Source: Bacteroidales bacterium (GTDB lineage Bacteria; Bacteroidota; Bacteroidia; Bacteroidales; PUMT01). From it: a DNA stretch of 35,163 nucleotides. Each line of letters begins with the position of its first letter. The stretch's first letter is position 1. The position numbers were made by a program, and so were the translations under genes. Of this stretch, positions 1 through 35,163 are shown piece after piece. The stretch is taken from positions 1 through 35,163 of the forward strand of contig SLMM01000130.1 of the NCBI GenBank assembly GCA_007133565.1, read 5' to 3'. Under the pieces are notes generated by a model that was not told the DNA's origin, made no database searches, and was given only the letters and a program-made list of their open reading frames with translations.

Positions 1-84
1 CAGATCAGGTTTTGTCATTCTGCCTTTTTGTCACCCTTTTGCTGCTCTGTACAATGAGGTTTGCGTGTCATTATTACATATTAC

Positions 85-105
85 TGCCATGACTGGCAAA
101 TGGCA
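85..105. promoter_or_regulatory. Inverted plus direct TGGCA repeat upstream of dnaK
   Basis: TGCCA (85-89) and TGGCA (94-98) form an inverted repeat with a 4-nt spacer, and TGGCA recurs directly at 101-105. The cluster ends 56 nt before the dnaK ATG, so it could be an operator or part of the 5' leader. No CIRCE-type element and no clear TAnnTTTG box are visible in 1-161. That it is regulatory is inference from position and symmetry only. Confidence 0.25.
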
Positions 106-161
106 CAATGATTGAAAGATCTAGTAACCAAAAAAACAGTATAATAAACCGAAATTGAATT

Positions 162-2078
162 ATGGGTAAAATAATTGGAATAGATCTGGGCACGACCAAT
201 AGTTGCGTATCTGTAATGGAGGGTAATGAACCTGTTGTTATTCCCAACAGTGAGGGAAAGAGAACAACCCCCTCAATTGTTGCCTTCGTTGATAATGGTG
301 AGAGAAAAGTTGGTGATCCGGCAAAAAGGCAGGCGATTACAAATCCCGAAAGGACTATTTCATCCATAAAGCGTTTTATGGGTGAAACCTATGATAAGCT
401 TTCAACCGAGATCAATCGTGTGTCGTTCAAAGTTGAAAAGGGAGACAACAATACTCCCCGTTTGGCTATAGGCGACCGCAAATACTCACCGCAGGAAATA
501 TCGGCAATGGTTCTTCAGAAAATGAAGAAAACTGCTGAAGATTATCTCGGGCAGGAGATAACTGAAGCGGTTATAACCGTTCCTGCCTACTTCAGCGATT
601 CCCAGAGGCAGGCTACCAAAGAGGCAGGTGAGATAGCAGGTCTTAAGGTGAAGAGGATAATTAACGAGCCAACAGCTGCTGCTCTGGCTTACGGACTTGA
701 CAAGAAGTCACGCGACCTTAAAATTGCCGTTTATGATCTTGGAGGCGGCACCTTCGATATATCTATCCTTGAACTTGGCGATGGCGTATTCGAGGTTAAG
801 TCAACAAATGGGGATACTCATCTTGGAGGAGATGATTTTGACCAGGTGATAATTGATTGGTTGGCTGAGGAATTTAAGAAAGATGAAGGTATTGATTTGA
901 AAAGGGATCCAATGGCGCTTCAGAGGTTAAAAGAGGCTGCAGAGAAGGCCAAAATTGAACTATCAAGCTCCACCAGTACGGAGATTAATCTGCCTTATAT
1001 TATGCCTGTTGACGGGATTCCCAAGCACATTGTAAAAACCCTTACCAGGGCTCACTTTGAAAAACTTAGTGACAAGCTTATACAGGCCACCATAGAACCC
1101 TGTAAGAAGGCTCTTAAGGATAGCGGCCTTTCTGCATCGGAAGTCGATGAGGTTATCCTGGTGGGAGGCTCAACCCGGATACCGGCTATTCAAAAAGTAG
1201 TTGAGCAGTTCTTCGGTAAAGCTCCTTCAAAAGGGGTTAACCCTGATGAGGTAGTGGCAATAGGGGCTGCCATTCAGGGGGGTGTTCTTACTGGTGAGGT
1301 CAAGGATGTGCTTCTGCTGGATGTAACTCCCTTATCTCTTGGAATTGAGACTATGGGCGGGGTCATGACCAGGCTGATTGAAGCAAATACTACCATACCA
1401 ACCAAGAAGACTGAAACATTTACCACTGCAGCGGATAATCAGCCCTCGGTTGAGATTCATGTTCTTCAGGGTGAACGGCCTGTAGCTTCTGGAAACAAGA
1501 CCATAGGCAGATTCCACCTTGATGGAATTCCCCCTGCACCCAGAGGTGTCCCGCAGATTGAAGTGACTTTTGATATTGATGCAAACGGCATATTGAATGT
1601 GTCGGCAAGGGACAAGGCTACAAACAAGCAGCAGAGCATAAGGATTGAGGCATCGTCTGGTCTTACCGAGGAGGAGATCAAGAGGATGCGTGAGGAAGCA
1701 AAGTCTCATGAGGAAGAGGATAAGAAGATGCGGGAGAAGGCAGACAAGATGAATGCTGCTGACAGCCTTATTTTCCAGACTGAAAAGCAGCTTAAGGAAT
1801 TTGGAGATAAACTTCCTGATGACAAAAAAGGGCCTATTGAAGAGGCCCTTGGTAAACTGAGAGAAGCACACAAAAACCAGGATCTTGAGGCAATTGACAA
1901 GGCTACTGCCGAATTAAACACTGTATGGCAGTCCGCTTCAGAGGAGATGTACAAGGCAAGCCAGGCTCAGTCCGGTCAGCAACAGGGTCAGGAAGGGGCA
2001 CCTGACAGCGATACTACAAAAAAGGATTCCAAGGGTGAAGATGATGTGACAGATGTAGACTTTGAGGAGGTTAAATAG
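162..2078 (+). CDS. dnaK: Molecular chaperone DnaK (Hsp70)
   Basis: This is the ATP-dependent cytosolic Hsp70 chaperone, which binds exposed hydrophobic segments of unfolded proteins and normally works with DnaJ and GrpE. The 638-residue length is typical. The N-terminal ATPase domain (about 1-380) starts with [10 protein letters not shown] and contains the phosphate motif DLGGGTFD; the interdomain linker [13 protein letters not shown] follows, then the substrate-binding domain and helical lid. The C terminus is a Q/G-rich tail ending in acidic DVDFEEVK, as in other bacterial DnaK proteins. The ATG at 162 puts the conserved N terminus ([10 protein letters not shown]) exactly where expected. 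No dnaJ or grpE lies in the window, and a strong hairpin terminator follows, so it appears monocistronic. Identification is certain. Confidence 0.99.
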
Positions 2079-2095
2079 CATCCGGTCATGATGAT

Positions 2096-2125
2096 AAAAG
2101 GGCTGCCCGTACAGGCAGCCTTTTT
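2096..2125 (+). terminator. Rho-independent terminator of dnaK
   Basis: GGCTGCC (2101-2107) pairs perfectly with GGCAGCC (2114-2120) across a 6-nt loop. The stem extends through a G-U pair and A-T pairs between the A run before it and the T run (2121-2125) after it. It lies about 20 nt past the dnaK stop codon. Confidence 0.85.
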
Positions 2126-2250
2126 ATGTAGCACATACGAGCCAGGGTAATTATATTGCAGGGCTGTCGCAAAGAAAATAATAAGTAGCTTACTGTTTCG
2201 TTAATTGAAAAGGTTTACCGGGACAATTTGCCCCTGATATAAAATAATAT

Positions 2251-3069
2251 ATGTCTGGAATGATATTTTTCAAGTTACCGGCACTCTCAGTCTTTTTTGC
2301 CTTCCTTCTATTACCGATAGCTGCGCAGGAAGACAGCACAAAAAACTTTACTGATGAAAACGGCCATCGCCAGGGTTACTGGGAGCAGAGATACCCGAAC
2401 GGGAATCTCCGTTACAGCGGCCAGTTCAGGAATGACCGGCCTGTAGGCGAGTTTACCAGGTATTTTTCCTCCGGTAACAAGATGGCCTTTATGGTTTTCT
2501 GTGACCAGGGAATAAGAGCTGATACAAAATTATATTACGAGAATGGGAAGATTGCGGCAAAAGGCATCTATCTGGACGAAAAGAAAGACAGCGTTTGGAG
2601 GTATTACTCATTCTATGATCAGCATCTTACATCGACCGAGACTTACGATGCCGGCGTAAGGGATGGTATATCAGCCGTGTATTACCCTAACGGGAATTAT
2701 GCAGAAGTTTTTACATACCGGAATGATCAAAGACACGGTTGGTGGAAGCAATATTATGCTGACGGATCAGTCAAGGTCATGTCAGAATTTTCTGACGACA
2801 TGCGTCATGGCGATTTCGTATATTACTCCCCTGGGGGACGAAAAGAGATAGAAGGCAGGTACTACAGGAACAGGATGCACGGTGAATGGTTTTTTTTTAA
2901 TGAAAGAGGGGAGGTTATATCACAAATCAAATACACAGATGGTGTGGCCGAGAATGAGGATGAACTTATAGAGAAGCAGCAGGAAGAATTCAGGATTATT
3001 GAAAAGATGAGAGGAAAGATACCGGAGCCCGACGAATCAGAACTGTTTCTTCCCGGGGGGCGTCGATAA
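2251..3069 (+). CDS. Secreted MORN-repeat (YwqK-like) protein
   Basis: This 272-residue protein is an exported array of MORN-type repeats of the kind often auto-annotated in Bacteroidota as 'toxin-antitoxin system YwqK family antitoxin', a name that gives no reliable function. A signal peptide is visible (hydrophobic run LPALSVFFAFLLLPIAAQ, cleavage probably near residue 25). Repeats then follow at roughly 22-25 residue spacing, including GYWEQRYPNGNLRYSGQF, KLYYENGKIAAKG, AVYYPNGNYAEV, KQYYADGSVKVMSEF and EWFFFNERGEV. The C terminus is charged (EKQQEEFRIIEKMRGK) and probably helical. Residue 1 or the internal Met4 (2260) could be the start. Its partner and role are unknown; MORN arrays in other proteins act as membrane- or protein-binding beta-sheets. 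It lies after the dnaK terminator and 30 nt before a small winged-helix gene. Confidence 0.8.
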   Translation: MSGMIFFKLPALSVFFAFLLLPIAAQEDSTKNFTDENGHRQGYWEQRYPNGNLRYSGQFRNDRPVGEFTRYFSSGNKMAFMVFCDQGIRADTKLYYENGKIAAKGIYLDEKKDSVWRYYSFYDQHLTSTETYDAGVRDGISAVYYPNGNYAEVFTYRNDQRHGWWKQYYADGSVKVMSEFSDDMRHGDFVYYSPGGRKEIEGRYYRNRMHGEWFFFNERGEVISQIKYTDGVAENEDELIEKQQEEFRIIEKMRGKIPEPDESELFLPGGRR

Positions 3070-3099
3070 TAGAATAATTAACCATCAATAACAAAAGCT

Positions 3100-3276
3100 A
3101 TGGAACATGCTGATCTGATACTCAAAATACTTAAAGAGAACGGTGCAATGCGACCCGGTGAAATAGCCGAAAAAGCCGGATTGGACAAGAAGGATGTAGA
3201 CAAGGTCATTAAGAGCCTTAAGTCAGATGAGAAAATATTTTCGCCGAAAAGGTGCTTTTACGATGTAAGGGGCTGA
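3100..3276 (+). CDS. Small winged-helix DNA-binding protein (58 aa)
   Basis: A 58-residue protein begins MEHADLILKILKENGAM and continues RPGEIAEKAGLDKKDVDKVIK, which reads as helix, then helix-turn-helix. A short beta-wing follows (EKIFSPKRCFYDV). The pattern fits a minimal winged-helix domain of MarR/ArsR type, where GEIAEKAGLDKKDVDKVIKSL would supply the turn and the recognition helix. Single-domain proteins like this, with a conserved PKRC(F/Y)Y ending, occur in Bacteroidota as far as I recall. Composition and the clean domain boundary support a real gene despite the length. It starts 30 nt after the MORN gene and converges on the DEAD-box helicase gene. The target is unknown; DNA binding is inferred from the fold. 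Confidence 0.75.
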   Translation: MEHADLILKILKENGAMRPGEIAEKAGLDKKDVDKVIKSLKSDEKIFSPKRCFYDVRG

Positions 3277-3299
3277 AAACTCCGGGTCTTTTCCCAGGG

Positions 3300-4520
3300 T
3301 TATCTCTTTTTAGCAGGGTTTTTACCTTTCTTCTTTTTCTTCTTACCGGGCCTGAAGGCGGGCCTTTCGGTATATTCGGGGCCTTTCCCGATATGAGAGG
3401 GTAGAGGCAGTTTGTGGATTTCGTTTCCGATAAGACGTTCGATGCTCCTGAAGCTTCTTACCTCTTTCTGGTTTATGAATGTCAGTGCCACACCTGTCTG
3501 TTTGGCTCTTGCAGTGCGTCCAACCCTGTGAACATAATCTTCTGCATCTGCCGGAACGTCATAGTTTATTACAATATCGATACTGTCGATATCAATACCT
3601 CTTGAGACAATGTCGGTGGCTACCAGTATTTGAAATTTTCTGTTTTTAAAGTCATTAAGAACAGCTACCCGTTCACTTTGGGCAAGGTCTGAGTGAATAG
3701 CGCCGCAGGTGAAACCGTCATCTTTGAGTTGCCTGTAGAGGGCCTTGACATTTTTTTTCGTTGCGGAGAAGACCAATATGCTCTTAAGATCGGGCTTGTC
3801 ATGCAGCAGGTCCATTATCAGGGCCTGTTTTTGTTCGTCATAGACGAGGTATGCTCCCTGTAAAACTCCTTCGGCAGGTTTAGCTAAGGAGATTGTAATT
3901 TCTGCCGGATCAGAAAGTATCTTTTTTGCGAGCAGTCTGATCTTGGGTGGCATTGTGGCTGAAAACATAAGGGTCTGTCTTTCTATGGGGAGAGTCTTTA
4001 TGATTTTTATTATATCATCATAAAAGCCCATATCCAGCATCCTGTCAGCCTCGTCAAGAACCAGGGTGTCAAGGTTTTCGGCCCTGAGGTACTCCAGGCT
4101 TATCAGAGAAATCAATCTTCCGGGTGTGGCGATTATCATATTAACACCGGCTGCAATGGCCGATTTCTGCTGTTCCCATGTGTCTCCGTCCCCTCCTCCG
4201 TAAACAGCTACTGAACTGACCGGGATAAAGTAAGAGAAGCCCTGGAGGTGCTGGTCTATTTGCATGGCCAACTCTCTTGTAGGAACTATCACCAGTAGCT
4301 TGGTGCCTTCAAAATCATTATTCTTAACAATCTTCTGAAGTACCGGAAGGAGAAAGGCAGCAGTTTTTCCGGTACCTGTCTGGGCACATGCTATAAGATC
4401 TTTTCCCTGCATGATCAAAGGTATTGCCTCTGACTGGACCGGTGTAGGCTTTTGAAAGCCCATTGCATCAATGCTTTCCTGTATCAACGGATGAAATTCG
4501 AAATCTTTGAAGCTGTGCAT
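3300..4520 (-). CDS. DEAD-box ATP-dependent RNA helicase (RhlE-like)
   Basis: This 406-residue RNA helicase unwinds or remodels RNA duplexes using ATP, probably in ribosome assembly or RNA turnover. All core motifs are present: the Q motif (GFQKPTPVQSEAIP), Walker A AQTGTGKT (46-53), PTRELA, TPGRL, the Walker B DEAD box VLDEADRMLD (about 154-163), SAT (187-189), and in the second RecA lobe VATDIVSRGID and HRVGRTAR. The short lysine-rich tail (GKKKKKKGKNPAKKR) is an RNA-binding extension typical of RhlE-class proteins. Its start is 37 nt downstream of the dnaB stop, so the two may be cotranscribed. The exact RhlE/DbpA/SrmB subclass cannot be settled by eye, but RhlE fits best. Confidence 0.95.
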   Translation of the reverse strand: MHSFKDFEFHPLIQESIDAMGFQKPTPVQSEAIPLIMQGKDLIACAQTGTGKTAAFLLPVLQKIVKNNDFEGTKLLVIVPTRELAMQIDQHLQGFSYFIPVSSVAVYGGGDGDTWEQQKSAIAAGVNMIIATPGRLISLISLEYLRAENLDTLVLDEADRMLDMGFYDDIIKIIKTLPIERQTLMFSATMPPKIRLLAKKILSDPAEITISLAKPAEGVLQGAYLVYDEQKQALIMDLLHDKPDLKSILVFSATKKNVKALYRQLKDDGFTCGAIHSDLAQSERVAVLNDFKNRKFQILVATDIVSRGIDIDSIDIVINYDVPADAEDYVHRVGRTARAKQTGVALTFINQKEVRSFRSIERLIGNEIHKLPLPSHIGKGPEYTERPAFRPGKKKKKKGKNPAKKR

Positions 4521-4557
4521 ATCATGTATGTGCTGAATTCCGGTAGTTTGCAGTTAT

Positions 4558-6069
4558 TTAGAAGGGTGGCTGCTCATTATTAAAGTCAATGTTGCCTTTA
4601 TTGTCGAAACCTTTTGAGAACTCGTTATCTTCGTTCATTTTGGATCCCAGTGTTATGGACATGTCATCTCCTATTGGTTGAAGTTCATCATCAAGCTCTG
4701 TGAAACTGGCAGATTCTGAATGGAATTTCAGCTTGACATCGCCAATAGGCCCGTTTCGATGCTTGGCTATAATTATTTCGGCAATACCTATGTTGGAATT
4801 TCCGTCATCGTCTTCAAGGAACCCGTAATATTCAGGCCTGTGGATGAAAAGGACCATGTCTGCATCCTGTTCAATTGCACCAGATTCCCTGAGGTCGGAG
4901 AGCTGCGGGCGCTTTGTCCCGCCCCTGGTTTCAACGGCCCTGTTTAACTGTGAAAGTGCAATTACCGGAACATCCAGCTCTTTGGAAATTGCTTTTAGTG
5001 AGCGGGATATGGTTGAGACCTCCTGTTCACGATTATACCTGGTTTCTGATGTTCCGGTCATAAGCTGCAGGTAGTCTATAATTATCAGCTCAATGTTGTG
5101 CTGCCGCTTAAGCCTCCGGCACTTTGCCCTTAGCTCATATATTGAAATGGCAGGTGTATCGTCGATAAAGATGGGGGCATCGACAAGGTTCTTGATCTTT
5201 ACCTCAAGCTGCTCCCATTCATAATCATGTAGTTTCCCGTTCCTTATCCTGTCTGACGGGAGCTTGGTTTCGCTTACAATAAGCCTGTTGACCAGCTGGA
5301 GAGATGCCATCTCCAGGGAGAAAACCGCAACTGGCCTTTTATGCTCAACTGCTATGTTTCTTGTCATTGAGAGAACAAAGGCTGTCTTTCCCATCGAGGG
5401 CCTTGCAGCTACAATAACCAGATCGGATTTCTGCCATCCTGATGTTATGCGGTCGATCTTTGTAAACCCACTCGGTACACCACTCAGGTTGTCCTCCCTT
5501 TTACTGGACTCTTCAATCTGGTTAATTGCTTCTTTAATAAGCACATTGATCTTGAGCGTCTCTTTTTTTATGTTTCCTTCAGCAATGTTAAACAGTTCTG
5601 TCTCAGAATAGTCGAGAAGGTCTTCAACATCGCTGCTCTCATCATAAGACCTGTTCTGTATCTCTGAAGATATCCTGATAAGTTCACGCTGAATGAACTT
5701 CTGGGCAATAATCCGGGCATGGTACTCAATATGAGCTGCCGAAGAAACGCGGCTTGTCAGCTGTGTAATATAGAATGCTCCTCCTACCGCTTCAAGCTGC
5801 TTCAGTTTTTTAAGTTCTTCGGTAACGGTCAGGATGTCTATAGGCTTTTCTTCAAGCGAAAGCTTTATAATTGCAGAGTAGATCTTCTGGTGAGCCTCCT
5901 TGTAAAAGCTTTCCGGCTTAAGGAGGTCGAGCACTGCAATAAGAGCATCCTTTTCAAGCATTATTGCTCCAAGCACTGTCTCTTCCAGTTCGATCGCCTG
6001 GGGAGGTACCTTCCCGTAATCGTGGACTGGCTGTAATCTTGCAAGACTGCTTTTGACAGGTTTTTCCAT
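4558..6069 (-). CDS. dnaB: Replicative DNA helicase DnaB
   Basis: DnaB is the hexameric helicase that unwinds the replication fork and recruits primase. The N-terminal helical domain starts at PPQAIELEETVLGAIML. The RecA-type C-terminal domain has Walker A ARPSMGKT (about residues 222-229), Walker B IIIDYLQLM, LSQLNR, and the arginine-finger region KHRNGPIGDVKLKF. From the ATG at 6069 the protein is 503 aa, the normal family length. The frame stays open 39 codons further upstream, but that stretch (rich in F, K and C) does not resemble DnaB and lies upstream of a good promoter box at 6097-6104, so I reject it. The gene is divergent from ispE and may be cotranscribed with the downstream DEAD-box helicase gene. 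Confidence 0.97.
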   Translation of the reverse strand: MEKPVKSSLARLQPVHDYGKVPPQAIELEETVLGAIMLEKDALIAVLDLLKPESFYKEAHQKIYSAIIKLSLEEKPIDILTVTEELKKLKQLEAVGGAFYITQLTSRVSSAAHIEYHARIIAQKFIQRELIRISSEIQNRSYDESSDVEDLLDYSETELFNIAEGNIKKETLKINVLIKEAINQIEESSKREDNLSGVPSGFTKIDRITSGWQKSDLVIVAARPSMGKTAFVLSMTRNIAVEHKRPVAVFSLEMASLQLVNRLIVSETKLPSDRIRNGKLHDYEWEQLEVKIKNLVDAPIFIDDTPAISIYELRAKCRRLKRQHNIELIIIDYLQLMTGTSETRYNREQEVSTISRSLKAISKELDVPVIALSQLNRAVETRGGTKRPQLSDLRESGAIEQDADMVLFIHRPEYYGFLEDDDGNSNIGIAEIIIAKHRNGPIGDVKLKFHSESASFTELDDELQPIGDDMSITLGSKMNEDNEFSKGFDNKGNIDFNNEQPPF

Positions 6070-6096
6070 TATATTTGTCTTTCTTCCGGCAAGGCA

Positions 6097-6104
6097 CAAA
6101 GGTA
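6097..6104 (-). promoter_or_regulatory. Bacteroidota-type -7 box for dnaB
   Basis: On the minus strand this reads TACCTTTG, an exact match to the Bacteroidota TAnnTTTG box. It lies 27 nt before the ATG chosen for dnaB. A weak -33 element (TCTG) is found 21 nt further upstream. It also supports the shorter DnaB start, because the 542-residue alternative would place this box inside the coding region. Confidence 0.55.
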
Positions 6105-6198
6105 AGAAATAACATTTGCCATATACAGAAGAACAAATTTTCTTTTTAAACAAACGGATGTTGAAAAAAACATTGTATTTGTTCAAAACATACCATAA

Positions 6199-7026
6199 AT
6201 GATCTGTTTTTCAAATGCCAAGATAAATGTCGGGTTACACATAACAGGTAAGAGGGCGGATGGTTATCATAACATAGAGACTATGTTTTACCCGGTAGGC
6301 CTGTCCGATATAATTGAGGTATTGCCATTAGACCCTGAAGGTCAGGATACATTTCTCAGCACCGGTAACGCTATCGATGCTGATCCTGATGATAATCTCT
6401 GCTTGCGTGCATTACGGGTACTGCAGTCTGGTGTTGCAACCGGCAGGGTTCGAATTCACCTTCATAAGATAATACCCCAGGGTGCGGGACTTGGCGGCGG
6501 GTCATCAAACGCTGCCTTTGTAATCAAAGGGGTCAATGAACTGTTCAAATCTGGCATGCAGGAGAGTGAAATGGCCTTATTGGCGGCACGAATAGGCAGT
6601 GACTGCCCTTTCTTCATATATAACAGTCCGATGTTTGCAAAAGGTCGTGGCGATATCCTTGAGCATGCGGGTATTGACCTTTCCGGTTACCGGATATTGA
6701 TAGTATTCCCCGGGTTTGGGGTCAATACAGCCCGGGCATACAGCAAAATCAAGGTGAGGCAGGGGAGAAGCCCGCTCCGGGAGGTTATCGGACCGGATCC
6801 TTCCAATTGGAGGGGAAGTGTAGTAAATGATTTTGAAGAGCCTGTTATTCAGGAGTATCCTGTTATTGGCGACATCAAGAGAAAGCTTGATGCTGCAGGT
6901 GCGCTTTATGCATCGATGACTGGCAGCGGGTCAGCAATTTATGGTATTTTTGCCGGGAACACCGATACTGCCGGAGTGAAGGAGATGTTTAACGACATGT
7001 TTGTGTGGAGCGGTGTACTTGGATAA
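6199..7026 (+). CDS. ispE: 4-diphosphocytidyl-2-C-methyl-D-erythritol kinase
   Basis: IspE phosphorylates the 2-hydroxyl of CDP-methylerythritol with ATP, the fourth step of the MEP route to isoprenoids, so this organism makes isoprenoids by the non-mevalonate pathway. The 275-residue length is standard. The N terminus MICFSNAKINVGLHI carries the conserved lysine at residue 8. The GHMP-kinase glycine-rich loop PQGAGLGGGSSNAA is at 93-106, the catalytic Asp lies in GSDCPFFI (about D135), and the C-terminal motif MTGSGSAIYGIF is intact. The gene is divergent from dnaB and converges on the biotin carrier gene, leaving 28 nt between stop codons and no clear terminator. The other MEP genes are not in the window. 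Confidence 0.96.
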   Translation: MICFSNAKINVGLHITGKRADGYHNIETMFYPVGLSDIIEVLPLDPEGQDTFLSTGNAIDADPDDNLCLRALRVLQSGVATGRVRIHLHKIIPQGAGLGGGSSNAAFVIKGVNELFKSGMQESEMALLAARIGSDCPFFIYNSPMFAKGRGDILEHAGIDLSGYRILIVFPGFGVNTARAYSKIKVRQGRSPLREVIGPDPSNWRGSVVNDFEEPVIQEYPVIGDIKRKLDAAGALYASMTGSGSAIYGIFAGNTDTAGVKEMFNDMFVWSGVLG

Positions 7027-7054
7027 ATTAATCCACTGTAGCACCCCGGACCAG

Positions 7055-7414
7055 TCAGGAGGTATTGGCGGACTGGCCAAAGCCCAGTTCAACCATAAGC
7101 TTACCTTTGGGAACTTTGGTTCCTCCCTGAACATTCAGGGATTTCACAATTCCTTCAACCGGACTTTTGATGAGGTTCTGCATCTTCATTGCCTCAAGAA
7201 TAAGAAGGTTATCTCCTTTTCTTACACACTGGCCCTCTTTTACGAAAACCTTCAGGATCGTACCCGGAATAAATGAATAGACCTTATTCTTTTCATGTTT
7301 TGACCAGGGGCCTCTTTTTTGATATTTCTTGTGAAGCGTAGTACGGTATTTTGTGCCGTCAATGCAGAGTGAGCGGCATCTTATTTTTTTCCCTTCGCAA
7401 TCAGTACTTTTCAT
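7055..7414 (-). CDS. Biotin carboxyl carrier protein (acyl-CoA carboxylase/decarboxylase)
   Basis: A 119-residue biotinyl-domain protein. The C-terminal half (about 45-112) is the biotinyl/lipoyl fold, with SFIPGTILKVFVKEGQCVRKGDNLLILEAMKMQ split around the canonical EAMKM motif; Lys77 is the residue expected to carry biotin. The N-terminal 44 residues are short, basic and cysteine-containing rather than the long Pro/Ala-rich linker of classical AccB. The carboxyltransferase gene lies 103 nt upstream on the same strand, so this is probably its swinging arm. Together they could belong to a propionyl/acetyl-CoA carboxylase or to a methylmalonyl-CoA decarboxylase. Biotin attachment is confident; the enzyme complex is inferred. 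Confidence 0.9.
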   Translation of the reverse strand: MKSTDCEGKKIRCRSLCIDGTKYRTTLHKKYQKRGPWSKHEKNKVYSFIPGTILKVFVKEGQCVRKGDNLLILEAMKMQNLIKSPVEGIVKSLNVQGGTKVPKGKLMVELGFGQSANTS

Positions 7415-7517
7415 TTCGTAACTTGTTAAGGATATAGTATTCCAGGTTAAAAGCTATAAAGGTAACCGCACAGGTTATTCAATGTTGTGCATTAAGGCCT
7501 GAAATGTTTCCTGTTTG

Positions 7518-9062
7518 TCAGAACGGAGGAATCCCATGCTTTTTATTTGGAAGAAAAACAGACTTGTTACCTGATACTTCAATGGCATGCAAAAGTAACT
7601 TTCTGGTCTCTTCCGGCTCAATTACCGAGTCTACGTAACCTCTTGCGGCAGCCACATAGGGATTGGCAAACTTCTCCTTGTATTCCTTGACCTTCTGTTT
7701 TCTTGTTTTATCAGGATCTTTTGATTCCATGATCTCCCTCCTGAAGATTATATTTGCTGCACCTTCGGGTCCCATAACGGCAATCTCGGCAGTAGGCCAG
7801 GCAAATACGAAATCGGCTCGTAGATGCCTGGAGCTCATAGCGATATAACCCCCTCCGTATGCTTTCCTGAGTATAACTGTCATTTTGGCAACGGTGGCCT
7901 CACTGTAGGCATAAAGTACCTTGGCTCCATGCCGGATGACACCTGCATGCTCCTGATCAATTCCGGGAAGGTAACCGGGCAGGTCGACCAGTGTGATTAT
8001 GGGAATATTGAAGGCATTGCAGAAACGTATGAACCTTGCTGCTTTATCAGACGAATCAACGTCAAGGACACCTGCCAGTACCAATGGCTGGTTGGCTACA
8101 AAACCGATAGTCTCTCCGTTCATCCTTCCAAAGCCTATTACCATGTTTGAAGCCCACAACTCCTGTATTTCGAAAAAATCAGAATCATCGGCTATCGCCT
8201 TTATCACATCCCTGACATCATAGGGTTGCCGGGGATCGCCGGGTACAATGTCTGAGATCTTGTATTCCGGCTTAGGTTCGCGCGGTTCAAACCTGGTGGC
8301 TTTTTTCATGTTATTCCAGGGAATGAAGGAGATAAGCTTCTTGATCTGGTCAAAACAATCTGCTTCGCTTTTTGCAAAGAAATGGGCATTTCCGGTGATT
8401 TCACTGTGAACGCGCGCGCCGCCGAGATCTTCCATTGAGATCTCTTCTCCAAGTACGGTTCTAATGACTTCCGGGCCGGTGATAAACATTTTCGAGATTT
8501 TGTCTACTACGAAGACAAAATCTGTAAGTGCCGGTGAATAGACCGCACCGCCAGCACAGGGCCCCAGGATTACAGATATCTGTGGTATTACTCCGGAAGA
8601 CAAGGTGTTCCTGAAAAATATTTCGCCGTACCCGGCCAGTGAGTTCACACCTTCCTGGATCCGTGCCCCACCGGAGTCATTGATCCCTATCAGGGGGACC
8701 TTCATCTTGAGGGCGTGGTCCATTATTTTTGTTATTTTCCGTGCATGCATCATACCCAGCGATCCTCCCGCTACTGTAAAGTCCTGGGCAAACAGGCAAA
8801 CCGGAGCACCATATATCGTTCCTGTACCAATTATTACCCCGTCGCCATGCAGCACCTTTTTATCCATGTCAAAATCTTTAGCTTCGTGCTCAACAAAAAG
8901 ATCATATTCATGGAATGAGTCCGGATCGCACAGAGAAATTATCCGTTCACGGGCAGTCATTTTACCCATTGCGGCCTGTTTCTCAATAGCCTTGTCACCT
9001 CCGCCTTTCAGTACCTCTTCCCGCTTCTTGTGCAATTCAAGGATTTTTCTTTTTAATCCCAT
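7518..9062 (-). CDS. Acyl-CoA carboxyltransferase subunit (PccB/MmdA family)
   Basis: This 514-residue crotonase-fold carboxyltransferase moves CO2 between biotin and an acyl-CoA, most likely propionyl/methylmalonyl-CoA. The N half has the acyl-CoA site SGGARIQEGVNSLAGYGEIF and GPCAGGAVYSPALTDF. The C half has the biotin-side motifs PGYLPGIDQEHAGVIRHGAK, AYGGGYIAMSSRHLRAD and MGPEGAANIIFRR. Length and architecture match PccB, and equally MmdA, the alpha subunit of sodium-pumping methylmalonyl-CoA decarboxylase. The only partner nearby is the biotin carrier protein downstream; no biotin carboxylase and no OadB-type membrane subunit lies in the window. The direction, carboxylation or decarboxylation, cannot be decided here. 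The ATG at 9062 gives the usual MGLKRKILELHKKREEVL start with its charged first helix. Confidence 0.93.
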   Translation of the reverse strand: MGLKRKILELHKKREEVLKGGGDKAIEKQAAMGKMTARERIISLCDPDSFHEYDLFVEHEAKDFDMDKKVLHGDGVIIGTGTIYGAPVCLFAQDFTVAGGSLGMMHARKITKIMDHALKMKVPLIGINDSGGARIQEGVNSLAGYGEIFFRNTLSSGVIPQISVILGPCAGGAVYSPALTDFVFVVDKISKMFITGPEVIRTVLGEEISMEDLGGARVHSEITGNAHFFAKSEADCFDQIKKLISFIPWNNMKKATRFEPREPKPEYKISDIVPGDPRQPYDVRDVIKAIADDSDFFEIQELWASNMVIGFGRMNGETIGFVANQPLVLAGVLDVDSSDKAARFIRFCNAFNIPIITLVDLPGYLPGIDQEHAGVIRHGAKVLYAYSEATVAKMTVILRKAYGGGYIAMSSRHLRADFVFAWPTAEIAVMGPEGAANIIFRREIMESKDPDKTRKQKVKEYKEKFANPYVAAARGYVDSVIEPEETRKLLLHAIEVSGNKSVFLPNKKHGIPPF

Positions 9063-9327
9063 ATACAGATAATTTGGTTTATTGGAAAATAAAGGCCGGT
9101 TGCCTTAAGCACAACAGACCGGGTTGATTAAATTCGAATACAACGTTACAAAATCATACATTATAAAAAAAATTTTCAAATCGATATGTTGTTAAAATGG
9201 TGACTAGTGCACTGATTATTAATAATTAAAGATTGCCTGTTTTTTAAATGTATGCGTCACCGGAAAATCTTGTGGCTATCACATTGTCTCTGGCATAACC
9301 CCATTGGTAAAAGTTTGTACCCCAATA

Positions 9328-10422
9328 CTATTTTGGTGCAAGCCTGTAAATGACATACGCGATGATTGCGTAAACGACATTCGGGATCCATACAGCCAGA
9401 AGCGGACTCAAAGGGCCGATTACCGAAAACATGGTACTGAATCTCATGAACAGGATATAGGAAAAGCTCAGAAGCAACCCCAGGCCTATATGTAATCCAA
9501 TTCCCTCCCTCATCTTTTTTGATGAGAGTGACATACCTATAAGGGTCAGTATGAATGTGGAAAAAGGGAAGGATATCCGGCTGTATCTCTCAACAAGATA
9601 GTAATCGATGTTGTCGGCTCCCTGCATTCTCTGGTGCTCAATGAATTCGTCTATCTCTCTGAGACTCATTGTTTCGACAATGCTCTCCCTGCGTCCGAAT
9701 TCGGACGGGTGTACATTCAGGGTGGTATCAATCCTGATGCCCCGTTCAATCTGTTCGCCGTTTTCATTGAAATGTCTTGTCATATACTGCCTTAGAGTCC
9801 ATTGGCTCGTTGTTGTATCATATTGTGCATAGTCGGAGGTGGTTTTTGATACAAGCTTGTTGCCGTCAAACTTCTCTATTGAGAAATGGTAGGCAATATT
9901 TGATGTATGGCTGAAGTTTGAAAAATAGATATATACACCGGGTTCAATCTGCTTGTGTACGTCCCTCATATTGGCACGGGCCGGCTGCCTTCGGTAATAC
10001 CTTTCTTCAAATTCCAATCTTTTGGCGTTTGAGCCTGGAAGCACCCTGTCACTCATTACGAAGGAAAACAGGGCAATGATAAAAGCTGAGATGAAGTAGG
10101 GCCGGAGAAGGCGCCTGAAGCTGATACCGCTGCTCAGGATGGCTATTATCTCTGTGTTGTATGCCATCTTTGAGGTGAAGTATATAACTGAGATAAACGT
10201 AAACAACGGGCTGAACAGGATGGCAAAATAGGGAATGAAATTCAGGTAATAGTCAAATACAACCGCCCTCCATGGTGCTTCCCTCTCAATGAAGTTGTCA
10301 AGCTTCTCGGCAAGGTCAAAGATCACTGCTATGCTTACGATGAGCAATATGGAATAGAAGAAGGTTCCCAGAAACTTCCTGATAATATACCTGTCAAGTA
10401 TTTTAAGTCTGTATTTGTTCAT
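9328..10422 (-). CDS. LptF/LptG (YjgP/YjgQ) family permease
   Basis: A 364-residue inner-membrane permease of the LptF/LptG family, which in complex with the LptB ATPase extracts lipopolysaccharide from the inner membrane. The N terminus KILDRYIIRKFLGTFFYSI is the family signature. Transmembrane segments follow at about 15-40, 60-80 and 100-125; a large periplasmic beta-jellyroll domain sits in the middle (VYIYFSNFSHTSNIAYHFSI onwards); and three C-terminal segments end in VVYAIIAYVIYRLAPK. The ATG at 10422 overlaps the tgt stop codon as ATGA, so translation is probably coupled. A longer in-frame start at 10512 would lie deep inside tgt and is rejected. Whether it is the F or G paralog cannot be told; Bacteroidota usually carry two such genes. 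Confidence 0.9.
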   Translation of the reverse strand: MNKYRLKILDRYIIRKFLGTFFYSILLIVSIAVIFDLAEKLDNFIEREAPWRAVVFDYYLNFIPYFAILFSPLFTFISVIYFTSKMAYNTEIIAILSSGISFRRLLRPYFISAFIIALFSFVMSDRVLPGSNAKRLEFEERYYRRQPARANMRDVHKQIEPGVYIYFSNFSHTSNIAYHFSIEKFDGNKLVSKTTSDYAQYDTTTSQWTLRQYMTRHFNENGEQIERGIRIDTTLNVHPSEFGRRESIVETMSLREIDEFIEHQRMQGADNIDYYLVERYSRISFPFSTFILTLIGMSLSSKKMREGIGLHIGLGLLLSFSYILFMRFSTMFSVIGPLSPLLAVWIPNVVYAIIAYVIYRLAPK

Positions 10423-11549
10423 AGTCTCCTGCCGATGACCGGAACGATTGAATTCTTCCACGTCATAAAGGTTCCTGCCGATATCTCCTCCCTGGCTCGT
10501 CTCATAAGCCACGTATAAAACTCGAGGTTATGAATACTGGCAATAACCGGACCAAGCATCTCGCCTGAAACGATTAAATGACGTAAATAGGCTTTGGAAT
10601 ATTGTGTTCCTGTTTCACTGGTGCCACCATCGTCAATTGGTGTGAAATCATTTTTCCACCTGAGATTTTTTATGTTTATAATTCCCTCTGATGTAAACAA
10701 GGTGCCGTTCCTGCCATTCCTGGTAGGCATCACGCAATCGAACATATCAATACCCAGTGCAATGCATTCGAGAATATTGACAGGAGTCCCTACACCCATC
10801 AGATAGCGCGGTTTATCCTCTGGCAATATCCTGTTGACTTCGGCAACCATCTCGTACATGATCTCTGCCGGTTCTCCAACCGAAAGTCCCCCGATAGCAT
10901 TGCCCGCAGCTCCGAAACTGCTGACATATTCGGCCGATTCTCTTCTCAGATCGCTGTATACGCTGCCCTGGACAATAGGGAAAAGATACTGGTCGTATCC
11001 ATACAGAGGGGATGTTTCGCAAAATCTTTTCCATCCTCTTTCCAGCCATCGGTGGGTGAGGCCGGACGACCGGGACGCATAATCATGGTCGCAGGGCCAC
11101 GGGGTACATTCATCAAAGGCCATGATTATGTCGGCTCCTATAGTCCGCTGTATATCAACAACATTTTCGGGGGTGAAAGTATGTTCTGATCCGTCAATAT
11201 GCGACCTGAAAAAGGCTCCTTCGTCTGTCAGCCTGCGGTTTGCTGCAAGTGAAAAGACCTGGTATCCGCCACTATCTGTAAGTATCGGCATGTTCCAGCC
11301 CGCAAAGCTATGTATGCCTCCTGCCATGCCTATGGTCTCAAGACCGGGACGCAGGTATAGATGATAGGTGTTTGCGAGTATGATTTCTGCCTTTACCCGG
11401 TGTTCCAGTTCGTGCCTTCCCACACCCTTAACACTTCCTGCGGTGCCTACGGGCATAAATACCGGTGTTTGGATTTTACCCCTGCCTGTTGTTATTATTC
11501 CTGTCCTGGCATCGGTATCGCTGTTTCGTGCATTGAGTTCAAAAAACAT
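10419..11549 (-). CDS. tgt: tRNA-guanine transglycosylase (queuine tRNA-ribosyltransferase)
   Basis: Tgt swaps guanine-34 of tRNAs with GUN anticodons for preQ1 in queuosine synthesis. The 376-residue TIM-barrel has the substrate-binding Asp in LTDSGGYQVFSL (D92), GGLSVGEP, and the nucleophilic Asp in GIDMFDCVMPTRNGRNG (D271). It lacks the CxCx2C zinc-site cysteines expected after TPID (about residues 306-315, which read DDGGTSETGT), although the distal HNL histidine (H340) remains. There is no cysteine anywhere after C272. The start is the ATG at 11549 (MFFELNARNSDTD), which matches the family; an upstream in-frame start at 11603 overlaps the promoter box and is rejected. The stop overlaps the start of the LptF/LptG permease gene. 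Confidence 0.96.
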   Translation of the reverse strand: MFFELNARNSDTDARTGIITTGRGKIQTPVFMPVGTAGSVKGVGRHELEHRVKAEIILANTYHLYLRPGLETIGMAGGIHSFAGWNMPILTDSGGYQVFSLAANRRLTDEGAFFRSHIDGSEHTFTPENVVDIQRTIGADIIMAFDECTPWPCDHDYASRSSGLTHRWLERGWKRFCETSPLYGYDQYLFPIVQGSVYSDLRRESAEYVSSFGAAGNAIGGLSVGEPAEIMYEMVAEVNRILPEDKPRYLMGVGTPVNILECIALGIDMFDCVMPTRNGRNGTLFTSEGIINIKNLRWKNDFTPIDDGGTSETGTQYSKAYLRHLIVSGEMLGPVIASIHNLEFYTWLMRRAREEISAGTFMTWKNSIVPVIGRRL

Positions 11550-11590
11550 ATAGGAATAATCTGACAAACATGGTAAAAGGAATTGCGTGT

Positions 11591-11598
11591 CAAAGATA
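11591..11598 (-). promoter_or_regulatory. Bacteroidota-type -7 box for tgt
   Basis: On the minus strand this reads TATCTTTG, an exact TAnnTTTG match, 41 nt before the tgt ATG at 11549. No TTTG is present at the expected -33 position, so only the -7 element supports it. It would drive tgt and the permease together. Confidence 0.45.
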
Positions 11599-11630
11599 AT
11601 CAATATTGTTAATCTTTATTTGCGGCCTTA

Positions 11631-11662
11631 TTTGATAAAATACAAAATGTTTAATAAAATTG
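11631..11662 (+). promoter_or_regulatory. Candidate promoter for the glycosyltransferase-sigma-rsmG operon
   Basis: TTTG (11631-11634), a 20-nt spacer, and TAAAATTG (11655-11662) resemble the Bacteroidota -33/-7 pair with one mismatch in the -7 box. The -7 box ends 21 nt before the GTG start at 11684. The same TTG-N20-TAAAATTG layout precedes the AbgT gene at 23821. Confidence 0.35.
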
Positions 11663-11683
11663 CACATCCTATAAAATTCAGCT

Positions 11684-12826
11684 GTGGGCTTTTATTTTGA
11701 TCAAACCGGTCTGAACTGGTTAATTGGCGCAGGAGTATTTATTCTGGCATTTCTTGTTCAGGGGTTCTACTTTTTGATTTTTTATTTAAGGATTTCTTTT
11801 TACAGGAGCAAAGAGGCAGAAAGAGGCTCCGGCGAACCTGTTTCGGTGGTTATTTGTGCAAGAGATGAGGCCGGCAGTCTTGAAAAAAACCTGCCCGGTA
11901 TTCTTGAGCAGGATTACCCCGACTATGAAGTGATTGTTGTTGATCATGCTTCAGATGACAATACCGGAGAGGTGCTTGAAAGCTTTGAAAAAAAATACAA
12001 AAACCTTCGCACAACGCGAATAAAAAGGGATCCAAAATTCGATCACGGGAAGAAGCTGGCAATGACAATAGGGCTTAAGGCGGCAAAGCATGAGTGGGTG
12101 CTTCTTACTGATGCAGATTGCCGTCCTGCCAGTCCTCTCTGGATTACACAGATGCAGAAACATTTCGTCTCACCCCGGGAAATTGTCCTCGGGTATGGCG
12201 GATACAGGAGAAAAAAGGGTTTATTGGATAAGTTTATAAGGTTCGATACTTTCTTTATTGCTTTACAGTATATATCATTTGCACTGGCAGGCTTGCCTTA
12301 TATGGGTGTCGGGCGGAATCTTGCCTACAAAAGGTCGCTGTTTTTCAATAATAAGGGTTTTGCTTCACATCTGAAACTTAAATCGGGTGATGACGACCTG
12401 TTTATCAATGAGGTTGCCACTGCTGAAAACACCTCAGTCGAAATTTCGCACATCTCCCATACACTTTCTGAACAACCCGGCGGATGGTCTCAGTGGATAA
12501 GACAGAAAAGGAGGCACCTGACTACCGGGTTTCATTACAGGAGGTCGACGCAGATGTTGCTCGGACTTGAATTAGGCAGCAGAGTTCTGTTTTATTTTTC
12601 ATTTGTGTTTCTGATAGTATCAGAGCCGGCTTTATGGCTCTGGATAACAGCATTTTTTACTATAAGACTTGTCATTCAGCTGGTAGTGTTCAACTTATCG
12701 ATGAAACATTTGAATGAAAAAAAATTATTACTATTTTCGCCTATATTTGACATAGTGATAATATTGATAAATATCTTCTGTGTGACCACAAATTTTATTA
12801 CCAAAAAACAACGCAGATGGAGGTAA
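11684..12826 (+). CDS. Membrane-anchored family 2 glycosyltransferase
   Basis: A 380-residue GT-A glycosyltransferase that probably transfers a sugar from a nucleotide-sugar to a lipid or polysaccharide acceptor at the inner membrane. An N-terminal membrane anchor (LIGAGVFILAFLVQGFYFLIFYL, split here by position about 13-35) precedes the catalytic domain VSVVICARDEAGSLEKNLPG. The metal/nucleotide motif DAD is at 143-145, the catalytic-base region GDDDLF near 236, and QKRRH at 274-278 stands in the place of the processive QxxRW motif. Two or three C-terminal membrane helices follow. The start is GTG at 11684; no ATG in frame gives a better N terminus. The 3' end overlaps the sigma-factor gene by 10 nt. 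The acceptor is unknown. Confidence 0.85.
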   Translation: MGFYFDQTGLNWLIGAGVFILAFLVQGFYFLIFYLRISFYRSKEAERGSGEPVSVVICARDEAGSLEKNLPGILEQDYPDYEVIVVDHASDDNTGEVLESFEKKYKNLRTTRIKRDPKFDHGKKLAMTIGLKAAKHEWVLLTDADCRPASPLWITQMQKHFVSPREIVLGYGGYRRKKGLLDKFIRFDTFFIALQYISFALAGLPYMGVGRNLAYKRSLFFNNKGFASHLKLKSGDDDLFINEVATAENTSVEISHISHTLSEQPGGWSQWIRQKRRHLTTGFHYRRSTQMLLGLELGSRVLFYFSFVFLIVSEPALWLWITAFFTIRLVIQLVVFNLSMKHLNEKKLLLFSPIFDIVIILINIFCVTTNFITKKQRRWR

Positions 12827-13416
12827 GCCAAAATCTCTCCGATAAGGCCAGATATGACTACGATTTAGTTCTTAGAGCGAAAGTAGGAGATGAGAAGGCC
12901 TATGCGGAATTGCTGGGCCGGTATCGCGATGCGATATATTTCATGTTGCTGAAGATGGTTAATAATCCCAGTGATGCTGAAGACCTGACAATTGAGGCAT
13001 TTGGGAAGGCCTTCAAAAGCATAGGGCAATATGCCCCCAATTTTGCATTCAGCACCTGGCTATTCAAAATAGCCACAAATAATTGTATTGATTTTATGCG
13101 CAAAAAGAAAAGCGCACCCCTTTCAATAGAAACGCACGGTGATGATCAGGACGACCCGTCGCACAGTATCCAGTGTGATAATCTTGATCCCGAAGAGACC
13201 ATGATCAATCAGCAGAAGATGAAGCTGATGGTCGATATTGTATCAAAGCTGAAACCAAGATACAGGAAGCTCATTGAGCTAAGGTACTTCAAGGAGTACT
13301 CCTATGAGGAGATCGCCCAGGAACTTGACCTTCCCATAGGAACAGTTAAGGCTCAGCTTTTCCGGGCAAGGGACCTTTTGTATAATGTTTTGAACAATAC
13401 CCCCCATAAATTCTGA
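12817..13416 (+). CDS. RNA polymerase sigma factor, sigma-70/ECF type
   Basis: A 199-residue two-domain sigma factor directing RNA polymerase to a specific promoter set. Region 2 covers about 20-95, with DAEDLTIEAFGKAFKSIGQY and the promoter-melting segment FSTWLFKIATNNCIDFMRKKK (split at the W). Region 4 covers about 140-195, with YKELRYFKEYSYEEIAQEL-like sequence followed by PIGTVKAQLFRARDLL, the helix-turn-helix that reads the -35 element. A polar linker rich in D/H/S (residues about 100-130) separates them. The ATG at 12817 lies inside the end of the glycosyltransferase gene, and rsmG starts 4 nt after its stop. No anti-sigma factor gene is adjacent, which is unusual for a classical ECF factor. 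The regulon is unknown. Confidence 0.92.
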   Translation: MEVSQNLSDKARYDYDLVLRAKVGDEKAYAELLGRYRDAIYFMLLKMVNNPSDAEDLTIEAFGKAFKSIGQYAPNFAFSTWLFKIATNNCIDFMRKKKSAPLSIETHGDDQDDPSHSIQCDNLDPEETMINQQKMKLMVDIVSKLKPRYRKLIELRYFKEYSYEEIAQELDLPIGTVKAQLFRARDLLYNVLNNTPHKF

Positions 13417-13420
13417 GCTT

Positions 13421-14059
13421 TTGGCTACCGAAACACTGGTTCGCTATTTTCCGCATCTTGGCAATCATTCACTTGAAAAGCTGGGTATGCTTGAAGACCT
13501 TTATAAGTACTGGAACTCAAGGATAAATGTTATTTCAAGAAGGGATATGCCAAATCTCTATATAAACCATGTGCTTCACTCACTAAGCCTGGCCAAAGTT
13601 ATAGATTTCTCACCTGGCGAAACAGTGCTGGATATCGGAACAGGAGGTGGTTTTCCAGGAGTCCCCCTTGCAATTGTGTTTCCGGATGTCAATTTTACGC
13701 TTGTCGATTCAACAGGCAAGAAAATAAAGGTGGTTGAGAACATTATTTCCAGCTTGAAAATTAAGAATGCAGATGCCCTGCATATGAGGGCGGAAGATTT
13801 GAAAAGCCGTTATAATTATGTGGTAAGCAGGGCTGTATGCGCATTTCCCCAGCTGGTCAGGCTTTCGAAGGGGAGGCTTTATGCAGGTTTGCCATCTGCT
13901 CCCTCGCACGGCATTTACAGCCTGAAAGGCGGCAATCTTGAGGCTGAACTTTCATCCTGGGAAGACAGGGTGAAGGTTTATGAAATAGCCGGTTTTTTTG
14001 AAGAAGAGTATTTTAAGAGCAAGAAAATCGTTTTTTTACCTTCCGGGGATATCGGTTAA
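13421..14059 (+). CDS. rsmG: 16S rRNA (guanine527-N7)-methyltransferase RsmG
   Basis: RsmG (GidB) uses S-adenosylmethionine to methylate N7 of G527 in 16S rRNA; loss of this mark is known to give low-level streptomycin resistance in other bacteria. The 212-residue length is typical. The Rossmann-fold SAM-binding loop VLDIGTGGGFPGVPLA (about 69-84) and the following acidic LVDSTGKKIKVVENI are clear, as is the VVSRAVCAFPQL segment. The most plausible start is TTG at 13421, only 4 nt after the sigma-factor stop, which gives the expected short N-terminal helix before the conserved YKYWNSRINVISRRD. Translation is probably coupled to the sigma-factor gene. Confidence 0.94.
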   Translation: MATETLVRYFPHLGNHSLEKLGMLEDLYKYWNSRINVISRRDMPNLYINHVLHSLSLAKVIDFSPGETVLDIGTGGGFPGVPLAIVFPDVNFTLVDSTGKKIKVVENIISSLKIKNADALHMRAEDLKSRYNYVVSRAVCAFPQLVRLSKGRLYAGLPSAPSHGIYSLKGGNLEAELSSWEDRVKVYEIAGFFEEEYFKSKKIVFLPSGDIG

Positions 14060-14147
14060 TCATAATACCCTTGCCTCTGAATATTACCTCTGGCCCGGGT
14101 GCTCCCTGCCGGTACTGACAAGAGATCAGATACTGCCAGGGCAGCGG

Positions 14148-15065
14148 TCAGTCGATAAGTCTGTAGCTTACAAAAGCAAACCTCTTGCTGTCAGGTGCCC
14201 AGGAAGGGACGTTTATGGTCCCCTGTCCCCCGAAAAGTTCGGTAAGGACAACAGGGCCGCCTCCTTCTGCAGGCATGAGCCTGAGCCATACGGTCTTGTT
14301 GGCGGGATGCCCCTCAATATCCTTTGCGTATGAAAGCAGTGCAATATTTTTGCCATCAGGCGAGGGGTGGGGAAACCAATCGTTAAGCTCGTCAAAGGTC
14401 ATCTGAACAGGATTGCTTCCGTCACGCTCCATTCTCCAAATCTGCATTACCCCGCTCCTGTCTGAGTTGAACCATATATAGTCTCCGCATGGGCTGTAAT
14501 CGGGTCCGTCTTCATGTGCGGTTGTATTGGTAAGCTGTATTTCCGGGCCGCCTTTTACCGGAATAACGTAAATGTCATACTGGCCGTCCCTCAGTGCGCA
14601 ATAGGCCAGCTCTTTCCCGTCGGGCGACCAGCCATGGAGATAGGATGGCCCTTTATCAGTAATCCTTACCGGTTCACCTCCGTTTATGTTGACTATGTAG
14701 ATTATGGATGCACCCCCATCTTCTGCGCTGTGATGACTTATAGCCATATGTGTTCCTCCTGGAGAAAGCACATGGTCATTATTGTTACGGTTGGCAAAAC
14801 CTGTGTCAATCCTTGACGGCTCGCCCCCCTCCACCGGAATACGGTAGATATATCCACCGCTGTTGAAGTACAGGGTGCTGCCGTCAGGCGACCAGTTAGG
14901 GGCTTCAAAATGGCTGGTGTCGGAATATACAACTTCTCTTTCCCCGGTTTCAATGTCGATTATCTCAAGAAAGCTTATGATTCCCTTGCCGGGGGAATGT
15001 GAAGCTAATGAATGAATTACCGGCACAACATATAGCAATGCGAGTATGAACAGGGTAGTTCTCAT
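14148..15065 (-). CDS. Secreted TolB-like PD40 beta-propeller protein
   Basis: A 305-residue exported protein built from WD40-like PD40 repeats, the fold of the TolB propeller. A signal peptide is visible ([21 protein letters not shown]). Six blades are marked by the repeated SPDG-type turn: [68 protein letters not shown] and [14 protein letters not shown]. No peptidase, amidohydrolase or other enzymatic domain follows, so it is a bare propeller, probably a periplasmic binding or scaffold protein. Related proteins are often annotated as 'TolB family protein' or transporter. It converges with rsmG and shares no obvious operon. Partner and ligand are unknown. Confidence 0.85.
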
Positions 15066-15243
15066 GGGGTCAAGTTTGATGTTCTTTATAAAAGCGGCTG
15101 GCCGGCTTCTTTCCGTTTACCAGCCAGGGGAATTCCCAGGGTAAAGATATAAAATAACTGTTAATTATTTTTTGCCGGGAAATCCGGAGACATCCGGGTA
15201 ACGGTTTCGGAATATTTAACTAATTTTAACCCCCTTTTATGAT

Positions 15244-15309
15244 AATTGTTCAACAATTTTAGCATAATTGTGGTTTGTTTCATATAGTATATTTACAGGT
15301 TGAAAACCT
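15244..15309. promoter_or_regulatory. Two palindromes upstream of the outer-membrane protein gene
   Basis: AATTGTTCAACAATT (15244-15258) is a perfect 7+7 palindrome with a 1-nt centre, suited to a dimeric DNA-binding protein. A second palindrome, AGGTTGAAAACCT (15297-15309), has 5-nt arms and a 3-nt centre and lies 15 nt before the ATG at 15325, where it could also form a small leader hairpin. A weak -7-like TATATTTA lies between them. A regulatory role is inference. Confidence 0.3.
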
Positions 15310-15324
15310 AAATTGATTTTTTCC

Positions 15325-16593
15325 ATGGCCAGAATAAAATTATTGTATGTCATATGTCTGGTATTTACCGGACTGATTGGAGGGATGTTAACCGATGCAT
15401 ACGGGCAGAGGACAGGAAACAGCAGGTTGAGTGTTTTTCTGGATCTTCAAAGGTTCATTGATGACGACTTCATCAGGCAGGAGATCCCCCTTGTTGAATA
15501 TGTTAGGGAGAGGGAGATGGCCGATGTCCATATCATAATGTCGCGTCATGCAGCCGGCAGTACCGGGGCCACTTACAGTATCTCATTTATCGGATACGGT
15601 AGTTACAAAGATATGAATTACGAGCTGACCTACTGGGCTCCGGCCTCCAATACATCTGATGAAACCAGGCGCGGTTATACCGAAAAGATCAAATCTGGAC
15701 TTGCTCCCTTCATGGCTGCGTCGAGTGCTGCAGGCAGGATGCGTATTACCTATGATGCTGTACCAATTACGATTGATGATGATGAACTGCCGGCAGAGGA
15801 CCCATGGAACTATTGGGTTTTAGAGGTTTACGGCGGCGGCAATTTTAGCCGTGAAGAGACAAGGAATTCATTACATATCAGGTACGGGATATTTGCCGAC
15901 AGGATAACCACAGAAGCACGAACAAGACTCAGGCCTTACAATAATTACAATGAGAGGAACTTTAAGACCGATGACGGCTGGGTAACCTCTGTTGCCCACA
16001 GGGGCGGTTTTGACAGCTACCACATAGTGAGCATTGGCGATCATTGGGCGGTTGGCGGGTTTGGGGATATTTATTTCAGTACATTTGACAACCTTAGATT
16101 AAGTGCTGAGATATCTCCTGCCATTGAATACAGTTTATATCCATACCAGGAGGCCACCCGCCGGTCGATAACATTAGCATGGAGAGCAGGTGCGGGATAT
16201 TATAACTACCATGAGGAGACGATCTTTGACAAGGAGGAAGAAATCCTGTTCGGACAGGCGGTTATTGCATCGGCAAACTTCAGGCAGCCATGGGGCAATG
16301 TGAGGGCAGGCCTGATAGGTTTTCACCATTTTCATGATTTCCGTTCAAACAGGGCTGAATTATTTGCATTCATGAATCTGCGGATTGTTGAAGGGCTATC
16401 CCTTAATTTCAGAGGCAGCTTTGAGCTTATTAACGATCAGGTTGCAATTCCCAAAGGAGACCTTTCGCTCGAAGAAATTCTTCTTGAGCAGCGCCGAAGG
16501 GCAACAAGTTATCAGTTCAGTGGCAACGTCGGATTGTCTTATACTTTCGGGTCAAGAATTACAGGTGTGTTCAATCCCCGTCTAAGTCTGTGA
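15325..16593 (+). CDS. Probable outer-membrane beta-barrel protein of unknown function
   Basis: I do not recognise a named family. From the ATG at 15325 (MARIKLLYVICLVFTGLIGG) the protein has 422 residues; an earlier TTG (15313) adds only four. A signal peptide ends near AYGQ. The N-terminal part (about 30-160) looks like a soluble alpha/beta domain (VFLDLQRFIDDDFIRQEIP, EMADVHIIMSRHAAG, TRRGYTEKIKSGLAPFM), similar in style to a domain I have seen in other Bacteroidota surface proteins. From about residue 170 onward there are alternating aromatic/polar strands (WVLEVYGGGNFSREE, HWAVGGFGDIYFSTF, LTLAWRAGAGYYNY-like) ending in GLSYTFGSRITGVFNPRLSL, as in an 8-12 strand barrel. Outer-membrane location is inferred from the strand pattern. 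Confidence 0.7.
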   Translation: MARIKLLYVICLVFTGLIGGMLTDAYGQRTGNSRLSVFLDLQRFIDDDFIRQEIPLVEYVREREMADVHIIMSRHAAGSTGATYSISFIGYGSYKDMNYELTYWAPASNTSDETRRGYTEKIKSGLAPFMAASSAAGRMRITYDAVPITIDDDELPAEDPWNYWVLEVYGGGNFSREETRNSLHIRYGIFADRITTEARTRLRPYNNYNERNFKTDDGWVTSVAHRGGFDSYHIVSIGDHWAVGGFGDIYFSTFDNLRLSAEISPAIEYSLYPYQEATRRSITLAWRAGAGYYNYHEETIFDKEEEILFGQAVIASANFRQPWGNVRAGLIGFHHFHDFRSNRAELFAFMNLRIVEGLSLNFRGSFELINDQVAIPKGDLSLEEILLEQRRRATSYQFSGNVGLSYTFGSRITGVFNPRLSL

Positions 16594-16659
16594 CAAGGGT
16601 TTTTCATCCAACTCTGTAGTATTGATCAGGTAAGGGCGTGGAGATAGTTAACATGATTT

Positions 16660-16689
16660 TTTGTGAATTGATAAAAAAATGTAACTTTG
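16660..16689 (+). promoter_or_regulatory. Bacteroidota-type promoter of rpmH
   Basis: TTTG (16660-16663), an 18-nt spacer, and TAACTTTG (16682-16689) match the -33/-7 consensus of Bacteroidota housekeeping promoters, with a perfect -7 box. Transcription would start near 16695, leaving a leader of about 30 nt before the rpmH ATG. It is the best promoter in the window. Confidence 0.8.
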
Positions 16690-16724
16690 CAGTCCCCAAA
16701 GAAACAATTTAACAGTTAAACGTA

Positions 16725-16883
16725 ATGAAAAGGACATTTCAGCCATCAAACAGGAAGAGAAAGAATAAGCACGGTTTTCGTGAAAGAATGGCGACCGCCA
16801 ACGGACGCAGGGTTCTGGCATCCAGAAGGGCAAAGGGCCGCAAGCGGCTTACTGTTTCTGATGAGGCAAGACACAAGGTATAG
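16725..16883 (+). CDS. rpmH: 50S ribosomal protein L34
   Basis: L34 is a small, highly basic protein of the large ribosomal subunit that binds 23S rRNA. The 52-residue product begins [20 protein letters not shown] and continues with the conserved [20 protein letters not shown] and a short Bacteroidota-style extension ([12 protein letters not shown]). The gene has its own consensus promoter and a strong terminator, so it is a complete single-gene unit. It is not next to dnaA, rnpA or yidC, the classical rpmH neighbours, at least in this window. Its small size makes it easy for ORF-length filters to miss. Confidence 0.98.
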
Positions 16884-16917
16884 CCTGCTACAGGCGTACG
16901 GGTATAATAGATCATAC

Positions 16918-16952
16918 CACAAAAAGCTGTCTTCTTCAGACAGCTTTTTGTG
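16918..16952. terminator. Bidirectional terminator between rpmH and pepD
   Basis: CACAAAAAGCTGTC (16918-16931) pairs perfectly over 14 bp with GACAGCTTTTTGTG (16939-16952) across a 7-nt loop. The stem carries an A run on one side and a T run on the other, so it can serve rpmH (forward) and pepD (reverse), which converge here. Confidence 0.9.
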
Positions 16953-16979
16953 CAGGTATTGGTCAGGTAACTGTCAGGT

Positions 16980-18440
16980 TTATTTCTCCGGGACATTTTT
17001 GAGAGTTTCAACCAGGAACACCCAGAACTTTTCAACAGATTCAATATTTACCTTTTCATCAGGAGAGTGCGGGTATCTTATTGTGGGGCCAAACGATATC
17101 ATATCCAGCCCGGGATAAACACCTCCTATGATCCCGCATTCCAGTCCGGCATGTATGGCCTTAACCTCGGGTGTTCTGCCATAAAGAGCATTGTAAACGT
17201 TTTTCATAACTTTCAGGATCACGGAATCCATGTTGGGCTTCCATCCCGGGTATGCCCCGTCAAACACCACTTCAGCGCCGGCCAGTGTGAAAAGTCCATC
17301 CATCATTGCAGCGAGTTCGTCTTTGGAACTATCCACAGAGCTTCTCATAAGGCATTTGATCTCGACAGACCCTTTTTCAGATTTAACGCTTGCAAGGTTT
17401 GTTGAAGTTTCCACCAGGCCCTTCATTGAGTTGCTCATCCTGATCACACCGTTGGGGCATGCTATGACTGCCTTTATCAGCCGGCCGGTGGTTTCCTGTT
17501 CAATTACAGTTTGGGGCATCTCAGTTTTTATCGCTTCAAAAGTCAGGTCTGGTTCTTCTGCCGAAAGCTCATTTCGGTAAATATCCGAAGAAGAGGCAAC
17601 ACTTTCAGTGAAGACCTGCTCGCTGGAAGAGGGAACCAGGACTACAGCAGAAGCCTCCCGTGGGATCGCGTTACGAAGTCCCCCGCCGTCAACACTGGCA
17701 AGCATTGCATTGTGCTCGTTTATTGTATGTCTTAAAAAGCGGAAGAGCAGCTTATTTGCATTACCTCGCCCCAGTCCGATATCAAGTCCGCTATGCCCTC
17801 CCTTCAGCCCCTTCACGATCAGCCTGAATGCTGAGAAATTTTCCGGAACAGGTATTTCGCTGTATCTGAAAGATATGTTGGCATCCAGTCCCCCGGCACA
17901 CCCAACGTACAATTCTCCCTCATCTTCTGAGTCCATGTTCAGCATAATATCTGCGTTAAGCATTCCCCGTTCCAGTCCGAATGCCCCCGTCATGCCGCTC
18001 TCCTCGTCAATCGTAAAGAGAGCTTCGACAGGACCATGAACCAGATCATCCGAATGCAGTACCGCAAGTGCTGCAGCTACTCCCATACCGTTATCGGCAC
18101 CGAGGGTTGTTCCGCGGGCACAGACCCATTCACCGTCGATATAAACCTCTATGGGATCGGTTTCAAAATTGTGCACTTTATCGCTGTTCTTCTGGGGTAC
18201 CATATCAAGGTGCCCCTGGAGCAGGATTGTCTTTCTGTTCTCCATACCGGGAGAAGCCGGTTTTTTGATAATAACGTTCCCGACATGGTCAACAATCGTA
18301 TCCAGCCCCCTCTCCCTGCCGAAACTTGTTACGTATTCTGCCGCCCTGCCTTCTTTTTTTGATGGCCTGGGAATTCGTGTAAGGTCATAAAAGAAACTCC
18401 ATACAAGGGCAGGATTCAGTTCTTTTATCTCTTTACCCAT
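16980..18440 (-). CDS. pepD: Aminoacyl-histidine dipeptidase PepD (M20 family)
   Basis: A 486-residue zinc dipeptidase that cleaves Xaa-His dipeptides such as carnosine, and often other dipeptides, in the cytoplasm. Metal ligands are in place: H77 and D79 in LLQGHLDMV, D116 in LGADNGMGVAAAL, the catalytic/ligand pair E146-E147 in TIDEESGMTGAFG, D170 in LNMDSEDEGE, and a C-terminal His in IHAGLECGIIGG. Length and the inserted dimerisation domain (about 200-400) match bacterial PepD. No signal peptide is present. It lies 95 nt downstream of an AbgT transporter on the same strand, which suggests import of a peptide-like compound followed by hydrolysis, though the transporter's substrate is not established. 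Confidence 0.95.
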   Translation of the reverse strand: MGKEIKELNPALVWSFFYDLTRIPRPSKKEGRAAEYVTSFGRERGLDTIVDHVGNVIIKKPASPGMENRKTILLQGHLDMVPQKNSDKVHNFETDPIEVYIDGEWVCARGTTLGADNGMGVAAALAVLHSDDLVHGPVEALFTIDEESGMTGAFGLERGMLNADIMLNMDSEDEGELYVGCAGGLDANISFRYSEIPVPENFSAFRLIVKGLKGGHSGLDIGLGRGNANKLLFRFLRHTINEHNAMLASVDGGGLRNAIPREASAVVLVPSSSEQVFTESVASSSDIYRNELSAEEPDLTFEAIKTEMPQTVIEQETTGRLIKAVIACPNGVIRMSNSMKGLVETSTNLASVKSEKGSVEIKCLMRSSVDSSKDELAAMMDGLFTLAGAEVVFDGAYPGWKPNMDSVILKVMKNVYNALYGRTPEVKAIHAGLECGIIGGVYPGLDMISFGPTIRYPHSPDEKVNIESVEKFWVFLVETLKNVPEK

Positions 18441-18535
18441 AACTGTTTTTGATGTTTATTTAACTTTTTTTCAGGGGGCGGACTGCTGCAGCTTCGATGA
18501 CCGGGCAGATCTGTTTCCCTGCTTTACTTAAAACT

Positions 18536-20119
18536 TCATGGACTGTAATAGATCGGGCCCTCAATACCCAGGGGCAGTCCCATCCATATCCATAACAGCA
18601 GCATGGGAATTCTTATCACCATGAAGGCAATTGCATACGGTAACATCAATGAGATCAGCGTACCTATTCCCACGTTTTTTACATATTTCTGTGCAAAGAC
18701 TATCACGATGGGGAAATAGGGCAGGAGCGGGGTCAGGATGTTTGAGTATGAATCGCCAATACGGTAGGCTGCCTGGGTAAGCTCGGGAGAATATCCCATA
18801 AGCATAAGCATCGGCACAAAGATGGGCGCAAGAATTGCCCATTTTGCCGAGGCACTTCCCATAACCAGGTTCACAAGAGATGCCACTATTATGAAAGCCA
18901 CCAAAAGTGGCCCCCCGGTGAAGCCAATAGCCTTAAGGCCGTCTGATCCCTTTACTGCAAGCACGCTGCCAAGATTTGACCAGTTGAAGTATGCCACGAA
19001 CTGTGCAGCGACAAATGCAATTACAATGTACATTCCCATTGTTGCCATTGCCTTGGCTGTCATATCAGCCACATCCTTGTCGTTTTTGATGGTTTTGGCT
19101 ATTCTGCCATAAACAAGTCCGGCTACGAAAAACACAACAAGCATAATCGGCACGATGGAGTCGTAGAAAGGTCTCATTGACCTCTTGCCGGTTTCCGGAT
19201 CAAAGTCTCCGCGAAGGATACCGTCTGCCGGGATTGTTGCAAGGGCTACCAGTCCCAGTACGATAAGCACTGAAAAGAGTGACCATTTGAGCGCCTTGCG
19301 TTCGTGTGGCAATATCTGATTTGTCTCTTCAATTGTCACGTCATTATCCGGCTCATATGCACCCAGTCTGGGAACCAGTATCCGTTCCGTAATCCAGGTG
19401 CCGGCAATACCTACAAGAGGAACAGATGCAGCCATCAGGTAATAGTTTGAAAGCGGATTAACCGTGTAGTTGGGGTCTATTATCTGGGCTGCGGGTTCGG
19501 TGAATGCTGCTATCATCGGATCAAGCCCTGTTGGCAGGAAATTGGCACCGAAACCTCCTGAAACACCTGCAAATGCAGCAGCTATACCGGCAAGCGGATG
19601 CCGGCCCATACTCAGGAATATTACACCCCCAAGAGGTATAAGAACTACATAACCGGCATCTGCAGCAACAGAGCTCACCATCCCGGCTACTACTATAGAA
19701 AAGGTAATGAGGAATTTGGGCACTTTAGAAACAAAGAGGCGGAGAGCAACTGCGATCATTCCGCTGTGTTCGGCCACGCCAATCCCGAGCATGACAACCA
19801 GGACCAGGCCCAGTGGTGGAAACTGTGCAAATGTATCAACCATTTCAGTAAATATGCGTTGCACACCCTCACGTGATAGCAGGTTTATTACGTTTATTGT
19901 TTCGAGAGGCTTGCCTTCACTGTCTACCAGCCCCGCCTCCTTACCCGGGTGATCGACGGTTACCCCGCCGAATATCCATGATAACAGAAGGACAACCACC
20001 ATAAGTATGGCAAATAGCGTAACTGGCTGTGGCAACTTGTTGCCTATAATCTCAACCTTGTCCAGTGCTCTCTGAAAGAAACCCTTTTTCTCTTTTTTAT
20101 TAGTGTCAGCGTTTTCCAT
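18536..20119 (-). CDS. AbgT-family transporter 1
   Basis: A 527-residue membrane protein of the AbgT family, with about 11-13 hydrophobic helices. Founding members take up p-aminobenzoyl-glutamate, a folate breakdown product; others (MtrF, YdaH) are reported to export sulfonamides by proton motive force. Family landmarks include [73 protein letters not shown] and [18 protein letters not shown]. The cytosolic N terminus is lysine-rich (MENADTNKKEKKGFFQRAL). pepD follows 95 nt downstream. It is clearly paralogous to the AbgT gene at 23821-25383 but on the opposite strand. Substrate and direction of transport cannot be read from sequence. Confidence 0.93.
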   Translation of the reverse strand: MENADTNKKEKKGFFQRALDKVEIIGNKLPQPVTLFAILMVVVLLLSWIFGGVTVDHPGKEAGLVDSEGKPLETINVINLLSREGVQRIFTEMVDTFAQFPPLGLVLVVMLGIGVAEHSGMIAVALRLFVSKVPKFLITFSIVVAGMVSSVAADAGYVVLIPLGGVIFLSMGRHPLAGIAAAFAGVSGGFGANFLPTGLDPMIAAFTEPAAQIIDPNYTVNPLSNYYLMAASVPLVGIAGTWITERILVPRLGAYEPDNDVTIEETNQILPHERKALKWSLFSVLIVLGLVALATIPADGILRGDFDPETGKRSMRPFYDSIVPIMLVVFFVAGLVYGRIAKTIKNDKDVADMTAKAMATMGMYIVIAFVAAQFVAYFNWSNLGSVLAVKGSDGLKAIGFTGGPLLVAFIIVASLVNLVMGSASAKWAILAPIFVPMLMLMGYSPELTQAAYRIGDSYSNILTPLLPYFPIVIVFAQKYVKNVGIGTLISLMLPYAIAFMVIRIPMLLLWIWMGLPLGIEGPIYYSP

Positions 20120-20398
20120 TGTTCATAGAGTATGATTATAATTTTATGCAAAAGAAAGCGTAAATGTAAAAAAAATCATGCTACTCTGCATTTAAAAATG
20201 AACATTATCGCATCAATATCCGTTAATAGCCTTAGGTCGTTAAAAAGAACTAATGATTGATGTTAAATAATTTTAAACATACACATATATTGTTTTGTTA
20301 GCATTATTTTTGCATGTATAATACTGGTTTTGTTTTTTTGTTTCTCCGAAATACAGTAAAAGCAATAGATTTTTAATAGGTCTTAAAGATAATTAAGG

Positions 20399-20926
20399 AT
20401 GAGCAGGTATATTATCATTTTTGCAGTTGCCCTGTTTGTACAAACAGCAAATGCAAATCAGAATGACAGGATAAAATGGTACAGCTTCGAGGAAGCCGTT
20501 GAACTATCTATGCAGAATCCGCGAAAGATCATGATTGATATATACACTGACTGGTGCGGTTTTTGCAAACGCATGGAAGCCGAAACATTCAATAATCCCC
20601 AGGTAGCAAGGTATATTAACGATAATTTCTATGCTGTGAAACTAAATTCCGAAACAAGAGACACTATATACTTCCAGGGGCACAGGTTTGTTAATGAAGG
20701 TGAAGGCCGGCGGTCGCCCCACCAGCTTTCCATAGCATTGCTTAACGGGCAGATGTCATATCCTTCAGTAGTATACATAAATGAGGACCTTGAGCTGCTC
20801 ACAGCGGTTCCCGGTTTTATGAGGCCGGCCGACATAGAGCCTATTCTCCGGTATTTTGCCGAAGATCACTATCTGAATACCTCATGGGAGGATTTCAGAG
20901 AGAATTTCAGCGGAAGATTCAGATAG
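20399..20926 (+). CDS. Secreted thioredoxin-fold protein (CGFC)
   Basis: A 175-residue exported thiol protein. The signal peptide MSRYIIIFAVALFVQTANA is followed by a thioredoxin fold with the active site DWCGFCKRME (C53, C56) and the cis-proline loop MSYPSVVYIN (P122). The sequence after the CxxC (AETFNNPQVARYINDNF) is typical of the thioredoxin_7/DUF255-like family, often periplasmic thiol:disulfide reductases or DsbD-like partners. It lacks the membrane domain of DsbD. The ATG at 20399 gives a clean signal peptide. It converges with the DUF4831 gene and has about 280 nt of AT-rich sequence upstream. The redox partner is unknown. Confidence 0.9.
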   Translation: MSRYIIIFAVALFVQTANANQNDRIKWYSFEEAVELSMQNPRKIMIDIYTDWCGFCKRMEAETFNNPQVARYINDNFYAVKLNSETRDTIYFQGHRFVNEGEGRRSPHQLSIALLNGQMSYPSVVYINEDLELLTAVPGFMRPADIEPILRYFAEDHYLNTSWEDFRENFSGRFR

Positions 20927-20930
20927 AACT

Positions 20931-20947
20931 CCGGGGATATTCCCGGG
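20931..20947. terminator. Weak GC hairpin between convergent genes
   Basis: CCGGGGA (20931-20937) and TCCCGGG (20941-20947) form a 7-bp stem with one mismatch around a 3-nt loop, in the 33-nt gap between the convergent thioredoxin-fold and DUF4831 genes. There is no clear T run, so termination is uncertain. Confidence 0.35.
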
Positions 20948-20959
20948 AAGCAAATATAG

Positions 20960-22072
20960 TCACTCCCACAGGAAATCAGGTGGCAGGCTCACAATATTTC
21001 CGCGCTGGCTGATCAATACCCTTCTTGAAGCAAGGGTTGAGTTCCCTTCTGTAATACGAACACCTGCTGCATTTGGAACCCTGTAGTATAGCCTGCCTGC
21101 CCGTTCCTGCTCTCCGGGCGACCGCGATACCCTTTCAAGGTTTACCGTTTTGTCTTCTGCTGTAATTTCAATAGTTACGGGCCTGCCGCTGACATCATTT
21201 GCAGTAAGGACGCCCTCTGATTCGGAGAATCTGAAAAGAATTTCATAATCATCTTCTCCGTTAGCATCCGGGGTATAGTCAAAAGTAAAGCTGTGCCGTT
21301 TTTCGAAAACCTTGCCGGTGAAAAGGCTCAGGTATTCTTCTTCCTGCCTCTGAAACTCCCCGATTATCGCTTCCAGTGCCTTACCATCCGGAAACAGGTC
21401 AAGGTCGCCCGATATAAGCTTGAATCTGTTGCTCCTTAACTCGAATATCAGGTCTGCCACTTCAGCTGCCCTTGCTTCCATGTTTTTTGTTACCGATTGT
21501 CTTTGCAGAACGGGCACGTTTACAAATGCAGTGTCCTGCCTGACCATCCTCATGACTGTTCGTGTCTCCTCAACGACCAGTGGGTGAATGGACAGGTCTT
21601 TGTAGACCGGCTCTTTGATTCTTGCATCAGCAGCCATTGAGTAACCTTCAAGATCCGGCAGCTGCTTCTGGTTTACCGGTAGGATGAAACCTTCTGCGCC
21701 CAGTCTGAAGAAATTGGTGACATGCCTGTCATTAGTCTCCAGCAGGTAATAATGATCGGGATCAGCCTCCTGGTAGCTTTCGATAATTATATTGCCGATA
21801 AGCCACTGGTCAAAGTTTCTTTCAGGAACGCCGGATATCCCGAGGTATCTTTCTGCGAACTGATAGTATGGCCCTCGCCGGGTAGTAAGCTGGACGGCTT
21901 CAACAGTAATTCTGAGTGTGGTTTTGGGCAATGAATAGATCAGGGTGTACATTTCAGGGTGGGTGGCCTCTTTCGAATTTACTGCCACTGTCCTGTGCTC
22001 TGTTCTGTTGATGCCCGCACAGCCTGCGAGCAGCATTGAGATGGCAATGATCAAGACAAATTTGTTATTCAT
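20960..22072 (-). CDS. DUF4831-family lipoprotein
   Basis: A 370-residue lipoprotein resembling the Bacteroidota family DUF4831, whose function is unknown. The N terminus MNNKFVLIIAISMLLAGC carries a lipobox with acylated Cys18. The next region has the family-like features YTLIYSLPKTTLRITVEAV and RRGPYYQFAERYLGI. The rest is predicted soluble and beta-rich (SFTFDYTPDANGEDDYEILF, GRLYYRVPNAAGVRI). The ATG at 22072 overlaps the upstream NAD(P)HX repair gene stop as ATGA, so the two are translationally coupled, though no functional tie is obvious. Family assignment rests on recalled motifs, not a search. Confidence 0.75.
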   Translation of the reverse strand: MNNKFVLIIAISMLLAGCAGINRTEHRTVAVNSKEATHPEMYTLIYSLPKTTLRITVEAVQLTTRRGPYYQFAERYLGISGVPERNFDQWLIGNIIIESYQEADPDHYYLLETNDRHVTNFFRLGAEGFILPVNQKQLPDLEGYSMAADARIKEPVYKDLSIHPLVVEETRTVMRMVRQDTAFVNVPVLQRQSVTKNMEARAAEVADLIFELRSNRFKLISGDLDLFPDGKALEAIIGEFQRQEEEYLSLFTGKVFEKRHSFTFDYTPDANGEDDYEILFRFSESEGVLTANDVSGRPVTIEITAEDKTVNLERVSRSPGEQERAGRLYYRVPNAAGVRITEGNSTLASRRVLISQRGNIVSLPPDFLWE

Positions 22073-23586
22073 GACCGGTAATTTTTAATTTTATTGAACG
22101 CAAACCCAAGCCCTTCGCTTATATCCCTGGCTATCATTGATTCCTCTGAATTCAGGGAACAGGCATAATCACCTGCCAGTCCGTGTAAATGCACCCCGGC
22201 AATGGCAGCATGTTCCGGAACGTATCCCTGTCCCAGCAAAGATAGGATAATTCCAGTCAATACATCACCTGCTCCTGCAGTTGCCATACCGGGATTCCCG
22301 CTTCCGTTGAAATATATTTTTCCCGTCGGTGTTACGGTTGATGTATGGGCGCCTTTGAGGACTAAGATGATTTTATATTCTGATGCAAGTTTTACCTGGC
22401 TTACCAAACGGTCATGCCCTGTCTTATGTTGACCGGCAATGCGGTCGAATTCACCGGGATGGGGTGTAAGCACGGAGTTCTCAGGTACCATTCTGAGCCA
22501 CTCCTTGTTGTGCGAGATTATGTTGATGGCGTCAGCATCCAGCACAAGAGGGACCCTGGTACTTTGAAGCAGCTGCTTCAGGGCCTTGCTTGTTTTTATC
22601 CCGGTTCCGGTACCTGGTCCGGCACCTATGGCATCGAACCTGTCAAGTGTGGGTAGAGCGGTAAAACATGAATTTGATCTGTCCAGGCTCAGCATAGCCT
22701 CGGGCACAGCCGTTTGCATGATCCCACAACCTGCCGCAGGCACATGCACCGTAAGCAGTCCCGTCCCCGTCCTCATACATGACCCGGCTGCCAGAACAGC
22801 AGCGCCCATTTTGCCTGTGCTGCCTGAAATCAGCAGGCAGTGTCCGTTGTCACCTTTATGAGAGAACATCCTTCTGCTTTTTATCATGCTTTTCACAAAG
22901 GGTGTGTCGGCATAGTGCATGGATGTCCTGACCTCATTCAGGAATTTCTCATGCAGGCCGATTGGCAATACTTCCCACTGCCCTGTAAAAGCTTCATTCT
23001 CGGCAAACATGAATGTCAGTCTGGGAACCTGGAAGGTTAGTGTATGGCTTGCCCTGATTATGCAGCCACCCTTGTTTTCACGGTTGTCATCACCAAATAG
23101 GCCGCTTGGTATGTCGACCGAGATCACTTTTGCACCCGAAGCATTTATGTGGTCAATTATTTTGGCCGGAAAACCTTTCAGGGGCCGTGAAAGACCGGTA
23201 CCAAAAAGGGCATCAACCACCAGGCAGGAGGGTGTTATCCCAGGCAGGTCTTCTTCATTTCCAAGGATTTCGGGAGGAAGGTTCATCGCTTTGAGCCTTT
23301 CGAGATTGACTGAAGTATCAGACGAAAATCCGGTTGATGAGGTCATGAGGTATATGCGTGGCGAATATCCCCTATCTTTCAAAAGCCTCCCAAGCGCCAA
23401 TCCGTCTCCTCCGTTGTTGCCTGGTCCGGCAAATATCATTATCTGCTCATCAACCGGCACGTTTTCTGAAAACCAGCCGGCGATTGCCCCGGCTGCCCTC
23501 TCCATCAGGTTGACTGATGAGATTGGCTCATTTTCCATAGTATACCGGTCGGCCTCTCTTATCTGGTCTGTGGTCAATATCTTCAT
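22069..23586 (-). CDS. nnr: Bifunctional NAD(P)H-hydrate epimerase / ADP-dependent dehydratase
   Basis: This enzyme repairs hydrated NADH and NADPH: the N-terminal YjeF_N domain epimerises R-NAD(P)HX, and the C-terminal ribokinase-like domain dehydrates the S form using ADP. The N-terminal domain (about 1-215) has GPGNNGGDGLALGRLL and the PSGLFGDD active-site region. The C-terminal domain (about 225-505) has SGSTGKMGAAVLAAGSCMRT, LTPHPGEFDRIAG and the catalytic GAGDVLTGIILSL. From the ATG at 23586 (MKILTTDQIREADRYT) it has 505 residues, normal for the fusion; a TTG two codons earlier is less likely. Downstream it overlaps the DUF4831 gene by 4 nt. Confidence 0.95.
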   Translation of the reverse strand: MKILTTDQIREADRYTMENEPISSVNLMERAAGAIAGWFSENVPVDEQIMIFAGPGNNGGDGLALGRLLKDRGYSPRIYLMTSSTGFSSDTSVNLERLKAMNLPPEILGNEEDLPGITPSCLVVDALFGTGLSRPLKGFPAKIIDHINASGAKVISVDIPSGLFGDDNRENKGGCIIRASHTLTFQVPRLTFMFAENEAFTGQWEVLPIGLHEKFLNEVRTSMHYADTPFVKSMIKSRRMFSHKGDNGHCLLISGSTGKMGAAVLAAGSCMRTGTGLLTVHVPAAGCGIMQTAVPEAMLSLDRSNSCFTALPTLDRFDAIGAGPGTGTGIKTSKALKQLLQSTRVPLVLDADAINIISHNKEWLRMVPENSVLTPHPGEFDRIAGQHKTGHDRLVSQVKLASEYKIILVLKGAHTSTVTPTGKIYFNGSGNPGMATAGAGDVLTGIILSLLGQGYVPEHAAIAGVHLHGLAGDYACSLNSEESMIARDISEGLGFAFNKIKNYRS

Positions 23587-23733
23587 CAGCAATAATTTAC
23601 CGGGCAGGATGCCATATTTGTGATAGTTAAGTACTGTTTCCCGATGCAGGATGTAAAATTACAATATATACAGTGCAATTTCACCGAGATTTGCTTTTAT
23701 TACCTCTAAATTATTTAGTAACGTGATTTTTTC

Positions 23734-23765
23734 ATTGTTTTAGTTCCCAATAAATGCTAAAATTG
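23734..23765 (+). promoter_or_regulatory. Candidate promoter for AbgT 2 and the SSS symporter
   Basis: ATTG (23734-23737), a 20-nt spacer, and TAAAATTG (23758-23765) form a Bacteroidota-like pair with one mismatch in the -7 box, about 55 nt before the AbgT start. The layout and -7 box equal those at 11631-11662. Confidence 0.35.
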
Positions 23766-23820
23766 CAACAATTTTTTTGATATTTCCGGGTCAGGCCGGA
23801 AACTTAAAACAGATACTGCA

Positions 23821-25383
23821 ATGACAAAAAGCAATAACAGGGGGCCGGGGGTTATTGCAAGAATGCTCGGGGCAATAGAACGGGTAGGCAATAAACTGCC
23901 GCATCCGGCTACCCTGTTTGCCATATTCGCAGGAGGGACGATTATCCTTTCAGGTATCGTGAGTGCCTTTGACATCACGGTTACACATCCCGGAACCGGC
24001 GAAGAGGTGAAGCCTTTCAGCCTCCTGACGATCGAAGGCCTGCATATGATACTTATAAGGATGGTGACCAACTTCACCTCTTTTGCACCTCTCGGCACGG
24101 TGCTTGTGGCGCTACTCGGTATAGGGGTGATGGAGTCGAGCGGTTTCATGTCGACTGCGTTGCGCAAGCTTGTGCTTTCTGCACCCAGAAAGCTTCTGAC
24201 CTTTGCTATCGTATTTGCAGGGATCCTTTCAAATACCGCCAGCGAAGTTGGGTATGTCGTGCTTGTACCCCTTGGAGCTATGATATTTCTGGCAGTGGGC
24301 AGGAACCCGATAGCGGGACTGGCCGCTGCATTTGCCGGTGTTTCGGGGGGATACAGCGCCAACCTGCTTCTCGGGACCATTGACCCGCTTCTTGCAGGAT
24401 TGTCGGAGGAAGCAGCTCAGATTATTGATGCATCCTACCAGGTCAACCCTGCAGCCAACTATTATTTCATGTTTGTTTCCACTTTCTTCATAGCATTTGT
24501 CGGCACCTGGGTTACCGAAAAAATAGTAGTCCCCCGCCTGGGTCCTTACAAAGGTGATGCTAAACCCGAAGAACTAAGTGATATCAGCAGTGATGAGAAG
24601 AGAGGGTTAAAATATGCATCGTGGACCTTTTACGTGATAGTGGTGTTGCTGTTATGGGCCACAATGCCAATTAGCGGCGGGATATGGGACAATATACCTG
24701 GCAGCGGTTTCTTGCGTGACCCTGCAACAGGTGACTTGCTCAGGTCGCCTTTCATGTCGGGTATAGTTGCCATGATCTTCATTATTGCTGCAGTGATTGG
24801 AATTGCTTACGGCATCGGGGCAAGAACCCTGAAAAGCAATGCAGATGTCATAAACGGGATGGGCAAGTCGATGTCTACCCTGGGAACCTATATTGTCCTG
24901 GTATTCTTTGCAGCCCAGTTCGTTGCCTATTTTAACTGGACCAATCTGGGGCTGATCTTTGCAATTAAGGGCGCTGAAGGTATAAGCGCCCTCGGGATGG
25001 GAAGAATTCCTCTGATGATCAGCCTTGTTTTGATTTCGGCACTCATAAACCTTATAATTGGCAGTGCCTCGGCCAAGTGGGCCATCATGGCCCCGGTATT
25101 CATACCGATGTTCATGCTGCTTGGTTATTCACCTGAATTTACTCAGCTTGCATACAGGGTTGGCGACAGCGTTACCAATGTGATCGCTCCCATGATGTCA
25201 TATTTTGCTCTTATAGTGGCCTTCATGGAAAAATATGACAAGCATGCAGGCATTGGGACCATAATTGCAACCATGCTGCCATATTCAGTGATCTTTCTGC
25301 TTTTCTGGATGCTGATGCTGATTATATGGGTCCTTACGGGCCTGCCAATCGGACCGGGAGCAGAGCTTTTTTATACTTTATAA
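23821..25383 (+). CDS. AbgT-family transporter 2
   Basis: A 520-residue AbgT-family membrane transporter, paralogous to the one at 18536-20119. The shared layout is evident in IGNKLPHP-type starts (here [16 protein letters not shown]), [47 protein letters not shown] and [19 protein letters not shown] notable difference is the loop after [28 protein letters not shown] here against GANFLPTGLDPMIAAF-type sequence in the other copy, which could alter substrate choice. The SSS symporter begins 18 nt after its stop, so the two form an operon. The substrate is unknown: aminobenzoyl-glutamate, another amide-linked acid, or a drug. Confidence 0.93.
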
Positions 25384-25401
25384 TAAACTAAATCAGATGG
25401 T

Positions 25402-26898
25402 ATGATCTTTTTATGGGTGGTTCTCGGGTACCTTGCTTTTCTTATGGGTATCAGCGTATATAAAAGTTTTGCGGTTAAAGGGCAGGACGATTTCATGGTG
25501 GCAGGGCGGTCGGTGCCCACTTATAAACTTGTTGGCACACTCCTCTGCACATGGATAGGGTCGGGAAGCCTTCTGGCAGGAGCAGGACTCGCAGCAAGGG
25601 TAGGACTCTCTGAGTTATGGATGGCAGCAGGTGCCTGGGTTGGCATTATAATCGTATTCTTCCTTGCTGCCCGGGTCAGGAGAATTGCCCAGTACACAGT
25701 ACCCGACATACTTGAACTTCGCTACAACAAGTGGGCGCGCATTCTCGGGACCCTTGTAATTGTTATCGCATATACCACTATCGTAGGGTACCAGTTCAGA
25801 GGCGGGGGCTTTGTTCTCAACCTTGTTGCCGGTGTACCCGAATGGCAGGGAGTGATCATTACCGCTGCATTCATCATATTGTTTACCGCTTTCGCGGGGA
25901 TGATATCAATTGTATCGGTAGATATCATAAACGGAGCGGTCATCACTCTTGCAGTAATTATAGCAGTGCCGCTTGTATATATATACCTGGGTGCAGGTGA
26001 GCATATCTCTGAAAACCTTGATCCATCCATGCTTACAGTATTTGGCGATTACAATTTCCTGTGGGCAATGGGGATATTCTTTCCAACCTTCCTGCTTTTA
26101 TTGGGTGAATCGAATATGTACCAGAAGTTTTTCTCGGCAAAGAATGAAAAATCTGCAAAAACTGCCGTGGTCTGGTGGGTGCTCGGAACCATAGTTGTTG
26201 AAACTGCAATAGCTTCGCTTGCAATTCTTGCTTTCAGCCATTTTAACAGCCTGCCTTCATCTTCTGATCTTTTTCTGTCTGTTGAGAACTCAGAGCAGAT
26301 AATACTCCATACCGCCAGGTACAGCACTGAAGTCGGACTGCCCCTGTTAGCCGGACTTCTGCTTATATGTGCAGCGGTTGCAATCATTACATCCACGGGT
26401 AACAGCTTCCTGATGGCGCCTTCGACCAACCTTACCCGCGACATATTCCAGAGGTTCATCAAACCTGATGCCGGACAGAACCAGGTGGTACTCTTCCAGC
26501 GGTTGGCGCTTGTAGGTCTCGGCATACTTGCCTATATGCTTCTTACCCAGTTCAGGACAATTCTTGATATGGCCTTTACTGCCTATACTATGGTTGGAGC
26601 AGGGCTGACACCTGTACTGTTGGCTGCATTCCTCTGGAAGAGGGTGACAACAGCGGGTGGCGTGGCCTCAATAGCTACAGGTATGGGGGTGACTATCCTG
26701 ATAACTGTTATTAATTCCATAATGCCGGAACCATTCATAAGTACCAGCTATATTGTCATACCTGCAGCAGGAGCGTCCATCTCTGTGCTGATAGTGGTTT
26801 CACTTCTGACTAAACCGGATCCTGACCATAAGTGGAAGAAGTTCTATACGAAGGAAGCATCACTGGCCGAAGCTATCCGGGAGCAAAAGCAGTTGTGA
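25402..26898 (+). CDS. Sodium:solute symporter (SSS family)
   Basis: A 498-residue sodium-coupled symporter with about 13 membrane helices. The family pattern includes DDFMVAGRSVPTYKLVGTLL, GSGSLLAGAGLAARVG, the TVPDILELRY motif, and the helix-8-like ICAAVAIITSTGNSFLMAPSTNL, where the S/T and N residues fit the Na+ site of the LeuT-type fold. The C terminus is hydrophilic (TKPDPDHKWKKFYTKEASLAEA). It is 18 nt downstream of AbgT 2 and likely cotranscribed. Substrates in this family range from sugars to proline, pantothenate and solutes such as acetate; I cannot assign one. A 22-bp tandem-repeat array starts 20 nt after its stop. Confidence 0.92.
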   Translation: MIFLWVVLGYLAFLMGISVYKSFAVKGQDDFMVAGRSVPTYKLVGTLLCTWIGSGSLLAGAGLAARVGLSELWMAAGAWVGIIIVFFLAARVRRIAQYTVPDILELRYNKWARILGTLVIVIAYTTIVGYQFRGGGFVLNLVAGVPEWQGVIITAAFIILFTAFAGMISIVSVDIINGAVITLAVIIAVPLVYIYLGAGEHISENLDPSMLTVFGDYNFLWAMGIFFPTFLLLLGESNMYQKFFSAKNEKSAKTAVVWWVLGTIVVETAIASLAILAFSHFNSLPSSSDLFLSVENSEQIILHTARYSTEVGLPLLAGLLLICAAVAIITSTGNSFLMAPSTNLTRDIFQRFIKPDAGQNQVVLFQRLALVGLGILAYMLLTQFRTILDMAFTAYTMVGAGLTPVLLAAFLWKRVTTAGGVASIATGMGVTILITVINSIMPEPFISTSYIVIPAAGASISVLIVVSLLTKPDPDHKWKKFYTKEASLAEAIREQKQL

Positions 26899-27341
26899 AC
26901 TGCCCCTTTGCCAAAGGCTAATGGGCTTCGGACTTCAGACTAATGGGCTTCGGACCTCACACTAATGGGCTTCGGACTTCACACTAATTGGCTTTGGACC
27001 TCAGACTAATTGGCCTGGGACTTCATTGGCTTTCAAATGCCTGCAGGAAACCCGTATTGGTTTTTTGTATCGACCAGGTTTCTTATTAACAAGTTATTAA
27101 CAAGTTGCCGGCAGTATATACCCTTATTACCGGTGGAGCTGAAAGTCTGGCTGTTAATATCCCTCAACAGTGTTTTTTCGATTGTTGAAAAACTTTTGTC
27201 ACGTTTCTTGAAAACAGGAACCTCTTAATAGAGGGCGTTTCCAGGTAGATGTTTAGGACAGGTCAAAATGCCCGGCTCTGACCGGAAAGCGGTTGGGGTC
27301 ATACCTTTTTTAACCCTGAATGTTTTACAAATACTGAAAAA
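26899..27341. other. Gene-free stretch with minisatellite and short repeats
   Basis: No convincing gene lies in these 443 bases. It contains the palindrome CCTTTG-C-CAAAGG (26905-26917), the 22-bp tandem array (26918-27027), a tandem direct repeat of the 11-mer TTATTAACAAG (27083-27093 and 27094-27104), and an imperfect A/T hairpin (about 27172-27193). The frame running from 27010 begins within the repeats and lacks coding character. The rest is unremarkable. Confidence 0.7.
26918..27027 (+). repeat. 22-bp tandem repeat, five copies
   Basis: Five head-to-tail units start at 26918, 26940, 26962, 26984 and 27006, each exactly 22 bp and opening with CTAAT. Units 1-3 continue GGGCTTCGGAC, unit 4 reads TGGCTTTGGAC and unit 5 TGGCCTGGGAC, with a C/T switch in the following YTCA and G/C alternation at the penultimate position. 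Decay grows toward the 3' end, and a partial remnant (CATTGGCTTT) follows at about 27024-27033. Because 22 is not a multiple of 3, the array does not encode a repeated peptide. Confidence 0.95.
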
Positions 27342-28157
27342 ATGTACAGGTCTGTCTGGAAAAATTATCACAAATCGGTTTGTTCAATCGAATTTTACAG
27401 CAAAAATGGTATCCGGTTCTACAGAGCAACCGGGTTCAGGTATAAGGATCATATAATAAGTGATCTTTGCAGGGAAGAACTGGTCAGGGCCGAAAGGGTT
27501 TTACTGAGTTTTTTTTGCGACGGCATTAATGGTCCCGCCTGTGTAATCGATCTTAAAGCGGGTGAACTTTCTAAAAGGATAACGGGCGAGATAAGGAATG
27601 ATTATTCAGGAGTGAAATTTATCAGGCTTACGCAACGCGAAATGATTGCCGTACCCTCCCTGGCTTCAGGCATACCTCCACACCCTGCTACCGGCACCCC
27701 TGTTGCCATTATCGGGTTCAGCCGATCCATTGACAGGCCGTATCTTAAGACTGGCATTGTCTCTTCCCGGGTAATGATAGGAGGTGACAAGTTTGTTCAT
27801 ATTGAAACGTCATTGGAACCTGGAAATGCAGGTTCTCCGGTAATTGACGGAACTACTGGCAGCCTGGTGGGGGTAATAACCGACTGTGTGTCATCACAGT
27901 TGCGGGACTATAAAATGATCAGTGAGATAATTGAATTGAATATAAGAACATTAAGCCAGTCCAACGGCAGCTATGTTAAAGGAGGTATAGACATGTCCCA
28001 GGCTATCAGGGCAAACCTGCACATAATAAGGCACCTCTCCAGGAACATTCATCTCTCATCGCACAGGAACCATGGGTTTGCAGTTCCTTTTGCCCGCATA
28101 GCAAGATATGCAGAAACAATTGAACAAGGCAAGTCAGGCATCTATAAAGGAGGATGA
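27342..28157 (+). CDS. Trypsin-fold (S1C/HtrA-like) protein lacking catalytic residues
   Basis: A 271-residue protein whose first 185 residues follow the trypsin-like fold of HtrA-type proteases. Matches in order: ATGFRYKDHIISD (30-41) for the GTGF...TN segment, NDYSGVKFIRL (86-96) for the D-A-L-I strand with the catalytic Asp (D87), TGTPVAIIGF (117-126), TGIVSS (137-142), IETSLEPGNAGSPV (154-167) and SLVGVITD. The His position falls at Leu42/Cys43, and the usual GNSGSP serine is Ala163, so two of three catalytic residues are missing. No signal peptide or PDZ domain is present, and the remaining C terminus (about 200-271) is helical and basic. Probably cytosolic and non-proteolytic; its binding role is unknown. 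Confidence 0.7.
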   Translation: MYRSVWKNYHKSVCSIEFYSKNGIRFYRATGFRYKDHIISDLCREELVRAERVLLSFFCDGINGPACVIDLKAGELSKRITGEIRNDYSGVKFIRLTQREMIAVPSLASGIPPHPATGTPVAIIGFSRSIDRPYLKTGIVSSRVMIGGDKFVHIETSLEPGNAGSPVIDGTTGSLVGVITDCVSSQLRDYKMISEIIELNIRTLSQSNGSYVKGGIDMSQAIRANLHIIRHLSRNIHLSSHRNHGFAVPFARIARYAETIEQGKSGIYKGG

Positions 28158-28168
28158 GCAGCTGTTGA

Positions 28169-28191
28169 AATAGAGAAGTCATATCTCTATT
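28169..28191. terminator. Hairpin between convergent protease-like gene and xseB
   Basis: AATAGAGA (28169-28176) pairs perfectly over 8 bp with TCTCTATT (28184-28191) across a 7-nt loop. It sits in the 29-nt gap between two convergent stop codons and overlaps the last codons of xseB. The stem is AT-rich and has no long T run, so it is a plausible but modest bidirectional terminator. Confidence 0.5.
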
Positions 28192-28396
28192 CATCTTCAG
28201 CGGAGAAGTCTTTAAGTATCTTTTCTATATCTTTTTCGGTTGAGTAAAGCTTTTCCCTGCAAAGTTTCAGGAGAAAATATGCTCTTTTTACTTTCCCGGC
28301 AAGATCGTCAACATCAAGCTCTTCATTTTCAATTTTGTGGAGGATACTCTCTATCTCTCTTACGGCTTCATTGTAACTGATTTTCTTATCAGCCAT
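28187..28396 (-). CDS. xseB: Exodeoxyribonuclease VII small subunit
   Basis: XseB is the small helical subunit that coats the large subunit XseA to make exonuclease VII, a nuclease that degrades single-stranded DNA from either end. The 69-residue protein has the family pattern SYNEAVREIESILHKIENEELDVDDL (split: SYNEAVREIESILHK then IENEELDVDDLAGKVKRA) and a second helix with CREKLYSTEKDIEKIL. The ATG at 28396 is one nucleotide past the stop codon of the upstream histidine kinase. Its partner xseA is 4.3 kb upstream in the same operon, separated by two histidine kinases, which is unusual. Confidence 0.93.
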   Translation of the reverse strand: MADKKISYNEAVREIESILHKIENEELDVDDLAGKVKRAYFLLKLCREKLYSTEKDIEKILKDFSAEDE

Positions 28397-28397
28397 A

Positions 28398-30419
28398 TTA
28401 TATGTTTTTACTGTTATACTCTGTTGAGTACTCGCTTACCTGCCCATTACCTATAGGCAAATTAAACCAGAAACTGCTTCCCACACCCGGCTTACTGTAA
28501 AATCCAATTTTCCCCCCGGCTTTTTCAATAAGTTCTTTGCAAAGAATCAGGCCCAGTCCCCCTCCCTCTTCGTTGCCGGTGCCTTTCCTGGAGTTATCGC
28601 CGTCTACCCTGAACAGTTTTTTCTGCATTTCCCATGGGATGCCTATCCCGGAATCATCAATACTGACCCTGACATCTTTGGGTGACGATGAGATCGATAT
28701 GTTTATGCTTCCCTGTTCGTTTGTAAACTTAATGGCATTGTCGATAAGATTTCTGATCACGCTGGATAAGAGAAGCTTGTCGGAATTAATAATCAAGGCC
28801 TCAGGTATGTTTGCCCTTAGGCTGATCTTTTTCTTGTTTGCACTGATCCTGAAGAAGTTGATCTCCGACTGTATAAGGCTCACCAGATCAAATTTCTCAG
28901 GTAGGTAGTGCATGGTACCTGTTTGCGCAGCAGACCACTTGAGAAGGTTTTCAAGCAGTTTATAAAGGTTTTGGGATGACTGGTGTATCATCCCGATATA
29001 TTCTTTTCTTTCTTCTTGATCGATATTGCTGAAGTTGGTCACTATGATCTCTGAAAAACCAAGCAGGGCATTAAACGGGTTTTTAAGATCGTGTGCAATG
29101 ATCGAAAAGAACCGGTTTTTGGTAGCATTTAACTGTTCAAGAGTGCGGGCAGAGCGCCTGAGTTTGTCATTTGTCTTTTCAAGTTCGCTTATCTTATGTT
29201 TCAGCAGCCTGTTTGTTTTCATGATGGTTCTGTACCTCAGCGCAATGATAATTGTAAATATTACCAATACAGCAAAAAGTGAAGCCAGTATTATGTTTGT
29301 AATATTCTGGCGGTTCAAATGCAACTCCTGTATCCTGGTCTCTCTCTGAAGTAAATCGATCCTTCTGTTCTTCTTTTCTGTTTCGAATATCGCCTCAAGC
29401 TGTCGTATATTGCTGGCCGACCTGTGATTTCTTATTGAATCCTTGAGCTTGTTATGATTCAGCAGGTTTTCATATGCGGCTTTATGGTTGTTTATTGTTT
29501 TGTTGTGGAGGTACAGAAGATGGTAGTTGTTTGCCTCAAGCATGCCCGAAGAGATGGCCCGTGCAAGTTCCATGCTGGTGTTTATCCTTTCAAGTGCTTC
29601 ATCGTAATTTCCCATCTCCAGAAGCGACATGGCAATATGATAATGGGCCAGTGCTACTGCTGATTTATCGCCTATTTCTGATGAATATGCAAGCGAGTAT
29701 CTGAAGTGACGCAATGCTTCATCATACCTGCCCTGAAGGTAAAAGATCTCTCCTGTTTGCCTGTGGACTGCCGTCAATGATCGAATATCCCTTTCTCCTT
29801 CCTGAATGTCAAGCTGCCGGACAAAATATTCGAGCGAAAGGTTATATCTTCCTTTATCCCGGTAAAGCCTGCCCAGGTTGCCGAGAGTTGATGATATCAG
29901 GGCCTTGTCCCCATAAGCCTCTTTTGCTCTTAGTGCCCTCACCAGGTAAACTTCTGAACTGTCATACTGATACAGCTCCCGGTAGAATAATCCGATATTA
30001 TTCAGGAAAATTCCCTGCCTTCTGTTATCGTTCAGAGAGTCAGCTATCTTGAGAGCCTCGTTATAACTTGAAATAACATCCTCATGATTGCGCAGGAAAT
30101 AGTGTACATTGCCGATCCGGTTCAAAGCATCTGCCTTCCTTGAGGGAGAGTTGATCTCACCGGCAAGCTGAAGTCCCTCCATAGCATAGTTCATGCTTTC
30201 TTCAAATCTGTTAAAGAACCAAAGGGCCTGGCTTATGTCAAGAAGAAGGTCAATCTTGTCGGTTCCTTCTGTTTCATCCACAAGGCCTATAAGGCTGTCC
30301 AGTTCTTTCTGCCTGTCCGGGTTGGCTGCACCGGAAAAAGGCATAGAAAGGATGCATAAAAGTATCAGGACCCTCATCCCCGAAAGGTTAAAATCTCTTT
30401 TATGTAGGAGGTTCATCAT
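28398..30419 (-). CDS. TPR-containing sensor histidine kinase 2
   Basis: A 673-residue membrane sensor kinase. The N terminus has a signal peptide (RVLILLCILSMPFSGAA), then about six or seven tetratricopeptide repeats (roughly 60-330) facing the periplasm, a coiled-coil stretch, a membrane helix at 372-395, a second coiled coil, the HisKA dimerisation domain with phospho-accepting H443 in IIAHDLKNPFNALLGF, and an HATPase domain (RNLIDNAIKFT, IDDSGIGIP, GGGLGLILCKELIEKAGG). No receiver domain is present and no response regulator is nearby. Start codons at 30419 and 30416 form ATGATGA with the stop of kinase 1. It is paralogous to kinase 1 but has fewer repeats. The ligand is unknown. Confidence 0.93.
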   Translation of the reverse strand: MMNLLHKRDFNLSGMRVLILLCILSMPFSGAANPDRQKELDSLIGLVDETEGTDKIDLLLDISQALWFFNRFEESMNYAMEGLQLAGEINSPSRKADALNRIGNVHYFLRNHEDVISSYNEALKIADSLNDNRRQGIFLNNIGLFYRELYQYDSSEVYLVRALRAKEAYGDKALISSTLGNLGRLYRDKGRYNLSLEYFVRQLDIQEGERDIRSLTAVHRQTGEIFYLQGRYDEALRHFRYSLAYSSEIGDKSAVALAHYHIAMSLLEMGNYDEALERINTSMELARAISSGMLEANNYHLLYLHNKTINNHKAAYENLLNHNKLKDSIRNHRSASNIRQLEAIFETEKKNRRIDLLQRETRIQELHLNRQNITNIILASLFAVLVIFTIIIALRYRTIMKTNRLLKHKISELEKTNDKLRRSARTLEQLNATKNRFFSIIAHDLKNPFNALLGFSEIIVTNFSNIDQEERKEYIGMIHQSSQNLYKLLENLLKWSAAQTGTMHYLPEKFDLVSLIQSEINFFRISANKKKISLRANIPEALIINSDKLLLSSVIRNLIDNAIKFTNEQGSINISISSSPKDVRVSIDDSGIGIPWEMQKKLFRVDGDNSRKGTGNEEGGGLGLILCKELIEKAGGKIGFYSKPGVGSSFWFNLPIGNGQVSEYSTEYNSKNI

Positions 30420-32710
30420 CCTGGTACTGTGAATATGAATTTACTTCCTCTTCCGGGCTCACTGTCTACCCATATACTGCCACCGGACCTTTCGACAAAC
30501 TCCTTGCAGAGTATGAGTCCAAGCCCTGTTCCCTTCTCATCATTTGTACCCGGGGTGGTTATATTGTAATTGATATTGAATAATTTCTTCTGTTCCAATG
30601 GATCGATCCCGATCCCGTTATCAGTTACTGACACCCTTACAAATTTCCCGTCTTTAACGGCAGATACAATAATCTCTCCGTTTTGGTGGGTGAACTTTAC
30701 AGCATTGTTTACAATGTTTCTGATTACAGTTGCAATAATGTTTTTATCAGCAAAAACGGTAATATCTTCGGCTATATCTGTATTCACCGATATCTTTTTC
30801 CTTTCGGCATTTGCCCTTAAAGTACTGAGGACTGTATCGGCAAGGGGCTGAAGTTCAAATTTTTCGGGCTTGTAGCGAATGTTTCCGGTCTGGCTTTTCG
30901 ACCATTCAAGGAGGTTTTCCAGCAGCTGGTAAAGATTGGTGGCCGACTTGTTGATTATATCAATATATGTGAATATCTGGTCAGAGGAAAGGTCATCGTA
31001 ATCCTGGTTAAGTGTTTCTGAAAAACCCAAAAGTGCATTGAACGGATTTTTAAGGTCATGTGCTATTATTGAAAAGAACTTGTCTTTGGTTGAGTTGAGC
31101 TGTTTAAGGTTATCCTCGGATTCCCTTAATTCACTATTGGCGCTTTGAAGCTGCAGGTTTTTTTCATTCATCGCCATGTTAAGCTTTTTCCTGTATCTTA
31201 TTAAGCTCAGCATTACGATCATAAAAACTGCTGTCAGTATTGCCCCTATTGCAAGTGCCCAGAGAAGCGCCTGCTGCCTTTCGATCCTTAATTGTCTGAT
31301 ATTATGATCTTTTTCAAGTAACTCCAGTTCCCTGAGCTGGTTTTCCCATTCGTGCCTCACCTTTAATTCAGCCACCCTTCTTGCTGCATCGTCTGTATAG
31401 ATACTGTCCTGGTACGCATCATACTTTTCGAAGTACATCAGCGATAACTCAAAATCTTCCATGTCATTAAACAGGTTGGACCTGAAAAGGTAATTTTCGG
31501 AGATCAGCTCTTTTGCATTCAGCGGCATTGCCATTTCGAGAGCCTCGTCAAGGTATTTCCTGGCCATTTCAAAATCCTTCTGAAGGTAAAACAGTTCACC
31601 AAGATTGTTATAGTTGTTTGCCAGCCTGTAATTGTCTCCAATTACATGGTTTATCTCAACCGATCTGGTATAGTAGTCAAAGGCATCCTGGTAGTTACCC
31701 ATTCTTGTATGTAATATCCCTATATTATGACATGCGGTGGCTATACCCTGTATCTGGTCAGTTTCCTGGTAACTCTCAAGGGCTCTGGTGTAGTAGTCGA
31801 GTGCAGTGTCGTATTCTTCCTTTTCATACCAGATGATACCTATATTGTTAAGGATATGTGCAACTCCCCCGATATTGGTTCCGGTTTCGTTGTATATTTC
31901 GAGCGAACGGTTAAAGTATTCCAGGGCTATATCAAGATGGTTAAGTTGTTTGTGAATTATGCCCATATTGTTTTTGACAGATGCGACGCCGTTACTGTTG
32001 CCGGTTAGTAAGAAACTGTTAAGTGCCCTGAAATATTTCTCCTGTGCCTCGTCATAAAGGCTCATTCGTCGGTACATGCTGCCCTTGTTCAGGAGAACTG
32101 ATGCCAGTCCGGTCTCATCGCCTGTCTTTTCAAAAATCCCGAGTGCCCGGTCAAAGTGAACCGCCGCCTTTTCAAAATCATGAAGCTCAGAATAAACATG
32201 GCCCATAATATTGGAATAATAAGCCACCTGTTCCTCATCTTCCATGGAGATACTGAGATCAAGGGCTTCCTTCAGGTATTTAACTGCTTCATCCCTGTTG
32301 CCCATAACATTGTGCAACAGGTACATATTGTTCAGGGAGCCCAGTATGCCATATGTGTCGTCAATGATGGTGCGGATATCCAGAGATCTCGTATAATAAG
32401 CCAGGGCCTCGTTGTAATTGTTTCTTAGATACTCGGCATTGCCCAGACGGTTAAGTGCATCAGCCATACCTTTTTGGTCGCCGAGCATTTTTGCAAGATC
32501 CAGGGCTCTCATTGCATAACCGGTACTCTCTTCAAGTGATACCGGCCAGTAGGCTCTGGATATGTCATTATATATCTCAACTTTATCAGCATCAGGCACC
32601 CTCCTGAGCAGGTTAAGCAGGCTGTCGATGGTATTGTCTGCAGCAATCACTGTGGTTACTGAAAGGAAGATTGCGGCTGCTGTGATTATATATTTATACC
32701 TTCTTTTCAA
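30416..32710 (-). CDS. TPR-containing sensor histidine kinase 1
   Basis: A 764-residue sensor kinase with the same layout as kinase 2: signal peptide (RYKYIITAAAIFLSVTTVIAA), nine to ten TPR repeats (about 50-435; units around LNRLGNAEYL, NIMGHVYSEL, NNMGIIHKQL, NNIGIIWYEK, HNIGILHTRM, NNLGELFYLQ), a membrane helix (481-504), coiled coil, HisKA with H551 in IIAHDLKNPFNALLGF, and HATPase (RNIVNNAVKFT, VTDNGIGID, GTGLGLILCKEFVERSGG). The start is TTG at 32710, because the signal peptide n-region begins there and no ATG is available; the upstream xseA stop is only one nucleotide away. No response regulator is adjacent. TPR-HK proteins of this kind are common in Bacteroidota. Confidence 0.93.
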   Translation of the reverse strand: MKRRYKYIITAAAIFLSVTTVIAADNTIDSLLNLLRRVPDADKVEIYNDISRAYWPVSLEESTGYAMRALDLAKMLGDQKGMADALNRLGNAEYLRNNYNEALAYYTRSLDIRTIIDDTYGILGSLNNMYLLHNVMGNRDEAVKYLKEALDLSISMEDEEQVAYYSNIMGHVYSELHDFEKAAVHFDRALGIFEKTGDETGLASVLLNKGSMYRRMSLYDEAQEKYFRALNSFLLTGNSNGVASVKNNMGIIHKQLNHLDIALEYFNRSLEIYNETGTNIGGVAHILNNIGIIWYEKEEYDTALDYYTRALESYQETDQIQGIATACHNIGILHTRMGNYQDAFDYYTRSVEINHVIGDNYRLANNYNNLGELFYLQKDFEMARKYLDEALEMAMPLNAKELISENYLFRSNLFNDMEDFELSLMYFEKYDAYQDSIYTDDAARRVAELKVRHEWENQLRELELLEKDHNIRQLRIERQQALLWALAIGAILTAVFMIVMLSLIRYRKKLNMAMNEKNLQLQSANSELRESEDNLKQLNSTKDKFFSIIAHDLKNPFNALLGFSETLNQDYDDLSSDQIFTYIDIINKSATNLYQLLENLLEWSKSQTGNIRYKPEKFELQPLADTVLSTLRANAERKKISVNTDIAEDITVFADKNIIATVIRNIVNNAVKFTHQNGEIIVSAVKDGKFVRVSVTDNGIGIDPLEQKKLFNINYNITTPGTNDEKGTGLGLILCKEFVERSGGSIWVDSEPGRGSKFIFTVPG

Positions 32711-32711
32711 A

Positions 32712-34121
32712 TTATTCAGGGTCTTTCTTGTAGTCTGCTGATAAGTTTATGAATGACACTTTGCTTATTATACGGCCATCATGCATTTTGGTTTCCAGTG
32801 TATCATCACACCCTGCCTGGTTTGCATTCTTGATAATTCTGCCATCAATGGATACAATCGCATAACCTTTTTTGAGTATGTTGTCAGGATCGACAAGCCC
32901 GGCCTTGGTTTCAAGCAGCAAAAGTTTCTCAGACCTGGAATCGATCATTCTTTTTGTTTTTTCGGGCAGCAGTTGCGTTTGCACCTCCGCCTCCCATTTT
33001 TTTAACCGAAGTAAGTAATTTTTTGCATGTATTCCAAAACGGTAATGGGCAGATTGGATTGCATGTTGTTTTTTCTGAATGTATCCGTTTGCCGACCTTG
33101 CCAGAATTGAGCCGCTCGTACGGAGAGCCGCCCGTGACTCCCGGATTCTGTTTTTAATTGTTGCGGGCAGGCTTGAAGCCAGTGCATCGGTTACCTGACG
33201 GTTTTGTCTGATAAGGTGTGTTACCCCTGCAACAAGGCTGTTACCCAGGCTAATGACCTGTGCTTCTGCTTCCCTGAATTTTGCTATCAGCAACTCTGCG
33301 GCTGCCGTTGGTGTTTTTACGTTGGTATTTGCAACAACGCCGGCAATTGTACGGTCCCTTTCATGACCGATGCCGGTTATGACAGGAAGGGGAAACTGTG
33401 CAATATGTGCAGCGATCTCGTAACTATCAAAACAGTTCAGGTCAGATGCTGATCCTCCGCCCCTGAGTATTAAAACTGCATCAAACCGGTCTGCACTGAC
33501 AAAAACTGCATCGAGGGCATCAGTTACTGACCTTTCTGCACCGCTGCCCTGCATAAGGGCAGGAAATAGTGTGATTATGAACCTGTAACCATAAGGATTA
33601 TTTTCTATCTGGTGAATGAAATCTTCGTATCCTGCCGCGCGTGCAGAAGATATAACTGCGATCCTGGACGGTATTGAAGGAATTTCCAGTGACCTGTTCA
33701 TGTTGATTATTCCTTCTTCTTCTAGCCTGCGAAGGATCTCAGCCCTTCTTCTCTCAAGGTCGCCGATGGTGTATACCGGGTCTATATCTTTTATATTGAG
33801 GCTTAGTCCGTACAGTTCATGGAATTCAACTGTTACCTCGACCAGGACCATCATACCCTTGCTGAGGCTTTGCGAGGTTGATGTTTCGAAATAGGGTTTC
33901 AGCATCCTCCAGGTATATGCCCAGACAGTTGCCCTGCATCTTGCAACGATGCTATCGTTATTTTTGTCTTTCTCAACAAGCTCAAGGTAGCAGTGGCCAT
34001 TTGAAGCTTCCCTTATCTCATTGATTTCAGCCACCAGCCAGTAACTCCCTGAAAAGGCCACGTAAATGGCCTTTCCTATCATTTCTGTCAGTTCAAGAAG
34101 CGTAAATCTGGTCTTTCCCAT
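32712..34121 (-). CDS. xseA: Exodeoxyribonuclease VII large subunit
   Basis: XseA is the catalytic subunit of exonuclease VII. From the ATG at 34121 (MGKTRFTLLELTEMIGKAI) it has 469 residues, a normal length. The N-terminal OB-fold (about 1-105) includes YWLVAEINEIREASNGHCYLEL. The catalytic core has RIAVISSARAAGYEDFIHQI, the LRGGGSASDLNCFDSYEIA loop and GIGHERDRTIAGVVANTNVKTPTAAAE (split around the DRT), the active-site motifs. A long coiled coil that binds XseB follows. The start is one nucleotide after the rsmI stop; a TTG 21 nt earlier would overlap rsmI and is less likely. Its usual partner xseB is not adjacent but lies after two kinase genes. Confidence 0.95.
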   Translation of the reverse strand: MGKTRFTLLELTEMIGKAIYVAFSGSYWLVAEINEIREASNGHCYLELVEKDKNNDSIVARCRATVWAYTWRMLKPYFETSTSQSLSKGMMVLVEVTVEFHELYGLSLNIKDIDPVYTIGDLERRRAEILRRLEEEGIINMNRSLEIPSIPSRIAVISSARAAGYEDFIHQIENNPYGYRFIITLFPALMQGSGAERSVTDALDAVFVSADRFDAVLILRGGGSASDLNCFDSYEIAAHIAQFPLPVITGIGHERDRTIAGVVANTNVKTPTAAAELLIAKFREAEAQVISLGNSLVAGVTHLIRQNRQVTDALASSLPATIKNRIRESRAALRTSGSILARSANGYIQKKQHAIQSAHYRFGIHAKNYLLRLKKWEAEVQTQLLPEKTKRMIDSRSEKLLLLETKAGLVDPDNILKKGYAIVSIDGRIIKNANQAGCDDTLETKMHDGRIISKVSFINLSADYKKDPE

Positions 34122-34122
34122 T

Positions 34123-34797
34123 TTATTTGTCCTTTCCGGCAACTACCAGCACTATCTCCCCTTTTACATCGCTTTTGCCGAAATATTTGAGGAGATCATC
34201 CAAACTACCCCGGGCTGTTTCCTCGTGTATTTTAGTAAGCTCCCTCGATACCGATGCCTGGCGTTCCGGTCCCATTACATCTGCAAGTTCCTCAAGTAAT
34301 TTAACGATCCGGAATGGCGATTCATAGAAAACCATGGTCCTGGTCTCATTTTGAAGCTGGGCAATACGTTTTTTTCTGCCTTTTTTATGAGGGAGGAATC
34401 CTTCAAAGCAGAACCTGTCGCCCGGTATGCCACTGTTTACCAGCGCCGGTATGAAAGCTGTTGCTCCGGGCAGTGTTTCCACATCAATATTTTTCTGAAT
34501 GCATGCCCTTACAAGAAGGAAGCCCGGGTCTGAAACAGAAGGTGTTCCGGCGTCAGTTACAAGCGCTAGAGTCATCCCGCCTGTGATCATTGCCGTAATT
34601 GTATCAACCTTTTTATGTTCATTGTGCTGATGATATGTAATGATTCTGTTTTTTATGCCGTAATGTCTGAGAAGTATTCCCGTTCTCCTGGTATCTTCAG
34701 CAAGTATGCAGTCTGCGCTTTTTAATACCTCCAAGGCTCTGAGGGTTATATCCTCCAGGTTTCCGACGGGGGTGGGTACCAGGATCAGCCTTCCCAT
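34123..34797 (-). CDS. rsmI: 16S rRNA (cytidine1402-2'-O)-methyltransferase RsmI
   Basis: RsmI methylates the ribose of C1402 in the decoding centre of 16S rRNA. The 224-residue tetrapyrrole-methylase-fold protein has LILVPTPVGNLEDITLRAL at the N terminus, CILAEDTRRTGILLRHYGI, the SAM-binding TDAGTPSVSDPG loop, and PGATAFIPALVNSGIPGDRF followed by GFLPHKKGRKKR and VFYESPFRI. It is slightly shorter than E. coli RsmI, lacking the C-terminal extension, as in many Bacteroidota. It begins 12 nt after the stop of an upstream unrecognised gene and ends one nucleotide before xseA, so it heads the tight part of the operon. Confidence 0.95.
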   Translation of the reverse strand: MGRLILVPTPVGNLEDITLRALEVLKSADCILAEDTRRTGILLRHYGIKNRIITYHQHNEHKKVDTITAMITGGMTLALVTDAGTPSVSDPGFLLVRACIQKNIDVETLPGATAFIPALVNSGIPGDRFCFEGFLPHKKGRKKRIAQLQNETRTMVFYESPFRIVKLLEELADVMGPERQASVSRELTKIHEETARGSLDDLLKYFGKSDVKGEIVLVVAGKDK

Positions 34798-34809
34798 TCT
34801 AGAAGTTTT

Positions 34810-35163
34810 TTAACCGGTCGGGTGTTTCCTTTTAACAAGGCTTATAAGCTTTTCCGCCACTTTGTTTCCTTCTTCCCAGTCATAATTTTCTTTAAGGAAT
34901 TTGACTGCTTCTTCGAAAGTCGCAGTCTGGTTGAGATTATCAATGCATTGGTTGTACTGGTCAGGTCTTCCCTTGAACAGTTCCTTGATGAAAAGAAATT
35001 TTTCATTAAGCCCTATTGAATTCCTGAGGTCTGATATCGGCCTTGATTGCATCTTTGAAGTGATGTCTGTTCCTGTTTTTTTATCGGCCATTGCCTTGTT
35101 GAGATAGTTTTGGGAGGTCTGGAAACGGTCGGCTACAATTTCTATATCTTTTTGGCCGTTCGG
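34810..35163 (-). CDS. C-terminal part of an unrecognised protein (truncated by window edge)
   Basis: The reading frame is open to the end of the window, so the gene probably starts beyond 35163; a Met at 35091 is an internal candidate start only. The visible C terminus (about 118 residues) includes SDLRNSIGLNEKFLFIKELF and ATFEEAVKFLKENYDW, a helical pattern I recall at the C terminus of Bacteroidota proteins of unknown function. The segment upstream of Met35091 is polar (QKDIEIVADRFQTSQNYLNK). No enzymatic motif is visible. It ends 12 nt before rsmI and may belong to the same transcription unit. Confidence 0.6.
   Translation of the reverse strand, partial: PNGQKDIEIVADRFQTSQNYLNKAMADKKTGTDITSKMQSRPISDLRNSIGLNEKFLFIKELFKGRPDQYNQCIDNLNQTATFEEAVKFLKENYDWEEGNKVAEKLISLVKRKHPTG

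Follow-up and report, generated by a model that had tools for sequence, protein, structure and literature searches.

The gene at 27342-28157 (+) of the window, a 35,163-nucleotide stretch of contig SLMM01000130.1 from a Bacteroidales bacterium (assembly GCA_007133565.1), encodes what is, judging by its sequence, a trypsin-fold pseudoprotease. Its relatives form a series: none of the members examined retains the catalytic His, nearly all lack the Asp and several lineages lack the Ser, and an inserted segment ahead of the last strand of the fold is nearly fixed. We lean towards the view that these are stand-alone, probably cytosolic pseudoproteases of the Trypsin_2/HtrA lineage that would act as non-catalytic binding or scaffold proteins, working through the insert. 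The features on which the argument rests are the following (41 is the number of aligned family members):

27342-28157, plus strand: gene of the predicted trypsin-fold pseudoprotease (open frame, 271 codons, that is, 271 amino acids plus the stop)
27468-27470, plus strand: Cys43 (codon tgc) at the catalytic His position, local sequence SDLC (hhalign; His in 0 of 41)
27600-27602, plus strand: Asp87, taken for the catalytic Asp in the earlier note, not supported (unaligned with the HtrA Asp; Asp in 5 of 41)
27609-27611, plus strand: Gly90 at the catalytic Asp position (hhalign; Asp in 3 of 41)
27822-27839, plus strand: GNAGSP, residues 161-166, former oxyanion/Ser loop with Ala163 at the Ser site (conservation in the 41 members)
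27903-28061, plus strand: inserted segment, residues 188-240, about 53 residues (masking test with shuffled controls, conservation)
28062-28115, plus strand: last trypsin-domain strand and helix, residues 241-258, corresponding to HtrA SFAVP (PDB profile search, masking test)
28190-28396, minus strand: xseB, exodeoxyribonuclease VII small subunit, stop codon excluded, convergent neighbour (Pfam PF02609, synteny)

The assignment to the trypsin fold, made already in the earlier note, is borne out by several profile comparisons. Pfam Trypsin_2 (PF13365) covers residues 90-178 of the window protein with 38 bits against a cut-off of 27.6 and is the sole Pfam family among the matches listed, so that the PDZ domain reported missing was indeed not found; the three NCBIfam models among the matches listed all fell far under their own cut-offs. 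Trypsin_2 was detected in all 13 family members scanned (E up to 1), and a profile of 13 members (A1) matched HTRA1 in the PDB (E 2.2e-7). In a profile-profile comparison with hhalign, the family profile aligned with 14 HtrA proteins, all encoded in genomes that also carry a family member, at a probability of 95.8 and E 7.3e-9; a motif filter had removed the fifteenth of these HtrA proteins, L087, which reads GSSGG and thus has the Ser. An AlphaFold model built from two sequences, the window protein and its relative L001, was unusable (mean pLDDT 32.5, pTM 0.26), and hence fold, helices and pocket geometry are read here from sequence. A PADLOC match to RT-Protease_XI (E 7.6e-5) was rejected because it spans only positions 413-500 of the 506-position profile, and the protein has just 271 amino acids and no fusion to a reverse transcriptase.

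A first search of 60 relatives yielded matches in 15 genomes at E 0.001, and 13 of these genomes contain family members; the matches in the other two, G018 and G040, are other Trypsin_2 proteins, outside the pseudoprotease family. With membership defined by a profile search of the order's genomes at 1e-15, the family is found in 36 of 393 genomes sampled from the Bacteroidales, the window's own included. The class and phylum samples, which also contain some genomes of the window's own order, each gave one match to the family profile among 345 genomes, in both cases the window's own genome. Searches of viral contigs with profile A1 and of plasmids with the window protein returned no relatives, and no paper on the family was found among the matches listed in the open-licence PMC literature. 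In the genomes sampled, the family appears to be order-specific, and it is unnamed. All counts out of 41 refer to an alignment of distinct members from which L015 and L016 (which contain Trypsin_2 but are not family members), duplicate loci, and the fragmentary matches in G145 (on two contigs) and in G241 (on one contig, in two frames) were excluded, and in which L042 ends at 219 amino acids. Two genomes of one taxonomic family, G096 and G199, encode two diverged copies each (L048-L051), all four without the catalytic Ser.

In the hhalign alignment, the HtrA His pairs with Cys43, the HtrA Asp (in SDIALLK) with Gly90 and the HtrA Ser with Ala163. The loss of His at SDLC and of Ser at Ala163 (codon gca, 27828-27830), both proposed in the earlier note, is therefore confirmed, and the claim that Asp87 is a retained catalytic Asp is not supported. 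None of the 41 members has His at the catalytic site, although in two of them (L043 and L041) a His is present one or two columns ahead of it, and across residues 1-187, His reaches 11 of 41 at most in any column. Column 90 contains Gly in 29 members, Asp in 3, other residues in 8 and a gap in 1; column 163 contains Ser in 25, Ala in 10, Asn in 2, and Leu, Pro, Gly and Val in 1 each. The complete triad is present in no row. The Ser loop itself is strongly conserved, with G164 and P166 in all members and G161 in 36, the other 5 having Ser there. The state of the Ser site changes at least 6 times on the family tree, where gains and losses are indistinguishable by count; the loss of Ser is lineage-specific, and we infer that His was lost first and Ser later. 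The homologs accordingly lack the His throughout but not the Ser, and as to orthologs combining GNSGSP with a standard His, which the earlier note had named as evidence against its reading, many members have the Ser and none has an aligned His. A Trypsin_2 match, then, does not imply protease activity.

The feature that the earlier note missed is the insert. With columns 188-240 masked, the family profile scores 79.9 against HtrA, compared to 69.6 when no column is left out and 69.2 when the profile stops at residue 187; with the cut placed at three other points, the scores were 78.1, 82.5 and 84.5, whereas 60 control versions with shuffled tail columns had a mean of 69.5 and a maximum of 73.9. 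Because masking raises the score above that of the shuffled controls, we conclude that about 53 residues are inserted ahead of the last strand. In the PDB search, the GFAVP segment of the family aligned with SFAIP of HTRA1, in a weak alignment past a break. The site of the insert, between the strand following the Ser loop and the last strand, is, we presume, that of HtrA loop L2, beside the substrate pocket. The insert is among the most conserved parts of the family: N200, L204 and D217 are invariant in the 41 members, Q220 is present in 40 (the remaining row ends at the contig end), and 6 of its 53 columns are conserved in at least 90 percent of the members, compared to 11 of the 184 columns that cover residues 1-184. 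Mean entropy is 1.61 bits in the insert core (196-235), 1.63 in the Ser loop and 1.76-1.78 in residues 1-40, versus 2.18-2.70 in the rest of the trypsin part. The insert is probably helical.

Searched alone, the insert showed no match among solved structures (best E 0.088). In the class genomes, the insert profile (A3) matched 4 of 295, namely, the window's own genome and three others with weak, partial matches (E 0.002-0.006); on retesting against the family profile, one of these three, L136, a 611-amino-acid frame, reached 12.1 bits, far under the members, and the other two did not match. In the order genomes, 23 of 247 matched, of which 22 contain known family members; the hit in G056 (E 0.0026) looks like chance.

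The location of the protein was assessed by hydropathy. The maximum over 15 residues ranges from 0.12 to 1.39 in the 41 members, versus 2.00-3.05 in the 14 HtrA controls, and reaches 1.44 in the family when the whole upstream open frame is added; M1 is conserved in 36 of 41 members. In agreement with the earlier note, neither an export signal nor a hydrophobic N-terminus was found by this measure in any of the 41 members, and the pseudoprotease is probably cytosolic.

Several observations indicate that the gene is maintained. The frame is open throughout its 271 codons, as originally noted, and no internal stop was found in 39 of the 40 order matches listed, the other match (G021) overrunning its own end. 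Nei-Gojobori counts with Jukes-Cantor correction were obtained for 12 pairs; in the four unsaturated ones (dS up to 1.1), dN/dS is 0.061, 0.061, 0.080 and 0.154, and the two lowest values belong to the Ser-less pairs L048/L050 and L049/L051. The other pairs have dS of at least 1.8 or are saturated, the window protein and L001 (from a Bacteroidales MAG) giving a ratio of 0.158 at dS 1.81. The family is under purifying selection. On the family tree, which is a quick one with SH-aLRT support only and some long branches, each of the 10 taxonomic families represented by at least two rows occupies one side of a branch, and 11 taxonomic groups require 10 changes, the minimum, so that vertical descent fits. 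Taken with the absence of the His, these results uphold the view that this is a maintained pseudoenzyme.

Under our preferred reading, the trypsin barrel would serve as a rigid platform on which the insert and the retained oxyanion-type loop form a surface, beside the former pocket, that binds a partner protein or a peptide, and the protein would function as an adaptor, scaffold or regulator, with no cutting involved. It is in this sense that we infer the peptide-binding or scaffold role already suggested in the earlier note. More tentatively, an HtrA-type regulatory pocket loop may have been replaced by a conserved helical module as His and Asp were lost, yielding an order-specific cytosolic adaptor or sensor whose functional site arose from the specificity loop. 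Either way, the family offers a test case for the reuse of a protease scaffold.

The genomic neighbourhood was surveyed in 22 loci, with neighbour clusters named after Pfam matches of one representative each (10 proteins scanned); in L070, the pseudoprotease gene had been missed by the ORF caller. The xseB cluster is found near the gene in 18 of the 22 loci, in convergent orientation, adjoining in 11 and separated by one to three genes in 7. The upstream genes differ: in the window's taxonomic family, these are transporter genes, which we take to be AbgT and SSS, and elsewhere an SBP_bac_5 gene or others. There is no constant co-directional neighbour across the 22 loci, and a promoter scan gave nothing above chance. 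An operon partner was therefore rejected, given that the upstream genes vary and xseB, although frequent, is convergent. The same neighbours are retained in five close relatives that lack the pseudoprotease gene, and hence we take the synteny to reflect shared ancestry of place. In the window, two genes for TPR-sensor histidine kinases (28401-32710, minus strand; similar to L058 7166-9961) separate xseB from a putative xseA; if the gene at 32715-34142 is xseA, as we assume, the kinases split the usual xseA/xseB pair. This kinase cluster is found in 17 of the 22 family-bearing loci and is retained in close relatives without the pseudoprotease gene. In 7 of the 22 loci (L060, L061, L063, L064, L065, L067, L068), one cluster has a member downstream of the pseudoprotease gene in the same orientation; the member in L060 (7050-8906) joins a cyclic-nucleotide-binding domain to an aspartase/fumarase-like lyase. 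In addition, 5 of the 22 loci have, close to the pseudoprotease gene, a gene of a cluster whose one scanned representative matches NACHT, at 21.5 bits and thus below the Pfam cut-off of 26.7. In L067, another gene intervenes. By clustering, its members, all on the strand opposite the pseudoprotease gene, are:

L060, 3277-5754: NACHT-match cluster gene
L061, 7136-9610: NACHT-match cluster gene
L065, 7093-9570: NACHT-match cluster gene
L067, 7722-10331: NACHT-match cluster gene
L069, 3326-5857: NACHT-match cluster gene

Within the window's taxonomic family, 8 of 16 genomes lack the gene, which thus seems dispensable; four of these eight genomes are at most 85 percent complete. Five of the eight are the gene-less close relatives already mentioned, in which the flanks are intact and approximately 50-260 bases separate the symporter gene from xseB; searched with a permissive profile, these junctions showed no recognisable remnant of the gene, and loss is a simpler reading than gain after the split. 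This patchy presence with intact flanks, along with the nearby genes with the sub-threshold NACHT match, is what might be expected of an inactive trypsin effector or decoy in a conflict (immune-like) system, comparable to those known from vWA-MoxR-VMAP systems. We consider such a role unlikely: none of the 10 proteins scanned, which make up a small fraction of the neighbours, is encoded by a vWA, MoxR or VMAP gene, the tree is compatible with vertical descent, and relatives were missing from the viral contigs and plasmids searched.

The conservation of the insert could, in principle, also signify that the fold was turned into a different enzyme, with N200, D217 and Q220 forming a new active site together with Cys14, which is present in 39 of 41 members, or with the residual Ser. 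The near-invariance of these residues is in line with this possibility, which nevertheless appears rather improbable to us because only one His column (231, in the insert; 21 of 41) reaches half of the members, the insert resembles no solved structure, and its conserved residues look, in our reading, like helix caps or an interaction motif. The Ser found in 25 members and the oxyanion Gly161 in 36 could be taken as residual activity and count against the binding role that we prefer; the Ser-bearing members would then cleave with the Ser alone or with assistance from the substrate, and the Ser-less ones would be the degenerate end. This we find quite doubtful, considering that His is absent from all members and Asp from all but 3, that Ser was exchanged for Ala, Asn, Leu, Pro, Gly or Val in a history of at least 6 changes, and that dN/dS is as low as 0.061 in the two Ser-less pairs. 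Finally, that the gene is decaying is scarcely credible, given the intact frames, the low dN/dS and the clean gene-less junctions, even though half of the genomes of its taxonomic family lack it and the G241 copy (G241:C456:1-667) is split into two overlapping pieces in different frames, which may be a broken or frameshifted gene or an assembly error.

Among the known systems, the trypsin-like domains of the vWA-MoxR-VMAP conflict systems are reported to be catalytically inactive, and binding or dominant-negative action has been proposed for them (PMC7159879); they are effector domains of multi-gene systems, whereas the window protein is stand-alone and none of the 10 proteins scanned is such a partner. 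HtrA/DegP (S1C; Trypsin_2, PF13365) resembles the family in the profile along the trypsin domain, in the Gly-Asn-Ser/Ala-Gly-x-Pro loop and in the final SFAVP strand. Unlike HtrA/DegP, the family has no His, has Asp in 3 of 41 members and an insert at the L2 site, and in its proteins neither an export signal or membrane anchor (by hydropathy) nor a PDZ domain was found. The HtrA model TIGR02037 was also matched in the 15 family-bearing genomes checked, in 14 of them above the cut-off. To our knowledge, only a small number of bacterial trypsin-fold pseudoproteases, MamO among them, have been investigated. MamO, a protein of magnetotactic bacteria, belongs to the Trypsin_2 lineage, has a degenerate triad, plays a non-catalytic role and combines a non-glycine residue at chymotrypsin position 193 and a Trp in L1 with a TauE domain and transition-metal binding by a surface His pair (PMC4794232). 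Set against this description, the present family differs in keeping the glycine, here Gly161, in 36 of 41 members and in that no second domain was found, and is alike in being a bacterial pseudoprotease of the Trypsin_2 lineage with a degenerate triad.
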